Below, piece after piece: positions 1-64,000 of a DNA stretch of 64,000 nucleotides. The notes beneath the pieces are model-generated. The model was not told the DNA's origin. It did no database searches and saw only the letters and a program-made list of their open reading frames with translations. Origin of the DNA: an uncultured Pelagibacteraceae bacterium (GTDB lineage Bacteria; Pseudomonadota; Alphaproteobacteria; Pelagibacterales; Pelagibacteraceae); assembly GCA_902626725.1 (NCBI GenBank), contig CACOGI010000001.1:202001-266000 (forward strand), read 5' to 3'. Each line of letters starts with the position of its first letter. Position 1 is the first letter of the stretch. Both the position numbers and the translations under genes were made by a program.

Positions 1-407
1 TACCTGAAGTATCAGCAGAAAAACAATATGCGTTTGCAACAAGTTTTTTAAAAAATGGTGATTACCCAACTGCTGAAAGGGCATTTAGAGAGTTTGTTTT
101 AGCTAATCCAGAACATGACTTAGCAGGTAACGCTCAGTACTGGTATGCAGAAACATTTAGAATAAGACAGCTATATACAGATGCAGCATCCGCTTACTTA
201 GAGGGCTATCAAAAATATCCAAAAGGAGAAAAAGCACCTATAAATTTATTAAAGCTTGGTGTATCAATGGTTCAAATTGGAGAAAAAGATCAGGGTTGTA
301 AAATGATTAATGGTGTTGAAAAACAATATCCAGAAGCAAACCAATCTGTAATTCAAAAAGCTAAATATGAGTCTCAAAAATTTGAATGTAGCAAACAAAA
401 TTCCTAA
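1..407 (+). CDS. cpoB: Tol-Pal cell envelope protein CpoB/YbgF, C-terminal part (5' truncated by window)
   Basis: Open frame from the window start (VPEVSAEKQYAFATSFLKNGDYPTAERAFREFVLANPEHDLAGNAQYWYAETF...) with TPR-like YbgF C-terminal repeats; stop TAA at 405-407. Confidence 0.8.
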   Translation, partial: PEVSAEKQYAFATSFLKNGDYPTAERAFREFVLANPEHDLAGNAQYWYAETFRIRQLYTDAASAYLEGYQKYPKGEKAPINLLKLGVSMVQIGEKDQGCKMINGVEKQYPEANQSVIQKAKYESQKFECSKQNS

Positions 408-1395
408 AATTTTAAAAGAAAAATTAAAAAATAAAAAGATTAATCAAATTTATAAAGAATTTGACCGAAGTTTAAATATTTCAGAAAATTTTATTGTTGG
501 TATTTCTGGAGGTCCAGATAGCTTGGCTTTAGCTTTTCTAGCTAAAATTTTCTCAATTAAAAAAAATATTAAAGCAAAATTTTTTGTTGTAAATCATAAA
601 TTAAGACCTGAATCGACTACAGAAGTAAAAGACGTACAAAAGATTTTAAAAAAACATTATATTGATTGTAAAATATTGAATTGGGAGGGAAAAAAACCAT
701 CAAAAAATGTTCAATCTTTAGCTAGAAAGAAGAGATATCAGCTCTTATTTGCTGAAAGTGATAAGTTGAAGATAAAAAATATCTTAATAGGGCATCACCA
801 GGACGACCTTTTAGAGAATTTTTTTATAAGAATCTTAAGAGGTAGTGGATTAAAAGGTCTAGTTTCGCTAGACAAAAAAAGCAAAGTTGATGATAAAATT
901 CTATTGAGACCTTTAATTAATCAAAAAAAAAAGGATTTAGTTTTTATTGCAAAAAAAGTCTTTAATTTTTACATAAAAGATCCCTCTAACAAAGATGACA
1001 AATATCAAAGGATTGTAGTTAGAAAATTAATTAAAGAACTACAAAAAAATGGTTTAGATAAAAAGAAGTTTAACCTGACAATTAAAAATCTAAAATATTC
1101 AGATATGGTCATTAGTTTTTACGTTAAAGCTAATTTAAAAAAAAATAGTTTTTTTTCAAAATCCAGCAAAAAAATGATTTTAAAAAAAGAGTATTTTAAA
1201 CAACCTCACGAAGTAGTTTTTCGATCACTTTCAGAATCAATCAAGCTTATTGGGGGAAAATATTATTCAGCTAGAGGTAAAAAATTAGATAGAATTATTG
1301 AGAATATGGAAAATGGCAGTTTATCTAAGCAAACTATAGGTGGCTGCATTATAGAAAAGGTAAATCAAACAGTAATAATCTCAAAAGAACATTAA
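367..1395 (+). CDS. tilS: tRNA(Ile)-lysidine synthase
   Basis: ORF with SGGPDSLAL PP-loop and GHHQDDLLENFFIRILRGSGLKGL motif; overlaps cpoB end by 41 nt. Confidence 0.9.
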   Translation: MSLKNLNVANKIPKILKEKLKNKKINQIYKEFDRSLNISENFIVGISGGPDSLALAFLAKIFSIKKNIKAKFFVVNHKLRPESTTEVKDVQKILKKHYIDCKILNWEGKKPSKNVQSLARKKRYQLLFAESDKLKIKNILIGHHQDDLLENFFIRILRGSGLKGLVSLDKKSKVDDKILLRPLINQKKKDLVFIAKKVFNFYIKDPSNKDDKYQRIVVRKLIKELQKNGLDKKKFNLTIKNLKYSDMVISFYVKANLKKNSFFSKSSKKMILKKEYFKQPHEVVFRSLSESIKLIGGKYYSARGKKLDRIIENMENGSLSKQTIGGCIIEKVNQTVIISKEH

Positions 1396-1458
1396 ATTAT
1401 CTCAAGATTGACCTAAATTGCCACTTGTTTAATTTATAATAATTCTTATTTTATAGTT

Positions 1459-3360
1459 ATGAATATGAAAAATCTAGCAATGTGGGCAATAATAGTTTTT
1501 TTAACTATCGGCTTATATAATATGTTCAAAAATCCTCAACCAAACAGAGGTGGGGGAAGCCAAGTAATATTTTCTGAATTTTTAACCTCAGTTGATAATG
1601 GAGAAGTTTTAAAAGTAGAAATCCAAGGTAACAATATAAAAGGTGTTTATTCTAATGGAGATAGTTTTACAACATATTCACCAAATGATCCAAACCTAAT
1701 TGAAAAACTCTCAGAAAAAGGTGTGAGTATTTCAGCTGCACCTATTGAAGAAAAAATGCCATCGCTGTTTGGTGTTTTACTTTCGTGGTTTCCGATGCTT
1801 CTTTTGATTGCAGTTTGGATTTTCTTTATGAGACAAATGCAAGGAGGAAAAGGTGGAGCAATGGGTTTTGGAAGATCAAAAGCAAAAATGATGAACGAGT
1901 TAAAAGGTAAAGTAACTTTTAATGATGTTGCAGGTGTAGAAGAGGCAAAAGAAGAAGTTGAGGAAATTGTGGAGTTTTTAAAAGATCCAAAAAAATTTAG
2001 TAGGCTTGGTGGAAAGATCCCAAGGGGAGCGTTGTTAGTAGGTCCACCAGGTACAGGAAAAACCTTATTAGCAAGGGCAATAGCAGGAGAAGCTGGGGTT
2101 CCATTCTTTACAATATCTGGATCTGATTTTGTAGAAATGTTTGTTGGTGTTGGTGCCTCAAGAGTAAGAGATATGTTTGAACAAGGTAAAAAAAATTCTC
2201 CATGTATAATATTCATTGATGAAATTGATGCTGTAGGTAGAAGCAGAGGCGCTGGTCTAGGAGGAGGAAATGATGAAAGAGAACAAACTTTAAATCAGTT
2301 GCTTGTTGAGATGGATGGTTTTGATACAAATGAGGGGGTAATTATTATTGCAGCAACCAATAGACCTGACGTTTTAGATCCTGCATTATTAAGACCAGGG
2401 AGGTTCGATAGACAGGTAGTTGTTTCAAATCCAGATATAATAGGTAGAGAAAAAATTTTGAAAGTTCATGTTAAAAAAATTAAAATGGCTCCCGATGTTA
2501 ATTTGAGAACAGTAGCTAGAGGTACTCCAGGTTTTTCTGGTGCAGACCTTGCTAACTTAGTTAATGAAGCTGCTCTACTAGCAGCGCGTAAGAATAAAAG
2601 AATTGTAACTCTAAATGAGTTTGAAGATGCCAAGGATAAAGTAATGATGGGAGCTGAAAGACGCTCAATGGTTATGACAGAGGATGAAAAAAAATTGACA
2701 GCATATCATGAAGGAGGACACGCGCTTGTATCCTTTAATATGCCAAGCTATGATCCTATACATAAAGCTACAATAATTCCTAGAGGTAGAGCTCTAGGCA
2801 TGGTCATGAATTTACCAGAGAGAGATAAACATGGTCATTCGATCAAATATTTAAAAGCTAGGCTAGCAGTTTGTTTTGGTGGCAGAGTTGCTGAAGAGGT
2901 AATTTTTGGAAAAGATAATATTTCGACAGGCGCAGGTGGTGGAAGTGGTTCAGATATTAATCAAGCTACCCAGCTAGCTAGGGCAATGGTTACAAAATAT
3001 GGTATGAGTGAAGAAATGGGGCCAGTTGAATATGGAGAAAACCAAGAAGAAGTTTTTTTAGGTAGATCTGTAACTCAAACACAATCAGTTTCTGAGGAAG
3101 TTGCACAAAAAATAGATAAAGAAATTAGAAAGTTAGTTGACGAGGGTTATAACAAAGCAAGAGAAATTTTGACTGAAAAAATTGATGATCTACACAAAAT
3201 TGCAAAAGCCCTTATAACTTATGAAACTTTAACTGGTGAAGAAATAGAAAATATAATCAATAAAAATATATATCCAGCAGACAAGCAAGATTTAAAAGTT
3301 GAAGAAGACAAAGGCTCAGCTATGGGAGCATTAGGTCTTAAACCAAAAATTGTACACTAA
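1459..3360 (+). CDS. ftsH: ATP-dependent zinc metalloprotease FtsH
   Basis: Walker [12 protein letters not shown] region, HEGGH zinc motif. Confidence 0.98.
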
Positions 3361-3366
3361 TATTTA

Positions 3367-4413
3367 ATGGTAAAATATTACACAAAAGCGTGTAATTTTT
3401 ACTTTGGTCCAGACTCCAAAAAAAGAGTTGAAAAAAAATTATCAATACCACTTCATGGAAATAAATTTATCTCTTTCGATAAAATTGAATTTTTAACTAG
3501 AAAAAACAAAAGAGTAATTAGTATAAACAAAATAAATAAACTTGAAAAAAAAATTAAGAAAAAGATTTTATTAGATATTCGTAATATTTCTAAAAAAAAG
3601 CTTTTTAAAGGATTAAAATTTTCAAACTTACCTGTCTTGATGGGAGTATTAAACTTAACTCCAAATAGTTTCTCTGATGGTGGAAAATATCTTAAAAAAA
3701 ACTTAGCTGTATTACACGCTAAAAGATTAATCAAAGATGGATGTGGAATTTTAGATATAGGTGGTGAAGCCACAAACCCAGGATCAAGAGACATAAAAGC
3801 AGATGAAGAATGGAGAAGGATTTATCCAGTTTTGTCAAAAATAAAAAGAAAGTTTTTTATCTCTCTTGATACAAGAAAAAGCTTTATAATGAAAAAAGGC
3901 GTTAAAAATAAAATAAATTTAGTAAACGATGTTTCGGGTCTTGAGTATGATCAAGATACAATAAAAGTTTTAAAAAATACTAATATTCCATTTGTAATAC
4001 ATCATATGCAAGGAAACCCAAGAACAATGCAAAAAAATCCAAAGTATAAAAATGTTATTTTAGATATTTATGATTTTTTTGAAAAAAAAATTGAGTATGT
4101 GAGGTCTAAAGGTATTAAACATAATAATATTATTCTAGATCCTGGTATAGGTTTTGGTAAAAACTTGAAACATAATATTACCATATTGAGAAATATTTCT
4201 ATTTTCCACTCCCTTGGTTTTCCTGTAATGTTAGGCACTTCAAGAAAAAGATTCATCAAAAGTATATCTGGAGTGAATGATAGTGAGACAAGATTAGGAG
4301 GAACTATATCATCAAATTTGATCGCTATTATGCAAGGAGTTCAAATTTTAAGAGTGCATGATGTAAATGAGTTAAATCAAAGTATCAGAGTTTTCAATGC
4401 ATTAAAATTTTAA
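3367..4413 (+). CDS. folP: Dihydropteroate synthase
   Basis: MGVLNLTPNSFSDGG and DIGGEATNPGS motifs. Confidence 0.95.
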   Translation: MVKYYTKACNFYFGPDSKKRVEKKLSIPLHGNKFISFDKIEFLTRKNKRVISINKINKLEKKIKKKILLDIRNISKKKLFKGLKFSNLPVLMGVLNLTPNSFSDGGKYLKKNLAVLHAKRLIKDGCGILDIGGEATNPGSRDIKADEEWRRIYPVLSKIKRKFFISLDTRKSFIMKKGVKNKINLVNDVSGLEYDQDTIKVLKNTNIPFVIHHMQGNPRTMQKNPKYKNVILDIYDFFEKKIEYVRSKGIKHNNIILDPGIGFGKNLKHNITILRNISIFHSLGFPVMLGTSRKRFIKSISGVNDSETRLGGTISSNLIAIMQGVQILRVHDVNELNQSIRVFNALKF

Positions 4414-4414
4414 A

Positions 4415-5746
4415 ATGACAAAAAAATATTTTGGCACCGATGGAATTAGAGGCAAAGTAAACCAAAATAAAATAAATGGTGAAATGTTTTTCAAATTTGG
4501 TTTAGCAGCTGGTACATATTTTAAAAATCAAAAAAAAATAAAACAAACAGCAATAATAGCAAAAGATACTAGGTTGTCAGGATATACACTTGAGCCCGCC
4601 CTTGTATCTGGATTGGCTTCTGCAGGAATGCACGTTTATACACTTGGACCCTTGCCGACTAACGGACTTGCAATGTTAACAAAAAAAATGAGAGCAAATT
4701 TAGGAATTATGATTACAGCCTCTCACAACCCATTTTATGATAATGGCTTAAAACTTTTTGGACCGGATGGTTTAAAATTATCTGACAAAATTGAAAAAAA
4801 AATTGAAAAATTAATTGACTCTAAAATTGTGAAAAATCTTTCAGAACCCAAAATTTTGGGTAGAGTGAAAAGATTAGAAAATGCTAATGAAAAATACATC
4901 AAAATTTTGACTGATAACTTTCCTAAAAGTTTTAGTTTAAAAGGAATGAAAATAGCAATTGATTGCGCTAATGGTGCTGGTTATAAATCAGGACCAAAAC
5001 TGTTAAGAAATTTAGGCGCTAAGGTCTTTGAGTTGGGAACTTCGCCGAATGGTTTTAATATTAACGAAAATTGTGGTTCAACTTATCCAAATAAAATAAA
5101 ATTTTTGGTAAAAAAACATAGAGCCCATATAGGAATATCCTTAGATGGTGATGCTGATAGAATAATAATATCCGATGAGAATGGTAAAATTATAGATGGT
5201 GATCAAATTATTGCAATGTTAGCAAAAAGATGGAAAAAGAAAAAAATTTTAAAAGGTGGAGTAATCGGTACTTTAATGTCTAATTATGGATTACAAACTT
5301 TTTTTAAAAAACAGAAAATAAACTTCATTCGAGCTAATGTTGGAGATAGATATGTCAAAGAAAAAATGCAAAAAAATAATTTTAATTTAGGTGGAGAACA
5401 ATCTGGGCATATAATTTTAGGAAAATTTGCTACTACTGGTGATGGTTTATTAGTTGCTTTGGAAGTTTTATTTTCTATGAGAAAAGGCAAAAAAGCCAGC
5501 GAATTATTCAATACATTTAAAGCAACACCCCAGATTCTTGAAAATATCAAAGTAAAAGATAAATCTATAATAGACTCAAAAAAGTGCAAAGTGGCGATAA
5601 AAACATCTGAAAAATTAATAAAAAATTACGGCAGAATGCTTGTGAGAAAATCTGGAACAGAGCCCAAAATTAGAATAATGGGAGAGTCTAATAATATTCA
5701 ATTATTAAAAAAGTGTATAAATATTATAAAAAAATCTATAAAATAA
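4415..5746 (+). CDS. glmM: Phosphoglucosamine mutase
   Basis: FGTDGIRG start, TASHNPFYDNG phosphoserine loop, DGDADR. Confidence 0.97.
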   Translation: MTKKYFGTDGIRGKVNQNKINGEMFFKFGLAAGTYFKNQKKIKQTAIIAKDTRLSGYTLEPALVSGLASAGMHVYTLGPLPTNGLAMLTKKMRANLGIMITASHNPFYDNGLKLFGPDGLKLSDKIEKKIEKLIDSKIVKNLSEPKILGRVKRLENANEKYIKILTDNFPKSFSLKGMKIAIDCANGAGYKSGPKLLRNLGAKVFELGTSPNGFNINENCGSTYPNKIKFLVKKHRAHIGISLDGDADRIIISDENGKIIDGDQIIAMLAKRWKKKKILKGGVIGTLMSNYGLQTFFKKQKINFIRANVGDRYVKEKMQKNNFNLGGEQSGHIILGKFATTGDGLLVALEVLFSMRKGKKASELFNTFKATPQILENIKVKDKSIIDSKKCKVAIKTSEKLIKNYGRMLVRKSGTEPKIRIMGESNNIQLLKKCINIIKKSIK

Positions 5747-5747
5747 G

Positions 5748-8742
<2,995 letters not shown>

Positions 8743-8786
8743 AACCAGTTTATCTAATTAATATATTTTATTTTTCAATATTTTAT

Positions 8787-9764
8787 TTATCCAGTTTTTC
8801 TAAGCATTTTAAGAATATTCTCAAGCTCATGTGGCAAAATTGAGTTAAAAATCATCTCTTTATTTTTTTTTGGATGTATAAATCCAATAGTTTTTGCATG
8901 AAGAAATTGTCTTTCAAGTTTCATAAGATTATCCTTTAATAGTGGATCTATATTTTTAATATTCTTAAATTTTTTTTTATATTTGTCGTCTCCTACAATA
9001 TTATTACCCAAGAAATTCATGTGAACTCTTATTTGATGAGTTCTTCCCGTTTCTAATTTACACTCCAATAAACTTAACGTAGGTGTATTTTTATTTTCAA
9101 AAACTTCTAATGTTTTATAGTTTGTAATCGCTTTTTTTCCTTTTGATTTACTTACTTCCATCATTTGTCTATTCTTTGAGCTTCTAGTGATTAAAGTTTC
9201 AATTTTCCCTTTAGATGGTCTTATTTTTCCCCATACTAATAATTGATAAATTCTTTTAATAGTGTGCTTACTAAACTGTAATGATAAATGTTCATGAGCT
9301 TGATTATTTTTTGCAATAACCACTAATCCGGATGTATTCTTATCAATTCTATGTACTATTCCTGGTCTAAATTGATCGCCTATACTAGATAATGAGTCTT
9401 TATCATAGTTTATTAATGCATTCACTATTGTGTTATCAAAGTTTCCGGCTCCTGGATGTATTACTATACCGGCTGGTTTATTTAAAACTATTAAATCTTT
9501 ATCTTCGTAAATTATATCGAGTTTATAGTTATAAGGCTTGAGAGAAGGCTTTTTTGTTTCTGGTATTATTAATTCTAAAAAATCGTTAACCAACACTTTT
9601 TTAGATGGATCAACTATAACTTTTTTGTTTAATCTTAATCTTTTGTCTAAAATTAATTTTTTTATCCTAGTTCTACTAATATCATTATTTTTTTTATTAA
9701 TAAAAACATCAAGACGTAGGTTTTTATCGTCTTCTTTTACAATCAAATTTATTTTTTTTTCCAT
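8787..9764 (-). CDS. rluD: Ribosomal large subunit pseudouridine synthase RluD family
   Basis: S4 domain plus HRIDKNTSGLVVIAK catalytic motif. Confidence 0.9.
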   Translation of the reverse strand: MEKKINLIVKEDDKNLRLDVFINKKNNDISRTRIKKLILDKRLRLNKKVIVDPSKKVLVNDFLELIIPETKKPSLKPYNYKLDIIYEDKDLIVLNKPAGIVIHPGAGNFDNTIVNALINYDKDSLSSIGDQFRPGIVHRIDKNTSGLVVIAKNNQAHEHLSLQFSKHTIKRIYQLLVWGKIRPSKGKIETLITRSSKNRQMMEVSKSKGKKAITNYKTLEVFENKNTPTLSLLECKLETGRTHQIRVHMNFLGNNIVGDDKYKKKFKNIKNIDPLLKDNLMKLERQFLHAKTIGFIHPKKNKEMIFNSILPHELENILKMLRKTG

Positions 9765-9787
9765 AAAATGTTATATTAATATTATAT

Positions 9788-9864
9788 GCGCTTGTAGCTC
9801 AACTGGATAGAGCGCCTGACTTCGGATCAGGAGGTTCTGGGTTCGACTCCTAGCAGGCGCACCA
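9788..9864 (+). tRNA. tRNA-Arg(TCG), CCA encoded
   Basis: Cloverleaf: acceptor GCGCTTG/CAGGCGC, anticodon loop CTTCGGA, T-loop GTTCGACTC, terminal ACCA. Confidence 0.95.
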
Positions 9865-9865
9865 A

Positions 9866-10657
9866 CTATTCACCCATGTTTATTAATGTTCCTTTGATAC
9901 GTGCTCTCATAAAAGAAAAATAAAATAAACTTATTCCACACACTAAATAAATAAGATTTAATATATAAGCTTGTTTTAAGTTTTCATAGTTTATAAATCC
10001 ATTAAGAAGTATATTTCTTGTCTCATCAAAAATGTAAACCAAAGGCAATCCTTTTGCTACAATTTGAAAAAAATCTGGAAGAATGTCTATAGGATAATAT
10101 ATACATCCTAAAGGAGCAAGTAGAAACAAAGATGACCAAGCTATATTTTCAAATGATGGTCCATATCTTATAAGTCCTGCACTTACGAAAAGACCAAGCG
10201 TGACTCCAAAAATATATAAACTTAAAAATAAAAGCAGCAAGGGAAAACCTAATTTCAAAATTGAAACTCCAAAAAGAGGAGACGTTAAAATAATTGCAGG
10301 CACTAGTCCGATTAATGTTCTTACCAAAGCAGTAAATATTAATGATGTAATTATTTCTCTTAATTTTAATGGGGCAATAAATAAGTTTGTAAAATTTCTA
10401 CTCCAAATTTCTTCTAAAAAAAGCATATTAAAACTAATGCTAGATCTAAATAGAATATCGTAAAGAATTGCACATGTCAGAATTACCCCTAAAGTGTTAT
10501 TATAGTAGTCACTGTAAATAGAAAAAAATTTTGAAATAAAACCCCAAAGAATTATCTGTATAGTAGGCCAATAAATGAGATCTATTATTCTGGGCAAAGA
10601 ACTTTTAATTAGATAGAAATGTCTTAAAAAAAGACCATACATCTTATTTAAGTTCAT
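9866..10657 (-). CDS. ABC-2 type transporter permease
   Basis: Six-TM ABC-2 permease pattern; paired with adjacent ATPase. Confidence 0.85.
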   Translation of the reverse strand: MNLNKMYGLFLRHFYLIKSSLPRIIDLIYWPTIQIILWGFISKFFSIYSDYYNNTLGVILTCAILYDILFRSSISFNMLFLEEIWSRNFTNLFIAPLKLREIITSLIFTALVRTLIGLVPAIILTSPLFGVSILKLGFPLLLLFLSLYIFGVTLGLFVSAGLIRYGPSFENIAWSSLFLLAPLGCIYYPIDILPDFFQIVAKGLPLVYIFDETRNILLNGFINYENLKQAYILNLIYLVCGISLFYFSFMRARIKGTLINMGE

Positions 10658-11381
10658 ATTTTTCCCTTGTCAGTTTTAAAAAAACTTCTTCCATATTTTT
10701 TCTCCCATGTTTTTGAATTAATTCTTCAGGCTTACCTTTATCTATGATAATTCCTTTGTTCATCATTAGTACAGATGAACACAATCTCTCAACTTCAAAC
10801 ATATTATGTGACGCAAGAAGAATAGAAGCTCCTTTTTCTTTTTGGTAATTTTCTAAGAAACTTCTGATAAAATCCCCAGTTTCTGGATCTAGAGAAGCTG
10901 TTGGTTCATCTAAAAGAAGAACCATTGGATTATTAATAATAGATTTAGCTAGGCTCACTCTATTTTTTTGACCTGAAGATAGTTCTCCAGTAACTTTATC
11001 TAAAATATTATTTAATCTTAATTCTCCTGAAAGATACTCAATTTTTGTTTTTAAATTTTTTACATCGTAAAGTCTCCCATATACTTCTAGATTTTGTCTT
11101 ACAGTCAATTTTTTTGGTAATTCTATATATGGCGATATAAAATTTATTTTATCTAATAAGTCTATTCTTCCATTCTCAATTTCTATTTCATTTATTAAAA
11201 CTTTTCCTTTTGTTGGTTTTAATAATCCCAAAATCATTCCAATTGTAGTTGTTTTTCCACAACCATTCGGGCCAAGAATTCCAATAATTTCGTTTTTTTC
11301 TACCTCAAAAGAAATATCTTTGACAGCGCTTTTGCCATTATAATCTTTTGATAATCCTATTACTTTAAGTGGTGTGTGCAT
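10644..11381 (-). CDS. ABC transporter ATP-binding protein
   Basis: Walker A GPNGCGKTT, LSSGQKNR signature, LLLDEPTASLD. Confidence 0.92.
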   Translation of the reverse strand: MHTPLKVIGLSKDYNGKSAVKDISFEVEKNEIIGILGPNGCGKTTTIGMILGLLKPTKGKVLINEIEIENGRIDLLDKINFISPYIELPKKLTVRQNLEVYGRLYDVKNLKTKIEYLSGELRLNNILDKVTGELSSGQKNRVSLAKSIINNPMVLLLDEPTASLDPETGDFIRSFLENYQKEKGASILLASHNMFEVERLCSSVLMMNKGIIIDKGKPEELIQKHGRKNMEEVFLKLTREKYELK

Positions 11382-12313
11382 TAGAATTTTGATGCCCTTA
11401 TTAATCTATCATTTATAGTTTTCCCCAGTCCTTTATTAGGTATTCTGCTTACAGCTATAGATTTATATTTATTTTTTTTAATTTTTCTTAGGGTGCTATA
11501 TAAATTTTTAGCTGCTTCATTCAAATTTCCTTTTTTAGATAAATAATAATAATTTGGATTTTTAATCCTTTTTTTTCTAATTAAAAGGAAGGCCTCTTTA
11601 TTTTTAATTTTTTTGACATTTAATCTAATTGGTATACCTGGTGAATAATGAAGTTGAGATTGACCAGGAGCTAAAATTTTTTTTGGATTATTATGGATCT
11701 TAATTTTTGTATTTAAAACTTTTTGAATTTTTTGGATATCCAGGCCACCTAACCGTAGAATTCTTGGTTTATTTCTAAGATCAACAATTGTTGACTCAAG
11801 TCCAATACTTGATTTACCACCTTCTAATATATATTTAATTTTTTTCCCAAAGTCTTCTTTTATATCTGCTGCACAAACAGCACTTACCCTTGTTGTGATG
11901 TTAGCACTGGGGGCAGCAAGAGGAAACTTGAGTCTTTTTAGTAAATTTCTTGTCACAGAGTGTTTTGGAAACCTGACTGCTAAAGTTCTTTTTTTGTTAG
12001 TTGCTATCATAGAAATTTTAGAATTTTTTCTTAGATTAAGGATAAATGTAATTGGACCAGGGCAAAATTTTTTATATAATTTCGAAAAATTATTATTAAA
12101 ATCACAATCTTTTTTAAGATCAACCTTATTATAATAATGGACGATAAGAGGATTATTTTTTGGTCTTTTTTTTAGATTAAATATTTTTGTACAAGCTTTA
12201 TTTGAATAGGCATTCCCAGCCAAGCCATAAACTGTTTCTGTAGGTATAGCAACACACTCCCCTAAATTTAAGAGTTTTTTTGCTTTTTTAATATTTGAAA
12301 GATTAATTTTCAT
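11381..12313 (-). CDS. L-threonylcarbamoyladenylate synthase (Sua5/YwlC)
   Basis: PTETVYGLAGNA, KRPKNNPLIVHY, PSANIT motifs and C-terminal Sua5 domain. Confidence 0.92.
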   Translation of the reverse strand: MKINLSNIKKAKKLLNLGECVAIPTETVYGLAGNAYSNKACTKIFNLKKRPKNNPLIVHYYNKVDLKKDCDFNNNFSKLYKKFCPGPITFILNLRKNSKISMIATNKKRTLAVRFPKHSVTRNLLKRLKFPLAAPSANITTRVSAVCAADIKEDFGKKIKYILEGGKSSIGLESTIVDLRNKPRILRLGGLDIQKIQKVLNTKIKIHNNPKKILAPGQSQLHYSPGIPIRLNVKKIKNKEAFLLIRKKRIKNPNYYYLSKKGNLNEAAKNLYSTLRKIKKNKYKSIAVSRIPNKGLGKTINDRLIRASKF

Positions 12314-12333
12314 GTATTATCTGAAAGTATTAT

Positions 12334-12588
12334 ATGAAAGATAAAAATTTACCAAATAATTATAACTTATTATCTCTTGAGGAACTGACTAACAAAGCCA
12401 CTGAGATAGTAGAGGACTTAGAAAGTCAAAAAAATTTAGAGAATTCTATAGAAAAATACCAAAATTTACTAAAGCTTAATAATATTATTGAAAAAAAATT
12501 TCAAACAGGTGTAAAAAACATTAATAAAAAAACAAAAGAAAATATATTTAAAATAATATCAAACAAAAATGCAAAAAGAACTAAATAA
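12334..12588 (+). CDS. xseB: Exodeoxyribonuclease VII small subunit-like
   Basis: Small acidic/coiled protein (LEELTNKATEIVEDLE...LENSIEKYQNLLKL) upstream of ispA-dxs, the usual xseB position. Confidence 0.8.
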   Translation: MKDKNLPNNYNLLSLEELTNKATEIVEDLESQKNLENSIEKYQNLLKLNNIIEKKFQTGVKNINKKTKENIFKIISNKNAKRTK

Positions 12589-13441
12589 AATTGCTAAAGA
12601 TACAAATATTTTTTTGAAAAGATTTATTAAAAAGCAAAAAAAATCAGAACTTATTATTCCAATGAAATATGGTTTATTTTCTGGTGGTAAAAAAATTAGA
12701 TCTAAAATTTTAATTGATATTGGATCAATATTCAATTTAGATTACAAGTCACTAATAATTTTAGGCGCGGCAGTGGAATGTATTCATGCATATTCACTTA
12801 TTCACGACGACCTACCATGCATGGACAATGACTCAATCAGAAGAGGAAAACCATCAACACATATTAAGTATGGCGAGTCAACTGCCGTTCTAGCAGGTAA
12901 TTCACTTTTAACGATGGCTTTTGAAATTTTAAGTCATCAAGGTTTAAAAATTTCTGAAAAAGAAAAGATAAACTTAATAAATGAAATTTCTGCAAGCTCA
13001 GGACATTGTGGTATAGCCGGAGGTCAATATTTAGATTTAAGCTATGAACATAAAAAAGTATCTAAAAAGAAAATTATCGAAATGGAAATTAAAAAGACAG
13101 GTAAACTTTTTAGTTTTTGTTGTACGGCACCATTAATTCTAAAAAAAAAAAGTAAAAAAGAAATCAAGAAATTTGAAGATATAGGATCTGATATTGGTTT
13201 ACTCTTTCAAGTTGCTGATGATCTTATTGATCATAAAGGAAGTTTTTTAATTGCAGGAAAAAAAACTGGAAAAGATAAAAAAAAAGGTAAAGCTACTTTA
13301 ATTAGTTTACTAGGATACAAAAATACTATTAAATATGCTAATAATTTGATTGCTAAAATAAATAGTAAAATAAAAGAGTATGGTTCAAGATCGCACAACT
13401 TATCCAAGACTCTTGATTATATTTTGAGTAGAAAAAAATGA
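12569..13441 (+). CDS. ispA: Farnesyl/geranyl diphosphate synthase
   Basis: [11 protein letters not shown] and DDLIDH Asp-rich motifs; directly followed by dxs. Confidence 0.95.
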
Positions 13442-15351
13442 AAAAAGAATATAAATTTTTAAATAAGATAAATTTTCCATCAGACTTAAAAAAAATTTCT
13501 GAATCAAAATTACAATTTGTTGCAGATGAGTTAAGAGAAGAAATGATCGATGCAGTATCAGTAACTGGTGGTCATTTAGGAGCCAGTCTTGGAGTTGTTG
13601 AGTTGAGTGTGGCACTCCATTACATTTTTAACACTCCTAATGATAAATTAATATGGGATGTAGGTCATCAATGTTATCCCCACAAAATTTTAACTGGCAG
13701 AAAAGACAAGATAAGAACTTTAAGACAAGGAGGTGGCCTTTCTGGTTTCACAAAAAGACTAGAGAGCGAATACGATCCTTTTGGTGCAGCACATAGCTCA
13801 ACTTCAATTTCTTCCGCTTTAGGTATAGCTGAAGCTAATAAATTGTCAAATAAGTCAGACAATGTGATAGCCGTTATAGGAGACGGAGCAATTAGTGCAG
13901 GTATGGCCTATGAAGCTATGAACAATGCTGGTGCATCTAAAACTAAAATGATCGTTATTTTAAATGATAACGACATGTCAATTGCAAGACCTGTAGGTGC
14001 AATGGGCACATATTTAGCTAAAATTTTTTCAGGTAAGATTTATTTTAGTCTAAGAGAAACTATTAAACTTATTACATCTGCATTTTCAAAAAGATTTAGT
14101 GCAAAAGCAGGTAAAGCTGAAGATTTACTTAGATCTGCTGTAACGGGTGGAACTTTGTTTAGCTCTCTGGGTTTTTATTATATAGGACCTATAGATGGGC
14201 ATGACTTAAATTCTTTGGTACCAATTTTGAAAAATGCAAGAGACTCAAAACATGAGGGTCCAATTCTTATTCACATTAAAACTAAAAAAGGCAAAGGTTA
14301 TACTTTTGCTGAAAAGGCAAAAGATAACTATCATGGAGTTACTAAATTTAATGTTCAGACTGGTGAGCAATCTAAAAGCTCAAGTAAAATTCCATCATAT
14401 ACCAAAGTATTTGCCAATACTTTGGTTCAACACGCTAAAAAAGATAGTAAAATAGTTGCTATTACTGCAGCAATGCCGGATGGAACAGGTCTTGATATTT
14501 TCCGCAAAGAATTTCCGGATAGAACTTTTGATGTTGGAATTGCAGAACAACATGCAGTAACATTTGCAGCTGGTTTAGCTACCGAAAACTTCAAACCCTA
14601 CGCAGCAATTTATTCAACATTTTTACAAAGAGCGTATGATCAAGTAGTTCATGATGTAGCAATTCAGAGTTTGCCTGTGAGATTTGCAATAGATAGAGCA
14701 GGATTAGTTGGTGCAGATGGACCAACACATGCTGGTAGTTTTGATACTACATATTTGTCCACATTACCAAATTTTGTGGTAATGGCTGCTAGCGACGAAG
14801 CTGAGCTGGTGAGAATGATTAATACTTCAACAGAAATAAATGATCGACCTTGTGCATTTAGATACCCTAGAGGAACTGGGTTCGGATCCATTTTGCCTAA
14901 TATAAGTGAAAAGATTGAAATCGGTAAGTCTAAGATTATTCAAGAGGGAAATAAATTAGCTATTTTAAATTTTGGTGCAAGACTAAACGAAACATTAAAA
15001 GCAGCTGAAAATTTAAAAAAAAAGGGAGTTAATATAACCGTAGTAGATGCAAGATTTGCTAAACCGTTAGATGAAAATCTAATTTGGCAATTAGCCACAA
15101 CACACGAGGCAATTATTACTATTGAGGAAGGATCTATAGGAGGTTTTGGTTCTCACGTTGTTAATTTCTTAACAAAAAAAGGGTTAATGGATTCGGATCT
15201 AAAATTTAGATCAATGATACTTCCAGATTTTTTTATAGATCAAGACACTCCAGATAATATGTATAAAATTGCAAATTTAGATTCTAATTCTATTGAAGAA
15301 AAAGTTTTGGATGTTTTGAATTCAAATATAATTTTACAAAAACAAAAATAG
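13438..15351 (+). CDS. dxs: 1-deoxy-D-xylulose-5-phosphate synthase
   Basis: Transketolase-like; [33 protein letters not shown]. Confidence 0.98.
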
Positions 15352-15358
15352 CACTTTC

Positions 15359-16441
15359 TTAGCCACACTGTGCTTTATTCATTAAATAGTGATCTAACAA
15401 AACACATGAAAGCATAGCTTCACCCACCGGAACTGCTCTAATACCTACACAAGGATCATGTCTGCCAGTCACAGATATAGTAGTATTTTTTCCAAATTTA
15501 TTTACTGTTTTCCTGCTCTTTAGAATTGAGGATGTAGGTTTTACTGCGAATGAAACTACTATTTCTTGTCCTGAGGAAATACCACCAAGTATTCCACCTG
15601 CATTATTTGAACTAAATTTCATTTTTTTATTATTTTGTGAAATTTCATCAGAATTTTCTTCTCCAGACAATTGAGCAGAATTCATTCCTGCACCAATATT
15701 TACGCCTTTAACTGCATTAATACTCATTATAGCTGAGGCAATATCTGAGTCTAGCTTAGAATAAATAGGTGCACCCAAACCTGCTGGAACACCATTAGCT
15801 CTTACTTCAATTATCGCTCCACATGAAGATCCCGCTTTTCTTATACTTAATAAATATTTTTCCCAAATTTTTAACATTGATTTATCTGGACAAAAAAAAG
15901 GGTTTTTATAAATTATTTTATCATTCCACTTTGTTGTATCACAACCAAGAATACCAAGTTGAGTAACTGCTGCAGAAATTTTAAATTTTTTACCTAATTT
16001 TTTTTCTAAAACTTTTTTTGCAATAGCACCAGCAGCAACTCTTGCAGCCGTCTCTCTTGCAGAGGATCTTCCTCCACCTCTATAGTCTCTAATCCCATAT
16101 TTTTTGAAGTAAGTAAAATCAGCATGCCCTGGTCTAAATTTATCTCTAATTTTTTTGTAATCCTTTGATCGCATGTCCTCATTATAAATTATTAAGGATA
16201 TTGGGGTACCTGTCGTCTTACCCTCAAACACCCCAGATAGAATTTGGACTTTGTCACTTTCCTTTCTTTGAGTTGTAAACTTAGATTGGCCTGGTCTTCT
16301 CTTATCTAAATCCTTCTGAATATCCTGCTCTTTTAGCTGAATTAAAGGGGGGCAACCATCAATTATACAGCCAATTGCAGGACCATGAGACTCTCCCCAT
16401 GTTGTGAAACGAAAAACCTTTCCAAAAGTATTAAATGACAT
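15359..16441 (-). CDS. aroC: Chorismate synthase
   Basis: [43 protein letters not shown]. Confidence 0.98.
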
Positions 16442-16474
16442 TATTTATATTGTATAGATTATTTTGTTAAAATT

Positions 16475-17101
16475 ATGAATGAAAAAAACTCATTAGGGCT
16501 TAATAAATGCTTTTTAGATCTTGATAATCCATTTGAACTATTCGAAAAATGGTTTGATGAGGCCAAAAAGAAAGAGATAAATGATCCCAACGCTCTTGCC
16601 TTAGGAACGGCCACTAATACCGGTGTTCCATCTGTGAGAATGGTTCTTTTAAAAGGTTTTGATAAAAGTGGATTTGTTTTTTATACAAATTTAAATAGTC
16701 AAAAAGGAAAAGAGTTAAAAGACAATCCAAATGCAACAATGTGTTTTCATTGGAAAAGCCTATTAAGACAAATAAGAATTGTTGGTACTTTAAATTTAGT
16801 AGACGATAAAACTGCAGATAATTATTACAATACAAGAGCTTACGAAAGTAGAATAGGTGCATGGGCATCTAAACAAAGTAGTATTTTGAAAAGTAGAGCA
16901 GAACTTTTGGACTCTTTGGAAAAATTTAAAAAAAAATATAATAATAGGGATAGTGTTCCAAGACCTGATCATTGGTCTGGTTGGAATTTAAAACCATCAA
17001 GTATCGAATTTTGGTTAGATGGAGATAACCGGATACACGAAAGATTAAAATATACTTTAGATGAAAATAACAATTGGGTAAAGAATCTCTTAAGCCCTTA
17101 A
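16475..17101 (+). CDS. pdxH: Pyridoxamine 5'-phosphate oxidase
   Basis: PSVRMVLLKGFD..GFVFYTN and C-terminal WSGWNLKPSSIEFW..RIHERLKY. Confidence 0.96.
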   Translation: MNEKNSLGLNKCFLDLDNPFELFEKWFDEAKKKEINDPNALALGTATNTGVPSVRMVLLKGFDKSGFVFYTNLNSQKGKELKDNPNATMCFHWKSLLRQIRIVGTLNLVDDKTADNYYNTRAYESRIGAWASKQSSILKSRAELLDSLEKFKKKYNNRDSVPRPDHWSGWNLKPSSIEFWLDGDNRIHERLKYTLDENNNWVKNLLSP

Positions 17102-18123
17102 AAATTCCTTGATAAACTAAAAGATGTTAAATTTTCAAGAATATTTTTTTCGTCACAATCATTAAAAACTGACAGTGAGTTAGATGCTAGATTAATATAG
17201 TGTTGAGCTTTATGATAACATGCATTGATAATATTATATTTCTTTATTAATGATAAAGAATAGTCTAGATCCTTTTCATCTCTGTTATTTTTTGAAAAAA
17301 TATCTTTTAATTTTGTTTTTTCGTCAATATTGGCTTTTTGAAATAATAAGATTATAGGAAGTGTAATTTTGCCTTCATAAAAATCTTTACCAATTTTTTT
17401 TCCAAATAATTTTAATTCGGAATTATAGTCTAATGTGTCATCAGCAATTTGAAAAGTTAAACCAAGGTTTTTACCATAAAACTCTAAAGCTTCTTTCTCC
17501 TTATTTTTCATATCAGACAATATTGCTCCAACTTTTGTTGATGCTGCAAATAATTCTGCAGTCTTAGCAGATATAATTTTAAGATATGTTTCTTCTAATA
17601 TATCAACTTCACCTTGATGTTGAAGTTGTAATATTTCTCCCTGAGCAATCTTTGAAGATGTTGATGATAATAGTTTTAATACTTCTAAATTTCCATCTTC
17701 CACCATCATTTCAAAACATCTACTTAGTAAATAATCTCCAACTAGCACAGAAGAATGATTATCCCAAATTTTATTTAAAGTTTTTTTTCCTCTCCTTATA
17801 CTGCCATTATCTATCACATCGTCGTGCATTAAAGTTGCAGAGTGTATTAATTCAACGCAGGCAGCTAAATTTATATCTCTCGTACCCTTTGAGTAGTTAC
17901 ATAGTTTTGCTGAACCTAGAGTAAGTAATGCTCTTAATCTTTTTCCACCAGTATCAAGGTGGTAATCAGTCATTTTTTTAACTAATTCAACATCACTTGA
18001 TAATTTTTGTTTAATCTTTTCCTCAACTAACAACAATCTGTTCTCAACTGAGTTTTTAAGTTGAAAATAGGAATTATTAATTTGATTTTTAAGCTGTATT
18101 ACAGTTCCCATATATGAGAACAA
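17098..18123 (-). CDS. ispB: Polyprenyl (octaprenyl/decaprenyl) diphosphate synthase
   Basis: LMHDDVIDNGSIRRGKKT, IADDTLDY motifs. Confidence 0.92.
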   Translation of the reverse strand: MFSYMGTVIQLKNQINNSYFQLKNSVENRLLLVEEKIKQKLSSDVELVKKMTDYHLDTGGKRLRALLTLGSAKLCNYSKGTRDINLAACVELIHSATLMHDDVIDNGSIRRGKKTLNKIWDNHSSVLVGDYLLSRCFEMMVEDGNLEVLKLLSSTSSKIAQGEILQLQHQGEVDILEETYLKIISAKTAELFAASTKVGAILSDMKNKEKEALEFYGKNLGLTFQIADDTLDYNSELKLFGKKIGKDFYEGKITLPIILLFQKANIDEKTKLKDIFSKNNRDEKDLDYSLSLIKKYNIINACYHKAQHYINLASNSLSVFNDCDEKNILENLTSFSLSRNF

Positions 18124-18158
18124 ACTAATATAATAACTTTATATTTATTACTTATCAA

Positions 18159-18186
18159 TTGACGCACCTAAATCTTCAATTATAAG
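18159..18186 (+). promoter_or_regulatory. Putative sigma-70 promoter for the S49 peptidase gene
   Basis: TTGACG (18159-18164), 16-nt spacer, TATAAG (18181-18186) in the divergent intergenic region. Confidence 0.5.
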
Positions 18187-18226
18187 GTGTCTTTATATTC
18201 AATTAAAAATTCTATAAAGATTAAAA

Positions 18227-19033
18227 ATGTTCTCTTTTTTTAAAAAGAAAAAAATTGTTCCACACATTAAATTAAGTGGAGTTATTGGAAATGTAGGAAA
18301 ATTTAAGCAGGGAATAGATTTTTCAGGACAAGAAGAGATTATTTCTAAAGCTTTTGCATTAAAAAAAGCACAATGTGTAGCAATAACTATTAACTCTCCA
18401 GGAGGGTCTCCAGTTCAGTCTCATTTGATTTATAATTTTATAAGACAGCAAGCAAAAAAAAATAAGAAAAAAGTGATAGTTTTTGCTGAAGATGTAGCGG
18501 CTTCAGGTGGGTATTTAATTGCATGTGCTGGAGATGAAATATATGCAAACTCAAGTTCTATTATTGGTTCTATTGGAGTTATCTATTCTTCATTTGGTTT
18601 TACTGAGCTAATAAAAAAAATTGGTGTTGAAAGAAGAGTTCATACTGCTGGTAAGAACAAAAGTACATTAGATCCGTTTCAAGAAGAAAAAAAGGAAGAT
18701 ATAGAAAGACTAAAAAATATTCAGCTAGATTTGCATAAAGATTTTATAGAGGTTGTTGAAAAGAGCAGAGGATCTAAATTAAAAAAAACTGAAGTAGAAT
18801 TATTTTCAGGAGAGTTTTGGTCAGGTAGAAAAGCAAAAGATCTTGGTTTAATTGATGGAGTTGGAGATGCTTATCAAATATTAAGAGAAAAATTTGGAGA
18901 AGATATAATAATCAAAAAATTTGAAAAATCAAAAAGCTGGTTAAGTAAAAAATTATCATCATCAAATGATCGTGTTGATCAGCTTGCAAATATATTGGAA
19001 GAAAAATCTGTCTGGCAAAGATATGGCCTTTAA
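18227..19033 (+). CDS. S49 family signal peptide peptidase (SohB/SppA-like)
   Basis: [32 protein letters not shown] (Ser/Lys dyad family pattern). Confidence 0.9.
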
Positions 19034-19904
19034 AAAAAATAAAAAAATTCCAAAGTTTCAAACTTTTCAAGACACGATTTTTAATTTACAAAAATTTTGG
19101 AGCAAACATGGTTGTGTAATTTTACAACCTTATGACATGGAAGTTGGTGCTGGAACATTTCACCCGGCTACTACATTAAGATCTCTTGGACCTAAACCAT
19201 GGAAAGCTGCTTATGTTCAACCTTCAAGAAGACCAACGGATGGCAGGTATGGAGATAATCCAAATAGACTTCAACATTATTATCAGTTTCAAGTTATAAT
19301 AAAACCATCTCCATCAAACATTAAAAAACTTTATTTAAATAGTTTGTCAGTAGTAGGCATTAATCACAAAGATCATGATATTAGGTTTGTAGAAGATGAT
19401 TGGGAAAGCCCAACTCTTGGAGCCGCAGGACTTGGGTGGGAAGTATGGTGTGATGGAATGGAAATTACCCAGTTTACCTATTTTCAGCAAATGGCTGGTT
19501 TTGAATGTAAACCTGTTTCTGTTGAAATAACTTATGGTTTAGAGAGAATTTGTATGTTTACTCAACAAAAAAAAAATGTTTATGACTTGACTTGGAATAG
19601 TGAAGATGTGAAATACAGAGAAGTTTTTCATCAAGCTGAAAAAGAGTTTTCAGCATACAATTTTGAACATGCAAATACAGAAAATCTTTTTAGGATTTTT
19701 GATATGTTCGAAAATGAAGCAAAATCATTAGTTGAAAAAAAAATATCTTTACCAGCATATGATCAATGTTTAAAAGCAAGTCATGTTTTTAATGTGTTAG
19801 ATGCTCGAGGAGCAATTAGTGTTGCACAAAGAGCTGAATATATTAGCAGAATAAGAGAAATAACAAAATCTGTAGCAACGATTTGGATAGATACGCAAAT
19901 TTAA
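19023..19904 (+). CDS. glyQ: Glycyl-tRNA synthetase alpha subunit
   Basis: [40 protein letters not shown]; start trimmed from ORF start 18966 to ATG 19023 (MAFKKNKK), reducing the overlap with the upstream gene. Confidence 0.96.
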
Positions 19905-19905
19905 G

Positions 19906-21978
19906 ATGTCAGAATTTTTTTTAGAGCTTTTTAGTGAGGAAATTCCGTCTAGTCTTCAAAAAAGTTTAAGAGAAAAAATTCTAGATGATTTCAAAAATTT
20001 GTTTGACAAAAGATCAATCAAATCAAAAAAAAGTTTTTCTTTATCTTCACCTAATAGAGTTGTAATAGTTTTTGAAGACTTGGATAAGTTGATTAATACT
20101 AAATCAGAAGAGATTAGAGGACCAAAAACTGAAGCTCCTGAGCAAGCAATTGAGGGTTTTATTAGATCTAATAGAGCAGAAAGAAAGAATTTATATAAAA
20201 AAAAAACAGATAAAGGAGAGTTTTATTTTTATCAAACAGAAGCAAGGTCATTAAAAACACATGATTTTTTAATTGAATTTATTCCGAAAATTTTAGCAAA
20301 CTATCAATGGAAAAAATCAATGAAATGGGGTGAATTTGATTTGAATTGGGGAAGACCATTAAAATCAATTTTATCAATATTTGATAAAAAAATTGTTAGT
20401 TTTAACTTTCATCATCTTGTTTCTTCAAATTCAACATTCATAGATAAAGACCTTGAAGATAAGAAAAAAAATTTTAATAATTTTAAAGATTATGAAAAGT
20501 TTTTTGAAAAACAGGGAATATTTATCGATCAAAACAAGAGATTAAAAATAATAAATAGAAATTTTTCAAAAATTTTAAACAAAAAAGGATTAAAAATTAA
20601 CGATAATCCAAAACTAATCGATGAAGTTGTAAATTTAGTAGATAGCCCAAATATTTTATTATGTAATTTTGATAAAAAGTTTTTATCTATTCCTAAAGAG
20701 ATTTTAACTTTAACAATGGAGACACATCAGAAATATTTTCCTACTTTTAATGATAAAAATGAGATTACCAATCAATTTTTGATTGTTACTAATCGAAAAG
20801 ATCTTAAAGGTCTTATCAAAATAGGAAATGAAAGAGTCGTAGAGGCAAGATTAAGTGATGCAGAATTTTTTTGGAATAAAGATAAAGCTCAAAATTTGGT
20901 TAAGAAAGTATCGAATTTAAAATCTATGAATTTTTTCAAAGGTCTGGGAAATTATTTTGATAAAGTGCAACGAATGAGAAAACTTGGTGGCATGATTTCA
21001 GATGAATTATTAATTAGCAAAGAAAAAGTTGAACTATCAGCTTCAATTAGTAAAACCGACTTAACATCTGAATTGGTTGGTGAATTTCCTGAACTTCAAG
21101 GTCTGATGGGAGGATATTTTTCAACTTATCAAGGATTTGATAAAGATATCTCATTAGCTTTGACTGAGCAATATTTGCCGATTGGATTAAATTCTAGAGT
21201 TCCTAAAAAACCATTTAGTGTAGCATTATCGATTACTGATAAAATAGATACTATAGTTGGTTTTTTTGGTATTAATGAAAAACCGACAAGTTCTAAAGAT
21301 CCTTTAGCACTTAGACGGATAGCGCTTGGTATAATAAGAATTTTAATAGAGAATAAAAAGAATTTAAAGATAAATGATTTGTTGATTTATTCCTCAAGCC
21401 TATTTCAAGATCAAGGTTACAGACTTGAAAATATAAATTTGCAAAAAGAATTGAATGAATTTTTAAAAGATAGATTTAAATATTACTTAAAAGAAAAAGA
21501 AATAAGGCACGATATAACTGAAGCCATAATTTCATCATTTTCTTTAAATAAAATATTTTCATCTTATGAAAAAGCACGATGTCTTAATAAAATTATAAAC
21601 AAACAAATTGGTCTTGATATTATTTCAAGCTTTAAAAGAGCCTCAAATATTTTAGAAAATGAAATGAAAAATAATAAAATTGAAATAGATAATACAACCG
21701 ATCCTGGAATTTTTAAAAGTGATTTTGAAAAAAATTTATATAAAAAAGTAAATGAAATTCAAAAGTACTATTCTACAATCAATAATGATGAAAATTATGA
21801 AAAATCATTGTCAATTTTAGCTGATGCTAAAAAAGAAGTTTTTGAATTCTTTGATAATGTCAAAGTAAATGAGGAAAACGAAACTTTAAGAAAAAATCGA
21901 TTGGAACTTATAAATATGTTATGTAAAACGTTTCAAAATTTTACAAATTTTCAAATATTAAAAACTAGTAATGAATAA
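19906..21978 (+). CDS. glyS: Glycyl-tRNA synthetase beta subunit
   Basis: LFSEEIPS N-terminus, METHQKYFP, EFPELQGLMGGYF; adjacent to glyQ. Confidence 0.97.
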   Translation: MSEFFLELFSEEIPSSLQKSLREKILDDFKNLFDKRSIKSKKSFSLSSPNRVVIVFEDLDKLINTKSEEIRGPKTEAPEQAIEGFIRSNRAERKNLYKKKTDKGEFYFYQTEARSLKTHDFLIEFIPKILANYQWKKSMKWGEFDLNWGRPLKSILSIFDKKIVSFNFHHLVSSNSTFIDKDLEDKKKNFNNFKDYEKFFEKQGIFIDQNKRLKIINRNFSKILNKKGLKINDNPKLIDEVVNLVDSPNILLCNFDKKFLSIPKEILTLTMETHQKYFPTFNDKNEITNQFLIVTNRKDLKGLIKIGNERVVEARLSDAEFFWNKDKAQNLVKKVSNLKSMNFFKGLGNYFDKVQRMRKLGGMISDELLISKEKVELSASISKTDLTSELVGEFPELQGLMGGYFSTYQGFDKDISLALTEQYLPIGLNSRVPKKPFSVALSITDKIDTIVGFFGINEKPTSSKDPLALRRIALGIIRILIENKKNLKINDLLIYSSSLFQDQGYRLENINLQKELNEFLKDRFKYYLKEKEIRHDITEAIISSFSLNKIFSSYEKARCLNKIINKQIGLDIISSFKRASNILENEMKNNKIEIDNTTDPGIFKSDFEKNLYKKVNEIQKYYSTINNDENYEKSLSILADAKKEVFEFFDNVKVNEENETLRKNRLELINMLCKTFQNFTNFQILKTSNE

Positions 21979-24631
21979 GTTAATTTTAAATTTTCAGTCA
22001 AAAGATACAAAAAAGATTAAGAGTCCCCAAAATTTTTTAGGTGGCAAGGGTGCTAATCTATCTGAAATGGGTAGATTAGGTTTACCTGTACCCCCCGGAT
22101 TTACTATATCTACAAAGGTTTGTGATATGTTTTATAAAAATAGAAAAAAGTTAAATTTAAAATTAATCAATCAAATAAAAAAAGAATTAAAGGTTATAGA
22201 AAGAAATGTATCAAAAAAATTTGGGGATTTAAAGAATCCACTTCTATTATCTGTGAGATCTGGTGCAAGAGTATCAATGCCGGGAATGATGGATACAATT
22301 TTGAACCTTGGTCTTAATGATAAAACTGTAGTTGCTCTTGCCAAAAAAACCTCTAATGGGAGATTTGCTAAAGATAGCTATAGAAGATTTATTCAAATGT
22401 ATGGAAATGTAGTTATGGGTGTAGAGAGCTACTATTTTGAGGAATTGATTGAAAATTATAAATTAACCAAAGGTGTTCTTTTAGATACTGATCTAGATGA
22501 GCAAGATTGGGATGGATTAATTAAAGATTTTAAAAACACTGTTAAAGAAAAATCTAAAAAAGAATTTCCTCAAGATGTTTATCAGCAATTATTTGGTGCT
22601 ATTAGTGCTGTATTCTTGTCTTGGGAAAGTAATCGTGCAAAAGTTTATAGAAAATTGAATCAGATTCCTTCTGAATGGGGAACAGCTGTAAATGTACAAT
22701 CTATGGTTTTTGGAAATATGGGAAATGATTGTGCAACAGGCGTTGTATTTACAAGAAACCCTTCAGACGGATCAAAGGATATATATGGAGAGTATCTCAT
22801 TAATGCTCAAGGAGAAGATGTTGTTGCTGGAACAAGAACACCGCAGTACATAACTAAAAAGGCTAAAAAAGAGGCAAGAGTAAAAGAGCCATCAATGGAA
22901 GAGTCGATGCCAAAAGTTTATTCTGAATTGTATAAAATTTTAAAGAAACTAGAGAAACATTACAAAGATATGCAGGATGTAGAATTTACAGTTGAAAATA
23001 ATAAACTTTGGATATTACAAACACGTTCAGGGAAAAGAACTTCCAAATCGGCAGTAAAAATTGCTGTTGACATGGTTAAAGAAAAACTAATTTCCAAAAA
23101 TGAAGCGGTTTTAAGAATTGATCCAAATTCTTTAGATACTTTATTGCATCCTACTTTAGATGAGAAAAGCTCAATTGAAGTGATTGCTAGCGGTCTTCCA
23201 GCATCTCCAGGTGCAGCAAGTGGTAAAGTAGTTTTTACATCTGAAGAGGCAGAAAGATTAAATGATATGATGCAAGATACAATTTTAGTGAGAATTGAAA
23301 CATCTCCAGAAGATATTCAAGGAATGCATGCAGCAAAAGGGATTTTAACAGCTAGAGGTGGTATGACTAGTCATGCAGCAGTTGTTGCCAGGGGTATGGG
23401 TAGACCTTGTGTTTCTGGTTCGAGTGAAATTGATATTAATTATGATCAAAGAATATTTAAAACATCATCAATCGAAGTTAAAGAAGGTGATACAATTACT
23501 ATAGATGGCTCTTCTGGGAGAGTAATTTTAGGTACAGTCCCCACAGTAAAACCAGAAATTTCAGGAGATTTTTCAAAATTAATGAATTGGGCTGACAAGA
23601 TAAGAAAATTAAAAATTAGAACTAATTCTGAAACACCACTTGACACTAAGACAGCAAGAGATTTTGGGGCCGAAGGAATAGGTCTATGTAGAACAGAACA
23701 TATGTTCTTTGATGAGGAAAGGATTTTATCTGTTAGAGAAATGATTTTATCAAAAACTCGAGAAGATAGAGCCAGAGCTTTAGAAAAACTTTTACCCCAT
23801 CAAAAAAAAGATTTTATGGAAATATTTAAGATTATGTATGGTCTTCCTGTCACAGTGAGATTATTAGATCCTCCATTACATGAATTTTTACCTAGATCAA
23901 ATAAAGAGGTCAATGAAGTTGCAGTTGCGATTGGTGCAGATAAAAAAGATATTGAGTCAAGAATAGAGGAATTACATGAACAAAATCCTATGTTAGGTCA
24001 TAGAGGTTGTAGATTAGGTATTTCTTTTCCAGAAATTTATGAGATGCAGTGTAGAGCAATTTTTGAAGCTTTATCTGAGCTTAGAAAAAATAAACAAAAA
24101 TCAGCTTTTCCAGAAATAATGATACCACTTGTATCAACAGAGGCAGAGATAAAAATTATGAAAGATCTAGTTATTAATACTGCTAGAAAAGTTCAAAATG
24201 AAAATAAAGTAAAAATAGAATTTTTAGTTGGTACAATGATAGAATTACCTAGAGCAGCGATAAAAGCAAAAGATATTGCTAAGCATGCTGAATTTTTTAG
24301 TTTTGGTACTAATGATTTGACACAAACTACTTTTGGAATCAGCAGGGATGATAGTGGTAAATTTTTAAATGATTATATTGATAATAAAATTTTTAAAGTG
24401 GATCCTTTTGTATCAATTGATGATGGAGTAAAAGATTTAGTGGAAATAGCTGTGGAAAAAGGAAAAAAACAAAACAAAAAACTTAAATTAGGGATTTGTG
24501 GTGAGCATGGAGGTGATCCAAAAAGTATTTATTTCTGCTCAAAAGTAGGATTAAATTATGTATCTTGTTCTCCATATAGAGTTCCAATTGCAAGATTAGC
24601 AGCTGCTCAAGCAGAACTTAAAAAAAATTAA
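21971..24631 (+). CDS. ppdK: Pyruvate, phosphate dikinase
   Basis: GGKGANLSEMGRLGLPVPPGF, GGMTSHAAVVARGMGRPCVSG, GICGEHGGDP. Confidence 0.97.
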   Translation: MNKLILNFQSKDTKKIKSPQNFLGGKGANLSEMGRLGLPVPPGFTISTKVCDMFYKNRKKLNLKLINQIKKELKVIERNVSKKFGDLKNPLLLSVRSGARVSMPGMMDTILNLGLNDKTVVALAKKTSNGRFAKDSYRRFIQMYGNVVMGVESYYFEELIENYKLTKGVLLDTDLDEQDWDGLIKDFKNTVKEKSKKEFPQDVYQQLFGAISAVFLSWESNRAKVYRKLNQIPSEWGTAVNVQSMVFGNMGNDCATGVVFTRNPSDGSKDIYGEYLINAQGEDVVAGTRTPQYITKKAKKEARVKEPSMEESMPKVYSELYKILKKLEKHYKDMQDVEFTVENNKLWILQTRSGKRTSKSAVKIAVDMVKEKLISKNEAVLRIDPNSLDTLLHPTLDEKSSIEVIASGLPASPGAASGKVVFTSEEAERLNDMMQDTILVRIETSPEDIQGMHAAKGILTARGGMTSHAAVVARGMGRPCVSGSSEIDINYDQRIFKTSSIEVKEGDTITIDGSSGRVILGTVPTVKPEISGDFSKLMNWADKIRKLKIRTNSETPLDTKTARDFGAEGIGLCRTEHMFFDEERILSVREMILSKTREDRARALEKLLPHQKKDFMEIFKIMYGLPVTVRLLDPPLHEFLPRSNKEVNEVAVAIGADKKDIESRIEELHEQNPMLGHRGCRLGISFPEIYEMQCRAIFEALSELRKNKQKSAFPEIMIPLVSTEAEIKIMKDLVINTARKVQNENKVKIEFLVGTMIELPRAAIKAKDIAKHAEFFSFGTNDLTQTTFGISRDDSGKFLNDYIDNKIFKVDPFVSIDDGVKDLVEIAVEKGKKQNKKLKLGICGEHGGDPKSIYFCSKVGLNYVSCSPYRVPIARLAAAQAELKKN

Positions 24632-24653
24632 TTAATTTACAGAACTTAATATC

Positions 24654-25487
24654 TTAAATATCTAATTTGAAATCTACAGCTGGAGCACTATGAGTGATAC
24701 TTCCAATAGAAATTCTATCTACACCAGTTGCAGCAACTGATTTGATTGTTTTAAAACTAATATTTCCAGAAGCTTCTGTTTCATAATATTTTTTTGTTAA
24801 CTTAACACCTGCTTTTAAGTTTTTTATATTCATATTGTCAAATAAAATAGTATCAAATTTAAGACCAATTATTTCTTTAAGTTGTTTTAAATTATCTACT
24901 TCGACTGTAATTTTTTTTCTTCTCTTACTTTTAATAGCTAGTGAAACTAATTCTTTTAAATTCGAATTCGCAATATGATTATCTTTAATCAAAAATTCAT
25001 CACTTAAATTGAATCTGTGATTAGTACCACCTCCCAATTTGACTGCGTATTTTTGAATAACTCTATAATTTGGAATAGTTTTTCTAGTGCAACAAATTTT
25101 ACATTTTTTTCCAGCTAGCTTTATAAATTGATTTGTTTTTGTAGCTATACCAGAAATATGAGATAAAAAATTTAAAGCAACTCTTTCAGCAATCAATATC
25201 GAACTTGCCTTACCTTTTATGATTGCTATCACAGAATTTTTTTTGACTGACGATCCATCTTTTTTTTTTAGTATAAATTTAATCTTTTTATCTACTTGAT
25301 TAAAAGAGTGCTTTGCAAATAATACACCTGCAACAATCGCTTTTTGATTTGAAACTAATTTTGCTTCAACAATCTCATTTTTTTTTAACAAGTTAGATGT
25401 AATATCTCCATAAGGATACAAGTCTTCTGCTAGAGCGAGTTTTACTCTATCTTTGATAAAAGTTTCACTTAATTTTATTTGTGACAC
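24654..25487 (-). CDS. nadC: Nicotinate-nucleotide pyrophosphorylase (quinolinate PRTase)
   Basis: ALNFLSHISGIAT, CTRKTIPNYR, GGGTNHRFNLSD. Confidence 0.96.
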   Translation of the reverse strand: MSQIKLSETFIKDRVKLALAEDLYPYGDITSNLLKKNEIVEAKLVSNQKAIVAGVLFAKHSFNQVDKKIKFILKKKDGSSVKKNSVIAIIKGKASSILIAERVALNFLSHISGIATKTNQFIKLAGKKCKICCTRKTIPNYRVIQKYAVKLGGGTNHRFNLSDEFLIKDNHIANSNLKELVSLAIKSKRRKKITVEVDNLKQLKEIIGLKFDTILFDNMNIKNLKAGVKLTKKYYETEASGNISFKTIKSVAATGVDRISIGSITHSAPAVDFKLDI

Positions 25488-25493
25488 GAAGTA

Positions 25494-26498
25494 TTATCTA
25501 CCAATAGCAACCATTTTTTCTACTGACAATCTAGCCTTATCAATAGTCTCTTGGGCCATAATAATTTCACCCGTTTCATTTTCTAGACAATCAAGAATTT
25601 TAGGCAAAGTAATTTTTTTCATATGAGGACACATATTACATGGTTTGATAAATTGAACATTGGGATTTTCAATTTGAATATTATCGCTCATAGAACATTC
25701 TGTTACCATCATAACTTTTTTAGGTTGATTATCTTTAACATATTTAATCATACCTGAAGTTGATCCAGCAAAATCACTAGCTTTAATTACTTCAGGTGGA
25801 CACTCAGGGTGAGCTATAATTTTTATTCCTGGATTATTTTTTCTTATATCATTTATTTCATTTTCATTAAATTGATCATGAACTATACAAATTCCTTTCC
25901 AAGAAATAATTTCTACATCTGTTTGTGATGCAACATATTTTGCTAAATAATCATCTGGTAAGAAAATTACTTTTTTAACTCCCAAAGATTTTACAATTTT
26001 TACAGCGTTAGCTGATGTACAACAAATATCTGTCTCTGCCTTAACATCAGCTGATGTATTTACATACGAAACAACAGGAACTCCTGGATATTTTTCCTTT
26101 AACAATCTAACATCTTTGCCAGTAATTGAGGATGAAAGAGAGCAGCCAGCATCCATATCTGGTAATAAAACTTTTTTATTTGGACTCATTAATTTTGCAG
26201 TCTCAGCCATAAAATGAACTCCTGCCATAACAATAATATCTGCAGAAGTTTTTGAAGCTTCAACTGCAAGAGCCAAAGAGTCAGCTGAAAAATCTGCGAT
26301 CCCATGATAAATTTCTGGTGTTTGATAATTATGAGCAAGAATGACTGCATTTTTTTCTTTTTTTAGTTGATTAATTTTATGAATATATGGCGCGTGCACC
26401 GACCATTCAATCTCAGGCATAACCTTTGAGATTTTTTGATAAATAAGATCAGTTGCTTTTTTTACTTCTTGATTAAATTCCATAATAAAATTTATCAA
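25494..26498 (-). CDS. nadA: Quinolinate synthase A
   Basis: AHNYQTPEIYHGIADFSADSL, DMDAGCSL, HPECPPEV, CNMCPHMK Cys ligands. Confidence 0.97.
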   Translation of the reverse strand: MINFIMEFNQEVKKATDLIYQKISKVMPEIEWSVHAPYIHKINQLKKEKNAVILAHNYQTPEIYHGIADFSADSLALAVEASKTSADIIVMAGVHFMAETAKLMSPNKKVLLPDMDAGCSLSSSITGKDVRLLKEKYPGVPVVSYVNTSADVKAETDICCTSANAVKIVKSLGVKKVIFLPDDYLAKYVASQTDVEIISWKGICIVHDQFNENEINDIRKNNPGIKIIAHPECPPEVIKASDFAGSTSGMIKYVKDNQPKKVMMVTECSMSDNIQIENPNVQFIKPCNMCPHMKKITLPKILDCLENETGEIIMAQETIDKARLSVEKMVAIGR

Positions 26499-26499
26499 T

Positions 26500-26528
26500 T
26501 TGAAACCTTCTTGTCATTGATTTAATAT
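26500..26528 (+). promoter_or_regulatory. Putative promoter for tRNA-Leu
   Basis: TTGAAA (26500-26505), 17-nt spacer, TAATAT (26523-26528), about 10 nt before the tRNA. Confidence 0.5.
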
Positions 26529-26538
26529 GAGGCATATT

Positions 26539-26624
26539 GCGGTCATGCTGAAACTGGTAGACAGGCACGGTTGAGGGCCGTGTGGACTTCGTCCATGAGA
26601 GTTCGAGTCTCTCTGACCGCACCA
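26539..26624 (+). tRNA. tRNA-Leu(GAG), CCA encoded
   Basis: Class II cloverleaf: acceptor GCGGTCA/TGACCGC, anticodon loop TTGAGGG, long variable arm, GTTCGAGTC T-loop, ACCA. Confidence 0.95.
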
Positions 26625-26655
26625 TAAGCAATGTAATTTTTGTTAAATGATAGAT

Positions 26656-26920
26656 TTATAGGGGCGTTCTGTTGCCAGGTGCCCCAAACCCCGTTTACTT
26701 AATTAACAAAGTTAATTAAGCAGCAAGTGCGTAACTTTCGTTAGCAATTATAATTTAGCCCGTCACGGTGGAACAATTCCGAACGAAAGAATAGCCTTTA
26801 GTCACCCGTCGAATCTAGTTCACCCCCATAAGTTGTAAATGGTGGAGGTGGTGGGTACTGCCCCCACGTCCGCAATGGTTATTACGAAATTCGTTTATCG
26901 TCGTAGTTGGCAAGCCAACA
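26656..26920 (-). ncRNA. ssrA: Circularly permuted two-piece tmRNA (acceptor piece about 26920-26840, 12-nt IVS 26839-26828, coding piece 26827 to about 26656)
   Basis: Minus strand: GGGGGTGAACTAGATTCGACGGG 5' tRNA-like end at 26827; tag frame GCTAACGAAAGTTACGCACTTGCTGCTTAA = ANESYALAA* (26745-26716); acceptor 3' strand CACCTCC + ACCA ending at 26840 and pairing with GGGGGTG; the 3' half lies upstream of the 5' half. Outer ends approximate. Confidence 0.92.
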
Positions 26921-26925
26921 CTATT

Positions 26926-26953
26926 AATATAAAAGCAAATATAATAGATTCAA
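26926..26953 (-). promoter_or_regulatory. Putative tmRNA promoter
   Basis: Minus strand TTGAAT (26953-26948), 16-nt spacer, TATATT (26931-26926) just upstream of the acceptor piece. Confidence 0.5.
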
Positions 26954-26961
26954 TAAAATTC

Positions 26962-27909
26962 ATGAAATTAACTAAAGAGCAATTAGCAGAGATTAAAAAT
27001 CAACAATCACAGCAAAATACAACAAAAAGAGTTACGGTTCCCAATCTGGAGAAAGTTCTTTATGAGGCTATACCAGCTCTTGACCATGGTTTTGTAAGAG
27101 TAATTGATTATATGGGTGATGACACTTCTATAGTTCAATCAGCTAGAGTTTCTTATGGAAAAGGTACAAAACAAGTTTCTACAGATTCGGGTTTAATAAA
27201 ATATCTCATGCGGCATTGGCATAGTACACCATTTGAAATGTGTGAAATAAAATATCACATAAAATTACCAATTTTTATTGCACGTCAATGGATCAGACAT
27301 AGAACTGCAAACGTGAATGAATATTCTGCTAGATATTCTATTTTGGACAAAGAATTTTATTTGCCATCTTCAGAAAATTTAGCTGCACAATCTACCAGTA
27401 ATCGTCAAGGTAGAGGGGATGTTTTAGAAGGCGAACAAGCAAAAAAAGTTTTAGAACTTTTAAAAAATGATGCAGAGAGAACATATTCAAATTATGAAAC
27501 AATGCTTAATGAAAAATATGATGGATCAACTATTGATAAAAATAAAAAAGGTTTAGCAAGAGAACTTGCAAGAATGAATTTGACTTTAAATACGTATACT
27601 CAATGGTATTGGAAAACTGATTTGTTAAATCTTATGAATTTTTTAAGATTAAGAGCAGATCATCATGCTCAATATGAAATCAGAGTTTATGCAGATATAA
27701 TGCTAGATACTTTAAAAAGATGGGTTCCAATAACTTATGATGCTTTTATAGATTATAGGGTAGGTGGAACAGAAGTTTCTGCTAAAGGAAAAGCAATCAT
27801 TCAAAAACTTATTAAAGGTGAAAAAGTTGATGTTGATAGCTCAGGGTTATCAAAAAGAGAATGGAATGAATTAATGATTGCGTTTGATCTCAAAGATAAG
27901 TTGATTTAA
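26962..27909 (+). CDS. thyX: FAD-dependent thymidylate synthase
   Basis: [15 protein letters not shown] ThyX motif; start trimmed from ORF start 26839 to ATG 26962 because the first 41 codons lie antisense to tmRNA or upstream of the likely start. Confidence 0.95.
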
Positions 27910-28714
27910 CTTTATTAGCAAAATTAAGATAAATTTTTGAAATTTCGTGCTCTGGATTAGACACCACTATTGGTTCACCTTTATCTCCACTACTTCCAAC
28001 TTCAGGATTAATTGGTATTTCTCCTAAAAAATCTTTATTAAACTCATCTGCAGTTTTTTTCACACCTCCTTCACCAAATATCTTATATTTTTTTCCATCG
28101 TCACCTGTAAAAAAACTCATATTGTCAACTAAACCCAAAATTTTTACACCAAGTTTATCAAACATCTTTATTCCTCTTTTAACATCTAATAAAGCAACCT
28201 CTTGAGGAGTTGAAACAATAATTGCGCCGTCCATCTTAATATCTTGAGAAAAAGTTAACTGTGTATCTCCTGTACCTGGTGGCATATCAACAATTATAAA
28301 ATCTAGATTTTTCCAATTTACTTTTTGTGTAAAAGTTTTAATTGCACTAGTTACCATTGGCCCTCGCCAAATCATCGGTGTTTGTTGATCAGCCAAAAAA
28401 CCTATAGACATGCATTGAATATCATATTTGATTATTGGTTCTAATTTTTGACCATCACTTTTAGGTTTATCTTGAATACCAAACATTTTTGGAATTGATG
28501 GACCATAAATATCTGCATCCAATAAACCAACTTTACAACCAATCTTTTTTAAGGCTAAAGCAAGATTTGTTGCAAAAGTAGATTTTCCAACACCTCCTTT
28601 TGCACTTGAAATCGCTATAGTAAATTTTGTTCCACTAATAGGGTTTCTTTCTGGCGATTTTCTGCTCATTTTCTTTCGCATTGCGTCACTTAATTCCGGC
28701 TTTTCTTTTGGCAT
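27890..28714 (-). CDS. Mrp/ApbC family Fe-S cluster carrier ATPase
   Basis: [21 protein letters not shown] deviant Walker [13 protein letters not shown]. Confidence 0.95.
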
Positions 28715-28765
28715 ATTTAGATCTTAACTTGTTTTTCCAAAGAAAGACATTATATACAGTGTCAT

Positions 28766-29872
28766 ATGTCTGATGATTTTCAACAAAGAGGTGGTAGCCC
28801 CTGGGGAACCCCTCCCGGTGGAAGTGGTGGAAATGGCTCTGGAAGAGGCCCAACTCCTCCAGATATAGATAAAATAATTAGAGATTTTCAAGAAAAAATT
28901 AAAAAATTTTTACCTGGTAGTAGCTCTTCAGGTGGCAAACAAGTTTTATTAGTTTTAATTGTTTTAGGATTTGTTTGGTTAGCAAGCGGTCTGTATAGAG
29001 TTCTACCTGATGAACAAGGTGTAGTTTTAAGGTTTGGAAAATTTATAAAAACCACACAACCTGGATTGAATTATCACATTCCATTTCCAGTTGAAACAGT
29101 TTTAACTCCTAAAGTAACAAAAGTTAATAGAATTGATATTGGTTTTAGATCAGAGAGAGATAGCGGCTTTTCTTCCTCTGGAGGAGTTGCAGACGTGCCT
29201 CAAGAAAGTTTAATGTTAACAGGAGATGAGAATATTGTTAACATAGACTTTTCTGTCTTTTGGGTAATTAAAGATGCCGGAAATTTTTTATTTAAAATTC
29301 AAGACCCAGAAGGCACGGTAAAAGCTGCGGCAGAAACAGCGATGAGAGAAGTAATTGCAAGATCAGATATTCAACCTATCTTAACAGAAGGAAGATCGGT
29401 AATTGAAACTGATACACAAGAAATTATTCAAAAAATTTTAGATGAATACACTAGCGGTATTCAAATCACACAAGTTCAAACGCAAAAAGCTGACCCACCC
29501 GATCAGGTTATTGATGCTTTTAGGGACGTTCAAGCTGCAAGAGCAGATATGGAAAGATCCAAAAATGAGGCTGAAGCTTATGCTAACGATGTTATTCCTA
29601 GAGCTCGAGGAGAAGCAGCAAAAATTTTACAGGCTGCGGAGGCATACAAAAAAGAGGTTGTTGCTAAGGCAGAGGGTGAAGCCAGCAGATTTTTAGCCAT
29701 TTATAATGAATATAAAAAAGCCAAATCAGTTACTCAAGAAAGAATGTATTTAGAAACTATGGAAAAGGTATTAGCTGATATTGATAAAGTAATAATCGAA
29801 AAAAATGCTGGCTCTGGTGTAGTTCCATATTTGCCGTTACCAGAGTTACAAAAAAAGAAAGCGACGAATTAA
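28766..29872 (+). CDS. hflK: FtsH modulator HflK
   Basis: Gly/Pro-rich N-terminus, SPFH domain; adjacent to hflC. Confidence 0.95.
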   Translation: MSDDFQQRGGSPWGTPPGGSGGNGSGRGPTPPDIDKIIRDFQEKIKKFLPGSSSSGGKQVLLVLIVLGFVWLASGLYRVLPDEQGVVLRFGKFIKTTQPGLNYHIPFPVETVLTPKVTKVNRIDIGFRSERDSGFSSSGGVADVPQESLMLTGDENIVNIDFSVFWVIKDAGNFLFKIQDPEGTVKAAAETAMREVIARSDIQPILTEGRSVIETDTQEIIQKILDEYTSGIQITQVQTQKADPPDQVIDAFRDVQAARADMERSKNEAEAYANDVIPRARGEAAKILQAAEAYKKEVVAKAEGEASRFLAIYNEYKKAKSVTQERMYLETMEKVLADIDKVIIEKNAGSGVVPYLPLPELQKKKATN

Positions 29873-29873
29873 A

Positions 29874-30743
29874 ATGAATCTTGGAAAAATTATTGCTGGA
29901 GTAATTGTTGCAATATTTGCAACAGTCTTCTTTTCAATATTTATTGTTAAAGAAGTAAACCAAGCAATTGTTCTACAGTTCGGAGATCCAAAAAGGATAA
30001 TTTTAAAACCTGGTTTAAATTTTAAGATCCCATTTATACAAAACGTTGTTTATCTTGATAAAAGAATTCTAAATTTAGACACTCCACCAGAGGAAGTAAT
30101 CGCTTCGGATCAAAAAAGATTAATTGTTGATGCTTTTGCAAGATTTCAAATAATTGATCCACTAAAATTTTATATTTCAGTCGGAAATGAAAGAGTTGCG
30201 AGATCTAGGCTAGCTACAATCATAAATTCAAGAATCAGAAACGTGTTAGGTCAACAACAATTACAAACTTTGCTTTCTGAAGATAGAACAAAACAAATGG
30301 CTTTAATTCAAGAAGGTGTAAATAATGAAGCAGAGAATTTTGGAATTAAAATAGTTGATGTAAGGATTAAAAGAGCCGATCTTCCTCAAGCAAATAGTGA
30401 TGCAATCTTTAGAAGAATGCAGACAGAAAGGGAAAGAGAGGCAAAAGAGTTTAGAGCAAAAGGTGCAGAGATGGCTGTGACAATTACCTCTACTGCAGAT
30501 AAAGAAGTAACAGTAATTTTAGCTGATGCTCAGAAAAAATCTGAAATCATGAAAGGTGAAGGTGATGGACAAAGAAACAAGATTTTCGCTAATGCCTTCG
30601 GCCAAGATCCAGAATTTTTTGCATTTTATAGAGCTATGCAAGCTTACGAAAAAGCTTTGATTGGTGGTGAAACGTCTCTTATATTATCACCTGATAGTGA
30701 ATTCTTTAAATTTTTTGGAAACATAAAACCAAAAACAGAATAA
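29874..30743 (+). CDS. hflC: FtsH modulator HflC
   Basis: SPFH domain, VVDVRIKRADLP motif. Confidence 0.95.
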   Translation: MNLGKIIAGVIVAIFATVFFSIFIVKEVNQAIVLQFGDPKRIILKPGLNFKIPFIQNVVYLDKRILNLDTPPEEVIASDQKRLIVDAFARFQIIDPLKFYISVGNERVARSRLATIINSRIRNVLGQQQLQTLLSEDRTKQMALIQEGVNNEAENFGIKIVDVRIKRADLPQANSDAIFRRMQTEREREAKEFRAKGAEMAVTITSTADKEVTVILADAQKKSEIMKGEGDGQRNKIFANAFGQDPEFFAFYRAMQAYEKALIGGETSLILSPDSEFFKFFGNIKPKTE

Positions 30744-30752
30744 TATTTGATT

Positions 30753-30938
30753 ATGAAGGAATTGATAATAGCCTTCGGTCTATTTTTGTTTATTGAAGGT
30801 ATTCTTTATGCCATATTTCCATCAAAAATGAAAAGTATGCTTAAAAAATTAGAGTTAATATCAACTGGTCAGCTGAGAACAGGAGGATTAATTTTTGCAA
30901 TATTAGGATTTGTTATTATCTATTACTTTAAAAGCTAA
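30753..30938 (+). CDS. DUF2065 family small membrane protein
   Basis: About 61 aa with two TM segments, located between hflC and degP as is common for DUF2065. Confidence 0.75.
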   Translation: MKELIIAFGLFLFIEGILYAIFPSKMKSMLKKLELISTGQLRTGGLIFAILGFVIIYYFKS

Positions 30939-30939
30939 C

Positions 30940-32349
30940 ATGACTAAACTCAAAATAATTTTTTTTTCAATTATACTAACTATTAATTTTTCTGTGATAT
31001 CTAACTCACAGACTGTGCCAGCATCATTTGCTGATTTAGCTGAAAAATTAATGCCATCCGTAGTCAATATTTCAACTACACAAACAATAGTAACTAGAAG
31101 TAATCCTTTTCCAAATTTTCAGTTTCCACCTGGATCACCTTTTGAAGATATGTTCAAGGAGTTTGGAGTTCCCCAAGAAAGACAATCCTCAGCACTAGGG
31201 TCAGGATTTATAATTGATGAAAAAGGACTCGTAGTAACTAATAATCATGTAATTCAAGATGCAGAAGATATTATTGTGAGAGTGAATGGAGACAAAGAGT
31301 TTAACGCAAAAGTTATAGGGGCCGATCCGTTATCAGATATTGCAGTATTACAATTAGATACAAATGAAAAATTTATTCCAGTTAAATTTGGAGACTCTGA
31401 TAATGCTAGAATTGGTGATTGGGTAATAGCAATTGGAAATCCTTTTGGTTTAGGTGGGACTGTAACGTCAGGAATAATTTCTGCGAGAAATAGATCAATA
31501 GGATTATCAAGATATGAGGATTACATACAAACTGATGCCTCAATTAACTCTGGAAATTCTGGAGGACCATTATTTGATATGAACGGTGATGTAATTGGAA
31601 TAAATACAGCTATTTTAGGAAGGAGTGGTTCAATTGGAATAGGTTTTTCTATACCATCTAACAGTGCAAAAATTGTAATAGATCAATTAATAGAATTTGG
31701 AGAAACAAAAAGAGGTTGGCTAGGTGTTCGTATTCAAGATGTTACAAAAGAAATAGCAGAGGTCGAGAAACTTGATAAAGCAAGAGGTGCATTAGTTGCC
31801 AGTGTGGCAGAGAATAGTCCTTCTGACAAAGCAGGAGTTAAGGCAGGAGATATAATTTTAGAATTTGATGGTGAAAAAATTAAAGAGATGAAAGAACTTC
31901 CAATAATAGTTGCAAGAACTGAAGTTGGTAAAAAAGTAAAAGTTAAAATTTGGCGAAATAAAAAAGAAATAATTAAGAATATTACACTGGGCAGACTTGA
32001 AACATCTGAAGATTTTAAAATTGCAGAAAAAGAATCAAAACCAAAAGAAATAAGAGTTGAAAAATTAAAGATTACTGTTCGAGAATTAACAAAAGAGGAC
32101 ATAAATATACGAAGTTTACCGAATCAAACCTCAGGTCTTGTTATAACTCAAATTGAAAATGATAGTCCATTAATCAAGTCACTCGAAATTAATAGTATAA
32201 TTTTAGAAGCTCAAAAGAAAAAAATAAGAAATATAGATGATCTAAATCAGGCTCTCAACCAAGTCTTTAAAACAAGTGAAAGAACTTTATTGCTGGTTGT
32301 TTATAATAGTCAAAATCAAAGAAGATATATCGGTGTCAAATTAGATTAA
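30940..32349 (+). CDS. DegP/Do-like periplasmic serine protease
   Basis: Signal peptide, GSGFIIDEKGLVVTNNHV, NSGNSGGPLFD catalytic motif, PDZ regions; start trimmed to ATG 30940. Confidence 0.95.
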   Translation: MTKLKIIFFSIILTINFSVISNSQTVPASFADLAEKLMPSVVNISTTQTIVTRSNPFPNFQFPPGSPFEDMFKEFGVPQERQSSALGSGFIIDEKGLVVTNNHVIQDAEDIIVRVNGDKEFNAKVIGADPLSDIAVLQLDTNEKFIPVKFGDSDNARIGDWVIAIGNPFGLGGTVTSGIISARNRSIGLSRYEDYIQTDASINSGNSGGPLFDMNGDVIGINTAILGRSGSIGIGFSIPSNSAKIVIDQLIEFGETKRGWLGVRIQDVTKEIAEVEKLDKARGALVASVAENSPSDKAGVKAGDIILEFDGEKIKEMKELPIIVARTEVGKKVKVKIWRNKKEIIKNITLGRLETSEDFKIAEKESKPKEIRVEKLKITVRELTKEDINIRSLPNQTSGLVITQIENDSPLIKSLEINSIILEAQKKKIRNIDDLNQALNQVFKTSERTLLLVVYNSQNQRRYIGVKLD

Positions 32350-32352
32350 TAT

Positions 32353-33261
32353 ATGGATTTAAAATCCAAAATTTTTTTAATTTATGGACCAACAGCCTCT
32401 GGCAAATCAAGTTTTGCAATTAAACTTTCAAAAAAAATCGGTGGTGAAATAATCAATGCGGATAGTATGCAAATTTATAAAGAATTAAAAATTTTATCAG
32501 CAAGACCTTTAAAAAAAGATTATCAAAATATAAAACATCATTTGTATGGATTCCAATATGTAAAAAAAAATTTTTCAACAGGTGAATGGTTAAAACTTGC
32601 TAAAGAAAAAATTTCAGAAATAAGAAAAAGAAAAAAAGTCCCCATTTTTGTTGGAGGGACTGGTTTGTATTTTAAAGCTTTAACTGAAGGCCTGGTAAAT
32701 ATTCCAAGTATTCCAATAAAAGATAGAGAAAAAATTAGAAAATTACATAAAAAAATTGGACATAAGAAATTTTTTTCAAAATTAATTAAGCTTGATCCTC
32801 ACATAAAAAATAAAATTAAGCCTTCTGACAGTCAAAGATCTATCAGAGCTTATGAGGTAAAACTATATACTAAAAAATCAATTTATGATTGGTTTAAAAA
32901 TACAAATTCAAATTATCAACAAAATGATTTTTATAAAATTTATATTGATTTTTCAAAACAGGAGTTATTGGACAGAATAATCTTTAGAACTCAAAAAATG
33001 TTCAAAAGTGGTGCTATTTCGGAAGTTAAAAAATTTAATAAAATTAAAGTCCCTAAAGATAAAACTGCTCGAAAAGCGATTGGGATCAGCGAAGTGAATG
33101 AATTTCTTCAAAAAAAAATTGAAATTGACGAGTTAATTGAGAAAATATCAATAAAGACTAGGCAATATGCCAAAAGACAAAGAACTTGGGCTAACGGTAA
33201 TATGCAAGACTGGATCAAAATGAATCCAAGAGAGCTAAATAATTTTCTAAAAAACTTTTAG
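32353..33261 (+). CDS. miaA: tRNA dimethylallyltransferase
   Basis: GPTASGKSSFAIKLSKK, NADSMQIYKEL, RQYAKRQRTW. Confidence 0.96.
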   Translation: MDLKSKIFLIYGPTASGKSSFAIKLSKKIGGEIINADSMQIYKELKILSARPLKKDYQNIKHHLYGFQYVKKNFSTGEWLKLAKEKISEIRKRKKVPIFVGGTGLYFKALTEGLVNIPSIPIKDREKIRKLHKKIGHKKFFSKLIKLDPHIKNKIKPSDSQRSIRAYEVKLYTKKSIYDWFKNTNSNYQQNDFYKIYIDFSKQELLDRIIFRTQKMFKSGAISEVKKFNKIKVPKDKTARKAIGISEVNEFLQKKIEIDELIEKISIKTRQYAKRQRTWANGNMQDWIKMNPRELNNFLKNF

Positions 33262-33314
33262 ATTTCTCTTTCTTAGTCTTGACCTATTAGCACAACTTCA
33301 GCTAGATTGGCTAA

Positions 33315-35081
33315 ATGTCTAAATTATATTCAGGTGCTGAGATAGTTTTTAAATGTCTTGAAGATCAAGATGTTCAATTTATATTTGGATATCCTGGAGG
33401 AGCCGTTTTGCCAATTTATGATGAGTTAAAAAATCATTCATCCATAAAACATATTTTAGTAAGACATGAACAGGGTGCAGGTCATGCAGCAGAAGGTTAT
33501 GCACGATCATCAGGAAAGCCGGGAGTAGTATTAGTTACTTCAGGACCAGGAGCAACAAATGTTGTTACAGCTTTAACAGATGCATATATGGATTCTGTTC
33601 CATTAGTTTGTATCTCAGGGCAAGTACCAACTCATTTGATTGGCACTGATGCTTTTCAAGAATGTGATACCACTGGTATCACACGACCTTGCACTAAACA
33701 TAATTGGCTTGTAAAAGATATAAAAGATTTATCAAAAATAATTCATAAAGCATTTGAAGTAGCAACAACTGGAAGGCCAGGACCAGTGTTAATTGATATT
33801 CCAAAAGATATTCAATTTGCTAAAACAAATTATTCAAAACCAAAAAAAGAAAAAAAAGTAAATGGCAAGTCTCATAATAGATTTACTGAAAATGAAATAA
33901 ATGAATTAATTAGTTTAATGTCAAAAGCAAAAAAACCAGTTATTTATACTGGTGGTGGGGTTATCAACTCTGGACCAAAAGCAAGTGAGTCATTAAGGGA
34001 ATTTGTAAGATCAATCGGATTTCCAATTACATCAACATTACAAGGATTAGGAGCATTCCCAGGAGATGATAATCAATTTATTGGAATGCTTGGAATGCAC
34101 GGTACTTATGAAGCTAATAATGCCATGCACGATTGTGATTTGTTAATTAATATAGGAGCAAGATTTGATGACAGGATTACAGGAAAGATAGATGAATTTT
34201 CTCCTAAGTCAAAAAAAGTCCATATTGATATTGATCCTTCATCTATTAATAAAATTATAAAAGTAGATTTATCAATAGTTGGTGATGTTGATGAGGTTTT
34301 AAAAGCAATACTTAAAAAAATAAAAAAAAAACAAAATGGTTTAAAAGACTCGAATAAAGAGAAAATATCAAAATGGTGGGAACAAATTCAAAAATGGAGA
34401 ACTAAAAACTCTTTAGGTTTTGTTAATAGCGATAAAACTATAAAACCGCAACATGCTGTTCAAAGATTATATGAATTAACAAAAAACCAAGACACCTTTA
34501 TAACAACTGAAGTGGGACAACATCAAATGTGGGCCGCTCAGCATTATAAATTTAATAAACCTAATAGATGGATGACTTCGGGAGGACTTGGTACAATGGG
34601 ATATGGATTACCAGCAGCTGTTGGAGTACAAATTGCACACCCAGATAAACTGGTAATTGACATAGCTGGAGAAGCATCAGTTTTAATGACCATGCAAGAA
34701 ATGTCTACTGCCGTACAATACAATTTGCCAATTAAAATTTTTGTTTTAAATAATCAATATATGGGAATGGTAAGACAATGGCAGGAATTACTTCATGAAA
34801 AAAATTACTCAGAAAGTTATTCTGAAGCTTTACCTGATTTTGTAAAATTAGCAGAAGCTTATGGATGCAAAGGAATAAAAGCTGATAATCCTGGAGATTT
34901 AGATCTAAAAATAAAAGAAATGATTGATCATAGTGGCCCTGTGATATTTGATTGTCAAGTTGACCCAAACGAGAATTGTTTTCCCATGATACCATCAGGA
35001 AAACCACATAACCAAATGATATTAGGACCAAATGATAAAGAAGAAAATAAGATTACAGGGAAAGGTAAATCTTTAGTTTAA
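33315..35081 (+). CDS. ilvB: Acetolactate synthase large subunit
   Basis: ThDP enzyme: FGYPGGAVLPIYDEL, RHEQGAGHAAEGYARSSGKPGV. Confidence 0.97.
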   Translation: MSKLYSGAEIVFKCLEDQDVQFIFGYPGGAVLPIYDELKNHSSIKHILVRHEQGAGHAAEGYARSSGKPGVVLVTSGPGATNVVTALTDAYMDSVPLVCISGQVPTHLIGTDAFQECDTTGITRPCTKHNWLVKDIKDLSKIIHKAFEVATTGRPGPVLIDIPKDIQFAKTNYSKPKKEKKVNGKSHNRFTENEINELISLMSKAKKPVIYTGGGVINSGPKASESLREFVRSIGFPITSTLQGLGAFPGDDNQFIGMLGMHGTYEANNAMHDCDLLINIGARFDDRITGKIDEFSPKSKKVHIDIDPSSINKIIKVDLSIVGDVDEVLKAILKKIKKKQNGLKDSNKEKISKWWEQIQKWRTKNSLGFVNSDKTIKPQHAVQRLYELTKNQDTFITTEVGQHQMWAAQHYKFNKPNRWMTSGGLGTMGYGLPAAVGVQIAHPDKLVIDIAGEASVLMTMQEMSTAVQYNLPIKIFVLNNQYMGMVRQWQELLHEKNYSESYSEALPDFVKLAEAYGCKGIKADNPGDLDLKIKEMIDHSGPVIFDCQVDPNENCFPMIPSGKPHNQMILGPNDKEENKITGKGKSLV

Positions 35082-35629
35082 TGGCAAATCCTAAATCAGC
35101 TTACAGCACACCTACAAAAAAGGGCAAATTAGATACACATATAATTGTCATATGGGTAGATAATGAAGCGGGTGTATTAGCAAGGGTAGTTGGATTATTT
35201 TCTGGAAGAGGTTATAACATCGAATCTTTAGCGGTAGCAGAAATTGATGCAACAAAAAATATTTCTAGAATAACTATTGTTACAACGGGTACACCTCAAG
35301 TAATAGATCAAATTAAATTACAATTGAAAAAATTAGTTCCAGTTCATAAAGTTGCTGATTTCAAAAGAGAAGATAAAAAAGTAATATTCAAAGAAATGGC
35401 TTTACTTAAGGTTGTAGGTAAGAAAAAAAAGATAGAAAAATGTATTAAAGCCTGTAAAAGCTATAATCCAGTGATATTAGATAAAACAAAACAATCTGTT
35501 GTTATTCAGATAACTGCATTGCGGAGAGAAATTGATAAAATGAGTAAAAAGCTAAAACCCCTTGGTCTTACTAGCACCTCTAGAACTGGAGCTATTGCAA
35601 TGACAAGAGGTGCAGATATTTTTAAATAA
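35081..35629 (+). CDS. ilvN: Acetolactate synthase small (regulatory) subunit
   Basis: ACT domain VDNEAGVLARVVGLFSGRGYNIESLAV. Confidence 0.95.
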   Translation: MANPKSAYSTPTKKGKLDTHIIVIWVDNEAGVLARVVGLFSGRGYNIESLAVAEIDATKNISRITIVTTGTPQVIDQIKLQLKKLVPVHKVADFKREDKKVIFKEMALLKVVGKKKKIEKCIKACKSYNPVILDKTKQSVVIQITALRREIDKMSKKLKPLGLTSTSRTGAIAMTRGADIFK

Positions 35630-35633
35630 ATAA

Positions 35634-36671
<1,038 letters not shown>

Positions 36672-36709
36672 AATAAAGCTCCATATTGGGCCAAATTAAG
36701 TGATTTATT

Positions 36710-36737
36710 TTGCAATCTAAACGAGAGGTTGTATATT
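36710..36737 (+). promoter_or_regulatory. Putative leuA promoter
   Basis: TTGCAA (36710-36715), 16-nt spacer, TATATT (36732-36737). Confidence 0.45.
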
Positions 36738-36758
36738 TAATTTTATAAAATTTAATAT

Positions 36759-38336
36759 ATGCCTGATAAAGAAAAAGTTTTTATTTTTGACACAACTATG
36801 AGAGATGGTGAGCAGTCACCAGGAGCCTCTATGAGTGTTGAAGAAAAAATTCAAATTTCAAGGGTCTTTGATGAAATGGGAATAGATATTATTGAAGCTG
36901 GTTTTCCAATATCTTCTCCAGGTGATTTTGAAGCAGTTAGTGCAATAAGCAAAAGTCTTAAAAACTCTATCCCATGTGGTTTAGCTAGAGCTACAAAAAA
37001 AGATATTGATGCTTGTCATGAGTCGCTTAAATTTGCAAAAAGATTTCGTATACATACTTTTATTTCTACAAGCCCTGTTCATATGAAGCATAAATTAAAT
37101 ATGAATAATGAACAAGTATTAGGCGCAATAAAAGAAAGTGTTACTTATGCAAGAAATTTCACAGATGATGTTGAATGGTCATGTGAGGATGGGACAAGAA
37201 CAGATTTGGACTTTATGTATAAAACAATCGAACTTGCAATTAATTGTGGTGCAAAGACAATAAATATTCCTGATACCGTTGGTTATTCAATTCCAGAAGA
37301 GTTTGCAAAAACTATTAAATTAATAAAAAATAATGTGCCAAATATAGATAAAGCAATTATTTCTGCTCACTGTCACAATGATTTGGGACTTGCTGTAGCC
37401 AATGCTTTATCTGGATTATCAGCAGGCGTGAGACAAATTGAATGTACTATAAATGGCATTGGAGAGCGAGCAGGCAATGCAGCTCTTGAGGAAATTGTAA
37501 TGGCAATTAAAACTCGAGATGATTTATTGCCTTATGAAACTGGTATAAAAACAGAATTAATTAGTAAAGCATCTAAAATAGTTTCCAATGCTACAGGTTT
37601 TCCAGTTCAATTTAATAAAGCAATTGTTGGAAAAAATGCTTTCGCGCACGAGTCAGGAATACACCAAGATGGGATGCTTAAAAATAGAGAAACATATGAA
37701 ATAATGACACCAGAAAGTGTAGGTGTTAAAAAAACTTCTTTAGTTATGGGAAAACATTCTGGGCGACACGCATTTAAAGACAAATTAAATGATTTAGGTT
37801 ATGCTGATGTTACAGATGATGTTGTTCAAGCAGCATTTGGAAAATTTAAAATTTTAGCAGACAAAAAAAAACATATTTATGATGAAGATATAGTTGCATT
37901 AGTAGATGATAGTTTGATAATTGATAACAAAATTAATGCAATTAATTTAAAGTCATTAAAAGTTTTTGCAGGTACAGGAGAACCACAAAGGGCAGACATG
38001 ACCTTAGATGTATTTGGAGATATAAAGAAAACATCACAAACTGGTGATGGACCAGTTGATGCAATTTTTAAATGTATAAAGGATCTTTATCCTCATGATG
38101 TAAAATTGTCTCTATACCAAGTTCATGCAGTAACAGAAGGTACAGATGCTCAAGCAACGGTAAGTGTAAAGATTGAAGAAAATGATAGGACTACAGTCGG
38201 TCAATCAGCAGACACTGATACTTTGGTTGCATCCGCAAATGCCTATTTAAATGCCTTAAACAAAATGCTTATTAAAAGGGAAAAAAAATCACTCTATAAA
38301 AATTTAGAACAAAAAAAAATTAAAGGAGGAGTTTAA
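36759..38336 (+). CDS. leuA: 2-isopropylmalate synthase
   Basis: DTTMRDGEQSPGASM, HCHNDLGLAVANALSG, HESGIHQDGMLKN. Confidence 0.97.
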   Translation: MPDKEKVFIFDTTMRDGEQSPGASMSVEEKIQISRVFDEMGIDIIEAGFPISSPGDFEAVSAISKSLKNSIPCGLARATKKDIDACHESLKFAKRFRIHTFISTSPVHMKHKLNMNNEQVLGAIKESVTYARNFTDDVEWSCEDGTRTDLDFMYKTIELAINCGAKTINIPDTVGYSIPEEFAKTIKLIKNNVPNIDKAIISAHCHNDLGLAVANALSGLSAGVRQIECTINGIGERAGNAALEEIVMAIKTRDDLLPYETGIKTELISKASKIVSNATGFPVQFNKAIVGKNAFAHESGIHQDGMLKNRETYEIMTPESVGVKKTSLVMGKHSGRHAFKDKLNDLGYADVTDDVVQAAFGKFKILADKKKHIYDEDIVALVDDSLIIDNKINAINLKSLKVFAGTGEPQRADMTLDVFGDIKKTSQTGDGPVDAIFKCIKDLYPHDVKLSLYQVHAVTEGTDAQATVSVKIEENDRTTVGQSADTDTLVASANAYLNALNKMLIKREKKSLYKNLEQKKIKGGV

Positions 38337-39371
<1,035 letters not shown>

Positions 39372-39376
39372 GAAAA

Positions 39377-40603
39377 ATGAATGTAAGCAGAGACGATTTC
39401 GTAATTGCAATAAGATCTGCTTTTCTTAAAAAAGGGAATAAACAAAAATTTTCCTTATTGTCTCTAATTATTTTATCAATAGTAGTGTTATTTTTGAGCA
39501 ACCTTGATTCAAAGATTACAAAAATGACAAGGTCGGGTGTAAATGAATTTATTTATAGAGGTTCATTTGTATTATCAGCTCCAGAAAAAATCTTTAAAAA
39601 TTTAAATAGTAAAGTCAAAACTCATTTTGGACTTTATTCAAATACAAAAAAAATAGAGAAAGAACTTAAAGAATTCAAATCAAAAAAAATTTCTCTAGAT
39701 ATCCTTGAGTTTGAAAATCAAAAATTAAGAGAGCAGTTAGATGATTATTTAATATCAACTGAAGTAATATACTCTAAAATTATTATAGATAATAAGAGTC
39801 AATATTTGAGATCGTTCGTAATAAACAAAGGTTCAAGAGATGGTATAAAAACAGGAATGGTCGTTTTAGATCAACAATATTTAGTAGGCAAAGTGATAGA
39901 AGTAAATTTTGGAACATCTAGAGTTTTACTTATGTCTGATATTAATTCAAATATACCAATTACAATTTCACCTGGAAACCTTTTAGCGATAGCGACAGGG
40001 ACAGGCCAAAATCAAGCAAAAGTAAATTTTTTAAAAAAAATTCATTTTGATAAAATAACAAATGACTCATTAGTTTATACATCAGGCACCGGAGGATTAA
40101 TAAAAAGTGGGGTTCCAATCGGAAAAATAGTTAATTTCGACCCGAAAGTTGATGAAGATATAAATATTGAATTTTTTAGTGACTTTTCTCAACTACAATA
40201 TGTTTCTGTAACAGCATTTAATAAAATTTCAGAAATTGAAACCGAGGAGTCTTTGCAAAAAAATAAAATTTTGTTAGATGGACCTGCTTTAAGAAGCAAG
40301 TTTGAACTTTTAATACAAGAAAAAGAAATTAATGATCAAATAACAAACAAAATTAAAATTGAAAATGAAAATTTAAAAAATCAATTATCAAAAATACAAG
40401 TTGATTTAATTAACAAAGAAAAAATTATAGAAACACAAAATCAAAAAATCAATTCTCATAAAATTGACAATGAAGAATTAAATTTTTTAAGATTAAATCT
40501 TGAGTATGGTGAAAAGTGTAGAAAAAAAGCCTTTTTAAAGAAAGGATATAAAACTGGAAGTCCCGAATATAAAAATTGTGTGTTGAAAAAAGGAAGATTA
40601 TAG
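39377..40603 (+). CDS. mreC: Rod-shape determining protein MreC with long C-terminal extension
   Basis: TM + coiled coil + MreC beta domain (FVINKGSRDGIKTGMVVLDQQYLVGKVIEV); between mreB and mreD. Confidence 0.93.
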   Translation: MNVSRDDFVIAIRSAFLKKGNKQKFSLLSLIILSIVVLFLSNLDSKITKMTRSGVNEFIYRGSFVLSAPEKIFKNLNSKVKTHFGLYSNTKKIEKELKEFKSKKISLDILEFENQKLREQLDDYLISTEVIYSKIIIDNKSQYLRSFVINKGSRDGIKTGMVVLDQQYLVGKVIEVNFGTSRVLLMSDINSNIPITISPGNLLAIATGTGQNQAKVNFLKKIHFDKITNDSLVYTSGTGGLIKSGVPIGKIVNFDPKVDEDINIEFFSDFSQLQYVSVTAFNKISEIETEESLQKNKILLDGPALRSKFELLIQEKEINDQITNKIKIENENLKNQLSKIQVDLINKEKIIETQNQKINSHKIDNEELNFLRLNLEYGEKCRKKAFLKKGYKTGSPEYKNCVLKKGRL

Positions 40604-40604
40604 A

Positions 40605-41123
40605 ATGAGTTATTTAAGAGAGAATAGTTTTTTAAAAAAAATTTTTCAATTATTGCCAATAGTAGTTTTATTTATTGCGGTTTTCAACGAGTTTGATGCA
40701 AATTATCTTGGTATTCCATTTTTATCATTTAATTTTGCATTTATCCTAATCTTTTTTTGGACATTAAAAAAAATTGATGATTTTGGATATGGATTAATTT
40801 TCTGTGCTGGAATTATAAACGATGTAGTGACAGGAGCTCCTATAGGTTTAAGCAGTTTTTGTTATATGCTAATTTGTGTGGCAACTTCTTATTTTAGAAG
40901 TATTACATTAAGACCCAACATTACAAAAGATTGGATATTTTTTTTGATAACAATCTCATGTGTAAATTCAATTTATTATATTATTTTATCCTATTTTTTT
41001 GATGTGGATATAGATTATAGGTTTTTATTAACGAATAACTTTGCTACATTTTTGATATTTTTCTTATTTTATTTTATTTTTGATATTTATTATAAAAAAT
41101 TTTTTGGAAAATCTGATGTTTGA
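40605..41123 (+). CDS. mreD: Rod-shape determining protein MreD
   Basis: Hydrophobic 172-aa protein in mreBCD position. Confidence 0.85.
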   Translation: MSYLRENSFLKKIFQLLPIVVLFIAVFNEFDANYLGIPFLSFNFAFILIFFWTLKKIDDFGYGLIFCAGIINDVVTGAPIGLSSFCYMLICVATSYFRSITLRPNITKDWIFFLITISCVNSIYYIILSYFFDVDIDYRFLLTNNFATFLIFFLFYFIFDIYYKKFFGKSDV

Positions 41124-42996
41124 TGTAAGCGATAATGTTCAGAAAATTAATTTAATTAACAGAAGGTTATTTTTAATAACCGCTGCTAAGATTTTAGTTT
41201 TTATAGGCATTACTTCAAGACTGTTTTCTCTTCAAGTAAAGCAGAATAATAAATATTTAACTTTATCAGACAAGAACAGAATTAGAGAATGGAAGTTACA
41301 TCCAGTTAGAGGTGAATTTAAAGATTATTTTGGTAATGTAATAGCTGGAAATAATGAGGTATATCAACTTCACGTAATACCAGAACAGGTAGAAGATTTT
41401 AGATATATTGCTTTAAGACTTAAAAATATTCTAAATCTTTCTGAAAAAGAATTTCAAAAAATTCTTAAAAGAAAAAGAGAAATAAAATCCTGGGAGACTA
41501 TTGTAGTTTCAGATAATTTAAGCTGGGAACAGTTTTCTAAAGTAAATAATTATTTACATGACTTGGTTGGAGTAAAGACAGTTTTGTCAATTTCAAGGAT
41601 TTATCCATTTAAAGAAAATTATACTCATGTTCTTGGTTATGTAAGTCAGGCCAATGAAAAAGACATAATGAATAATGAAAATATAAAAGAAAAATTTGTT
41701 CCTGGAATTAGAGTTGGGAAGACAGGTCTTGAAAAAACGTTTGAAAATACCCTGCTTGGTGAAAATGACATTCAAAGATTTGAGGTAAATGCTTACGGTA
41801 GAAAAATAAGTCAATTAGAATATCAAAGAGGAGAAAAAGGAAAAACATTACGCCTAACAATTGATACTGAGGTACAAAAATTAGCAAATGAACTACTTAA
41901 AGATCAGGCTGGCTCTATATGTGTAATGGATATTTACACAGGACATGTAATAGCAATGCACTCGTCTCCATCATTTGATCCAAATTTGTTTGTATTTGGT
42001 ATTAGTAAAGATGACTGGCAATTAATTCGTAATGACCCTATGAAGCCTTTAGTAAATAAGACTTTACAAGGAAACTATTCCCCAGGATCAACAATAAAAC
42101 CTATTGTTGCATTATCGGCTTTGGAAAATGGAATTATTAATACAAAATTTACAGTTAATTGTAGAGGACATAAGCATCCGTTAGAATTGTATGGACAAAC
42201 TTATCATTGTTGGAAAAAAGAAGGACATGGATTCATGAACTTAAGAAATGCAATGAAACAATCTTGTGATATATATTTTTATGAAATAGCTCGTAAACTT
42301 GGTGTAGATAAATTAAGTGAAACAGCTAAAAAATTTGGCCTTGGTAAAGAAGTTTTTGGAGATTTATTTAGCATAGAAAAAAAAGGTTTAATTCCAAATA
42401 CCCAATGGAAGAAAAATGCATTGGGACAAGGATGGTTATTAGGAGAAACAATTATAACTGGAATTGGTCAAGGTTATATCCAAACAACTCCTATACAATT
42501 ATGTTTAATGACTGCTCATATTGCTAATGGAGGTCATAGGATTTATCCAAAAATCGTTGTTGATGATGAGAATAATGCAGATCCAATCGACAAATTTATA
42601 CCGTTATATTCAGATCCTAAAAACATCAAAATTGTTCAAGATGCAATGTTTGCTTCAACTAATGAGGTTAGAGGAACTTCTTACAAATCTAGAATTGATA
42701 ATAAGAAATACCAATTTGCTGGGAAAACTGGAACGGCACAAGTAAAAAAAATCACAGAAAAAGATCGTGAGTTAGATTTAAAAACTTTTGAAATTCCTTA
42801 TGAGGAAAGGGATCATGCTCTTTATATTGCATATGGCCCTTATAAAAATCCACGATATGCTACGAGTATAATTATTGAACATGGTGGATCAGGAAGTTCA
42901 ACGGCAGCACCAATGGCAAAAAAAATTTTTAAACTTGTTATAGATAGACATAACCTAAGACAGTCTATTAATGAAAAAAAATACTTGGATGTATAA
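41116..42996 (+). CDS. mrdA: Penicillin-binding protein 2 (peptidoglycan transpeptidase)
   Basis: SPGSTIKP, SCDIYFYE, GKTGTAQ motifs; start trimmed to ATG 41116. Confidence 0.96.
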   Translation: MFDVSDNVQKINLINRRLFLITAAKILVFIGITSRLFSLQVKQNNKYLTLSDKNRIREWKLHPVRGEFKDYFGNVIAGNNEVYQLHVIPEQVEDFRYIALRLKNILNLSEKEFQKILKRKREIKSWETIVVSDNLSWEQFSKVNNYLHDLVGVKTVLSISRIYPFKENYTHVLGYVSQANEKDIMNNENIKEKFVPGIRVGKTGLEKTFENTLLGENDIQRFEVNAYGRKISQLEYQRGEKGKTLRLTIDTEVQKLANELLKDQAGSICVMDIYTGHVIAMHSSPSFDPNLFVFGISKDDWQLIRNDPMKPLVNKTLQGNYSPGSTIKPIVALSALENGIINTKFTVNCRGHKHPLELYGQTYHCWKKEGHGFMNLRNAMKQSCDIYFYEIARKLGVDKLSETAKKFGLGKEVFGDLFSIEKKGLIPNTQWKKNALGQGWLLGETIITGIGQGYIQTTPIQLCLMTAHIANGGHRIYPKIVVDDENNADPIDKFIPLYSDPKNIKIVQDAMFASTNEVRGTSYKSRIDNKKYQFAGKTGTAQVKKITEKDRELDLKTFEIPYEERDHALYIAYGPYKNPRYATSIIIEHGGSGSSTAAPMAKKIFKLVIDRHNLRQSINEKKYLDV

Positions 42997-44118
42997 ATGT
43001 TACAAAGTAAATTTTCACATAGCTTAACTCTCTTTCAAAAAATTAAAAATTATGACTTTGTATTATTAATGAGTATATTTATTTTAGGAGTAATAAGTAT
43101 TTTTACAATGTATTCAACGGATGGTGGTGAAATATTGTTTCATACAAAAAGCCATTTTATTAAATTTGTAATTTTTTTTCCTATGATGATTATTCTCTCA
43201 TTTATTAATATTAAATACTGGCATGCAGGAGGTTATCTTTTTTATTTAATTATTTTAGGTTTATTAGTATGGGTATCTCTTTATGGTGTTAAAGCATCAG
43301 GATCAAGAAGATGGATAGATTTATATTTTTTAAATCTTCAGCCTTCTGAACTTATGAAGATTGCAGTTATTCTTTGTCTTGCTAAGTTTTTTCATAGAAT
43401 TAGGACAAGTAACACTAATGCTTTTTCATCAATATTAATATCTTTGACTATAATCATTGTTCCAACAATTTTAGTTATTACTCAACCAGATTTAGGTACA
43501 TCAATTTTAATTTCCTTTTCTGGTTTGATTATTTTATGGTTTTCTGGTCTTAAAATTAAATACTTTGTTTACTCTTTTTTAATTTTTATTACTTCATTAC
43601 CTTTTGTAATTTCTTTTTTAAAACCATATCAAAAATTAAGGATATTAACTTTTTTTGATCCTGAAAAAGATCCGTTGGGTTCTGGTTATCAAATTATTCA
43701 ATCTAAAATTGCAGTTGGTTCTGGAGGACTAACTGGCAAAGGTTTTCTTAAAGGCACACAAAGCTATTTAGATTTTCTTCCAGAAAAACATACTGATTTT
43801 ATATTTACTCTTTTTTCAGAAGAATTTGGATTTATTGGATCAATGGTTTTATTAATCTTATATACAATTATTATATACAGAATTATACATACTGGTTTAA
43901 TTTCGAGAAGTTTTTTTTCAAGACTTTTTTGTTTCGGTTTTTCTTTTGCAATTTTTCTTTATGTCGCGACAAATATGTCAATGGTTCTTGGTCTTCTTCC
44001 TATAGTTGGATCACCACTTCCAGTAATGTCTTATGGTGGCTCATCATTACTCGCAACAATGATTGGTTTCTCAATTGTTTTAAGTGCAAGCATTGATCAC
44101 AATCAAAATATTTCTTAA
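42997..44118 (+). CDS. rodA: Rod shape-determining protein RodA (SEDS glycosyltransferase)
   Basis: SEDS family: QPDLGTS, LPEKHTDFIFTLFSEEFGFIG, MSYGGSS. Confidence 0.96.
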   Translation: MLQSKFSHSLTLFQKIKNYDFVLLMSIFILGVISIFTMYSTDGGEILFHTKSHFIKFVIFFPMMIILSFINIKYWHAGGYLFYLIILGLLVWVSLYGVKASGSRRWIDLYFLNLQPSELMKIAVILCLAKFFHRIRTSNTNAFSSILISLTIIIVPTILVITQPDLGTSILISFSGLIILWFSGLKIKYFVYSFLIFITSLPFVISFLKPYQKLRILTFFDPEKDPLGSGYQIIQSKIAVGSGGLTGKGFLKGTQSYLDFLPEKHTDFIFTLFSEEFGFIGSMVLLILYTIIIYRIIHTGLISRSFFSRLFCFGFSFAIFLYVATNMSMVLGLLPIVGSPLPVMSYGGSSLLATMIGFSIVLSASIDHNQNIS

Positions 44119-44172
44119 AGATTGTATAATTTGTCACTGCATTTTATGCGGTAATGACTATATATTTATTTT

Positions 44173-45414
44173 ATGAATAAATCTTTAAAGATAGGAATAA
44201 TAGGCGCTGGTATTCAAGGAATTTCAAATGCTCTTTTCCTCCAAAAAAAGGGTTTTGAAGTCACAATTTTTGATCGTGAAGAACCAGGAAGTCATGCAGC
44301 TTCTTATGGAAATGCAGGTCATTTTTCTCCTTATGCATCTCTATCATTAAATAGAACAGATATTCTTGCCGATGTCCCAGCGATGTTGCTGAGTTCAACT
44401 GGACCACTAGCCCTCAAATGGAATTATGTGCCTAAAATGATACCTTGGTTTTTAAAATTTATTCTTAACACCTCAAAAAATAAAATGATGCATACGGCAA
44501 AAAACATGCATCAAATTTTAGATTTAGCACTACCTGCTTATGATGAGTTGTTCGATGAGATTGATTTGGAAGGATTAGTTGAAAATAAAGGTATTCTATA
44601 CATCTGGAATGAAAAAGATTTAAAAAGTAGGGAGTTAGAAATTAGAGTGAGAGACGAATTGGGAGTAAAACAACAGCTGGTCAGCAAAAGTGAAATTCAT
44701 GATTTAGAGCCAAATATAAAACCATTTTACCATGGAGGAGTTTATTATCCTTATGCGAGGCATGCTCGAAACCCAAAAAAAATTCTGCTCAAACTTTTTG
44801 AGTTATTTTTAAAAAAAGGGGGAAAATTTAAAAAATTTGATGTTAAAAAAATTGAATTTAAAAACGACTATCCGATTCTAATGACTGAATCGGAAAAATT
44901 TAATTTTGATAAAATTGTTATTGCATGTGGTGCTTTTTCAAAAAAATTGACAGATAATTTAGGAGAAAAAATTCCACTTGATACTGAAAGAGGATATCAT
45001 GTTCATTTTAAGAATTGTGACAATCTTTTAAGTAGACCAGTCATCTTTTCCAATAGAGGATTTGGAATTACACCTATGGAACAGGGATTAAGAGTGGTGG
45101 GAACAGTTGAATTTGGTGGATTAGAGAATCCTCTTTCAAAATCAAGAATTAAAAATTTGATAAATAACGCCAGATACATGCTGGGTAATTTACCAGAGCA
45201 TGAGGACGAGTGGTTAGGCTTTAGACCAACTTTACCTGATTTTTTACCTGTGATGGGTCCTTCTAGAAAATATAAAAATGTATTCTATTGTTTTGGACAC
45301 CATCATTTAGGATGGACATTAGGCCCAATATCTGGAAAGATTGTTTCTGGGATGATAGCTAAAGAAAATACAAATCTAAATTTAGACCCTTATAGCTCAA
45401 AAAGATTTAATTAA
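44173..45414 (+). CDS. FAD-dependent D-amino acid dehydrogenase-like oxidoreductase (DadA family)
   Basis: GIIGAGIQGISNALFLQKKGFEVTIFDRE; C-terminal GFRPTLPDFLPVMGPS and GHHHLGWTLGP. Confidence 0.88.
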   Translation: MNKSLKIGIIGAGIQGISNALFLQKKGFEVTIFDREEPGSHAASYGNAGHFSPYASLSLNRTDILADVPAMLLSSTGPLALKWNYVPKMIPWFLKFILNTSKNKMMHTAKNMHQILDLALPAYDELFDEIDLEGLVENKGILYIWNEKDLKSRELEIRVRDELGVKQQLVSKSEIHDLEPNIKPFYHGGVYYPYARHARNPKKILLKLFELFLKKGGKFKKFDVKKIEFKNDYPILMTESEKFNFDKIVIACGAFSKKLTDNLGEKIPLDTERGYHVHFKNCDNLLSRPVIFSNRGFGITPMEQGLRVVGTVEFGGLENPLSKSRIKNLINNARYMLGNLPEHEDEWLGFRPTLPDFLPVMGPSRKYKNVFYCFGHHHLGWTLGPISGKIVSGMIAKENTNLNLDPYSSKRFN

Positions 45415-45417
45415 TTT

Positions 45418-46311
45418 ATGCAAAACATTAAAGCATATGTGATGCTGGTATGTGCATCATTGTTTTGGGCTGGTAATTTTATGATTGGAAAGTATGCTTT
45501 TTTTTCTGAGATTCCACCTCTGTCTTTAGTATTTTATCGTTGGTCTCTCGTTTGGATAATATTATTACCTTTTACCTTTAAAGAATTAATTAAATACAAA
45601 GAAACAATTTTAAACAATTTACCTTTATTATTTTTTCTGGGATTAACAAGTGTCGGTTTGTTTAATTCATTTACATATTTATCTTTAGTTCATACACAGG
45701 TAATAAACGCATCTCTTTTCAATACAGCTATCCCAGCTATAATAATTTTACTATGTTTTTTATTTAATATTGAAAAAACTAATAAGTTTCAAATTTTGGG
45801 TCTGATTATTTCAGTGTGTGGAATTTTAGCAATTATCACTAAACTTAAATTGAGCATTTTACTTTCTCTTAATTTTAACAAGGGAGATTTAATTATGATA
45901 GGAGGTGTTCTTACTTGGGGAATTTACTCAACTCTTTTAAAGAAAAAACAATTTACTCTTCCACTTCTAACCTTAGTACATGTTATTTGTACGTTAGGGT
46001 TAATTAGTGTTTTCCCCCAATTTTTATATGAGTATTCTAATGAGCAGATAATTAAGTTTGATACTAATTTAGTTTATACATTAATATTTTTGGCTCTTTT
46101 TCCAAGCATAGGATCTTACTATTGCTGGGCAGGAGCTGTATCTATAATTGGCGCAAACAGGGCAGGAATTTCATTATCTCTTATACCTTTGTTTAGTTCA
46201 ATCATGGCTATAGTAATTTATGACGAAGTATTTAAATTTTTTCATTTAATTGGAGCAATTTTAATTATATTAGGACTATTTTTATCAAATAAGGAAATTG
46301 AAAATGCTTAA
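45418..46311 (+). CDS. EamA (DMT) family transporter
   Basis: Duplicated EamA pattern, 10 TM segments, SLFWAGNFMIGKYAF. Confidence 0.88.
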   Translation: MQNIKAYVMLVCASLFWAGNFMIGKYAFFSEIPPLSLVFYRWSLVWIILLPFTFKELIKYKETILNNLPLLFFLGLTSVGLFNSFTYLSLVHTQVINASLFNTAIPAIIILLCFLFNIEKTNKFQILGLIISVCGILAIITKLKLSILLSLNFNKGDLIMIGGVLTWGIYSTLLKKKQFTLPLLTLVHVICTLGLISVFPQFLYEYSNEQIIKFDTNLVYTLIFLALFPSIGSYYCWAGAVSIIGANRAGISLSLIPLFSSIMAIVIYDEVFKFFHLIGAILIILGLFLSNKEIENA

Positions 46312-47254
46312 AGTTGCAATCTTAGATGATTATCAAAATGTTTCACAACAGTTTATAAATATAGAAAAATTGTCTGGAAAATATGAATTTAAAATTTTTA
46401 ACCAACCCTTTGTAGATGAAGCAGAGACTATAGAACAATTGTTAGATTTTGAGGCATTATTAATAATGAGAGAGCGAACACCAATAACAAAAAATTTAAT
46501 TAATAATTTACCCAAACTAAAATATATCATTACAAGCGGGTTAAGAAATAAATCTATTGATTTAGAAATTACAAAAAAAAGAAAAATTGTTGTCTGTGGA
46601 ACTGAAAGCAATATTAATCCAACACCTGAGTTGACCTGGGCTCTTATATTAGGCTTAGCAAGAAATCTTAAGGAGGAAATAGACAATATGTATCAAGGTT
46701 ATTGGCAAACGACCATTGGAATAGAATTAAAAAATAAAATATTGGGTTTAATTGGTTTAGGCCGTGTCGGTTCACAAGTTGCAAAAATTGGAAAAGCTTT
46801 TGGAATGCAAGTCATGGCATGGAGTGAAAATCTTAATTTAAACATTTGTAAAGAATTAGATGTGTTGCCTTGTAGCAAAGAAGATATAATTAAAAATTCT
46901 GATTTTTTATCTATTCACGTTCAAGGCGGAGAAAGGTACAAAAATTGTATTACTTTAAAAGAGATGGATAAAATGAAAAAGACAGCATATTTGATAAATA
47001 CCTCTAGAGGATCAATCGTAAACGAGGAGGACCTCATTATTGCCTTGTCTACAAATGAAATAGCTGGAGCTGGAATTGATGTTTATGAAAAAGAGCCTCT
47101 CCCAGAAAATCATAAATTAAGATTTTTACCCAATGCTTTGTTAACTCCTCATATTGGATTCGTTACAGCAGAAAATTATTGTGTTTATTATACTCAAATG
47201 ATCGAGGCTTTAGAGGCATGTGTTAATGGAAAACCAATACGTGTAATTGAATAA
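46304..47254 (+). CDS. D-2-hydroxyacid dehydrogenase family protein
   Basis: GLIGLGRVGSQVAKIGKAFGMQVMAW, NTSRGSIVNEEDL, GIDVYEKEPLP. Confidence 0.9.
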   Translation: MLKVAILDDYQNVSQQFINIEKLSGKYEFKIFNQPFVDEAETIEQLLDFEALLIMRERTPITKNLINNLPKLKYIITSGLRNKSIDLEITKKRKIVVCGTESNINPTPELTWALILGLARNLKEEIDNMYQGYWQTTIGIELKNKILGLIGLGRVGSQVAKIGKAFGMQVMAWSENLNLNICKELDVLPCSKEDIIKNSDFLSIHVQGGERYKNCITLKEMDKMKKTAYLINTSRGSIVNEEDLIIALSTNEIAGAGIDVYEKEPLPENHKLRFLPNALLTPHIGFVTAENYCVYYTQMIEALEACVNGKPIRVIE

Positions 47255-47255
47255 A

Positions 47256-48149
47256 ATGGATTTACCAGTTGTTAATCATAAGGATTATTTTGCGAAAATT
47301 GGAGATGATCATAAATTTCCCATAAACAAATTTGGAGAATTAGCTAATCATTTGTTAAAAAAAAAAATAGTTAACAAATTTTATAAACCCTATCCATGCT
47401 CAGACGAAACACTTAAAAGAGCTCATTCAGAAAATTATATCAAAAATGTAAAAGACAAAAATTTAGATAAAAATGTAATAAAAAAAATTGGCTTCCCTTT
47501 GATTGATAGCGTTATTCAAAGATCTTTAGTAGCTACTGGCGGAACAGTTTTAGCATCCAAGCTTGCTATAAAATATGGTCTTGCGTGTAATACAGCTGGT
47601 GGAAGTCATCATGCAAATTTTGATGGGGGAGCAGGTTATTGTGTATTTAATGATGTAGCTGTAGCTACACATTATTTGTTAGAAAGAGGACTGGCAGGAC
47701 GAATTTTAATTGTTGATTTAGATGTCCATCAAGGAAATGGTAATTCCGATATATTTAAAAATAATAGAAATGTATTCACTTTTAGCATGCATTCAAAATC
47801 AAATTATCCTGCCAAAAAATCTATAAGTGATCTTGATGTTGAGCTTGATGATAATTTAGAGGATCAACAGTATCTTAAATTACTTAAGTTTTATTTAAAT
47901 CAGCTAAATAATGAAAATTTCGACTATGTTTTTTATATCGCAGGAGTTGATATTCACTTTAACGATCGGTTAGGAAAATTAAAAATTTCCGATGAAGGTA
48001 TTAGAAAAAGAGATGAAATTGTTACTGAAAATTTTTTTTCTAAGGGGATTCCTCTTTGCGGAGTTTTAGGTGGTGGTTACAATAAAGATTTTGATAAACT
48101 TGTTGAATTACACTCTATTTTGCATCAATCATGTGCTAAATTATTATAA
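47256..48149 (+). CDS. Histone deacetylase / acetylpolyamine amidohydrolase superfamily protein
   Basis: AGGSHHANFDGGAGYCVFNDVAVA, DLDVHQGNG metal ligands; start trimmed to ATG 47256. Confidence 0.88.
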   Translation: MDLPVVNHKDYFAKIGDDHKFPINKFGELANHLLKKKIVNKFYKPYPCSDETLKRAHSENYIKNVKDKNLDKNVIKKIGFPLIDSVIQRSLVATGGTVLASKLAIKYGLACNTAGGSHHANFDGGAGYCVFNDVAVATHYLLERGLAGRILIVDLDVHQGNGNSDIFKNNRNVFTFSMHSKSNYPAKKSISDLDVELDDNLEDQQYLKLLKFYLNQLNNENFDYVFYIAGVDIHFNDRLGKLKISDEGIRKRDEIVTENFFSKGIPLCGVLGGGYNKDFDKLVELHSILHQSCAKLL

Positions 48150-48152
48150 TCA

Positions 48153-48527
48153 ATGAATAAAAAAAATCCTAAACTTACAGCTGAACAAAAATTAGTCATG
48201 TTTGAAGATGGAACAGAGCCCCCAGGTACAAGTGATCTGAATGATGAGAAGAGAGAAGGAAATTATCACTGTGCAAATTGTGGAATTAAATTATTTGAAT
48301 CTCAAACCAAATATGAAAGCGGATCTGGTTGGCCATCATTTTTTCAGTCAATGCCTGAAGTTTTTGAGACAAAAACTGATTATTTATTAGGTTATGAACG
48401 AATAGAATATCATTGTAAAAATTGTAATGCACATCATGGACATATTTTTGATGATGGCCCACAACCGACTGGAAAAAGATATTGTAATAACGGAGTTTGT
48501 TTAGTTTTTAAACCAAAAAAATTATGA
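48153..48527 (+). CDS. msrB: Peptide-methionine (R)-S-oxide reductase
   Basis: YHCANCGIKLFES, GSGWPSF, HHGHIFDDGPQPTGKRYCNNG. Confidence 0.96.
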   Translation: MNKKNPKLTAEQKLVMFEDGTEPPGTSDLNDEKREGNYHCANCGIKLFESQTKYESGSGWPSFFQSMPEVFETKTDYLLGYERIEYHCKNCNAHHGHIFDDGPQPTGKRYCNNGVCLVFKPKKL

Positions 48528-48865
48528 TTATTAAATATATTAGTTTTTTAATTGGAATTATTTGGTCATATTCAATTATAAAGACACAATCAGTTTTTAG
48601 TAAAAAGGCTGGACTTTTTTTTAAAATTTTTATTACGAAAGTATCTTGGTTTACTTTGATTGCAGCTTGTTATTTTGGATATAAAAATTTTTCTATAAAA
48701 TCTACAATTTTTGGAATTGTTATAGCTATTTTATTAGTAAACATTGGATTTTATTTCTCAAAAAAATTAATCAATCAAAAGTTTAATGAAAAACAAATCA
48801 TAATATTTAAAAGTTTTTTTGAATATACTTTAATATTATGGGTTATTTATTACGTTTTATTTTAA
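48524..48865 (+). CDS. Hypothetical membrane protein (3-4 TM)
   Basis: ORF overlapping msrB stop by 4 nt, hydrophobic; no family recognised. Confidence 0.7.
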   Translation: MIIKYISFLIGIIWSYSIIKTQSVFSKKAGLFFKIFITKVSWFTLIAACYFGYKNFSIKSTIFGIVIAILLVNIGFYFSKKLINQKFNEKQIIIFKSFFEYTLILWVIYYVLF

Positions 48866-49111
48866 AAGATCTTTTAGTTTATTTGCTTTTTCTAAAGCTC
48901 TTACTTCATCATATCCACCGATGTGTTGATCATCAAAAAAAATTTGTGGTATTGTTCTTTTTCCATTTGCTTTCTTAATCATTTCATCCATTGCACCATC
49001 AATAGTTGCAACATTAATTTCATTAAAAGTAGCATTGTTTCTCGTTAACAATTTTTTCGCTGCTTCACAATAATTACATAAAGGGCCTGTATAGATTGTA
49101 ATTTTTTTCAT
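48857..49111 (-). CDS. Glutaredoxin (GrxC type)
   Basis: ITIYTGPLCNYCEAAKKLL, CNYC active site, TIPQIFFDDQHIGGYDE. Confidence 0.93.
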   Translation of the reverse strand: MKKITIYTGPLCNYCEAAKKLLTRNNATFNEINVATIDGAMDEMIKKANGKRTIPQIFFDDQHIGGYDEVRALEKANKLKDLLK

Positions 49112-49114
49112 GAT

Positions 49115-49411
49115 TTATAAGTAATCATCTTTCTTAATTTTACTAGTTATTCTTTTTCTAGAATATTCAAATTTTTTTCTGTGTTTAATACTTTTTTCAT
49201 GAACTCTTTTTCTCCACAATCTGAATGATGAAGGTTTGAGAGATCTTCTCATTATTTTAATAACATCAGACTCTCGATAACCAGTTTTTTTTTCTATTTC
49301 TTCAAAAGTGATCCTATCAGCCCAGGCAGCCCAGATGACCCAATCTGGACTTTCGAGATTTGGCTCTGGATTTTTGACTCGGGTAACTGGTCTGTGACCT
49401 TTTTTTTTCAT
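49115..49411 (-). CDS. TIGR03643/DUF2805 family protein
   Basis: DWVIWAAWADRITFEEIEKKTGYRESDVIKIMRRSLKPSSFRLWRKRV, recognised family pattern. Confidence 0.8.
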   Translation of the reverse strand: MKKKGHRPVTRVKNPEPNLESPDWVIWAAWADRITFEEIEKKTGYRESDVIKIMRRSLKPSSFRLWRKRVHEKSIKHRKKFEYSRKRITSKIKKDDYL

Positions 49412-49436
49412 AAATTCTTTATATTTGAAAAAAATC

Positions 49437-49528
49437 TATAATGCATTTTTTTTGAGATCTGGTATATTGTCCTAGATAGTCCTTTTAGCCATCTTTAGCT
49501 CCCGGTTTTTAAGGACTATCTTTTTTTT
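49437..49528 (+). ncRNA. Candidate small RNA or attenuator: TATAAT box followed by perfect 11-bp stem-loop and U-tract
   Basis: TATAAT 49437-49442; AGATAGTCCTT (49474-49484) pairs with AAGGACTATCT (49511-49521), then run of 8 T (49521-49528). Confidence 0.5.
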
Positions 49529-49606
49529 CTTACTCAAAAGTTAAATTTTTTTTTCAATATTTATTATTACACAAAAATATCAAATTTATTATAAAGTATC
49601 TAGCTA

Positions 49607-50374
49607 ATGAAATTAGGATTTATAGGAACAGGAAAAATTGCTTCTTCAGTTATAATTGGGATTAGTAAATCATCGATAAAGTATAATAAGATTTTTATAT
49701 CATCAAGAAATAAGAAAATTTCTAGTAGATTAAAAAGAAAATTAAAAAAAGTTATCATTGAAAAAGATAATCAGAAAATAATTGATAAATGTAATTGGGT
49801 TTTTTTAGCAGTTACACCATCAGTTGGAGAAAAGATTATTAAAAATTTAAAATTTAGGCCCAATCAAACAATTATCAGCTTTATTTCAACAATGACTATT
49901 TCTAGATTAAAAAAAATAATTAAAGTAAAAGCAGATATTGTTAGAGCAATTCCATTACCACCAATATCATTAAAGAAAGGACCGGTTCCAATTTGTCCAC
50001 CAAATAAAAAAGTAAAAAACTTTTTTGATAAAATTGGCTCGACTGTAGAAATTAAAAACGAAAAACTATCAATTAATTTTTGGTCAACATCAGGAATGAT
50101 GGCATCATATTATGAGATATTAAAAATTATGAGTGATTGGTTGGTAAAGAAAGGCATCAAAAGATTAGATGCTCAAAAATATATTACTACATTATTTTTA
50201 GCTTTATCTGAAGATGCAGTGGTTAATTCAAAAAAAGAATTAAAATACTTAGTAAAAGAATCTCAAACTCCTAAAGGATTAAATGAACAAGGTTTAAAAG
50301 AAATGAATAAAAAAGGTGTTTATAAATCTGTAATTAACACTTTAAATAGTATTCATAAAAGATTAAACAGATAG
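49607..50374 (+). CDS. Pyrroline-5-carboxylate reductase-like (ProC family) oxidoreductase
   Basis: MKLGFIGTGKIASSVIIGISKS Rossmann; VRAIPLPPISLKKGP. Confidence 0.85.
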   Translation: MKLGFIGTGKIASSVIIGISKSSIKYNKIFISSRNKKISSRLKRKLKKVIIEKDNQKIIDKCNWVFLAVTPSVGEKIIKNLKFRPNQTIISFISTMTISRLKKIIKVKADIVRAIPLPPISLKKGPVPICPPNKKVKNFFDKIGSTVEIKNEKLSINFWSTSGMMASYYEILKIMSDWLVKKGIKRLDAQKYITTLFLALSEDAVVNSKKELKYLVKESQTPKGLNEQGLKEMNKKGVYKSVINTLNSIHKRLNR

Positions 50375-50377
50375 TTA

Positions 50378-51163
50378 ATGTCTGAAAACATCTTAGAAAT
50401 AAGCAATCTATCAAAATATTTTGGAGGACTAGCTGCAGTATCAGATTGTTCTCTTAAAGTTAAAAAAGGAACTATCACAGGTATTATTGGGCCCAATGGA
50501 TCTGGTAAAACAACCTTATTTAACTTAATTGCTGGAAATTTAAAATCATCAACAGGAAGTGTTTTGTTTAATAATGAAAATATTACCAATGTTCCTTCCT
50601 ATGAATTATTTTCAAAAGGATTACTTAGAACTTTTCAAATAGCCCATGAATTTACAAATTTATCAGTTTTAGAAAACTTAATGATGGTTCCAGGAAATCA
50701 ATCAGGAGAAAAACTAATGAATGCTTTATTAAAGCCTTCATTAGTTGCAAAAGAGGAAAGTGAAATTAAAGAAAAAGCTATGGAAGTTGTAGATTTTCTT
50801 AATTTAAGCCATTTAAAAAACGAACTTGCAGGAAATTTATCTGGAGGTCAAAAAAAATTACTAGAGTTAGGTCGAACAATGATGGTCGATGCTAAGTTGG
50901 TTTTATTGGATGAAGTAGGAGCAGGTGTAAACAGAACTTTACTAAAGGATCTTGGGACAGCTATTCAAAAGCTTAATACAGAAAAAGGCTACACTTTTTG
51001 TATGATTGAACATGATATGGATTTTATAGGAAGATTGTGCGATCCAGTAATTGTAATGGCAGAGGGTTCTGTTCTTTTTGAAGGTTCAGTTGAAGATGCA
51101 AAAAAAGATGAAAAAGTTATTGAAAGTTACTTAGGTAGAGGTTCAAAATTAAAGGATAATTGA
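50378..51163 (+). CDS. livG: Branched-chain amino acid ABC transporter ATPase LivG-like
   Basis: GPNGSGKTTLFNLIAG, LSGGQKKLLELGR. Confidence 0.92.
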   Translation: MSENILEISNLSKYFGGLAAVSDCSLKVKKGTITGIIGPNGSGKTTLFNLIAGNLKSSTGSVLFNNENITNVPSYELFSKGLLRTFQIAHEFTNLSVLENLMMVPGNQSGEKLMNALLKPSLVAKEESEIKEKAMEVVDFLNLSHLKNELAGNLSGGQKKLLELGRTMMVDAKLVLLDEVGAGVNRTLLKDLGTAIQKLNTEKGYTFCMIEHDMDFIGRLCDPVIVMAEGSVLFEGSVEDAKKDEKVIESYLGRGSKLKDN

Positions 51164-51164
51164 G

Positions 51165-51872
51165 ATGGCATTTTTTGAAGGTAATAACATGACTGGTGGG
51201 TATGGTAGTGGACCAGATATAATTAATTCATGTTCTGTAAATGTTGAAAGAGGAGAAATAGTATCAATCCTTGGACCTAACGGAGCTGGAAAATCTACTG
51301 CAATGAGAGCGATGTTGGGTTTGTTAAATTTAAAATCTGGCTCAGTAATTATTGATGGTAAAGACATTTCAAAACTTTCTCCACAAGACAGAGTTAAAGA
51401 GGGCATTTCATTTGTACCTCAAACAAAAAATGTCTTTGCAGGTATGACAGTGGAAGAAAATTTAGAGATGGGTGCATTCTTAATTAATAGTGATTATAAA
51501 TTAGTTATAGATGAAATCTATAATTTGTTTCCAATACTTAAAGAAAAAAGAAGTCAATTAGTAGGAGAATTATCAGGAGGTCAAAGGCAACAAGTAGCAC
51601 TTGGTAGAGCATTAATGATTAAACCATCAGTTTTAATGTTGGATGAACCAACTGCTGGTGTTTCACCTATAGTAATGGATGAATTGTTTGATCACATAGT
51701 TAAAGTTAAGAGAACAAATGTTGCAATTTTGATGGTTGAGCAAAATGCAAAACAAGCTTTGAATATTTCTGACAGAGGATATGTTTTAGTTACAGGAGAA
51801 AATCGTTACTCTGGAACTGGAAAAGAATTATTAAATGATCCAAGAGTAAGAAGCTCATTTTTAGGTGGTTAA
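51165..51872 (+). CDS. livF: Branched-chain amino acid ABC transporter ATPase LivF-like
   Basis: GPNGAGKSTAMRAMLGLL, LSGGQRQQVALGRALM, LDEPTAGVSP. Confidence 0.92.
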   Translation: MAFFEGNNMTGGYGSGPDIINSCSVNVERGEIVSILGPNGAGKSTAMRAMLGLLNLKSGSVIIDGKDISKLSPQDRVKEGISFVPQTKNVFAGMTVEENLEMGAFLINSDYKLVIDEIYNLFPILKEKRSQLVGELSGGQRQQVALGRALMIKPSVLMLDEPTAGVSPIVMDELFDHIVKVKRTNVAILMVEQNAKQALNISDRGYVLVTGENRYSGTGKELLNDPRVRSSFLGG

Positions 51873-51873
51873 T

Positions 51874-52884
51874 ATGGATTTTTTAAACGCAATTATTCTT
51901 TTATTAAATTACATTTTTGTTCCAGCCTTAGCATATGGATCACAATTAGCATTAGGTGCAATCTTTGTGACTTTGATTTATGGGATTTTAAGATTTGCTA
52001 ACTTTGCAACAGGAGACATGATGTCCTTTGGAACAATGTTTACAATCTTATTCACTTGGTATTTCCAATCAGTTGGAATTGGTCTTGGAGTTTTACCCAC
52101 AGCATTATTAGCAATTCCATTTGCAGTAATTTTTATGATTGGATATATGCTTCTGATCGATAAGTTTGTTTTCAAATATTATAGAGTAAATAAAAGTCCC
52201 CCAGTTCAATTAGCAATGGTCAGTATTGGTGTGATGTTTGTAACTCAAGCAGTGGTCAGAATAATAATAGGACCTTCTGATAGAAGATTTTTTGATGGTG
52301 AAAAGTTTTTAATCAGAGCTGGGGAATTTAAAGATATGACTGGTTTGAATGAAGGGTTAGCTATAAAATCAACTCAAGTTATCACAATCCTGATTACTGT
52401 TATTCTTGTTTCAACTCTTTTTTGGTTTCTAAATAAAACTAAAACTGGAAAAAGCATGAGGGCTTATTCAGACAATGAAGATTTAGCATTACTATCAGGT
52501 ATTGATCCAAAAAAAATAGTAATGATAACTTGGATCATAGCTGGAATTTTAGCAACCATTGGAGGTGCACTTTATGGTTTAGATAAAAGTTTTAAGCCTT
52601 TTACATATTTTAATAATATGCTTCCGATATTTGCTGCTGCTATCGTTGGTGGAATCGGAAATCCTTTTGGTGCTTTTTTGGGAGGCTATGTAATTGCTTT
52701 TTCAGAAATTCTTTTAACATATGCCTATAAGAAGTTTTTTATGTACGTTTTACCAGAAAGTATGGAACCAGATGGCTTAGTTCAATTACTATCAACTGAT
52801 TACAAGTTTGCAGTATCGTTCTCTATATTAGTAATTGTATTATTATATCGACCATCAGGAATATTCAAAGGGAAGGTACTGTGA
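51874..52884 (+). CDS. livH: Branched-chain amino acid ABC transporter permease LivH-like
   Basis: ALGAIFVTLIYGILRFANFATGDMMSFG; start trimmed to ATG 51874. Confidence 0.9.
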   Translation: MDFLNAIILLLNYIFVPALAYGSQLALGAIFVTLIYGILRFANFATGDMMSFGTMFTILFTWYFQSVGIGLGVLPTALLAIPFAVIFMIGYMLLIDKFVFKYYRVNKSPPVQLAMVSIGVMFVTQAVVRIIIGPSDRRFFDGEKFLIRAGEFKDMTGLNEGLAIKSTQVITILITVILVSTLFWFLNKTKTGKSMRAYSDNEDLALLSGIDPKKIVMITWIIAGILATIGGALYGLDKSFKPFTYFNNMLPIFAAAIVGGIGNPFGAFLGGYVIAFSEILLTYAYKKFFMYVLPESMEPDGLVQLLSTDYKFAVSFSILVIVLLYRPSGIFKGKVL

Positions 52885-54251
52885 GAAAAAATTTAAATGT
52901 AATTGCAGCTTATAGTATTATGATGGGATTGATTGTTCTTGTTGGTATATTCCAGTCTTGGAATATTGCCTTATCGATATTTAATCTTTGTTTAATATCA
53001 GCTGTTATGACAATGGGTGCAAATATTCAATGGGGATATGCTGGTTTAATTAATTTTGGAATAATGGGTTATACAGCATTAGGTGGCTTAGCAGCAGTTT
53101 TAATTTCTGTTAATCCAGTACAAGAGGCTTGGAGTGCAGGGGGTTTAAATATTTTATTTAGTCTATTCTTAATTATTGGGATGGTGCTAGCTGTCCGATA
53201 TGTTTTAAAGAAATACGAAAAATCGAAAACTAGAACTTATATTATTGCTGCAATTATTATTTTAGGAATTATCATAATACGATTTGTATCTGAGCCAGGA
53301 ATTGAGGCGATTGAAGAAGTAGATCCTGCAAAAACTGGTTTCTTAGGAGGTTTCGGCTTACCTATTATTTTTTCTTGGATAGTGGGAGCTTTATTTGCTG
53401 GTGGATTAGCTTTTGTAATAGGTAAAGTTGCCTTAGGTTTGAGAGCTGATTACTTAGCGATAGCTACACTATTGATATCAGAGATTGTCATCGCAATTAT
53501 AAAACACGAAGATTGGCTGACAAGAGGAGTTAAAAATGTAATTGGATTAAAACGTCCTGCACCTTATGAGGTAAATTTACAACAAACAGATTGGTTCATT
53601 AATTTAGTAGAAAAATTTAACTCAAGTAAATTGAATTTAATTTCAGACTTTGCTGAAAGACAAGCTGCTCTAAACCAATTTGTAATTGAAGGATCATCAA
53701 TTTTTGTAAAACTTTGTTACTCAGGTTTATTTTTAGTTGTTGTCATAATTCTTTTAATTTTAACTCAGAAAGCTCTTTACTCTCCTTGGGGAAGAATGAT
53801 GAGAGCTATTAGAGACAATGAAGAAGCAGCTAACGCTATGGGTAAAAATGTGGTTAAACAGCATCTATTAATTTTTGTTTTAGGTTCTGCAATAGTCGGA
53901 ATAGCAGGAGCTATGTTAGTAACACAAGATGGTTTATTCACTCCAGGAAGTTATAGACCAATGAGATATACTTTTTTAATTTGGGTAATGGTTATTGTTG
54001 GTGGAAGTGGAAATAACTTTGGAGCAATTCTTGGTGGTTTTGTTGTTTGGTTCTTATGGATTGAGTCAGCACCAATTGGATTATATTTGGTAAATTTAAC
54101 AACCGCTGGTTTAGATGATGCTCATTTTTTAAAAGTTCATTTAATTGAAAGTGTGCCGTATTTTAGATTTTTAATGATGGGCGCAGGTTTATTATTAATA
54201 ATGAGATACAGACCAAAAGGTATACTTCCTGAAAAAATAGAAATAAAATAA
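52881..54251 (+). CDS. livM: Branched-chain amino acid ABC transporter permease LivM-like (GTG start)
   Basis: LGLRADYLAIATL, GRMMRAIRDNEEAANAMGKN. Confidence 0.92.
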   Translation: MRKNLNVIAAYSIMMGLIVLVGIFQSWNIALSIFNLCLISAVMTMGANIQWGYAGLINFGIMGYTALGGLAAVLISVNPVQEAWSAGGLNILFSLFLIIGMVLAVRYVLKKYEKSKTRTYIIAAIIILGIIIIRFVSEPGIEAIEEVDPAKTGFLGGFGLPIIFSWIVGALFAGGLAFVIGKVALGLRADYLAIATLLISEIVIAIIKHEDWLTRGVKNVIGLKRPAPYEVNLQQTDWFINLVEKFNSSKLNLISDFAERQAALNQFVIEGSSIFVKLCYSGLFLVVVIILLILTQKALYSPWGRMMRAIRDNEEAANAMGKNVVKQHLLIFVLGSAIVGIAGAMLVTQDGLFTPGSYRPMRYTFLIWVMVIVGGSGNNFGAILGGFVVWFLWIESAPIGLYLVNLTTAGLDDAHFLKVHLIESVPYFRFLMMGAGLLLIMRYRPKGILPEKIEIK

Positions 54252-54255
54252 TTTT

Positions 54256-54327
54256 ATGAAATATATTATTACAGGTGCTGCTATAGCTTGGGCTTTATAT
54301 ATGGCAGATAAATATTTATTTTTTTAA
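54256..54327 (+). CDS. Candidate 23-aa hydrophobic small protein MKYIITGAAIAWALYMADKYLFF
   Basis: ATG 4 nt after livM stop, single TM-like peptide, stop TAA at 54325-54327; below the ORF-track length cutoff. Confidence 0.45.
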   Translation: MKYIITGAAIAWALYMADKYLFF

Positions 54328-54483
54328 AGTCCAGCCATTCTTTTTTAATACTTTGATTAAATTTTCTTTCATCTCATCCCTTGATGTATTTTTATCACCT
54401 ATTTTTTCAAAGAATACAGGCTCTAAACCTTTATCTTTTTTTGATTTAAAATAGTTTTTGATTGATTGTATTATTAGTTTCAT
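54316..54483 (-). CDS. Candidate 55-aa small protein MKLIIQSIKNYFKSKKDKGLEPVFFEKIGDKNTSRDEMKENLIKVLKKNGWTLKK, riboswitch-controlled
   Basis: ATG at 54483-54481 preceded by GGAG Shine-Dalgarno at 54491-54488; stop TAA 54318-54316; downstream of promoter + riboswitch-like leader; below ORF-track cutoff. Confidence 0.7.
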   Translation of the reverse strand: MKLIIQSIKNYFKSKKDKGLEPVFFEKIGDKNTSRDEMKENLIKVLKKNGWTLKK

Positions 54484-54487
54484 TTTT

Positions 54488-54546
54488 CTCCTTTAGCGTT
54501 ATGTTTTAAGTCCCAGCAAGTAGAGTTATTTTCTAAATCAGGACAA
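54488..54546 (-). promoter_or_regulatory. SAM-II/SAM-V-like S-adenosylmethionine riboswitch
   Basis: Minus strand GTCCTGATTTAGAAAATAACTCTACTTGCTGGGACTTAAAACATAACGCTAAAGGAG: P1 GTCC/GGAC, conserved TGATTTA, TTGC and GCTAAA blocks as recalled for SAM-II/SAM-V; loop CTCT (54525-54522) can pair with SD GGAG (54491-54488). Confidence 0.75.
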
Positions 54547-54550
54547 TGTA

Positions 54551-54574
54551 ATTATACAATAAAATTTATTTTTT
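54551..54574 (-). promoter_or_regulatory. Putative promoter of the riboswitch/55-aa unit
   Basis: Minus strand TATAAT (54556-54551), about 7 nt before the P1 5' strand; weak TTTTCA -35 with 17-nt spacing. Confidence 0.55.
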
Positions 54575-54595
54575 GAAAACAGATTTTTAATTTTA

Positions 54596-54634
54596 TAAAA
54601 AAAAACCCCCAACAAATTAATGCTGGGGGTTTAA
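54596..54634 (-). terminator. Rho-independent terminator of livJ
   Basis: Minus strand AAACCCCCAGCATTAATTTGTTGGGGGTTTTTTTTT: 9-bp GC-rich stem then T-run. Confidence 0.93.
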
Positions 54635-54647
54635 ATTTTAAGATAAA

Positions 54648-55838
54648 TTATCTTTGTTTTTTAGTTTTGAATTTTCCGCCTTTTACTTCTTGTTCTAAGA
54701 AAGAACCTTCAGCTTCACCGACGCTAGTAAAAGTAACTCCAGTTGCACCTTCATAATCAACTTTCTTACCTTTAGCCAATAAATCTAAACCTTTTTTAAG
54801 TTCACCTGGGTAAATTTTTGTTCCAGGACCGTTAGCAACATCCATTACATTTTTTGCAATTGATGCTCTATCAGCTGAATTACCTGCCTGCATTGCTAAA
54901 ACGATCAACGCTGCAGCATCATAAGACTCACCTGTATAAGGACCCGAACTATCAATACCAGCAGCTTTTGCTACACCAGCAAAAACACCAGCACCTTTTC
55001 CAGTTGAACCAGGCATTGAACCAAAAGATTTTCTTAGATCTTTACCAAATGCATCAACTAATGATTGACCGATCATACCATCTGATAAAATAAATCTATC
55101 AAATGCACCTGAGTCCAAAGAAGCTTGGATAATTCCTTTACCACCTTGGTCTAGGTAACCAATAACAGCAACTGCATCACCACCTGCTGAAGCAAGTGTT
55201 GCTACTTCAGAAGAGTAGTCTGCTTTTCCGTCTTCGTGAGCATTAACAGTTGTTACTTTAATACCATGAGCTTCAACAGCTGCTTTATAAACATCTGCTA
55301 AACCTTTTCCATAGTCATTGTTTGTGTAAGTAATTGCAACACTTTTAACTTTTCTGTCTTTAGTAATATCAGCTAAAATCTGACCACCTCTAGCATCTGA
55401 TGGTGCAGTTCTAAAAAAATATCCTTTATCATCAAGAGTTGTTAATCCTGGTGACGTAGCTGATGGTGAAATCATTACAACACCATTTGGTACAGCAACA
55501 TTTGAAGCAATTGCTCCAGTTACACCTGAACAGTCAGCTCCCATAATAGCTGCAACTCCTTGTGCAATCACTCCTTCTGCAGCTGCAGTTGCCGCTGCTG
55601 AGTCTACGCATGTTGAGTCTGCTCTAATCACTTCAATATATTTTCCACCTAATAGCGAGCCAGAGTCCGATGCTTCTTTGAAAGCAAGCTCAGCTGAAGC
55701 AGCCATAGCAGGTGTTAGAGATTCAATAGGACCAGTAAATCCTAAAATAATTCCCATTTTTATCCCATGTCCATCCGCAGATACGTTTGATGTAAAAGAA
55801 AACACAAACATAAATGCAGCAATAAATAGTTTTTTCAT
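54648..55838 (-). CDS. livJ: Branched-chain amino acid ABC transporter substrate-binding protein LivJ-like
   Basis: Signal peptide MKKLFIAAFMFVFSFTSNVSADG; periplasmic-binding type I fold pattern (IKMGIILGFTGPIESLTPAM). Confidence 0.92.
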   Translation of the reverse strand: MKKLFIAAFMFVFSFTSNVSADGHGIKMGIILGFTGPIESLTPAMAASAELAFKEASDSGSLLGGKYIEVIRADSTCVDSAAATAAAEGVIAQGVAAIMGADCSGVTGAIASNVAVPNGVVMISPSATSPGLTTLDDKGYFFRTAPSDARGGQILADITKDRKVKSVAITYTNNDYGKGLADVYKAAVEAHGIKVTTVNAHEDGKADYSSEVATLASAGGDAVAVIGYLDQGGKGIIQASLDSGAFDRFILSDGMIGQSLVDAFGKDLRKSFGSMPGSTGKGAGVFAGVAKAAGIDSSGPYTGESYDAAALIVLAMQAGNSADRASIAKNVMDVANGPGTKIYPGELKKGLDLLAKGKKVDYEGATGVTFTSVGEAEGSFLEQEVKGGKFKTKKQR

Positions 55839-55912
55839 TATTTTCCTCTATTTGTTAACAATTTATAAAAAGCTAATTTAATTATGATTAATTAAATTTT
55901 TCAATGGGTAAA

Positions 55913-56770
55913 TTATCTTATTTTATGAAGTAAATAGACTGAACCTATAACAATAATTCCACCCAATACGAACAAAACAGTTGGTACTTCACCAAATATT
56001 AAAAAACTCAAAGCTATCCCGAATATAGGGAATAGAGAGTAAGAAGGGAAAATTTGTCCCACAGTATAAAATTTATATAAATAGAACATCAATAAATGTG
56101 CACCCAGAGAAACAACAATTGCCTGGTAAAATATTAGGATCCAAGAATTAAGACTAATAGATTTAATGGTTGAGAAAGTATTCCCCTCTATAAAAAAAGA
56201 AAGAATTAATAAAATTATAAAACCAAATAAACCAGTAAATGCATTAGTTAAACTAATGTCCAGGTCTCTTAACTGTCTAGAAAAAACTTGAGAAAAAGCA
56301 AAAGCTAATGCCATTAAACCTGCAAAGAATAATCCTAAAAAATTATCAACTAATTTTGGATCAAAAAATATTATCAACACACCGATAAAAGCAGAAAAAA
56401 TAAAAAACCACTTTTTTGGACTTATGTTTTCATTTAACATAAATGCGCTGGCAAGTATCCCAAACGGTATTGCTAGTTGAGACCCTACGATTACAGGAGA
56501 AATAATAGTCGAGTAGTATAGAGCGAGAGTCATAAATACATAAACCATAACACCCATTGAGATTGAAAAAGCTATCAATGAAGGGATATATTTCTTTTCT
56601 GGTATTTTAAATCTCCAAAAAGGAATTAATATCGCCAATACCAATCCCATTCTAAGTGATGCCATGAGAATTGGAGGAACAGAATCATTTAAAACTAATT
56701 TAGTAAAAGGAAATGCACTTCCATGAGCCATCGCAATAAAAAGTAAGACTAAAATATGTTTTAAGGGCAA
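55913..56770 (-). CDS. EamA (DMT) family transporter
   Basis: Ten-TM DMT protein, MAHGSAFPFTKLVL. Confidence 0.87.
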   Translation of the reverse strand: MPLKHILVLLFIAMAHGSAFPFTKLVLNDSVPPILMASLRMGLVLAILIPFWRFKIPEKKYIPSLIAFSISMGVMVYVFMTLALYYSTIISPVIVGSQLAIPFGILASAFMLNENISPKKWFFIFSAFIGVLIIFFDPKLVDNFLGLFFAGLMALAFAFSQVFSRQLRDLDISLTNAFTGLFGFIILLILSFFIEGNTFSTIKSISLNSWILIFYQAIVVSLGAHLLMFYLYKFYTVGQIFPSYSLFPIFGIALSFLIFGEVPTVLFVLGGIIVIGSVYLLHKIR

Positions 56771-56773
56771 GTT

Positions 56774-58255
56774 CTAACCCATTGTAAATGGATCAGTCAT
56801 CGGTTTGTCTGATGAATTATACCATGTGGTTTTTATTCTTGTATATTCTTTTATAGACTCAATTCCTGCCTCTTTACCATAACCACTATCTTTAATGCCA
56901 CCGAAAGGAGCCATTGGAGAGATTAATCGGTAAGTATTTATGAAAACTATGCCAGCACGTATTGCTTTAGATACTCTTAAGCCACGTGCAAAGTTAGAGG
57001 TATAAACTCCAGAAGAAAGTCCATATTTATTATCATTCATTTTATTTATTACCTCATCTTCTTTATCAAATTTCATAACTGATAATATTGGACCAAATAA
57101 TTCATTTTCTGCAGCAGGAAGGTTATGATTTTTACATTCTATAATTGTTGCTGGAAAATAGTAACCCTTATTTGAAACAGAAGATCTTTTTCCACCACAT
57201 CTAATCTTTCCACCTTGTTGAATTGTTGCTTTAATATTTTTTTCTATTTTTTCTAATTGTTTAAAACTATTTAAAGGACCCATTTGAGTATCTTTTTCCA
57301 TTGGGCCACCTAATTTTATTTTTTCAGCTTTAGAAATTAATTTTTTTAAAAATTGGTCATAAATATTAGATTGTAAATAAAGTCTAGAACCTGCAATACA
57401 ACTTTGACCACTTGCTCCAAAAATTCCTGCAGTTATACCATTTAAAGCATTTTCTTGATCAGCATCATCAAATACCACAACTGGACTTTTGCCACCAAGT
57501 TCCAAGCTTACTTGAGATAAATTTTCTGCAGAGTTTTTGACAATATGTTTTGCAGTTTCTGGCCCACCAGTGAATGCTATTCTTTCTACAAGGTTGTGCG
57601 TAGTCAAAGCTTTTCCACAAGGCTCACCTAAACCAGTAATTATATTAATAACTCCATTTGGTAATCCAGCTTTATCTATTAATTTTGCAAACTCTAAAAG
57701 AGTTACGGGTGCAAGTTCAGATGCTTTAATTACAACTGTATTCCCCATAGCAAGAGCTGGAGCAAGTTTGACAGCTGTTAAAAGCATTTGAGAATTCCAA
57801 GGAATAATAGCAGCCACAACGCCTATAGGAATTCTTGTTGTTGTAACTTGCATATCTGGTTTATCTATCGGAACAACAGTTCCTTCCACTTTGTCAGCCA
57901 AACCTGCGAAGTAATCATAATACTCTGCTATATAATTTGCCTGAGTTTTCGTTTCTCTATAAAGTTTACCAGTATCAATAGTTTCTATTTTACCAAGATG
58001 TTCTGCATTAGCTCTTAGTTGATCAGCAATTAATCTCAAATATTTTGCTCTCTCTCTTGGATGAAGCGTAGACCAATTATTATCAAAAGCTCTTTGAGCT
58101 GATTGAACAGCTTTATCTACATCCTTTTCATTTGCCTCAGGAACAGTTGCCCAAACTTCATTATTTTCAGGATTTAATGTTTCAATTTTCTTTCCAGAGG
58201 ATGAGTCTATCCATTCACCATTGATGTACATTTTAAAATTTTGAATTTTTGACAT
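56774..58255 (-). CDS. NAD(P)-dependent aldehyde dehydrogenase
   Basis: LELGGKSPVVVFDDAD, GQSCIAGSRLYLQ catalytic Cys motif. Confidence 0.94.
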   Translation of the reverse strand: MSKIQNFKMYINGEWIDSSSGKKIETLNPENNEVWATVPEANEKDVDKAVQSAQRAFDNNWSTLHPRERAKYLRLIADQLRANAEHLGKIETIDTGKLYRETKTQANYIAEYYDYFAGLADKVEGTVVPIDKPDMQVTTTRIPIGVVAAIIPWNSQMLLTAVKLAPALAMGNTVVIKASELAPVTLLEFAKLIDKAGLPNGVINIITGLGEPCGKALTTHNLVERIAFTGGPETAKHIVKNSAENLSQVSLELGGKSPVVVFDDADQENALNGITAGIFGASGQSCIAGSRLYLQSNIYDQFLKKLISKAEKIKLGGPMEKDTQMGPLNSFKQLEKIEKNIKATIQQGGKIRCGGKRSSVSNKGYYFPATIIECKNHNLPAAENELFGPILSVMKFDKEDEVINKMNDNKYGLSSGVYTSNFARGLRVSKAIRAGIVFINTYRLISPMAPFGGIKDSGYGKEAGIESIKEYTRIKTTWYNSSDKPMTDPFTMG

Positions 58256-59038
58256 TTAATTATTAATAAAATTTTTAATTTTCATATTAACATCATCTGC
58301 ACATTCTATACTACATAGATGTTTTCCATTTTTAATTTCAATATAAGTAGAATTAACAAGGTCTTTTACTAATTCTTTAGACATTGCTGGAGTAGAACCA
58401 ACATCATCTGAACCAGTTATTACCAAAGTTTTTCTGTCTATCTTTCTTATAGCTTCAAAATCATCATAATGATTAGCAAATAATTCATAAGCTTTGAGAA
58501 AATTTTTATGATCCTTTGGTTCTTTGTTTAGTATTTTCATAAACAAATCATAAGTTTTTGGGTTACTCTCAAGATATTTATCACTAAACCATCTTTTTAA
58601 GGCTTGTTTTGATATTGGTTTATTTAATTTTGCCTGATTATATCTATCTAATACAAGTGACCTTTCTTCATCTGATCTTTTATAAGTTGTTCCAATTAAT
58701 ATAAGTTTTTCAACTTTTTTTTGAAAATGAGATGAAAAATCTAATGCAATCAAAGAGCCTAAAGAAAAACCAATAAGATTTATTTTCTCAACACCCAAAT
58801 GATCTAAAATTTCTAAAAGCTGATTAGAAAAATCCTGTAGACTAAGTTTGTCTTTATCACACGGTGTTTTTCCGTGTCCTAATAAATCATAAGTTAGAGT
58901 TGAATATTCATTGAAGTAATTGATTTGATAATCCCACATTTGATGATCAAGACCTACTCCATGGATAAATACAATAGGTACAGAATTTTTTTTATTAAAA
59001 GAGTAATAATTTTGATTTGGATCAAAATTTTGGGACAT
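58256..59038 (-). CDS. Alpha/beta hydrolase
   Basis: VFIHGVGLDHQMWD oxyanion region, GFSLGSLIAL nucleophile elbow. Confidence 0.9.
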   Translation of the reverse strand: MSQNFDPNQNYYSFNKKNSVPIVFIHGVGLDHQMWDYQINYFNEYSTLTYDLLGHGKTPCDKDKLSLQDFSNQLLEILDHLGVEKINLIGFSLGSLIALDFSSHFQKKVEKLILIGTTYKRSDEERSLVLDRYNQAKLNKPISKQALKRWFSDKYLESNPKTYDLFMKILNKEPKDHKNFLKAYELFANHYDDFEAIRKIDRKTLVITGSDDVGSTPAMSKELVKDLVNSTYIEIKNGKHLCSIECADDVNMKIKNFINN

Positions 59039-59042
59039 TAGA

Positions 59043-59630
59043 TTATTTGGGATCTAATCCCATTTCTTTCATATCTTGATAACGATCTCCAGTTCTAGCG
59101 TGAGCTCTTCCACTTGAAGCACCACCAATTGCAATTACAATTTCATCATTAAATGGTGCATCATGAATAGTAAATTCATGAGTCAAATAATACGGTCTTA
59201 AACCAGAGTCTGTTTTATGCATCATAGGAATAGATATTTTAGACCCTGCAGGTCCTCTTGTATTTGTAAAACTTAAATACGAAGTACCACCAACAGCATC
59301 TCTAAATTTATTTCCAAATCTTAAAGTATGAATAAAAGCTGATGCATGTTCTATTTCACCATTCAATCCTACAGTGCCAGCTTTTCCATAAGCTAAAATT
59401 TTTTCAGGTGATCCAATTTCTTTAATTAATTCTGGTACTAATATATCACCAAGTTTTGGAGCTAAATCTAAAATGATTGGTTTTAAATCTTCAACAAATC
59501 CTTGTTCAGCCCAAGGGTTTTTAAAAACAGCTGCAACCGAAACCATCAAAACTGGTTCTTTAGCATCTTTTCCACCTTCAACAAAAGTTTTATCTACAAA
59601 TTTTGTAAACTTCCTTAATTCAAGTTTCAC
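59043..59630 (-). CDS. Amino acid synthesis family protein (PF06684/DUF1185), GTG start
   Basis: AYGKAGTVGLNGEIEHASAFIHTLRFGNKFRDAVGG; recognised PF06684-type sequence. Confidence 0.8.
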   Translation of the reverse strand: MKLELRKFTKFVDKTFVEGGKDAKEPVLMVSVAAVFKNPWAEQGFVEDLKPIILDLAPKLGDILVPELIKEIGSPEKILAYGKAGTVGLNGEIEHASAFIHTLRFGNKFRDAVGGTSYLSFTNTRGPAGSKISIPMMHKTDSGLRPYYLTHEFTIHDAPFNDEIVIAIGGASSGRAHARTGDRYQDMKEMGLDPK

Positions 59631-60796
59631 TAACTGGCTTTCTCTATATTGTCGTTATCAAAATTAATTTTAGGTATTACTTCATCATTAAATAGTTTTA
59701 TACTTCTCATACAAGCTTTGTGATCAATTCCAGGAAAGTTTGACCAAACTTGTAAGTTTTGTAAGTTTAATTCTGATTTCAATTCATTAATTTTATTGAC
59801 TACATATTCAGGGGTACCAAATAATAAATTTCTTTTATGTAAGAAATCATAGTTTAGAAGATCTAATTTATGCTTTGTCTCTGGCAATTCTTCACCTGGG
59901 TCCATATGATTTCCCAAACCTCTCCAATGACAAACCCATCTCATATAATTTATAATGTGTTCCCCAGCTAATTTTTCTGCTTCCTCCATTGTTTCTGCAA
60001 CAAACATATCCCTAACTAAAGAAATTCCTTCTCCTAATGCAACATCTCTATTTTCAGCTTTAGATTTTGCATCTCTATATATCTCAAATCTTTTCTTCAA
60101 AGCTTTAACAGTAGGTATCCACATTATAGTGTTAAGACCGTTTTGTGCTGCCCATTCTATTGACCTTGCACCGTCTACCACCTGCCAAATTGGAGGATGA
60201 GGCGCTTGTTTTGGTTTTGGAACAATACTTATTTTTTTAATTTCATTTGTTTTTGTATCTAAAAATTTTTCGCTTGGTGGGCTCATATCATGCTGCCATA
60301 CAAAATTTGGTGACGGATAAGTATAAAATTCTCCCTTATGACTAAAAAATTCTTCCGTCCAAGCTTTTTTCATTATAGTTAAAGTTTCTTCAAATAATCT
60401 AAAGTTTTTAGCCTGATCTTTAAGATCAGCCTCTTTATTCATATTTATTGCTTCTCTTCCATAAATACCTCTACCAATTCCAACTTCAACTCTTCCATTG
60501 GATAATTGATCTAATAAGGCAATGTCTTCAGCTAATCTTATAGGGTTATGGAAAGTAATAACATTACAAGCTTGTCCTATTCTAATTTGTTTAGTTCTCG
60601 CAGCTGCATCAACACCCATCATTAAAGGATTTGTACAGGATTCCATTCCTTCATGATTAAAGTGATGCTCTGTATACCAAATAGAGTTCCAATTATTTTC
60701 ATCACAATAAGTAGTGATCTCCTTAGTTTCATCTAATAATTGTTTATACGGTTTATGATCCCAGTTTGTGGTATTGCAAAAGTAACCGAATTTCAT
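59630..60796 (-). CDS. LLM class flavin-dependent oxidoreductase (luciferase-like monooxygenase)
   Basis: FGYFCNTTNW; LSNGRVEVGIGRGIYGREA; RBS AAGGAGG upstream. Confidence 0.9.
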   Translation of the reverse strand: MKFGYFCNTTNWDHKPYKQLLDETKEITTYCDENNWNSIWYTEHHFNHEGMESCTNPLMMGVDAAARTKQIRIGQACNVITFHNPIRLAEDIALLDQLSNGRVEVGIGRGIYGREAINMNKEADLKDQAKNFRLFEETLTIMKKAWTEEFFSHKGEFYTYPSPNFVWQHDMSPPSEKFLDTKTNEIKKISIVPKPKQAPHPPIWQVVDGARSIEWAAQNGLNTIMWIPTVKALKKRFEIYRDAKSKAENRDVALGEGISLVRDMFVAETMEEAEKLAGEHIINYMRWVCHWRGLGNHMDPGEELPETKHKLDLLNYDFLHKRNLLFGTPEYVVNKINELKSELNLQNLQVWSNFPGIDHKACMRSIKLFNDEVIPKINFDNDNIEKAS

Positions 60797-60936
60797 TCTA
60801 ACCTCCTTAAATAATTAAATCTAAGACGATTGATCCCACTTTCGTATTTTGTAAATATCGACGAGTTATGTATCGCTCAAACAAGACTGTAATTTAACTA
60901 GACTATTTAATCAATATATATTTAATCAAGCTTTAA

Positions 60937-61680
60937 ATGAAATTAACTAAGATTGAACCAAAATATCTAAAAAAGCATAATCCAAGAGTAGGATTAATTA
61001 CATTGGCTAGTGATTTTAGAATCGAAAAAGACTTTAATAATGTAATTTATGGTAAGGACATAGATTTATATTGCAATAGAATCAAATGTTACAATCCTTT
61101 AACAAATGAAACATTAAAAAAAATGGCAGATGATATTCCAAAAGTTACGGAGGATATTTTGCCAGATCAAAATTTAGACTGCGTTGCTTATGGATGTACT
61201 TCAGGAACAATTGCTGCAGGTTATCAATCAATTTTTGAAAAAATAAATTCGGTAAAACCAAATACCAAAGTCACAACACCGATAACATCAGCAATTAATG
61301 CTCTTAAAAGATTGAAGATAAAAAAATTATCAATTTTTACCCCCTATACTGATGAAATAAATCAATCTGTAATTAATTATTTTAAAAAAGAAAATATAGA
61401 AATTAATGAACTTTCTTATTTTGATATTGCCTCAGATCTAGATATTGGAAAAGTTGATCCACAATATATTTTTGAAACACTTACAAAAATAGATTTATCA
61501 AAGAGCGAAGCTTTGTTTGTTTCTTGTACTGCATTACCAGTACTTTCAGTAATTAATGAATTAGAAAAAAAAATAAATAAAGTTGTCCTATCAAGTAACC
61601 AAACTTTAATTTGGGATACTCTTAGGGAAATAAATTATAATAATAAAGTTGAAGGTTTTGGTGAATTATTTAATAATTAA
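60937..61680 (+). CDS. Asp/Glu racemase / maleate isomerase-like (EutA-type) protein
   Basis: Two catalytic-Cys contexts AYGCTSGTIAAG and FVSCTALPVLSV. Confidence 0.8.
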   Translation: MKLTKIEPKYLKKHNPRVGLITLASDFRIEKDFNNVIYGKDIDLYCNRIKCYNPLTNETLKKMADDIPKVTEDILPDQNLDCVAYGCTSGTIAAGYQSIFEKINSVKPNTKVTTPITSAINALKRLKIKKLSIFTPYTDEINQSVINYFKKENIEINELSYFDIASDLDIGKVDPQYIFETLTKIDLSKSEALFVSCTALPVLSVINELEKKINKVVLSSNQTLIWDTLREINYNNKVEGFGELFNN

Positions 61681-61683
61681 TTT

Positions 61684-62853
61684 ATGAATTTTACTAACGA
61701 AGAATACAAATCTAGATTAAAAAAAGTTCAGGCTTTAATGCAAGAAAAAGGTATTGAGCTTTTAATTTCACAAGACCCATCTAATATGAATTATCTAACT
61801 GGTTATGATGCTTGGTCATTTTATTATGCCCAATGTGTAATAGTACATGTTAATGCTGATGAGCCTATTTGTTTTGTTAGAAATCAAGATGCTGGTGGAG
61901 CGTATATTAAAACTTATCTAAAGGATGAAAATATAATTAAGTACCATGAGAAATATATTCATACTTGGCCACTACATCCTTATGATGCTCTTGTAGATCT
62001 TATTAAAGAGAGAAAGTGGGATAAACTTTCTATAGGACTAGAAATGGATAGCCACTATTTCACAGCTTATTGTTATGAAAAAATCAAACAAGGTTTACCT
62101 AATGCTAAAGTTTTAGATTGTGAAAGATTAGTTAATTGGGTGAGAGTAGTAAAATCAGATGCTGAAATAAAGTTTATGAAAGCAGCAGCTCAAATTACTG
62201 AATTAGGAATGAAAAAAGCTTTTGAAGCTATTAGCCCTGGAGTAAGACAATGCGATGCTGTTTCAGAAATATGGTCTACTTTAATTAAAGGAACACCAGA
62301 ATTTGGTGGAGATTACGCTTCAATAGTACCAATGCTGCCTACTGGAAAAGGAACTTCAGCATCACATCTAACTTGGTCTGAGGATAAATTTATAGAGGGT
62401 GAAGCCACAATTATTGAGATATCTGGAGTAAATAAAAAATATCATTGTCCTATGGCTAGAACAGTTTTACTTGGAAAACCAGATCAAAAGAAAATTGATA
62501 CCATGAAAAAAACGAACGAAGCACTACAAGCCGGTATTGATAAAGTAAAATCAGGAAATACAGCGGATGATGTTGCCCAAGCATTTTGGAAAGTATTAGA
62601 TAAATATGGAATTGAAAAAACTTCAAGAACTGGATATTCGATTGGAATTGGTTATCCACCAGATTGGGGAGAGCATACTTTGAATATCTCAAAGGGTGAT
62701 ATGACGGTATTACAACCTAACGTTACTTTTCATATGATCGCTGTAATGCAATTTGGAAATTGGGGAGTTGAGGCATCAGAGGCGATTAGAGTTACAGATA
62801 AAGGATCTGAATTATTTTGCAATTTTTCTAAAGAACTTCATATTAAAAGCTAA
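61684..62853 (+). CDS. M24 family hydrolase, ectoine hydrolase (DoeA/EutD)-like
   Basis: ISQDPSNMNYLTGYDAWSFYYAQCVIV creatinase-type N-domain; C-domain GIGYPPDWGEHTLNI. Confidence 0.78.
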   Translation: MNFTNEEYKSRLKKVQALMQEKGIELLISQDPSNMNYLTGYDAWSFYYAQCVIVHVNADEPICFVRNQDAGGAYIKTYLKDENIIKYHEKYIHTWPLHPYDALVDLIKERKWDKLSIGLEMDSHYFTAYCYEKIKQGLPNAKVLDCERLVNWVRVVKSDAEIKFMKAAAQITELGMKKAFEAISPGVRQCDAVSEIWSTLIKGTPEFGGDYASIVPMLPTGKGTSASHLTWSEDKFIEGEATIIEISGVNKKYHCPMARTVLLGKPDQKKIDTMKKTNEALQAGIDKVKSGNTADDVAQAFWKVLDKYGIEKTSRTGYSIGIGYPPDWGEHTLNISKGDMTVLQPNVTFHMIAVMQFGNWGVEASEAIRVTDKGSELFCNFSKELHIKS

Positions 62854-62905
62854 TTTTTAATGGTTGATATTTATACATACAAATGTTTTAAAGATATTTA
62901 AAATT

Positions 62906-63991
62906 ATGGCCTTAAAAAAAGACTTCGTAAAATTCGATAAAGTTGACAAAAGCTATGACGGTAAAGTTTTAGTTGTCAAAGATCTTCAATTGGATATTGA
63001 AGAAGGTGAATTTGTAACGATGTTGGGACCATCAGGTTCTGGTAAAACAACATGTTTAATGATGTTAGCTGGTTTTGAAACACCAACTAATGGTGAAATA
63101 TATTTAGATGGAAAAGCCATCTCAAGTATTCCTCCTCATAAAAGAGGTATCGGAATGGTATTTCAAAACTATGCATTATTTCCACATATGACTGTTTATG
63201 AAAACTTAGCTTTCCCTTTAAGAGTAAGAAAAATTCCAAAAGATGAGGCTGATAAGAAAATTGATAAAGCATTATCAATGGTATCGTTACAAGGTTTTGC
63301 ATCAAGAATGCCAGGACAATTATCTGGAGGACAGCAACAAAGGGTTGCGGTTGCAAGATCATTAGTGTTTGATCCACAATTAGTTTTAATGGATGAGCCC
63401 TTAGGAGCGTTGGATAAGAATTTAAGAGAAAGCATGCAATATGAAATTAAACACATTCATGAAAGTATTGGGGTAACAGTTGTTTATGTTACTCACGATC
63501 AAAGTGAAGCATTAACAATGTCAAATCGTATCGCAGTATTTAATGATGGAAAAGTGCAACAACTTTCAAGTCCAGATGAATTATATGAAAAACCAGTTAA
63601 TTCTTTTGTGGCAGAGTTTATAGGTGAGAACAACACATTTAATGGTGAAGTCTCTGATATTTCAGGCGGAAAATGTAAAGTCAAATTATCTAATGCTGAA
63701 ATAATTGCAAATCCAATATCTGTTAAGTCTAAGGGAGAGAGAACTAAAGTTTCATTGCGACCAGAAAGGGCTTTGATCAATCCTAAAGATAAGATGGACA
63801 ACATTCATAATGGCAAAATTGAAGAAGTTATCTATCATGGAGATCATACTAGAGTTAGAATAAATCTTTTAGGCAACCCTGAGTTTATTTTAAAAGTGCC
63901 AAACAGTTCCGCTAATCTTGACATCAAACTTGGCAACGAAATAAAGATTGGTTGGAATAGCGAAGATGCACGGGCGCTAGACCCAAAATAA
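62906..63991 (+). CDS. ABC transporter ATP-binding protein, PotA-like (spermidine/putrescine class)
   Basis: GPSGSGKTTCLMMLAGFE, LSGGQQQRVAVARSL, C-terminal TOBE; start trimmed to ATG 62906. Confidence 0.92.
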   Translation: MALKKDFVKFDKVDKSYDGKVLVVKDLQLDIEEGEFVTMLGPSGSGKTTCLMMLAGFETPTNGEIYLDGKAISSIPPHKRGIGMVFQNYALFPHMTVYENLAFPLRVRKIPKDEADKKIDKALSMVSLQGFASRMPGQLSGGQQQRVAVARSLVFDPQLVLMDEPLGALDKNLRESMQYEIKHIHESIGVTVVYVTHDQSEALTMSNRIAVFNDGKVQQLSSPDELYEKPVNSFVAEFIGENNTFNGEVSDISGGKCKVKLSNAEIIANPISVKSKGERTKVSLRPERALINPKDKMDNIHNGKIEEVIYHGDHTRVRINLLGNPEFILKVPNSSANLDIKLGNEIKIGWNSEDARALDPK

Positions 63992-64000
63992 ACCTTATAG

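Follow-up and report, generated by a model that had tools for sequence, protein, structure and literature searches.

A SAM-II-like leader as probable translational switch of a mobile microprotein gene in SAR11 bacteria

Introduction

What lies in the gap between the livM-like (BPD_transp_2) and livJ-like (Peripla_BP_6) genes of the window, the 64,000-nt stretch of a Pelagibacteraceae contig analysed here? Methionine and sulfur genes are the known targets of SAM riboswitches. In SAR11, SAM-II and SAM-V switches have been found before metX, bhmT, metY and mmuM (PMC2704228, PMC5069961), and genes behind SAM riboswitches rise upon sulfur limitation (PMC5069961). A preliminary description of the gap had proposed a SAM-II/SAM-V-type riboswitch with its own promoter, and gave no description of the 55-codon ORF that follows or of a fixed cassette linking leader and microprotein gene.

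Results

Anatomy of the locus

Along the minus strand, the elements come in the order livJ terminator, -35-like TTTTCA, TATAAT, a 6-nt spacer, a 57-nt leader and an ATG. TTTTCA (54579-54574) and TATAAT (54556-54551) are 17 nt apart, and the leader runs from the first base of P1 at 54544 to the end of the GGAG Shine-Dalgarno at 54488, with the ATG at 54483. The letters quoted for the leader in the preliminary description are exact on this strand, including the blocks TGATTTA, TTGC and GCTAAA. The ORF (54483-54316) is absent from the listed genes and convergent with livM. The features are as follows.

54597..54629, minus strand: livJ intrinsic terminator (hairpin 54629-54606, T-run 54605-54597), just upstream of the cassette and insulating it, judged from sequence
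54328..54593, minus strand: cassette (promoter, leader and ORF), approximate extent from comparison with relatives that have an uninterrupted gap; as A/T runs form both edges, the outer one can be placed only to within some bases
54574..54579, minus strand: -35-like element TTTTCA, 4/6 to TTGACA
54551..54556, minus strand: -10 element TATAAT, 6 nt before P1
54488..54544, minus strand: SAM-II-like riboswitch of 57 nt, beginning with P1 and ending with the Shine-Dalgarno, based on covariance models, conservation and covariation
54541..54544, minus strand: P1 5' strand GUCC, pairing with GGAC at 54513-54510, with compensatory changes in L264, L265, L189, L218 and L204/L263
54488..54497, minus strand: P2 3' strand GCUAAAGGAG, Shine-Dalgarno included, pairing with CUCU and UUGC of the 5' loop
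54316..54483, minus strand: 55-codon ORF MKLIIQSIKNYFKSKKDKGLEPVFFEKIGDKNTSRDEMKENLIKVLKKNGWTLKK, a family A microprotein, based on orthologs, dN/dS and linkage to the leader

The separate promoter proposed earlier, just past the livJ terminator, is borne out by the TATAAT in front of P1 and by a logo that holds across 60 unrelated upstream contexts (<60% shared identity). T-12, A-11 and T-7 are enriched in this logo, together with TTG around -35 and TG at -15/-14. The distance is that of a normal promoter and therefore places +1 at the first base of P1. As the logo extends over unrelated contexts, promoter and switch keep their register while all upstream sequence changes.

Relation to known SAM riboswitches

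At the Rfam cut-offs, a cmscan of the window did not call the leader. In a scan with relaxed limits, RF00521 (SAM-II, SAM_alpha) aligned to it end to end at 17.3 bits, against a gathering score of 36, with E-values over all 4227 families between 0.035 (search space of 101 bases) and 0.14 (421 bases); on dividing by the family count, a value of order 1e-5 is left for SAM-II alone. Matches to snoR25, IsrM and STnc150 in the relaxed scan are attributed to chance. In seven relatives (G003, G008, G009, G010, G013, G017 and G022), the orthologous leaders score 20.1-27.2 bits with RF00521, and no copy scored reaches the gathering score, the best being 27.2 bits. The resemblance of the leader to SAM-II exceeds chance, because the match is end to end and the leader is conserved in relatives in unrelated surroundings; as it remains below the gathering threshold, the leader is filed as a SAM-II-like variant and not as an Rfam SAM-II member. 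Reciprocally, R1, a covariance model built from leaders of this type, scores the window leader at 84.2 bits and finds canonical SAM-II leaders, e.g. before metY (L259, L260), metF (L219), metX (L030) and the gene that follows L033.

While the SAM-II half of the earlier proposal stands in this form, the SAM-V half does not. RF01826 (SAM-V) has no covariance match at the locus, and the 11-13 nt A-rich linker, which has no P3, sets the leader apart from that class. The test itself works, since the RF01826 model responds with 78-81 bits to the metY leaders of G012 and G022. In these two genomes, a SAM-II-like leader is directly followed by the SAM-V leader before metY (L166, L167; about 1440-1570). 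This tandem resembles the known tandem SAM switch of bhmT. RF01726 (SAM-II long loops), a SAM-II relative with extended loops, was likewise rejected, with no match at the locus or in the orthologs.

With SAM-II, the leader shares the H-type pseudoknot, the lack of P3 and the UGAUUUA, CUUGC, A-rich L3 and GCUAAAG blocks in the same order. It differs from SAM-II in its shorter P1 (a core of 4 bp compared to about 6), its longer A-rich loop, a P2a formed with the Shine-Dalgarno, the absence of a terminator, its score under the gathering cut-off and its position before microprotein genes instead of met genes. With SAM-V it would share translational control through a short P2a over the Shine-Dalgarno and the same ligand pocket (PMC6061858), whereas it lacks P3, has a different P1 and has two base pairs below the pocket instead of four.

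Conservation of the stems and the ligand pocket

The DNA pattern used for collecting leaders, derived from ten of them, fixed paired positions, leaving the first alignment uninformative on P1; divergent covariance-model hits were added later. Pair 1 of P1 is G-C in 74 of the 75 distinct leaders and A-U in 1. At pair 4, C-G occurs in 66, U-G in 4 and U-A in 4, the remaining copy having C-G along with A-U at pair 1. Mismatches at pairs 1 and 4 did not occur, though the collecting expression allowed them. Divergent copies carry GUCUG/CAGAC (L264), UGUCU/AGACA (L265), GUCU/AGAC (L189 and L218) and AUCCG/CGGAU (L204/L263); MAFFT misplaced the 3' strand of L204, and this copy was counted by script. 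Both strands of the inner fifth G-C pair (leaders with GTCCG/CGGAC) are present in 8 of the 75 leaders, neither in 67 and one strand only in none. The outer pair forms in 56/75 compared to 43.1 expected from shuffles (p about 5e-5, uncorrected for relatedness). At the level of these alignments, P1 is supported by covariation, and the GUCC/GGAC stem of the preliminary description is backed by compensatory changes in relatives. The complementarity of the CUCU loop to the GGAG Shine-Dalgarno, also noted there, is present, and P2a is paired in every intact copy, with the variants CUCU/GGAG, CUUU/GGAG, CUCU/GGGG and CUCU/AGAG. The compensatory changes anticipated for both stems are, however, confined to P1: P2, including CUCU/GGAG, has only compatible one-sided changes, and full covariation was not found in the leaders aligned. 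In L203, a damaged leader occurs together with a frame-broken ORF.

In the solved structure of SAM-V, U8-U10, A18, U19, U20, U47, A48, A49 and A50 make up the contacts to SAM and the triple around them; the U:A.U triple of U9, U20 and A48 reads the sulfonium, A18 lies opposite A50, which holds the aminoacyl group of SAM, and the SAM-II core superposes on the SAM-V core (PMC6061858). The equivalent pocket positions, i.e. UUU of UGAUUUA, UU of CUUGC and UAAA of GCUAAA, are invariant in the aligned leaders. At the A18 equivalent, nearly all copies have C (A in L202), and the canonical SAM-II leaders L001 and L222 likewise have C. From this pocket we infer that SAM is the likely ligand. None of the copies was seen with a sulfur or methionine gene immediately behind it, and the genomic context therefore does not name the ligand.

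Distribution and the microprotein genes

Run on genome_contigs, the DNA pattern matches 103 stretches, nearly all from Pelagibacteraceae, the exceptions being two gammaproteobacterial records and one MarineAlpha5 MAG. R1 yields 51 strong matches (59.8-87.6 bits) among 397 Pelagibacteraceae genomes; those next in rank have about 35 bits or less, and the ones inspected include several canonical SAM-II leaders and some chance intragenic matches. Across 387 genomes spread over the class, strong R1 matches occur only in members of this family. According to their records, the relatives that share leader and ORF are single-cell or metagenome genomes of Pelagibacteraceae, and the distribution is patchy, usually with one copy per genome. 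Phage records contained no leader and no credible protein match. One record titled gammaproteobacterium (L108:300-593, minus strand) has two microprotein-type leaders in tandem, 239 nt apart, the second lying before a possible membrane protein whose frame is cut off by the contig end.

Wherever the frame behind an intact copy is readable, it is a short ORF of about 50 to 110 codons; two frames leave their contigs. Family A has a median dN/dS of about 0.14 over 72 distinct CDS, with third-position variability, and its ORF is shown by this substitution pattern to be under coding selection. The family A protein profile has 46 matches in the 397 genomes, each with a same-strand upstream leader (46/46); the distance is 3-4 nt in 38 and 10-102 nt in the other 8, which have longer N-termini or an intervening ORF. 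Conversely, 5 of the 51 strong leaders do not precede family A, but other small ORFs or, in L203, the frame-broken copy. As judged by gene order, the linkage of leader and ORF is shown to be obligate. Family B resembles the N-terminus of a longer family A form (L264). The sequences of families C and D are unlike family A, and a profile comparison gave no support for kinship. AlphaFold predicts two helices for the microprotein (mean pLDDT 83); searches of Pfam, NCBIfam, PHROGs and PDB sequences and with Foldseek returned nothing credible on its function and no fold match.

Mobility of the cassette

The genes flanking cassette copies fall into 113 sequence clusters, and the cassette therefore occurs in many unrelated places. 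Among the 30 closest livM matches, there are 20 in which the livM-livJ gap is uninterrupted, lacks the cassette and measures 127-206 nt, and several carry other inserts. The cassette lies directly between livJ and livM in three of the 30 (L223, L230 and L232), and L238 has it with livJ further away. Set against the uninterrupted gaps, the insert in the window has as one edge the A-tract that closes a conserved 23-codon ORF and as the other the A/T run preceding the livJ terminator; the final codons and the stop codon of the microprotein gene (LKK-stop) extend into the pre-existing A-tract. The livJ-livM gap looks like an insertion hot spot.

The 23-codon ORF MKYIITGAAIAWALYMADKYLFF (54256-54327, plus strand) is located right after livM and looks like a single-span membrane microprotein; it is conserved, whether or not the cassette is present, in nearly all of the relatives examined. 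Differing inserts of about 0.9-1.4 kb are present in the livJ-livM gap of L224, L225, L240, L250 and L251. An rhtB motif (RF01814; 49457-49538, plus strand; 72.7 bits, above the Rfam cut-off) is found near the liv operon. Genes next to copies at other places encode, among others, AIPR, Eco57I-type methylase, C5 methylase, PLD-SNF2 helicase, UvrD and PD-(D/E)XK proteins, a selection made partly by size that carries no enrichment claim.

Discussion

Given the anatomy of the locus, the covariation in P1, the conserved pocket, the place of the promoter, the coding selection on the ORF and its obligate linkage to the leader, and the relatives whose gap is uninterrupted, we propose that the leader is probably a SAM-II variant acting as the translational OFF switch of a mobile microprotein gene. 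Transcription would start at the first base of P1. With SAM plentiful, the RNA would close as an H-type pseudoknot consisting of P1 (GUCC/GGAC), P2b (UUGC/GCUAA) around SAM and P2a (CUCU/GGAG), and P2a would cover the Shine-Dalgarno, keeping the 55-codon ORF off. When SAM falls, P2a would open and the microprotein be made. This OFF polarity is inferred by analogy, as production at low SAM follows from the established SAM-II/SAM-V logic. Promoter, switch and ORF would then act as one unit of about 270 bp, present at many unrelated SAR11 chromosomal places.

The same pseudoknot could in principle belong to a SAM-II-derived aptamer with changed specificity, recognizing SAH or another adenosyl or sulfonium compound. 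The replacement of A18 by C in almost all copies, the long A-rich loop between UGAUUUA and CUCU and the missing methionine gene downstream are compatible with such a shift, but the positions of the sulfonium-reading triple (U9, U20, A48) do not vary and CUUGC is also carried by canonical SAM-II leaders; we regard a different ligand as unlikely. Coincidence of the invariant positions with SAM contacts, together with the reciprocal model matches to canonical SAM-II leaders, also argues against a leader that resembles SAM-II only by descent or chance and that, bound by a protein or structured in some other way, needs no small ligand to control translation. Such an arrangement appears very improbable, even though so short a leader is conserved to a very high degree, as protein binding sites are.

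If the conserved element were mainly DNA, i.e. an attachment or recombination site of the mobile cassette with an incidental RNA resemblance, the many unrelated contexts and the insertion at an A-tract in the livJ-livM gap would be readily accommodated. However, a DNA site would not be expected to show paired P1 changes or to keep a promoter at a fixed distance, and the insertion edges are located outside the leader, near the 3' end of the ORF and upstream of the promoter, making this explanation extremely improbable.

Functionally, the nearest counterpart to the proposed OFF switch and its microprotein comes from marine picocyanobacteria, where the type 2 glutamine riboswitch (Downstream-peptide motif) is dedicated to proteins of very small size (PMC6316151, PMC2864571). 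Both are metabolite switches, putatively so here, dedicated to tiny unknown proteins in a streamlined marine clade, although the glutamine switch has an unrelated RNA fold and ligand and is activated by glutamine. Because of this parallel and the response of SAR11 to sulfur limitation, our default reading is a microprotein with a regulatory role in methyl or sulfur shortage, and the protein is most likely a small post-translational regulator or adaptor under sulfur/methionine shortage. The cassette copies are located in variable islands, and restriction-modification, AIPR, PLD-SNF2 and nuclease genes adjoin some of them. Alternatively, the cassette may be a mobile alarm for SAM depletion, in which a fall in SAM, caused by phage SAM-degrading enzymes or by methyl-donor starvation that lets restriction enzymes cut host DNA, would free the Shine-Dalgarno for production of a small effector or antirestriction protein. 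We consider this quite unlikely, and a phage- or restriction-related role is the weaker alternative to our default reading.

No description of a short-P1 translational subtype with a microprotein cassette was present in the literature searched, which did not include the primary SAM-V paper (PMC2764483). New is the tie of the leader to genes of about 110 codons or fewer, extending to every main-family copy among the 397 genomes. One SAM-riboswitch subtype is hence linked to orphan microproteins whose genes change places in SAR11 genomes together with a switch and promoter of their own, providing a short, testable RNA and a defined logic, with production presumably at low SAM, for a family of tiny proteins. 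The host clade is among the ocean's most abundant bacterial groups, and our data suggest that a recurring cassette in SAR11 turns on a tiny-protein family when S-adenosylmethionine is low.
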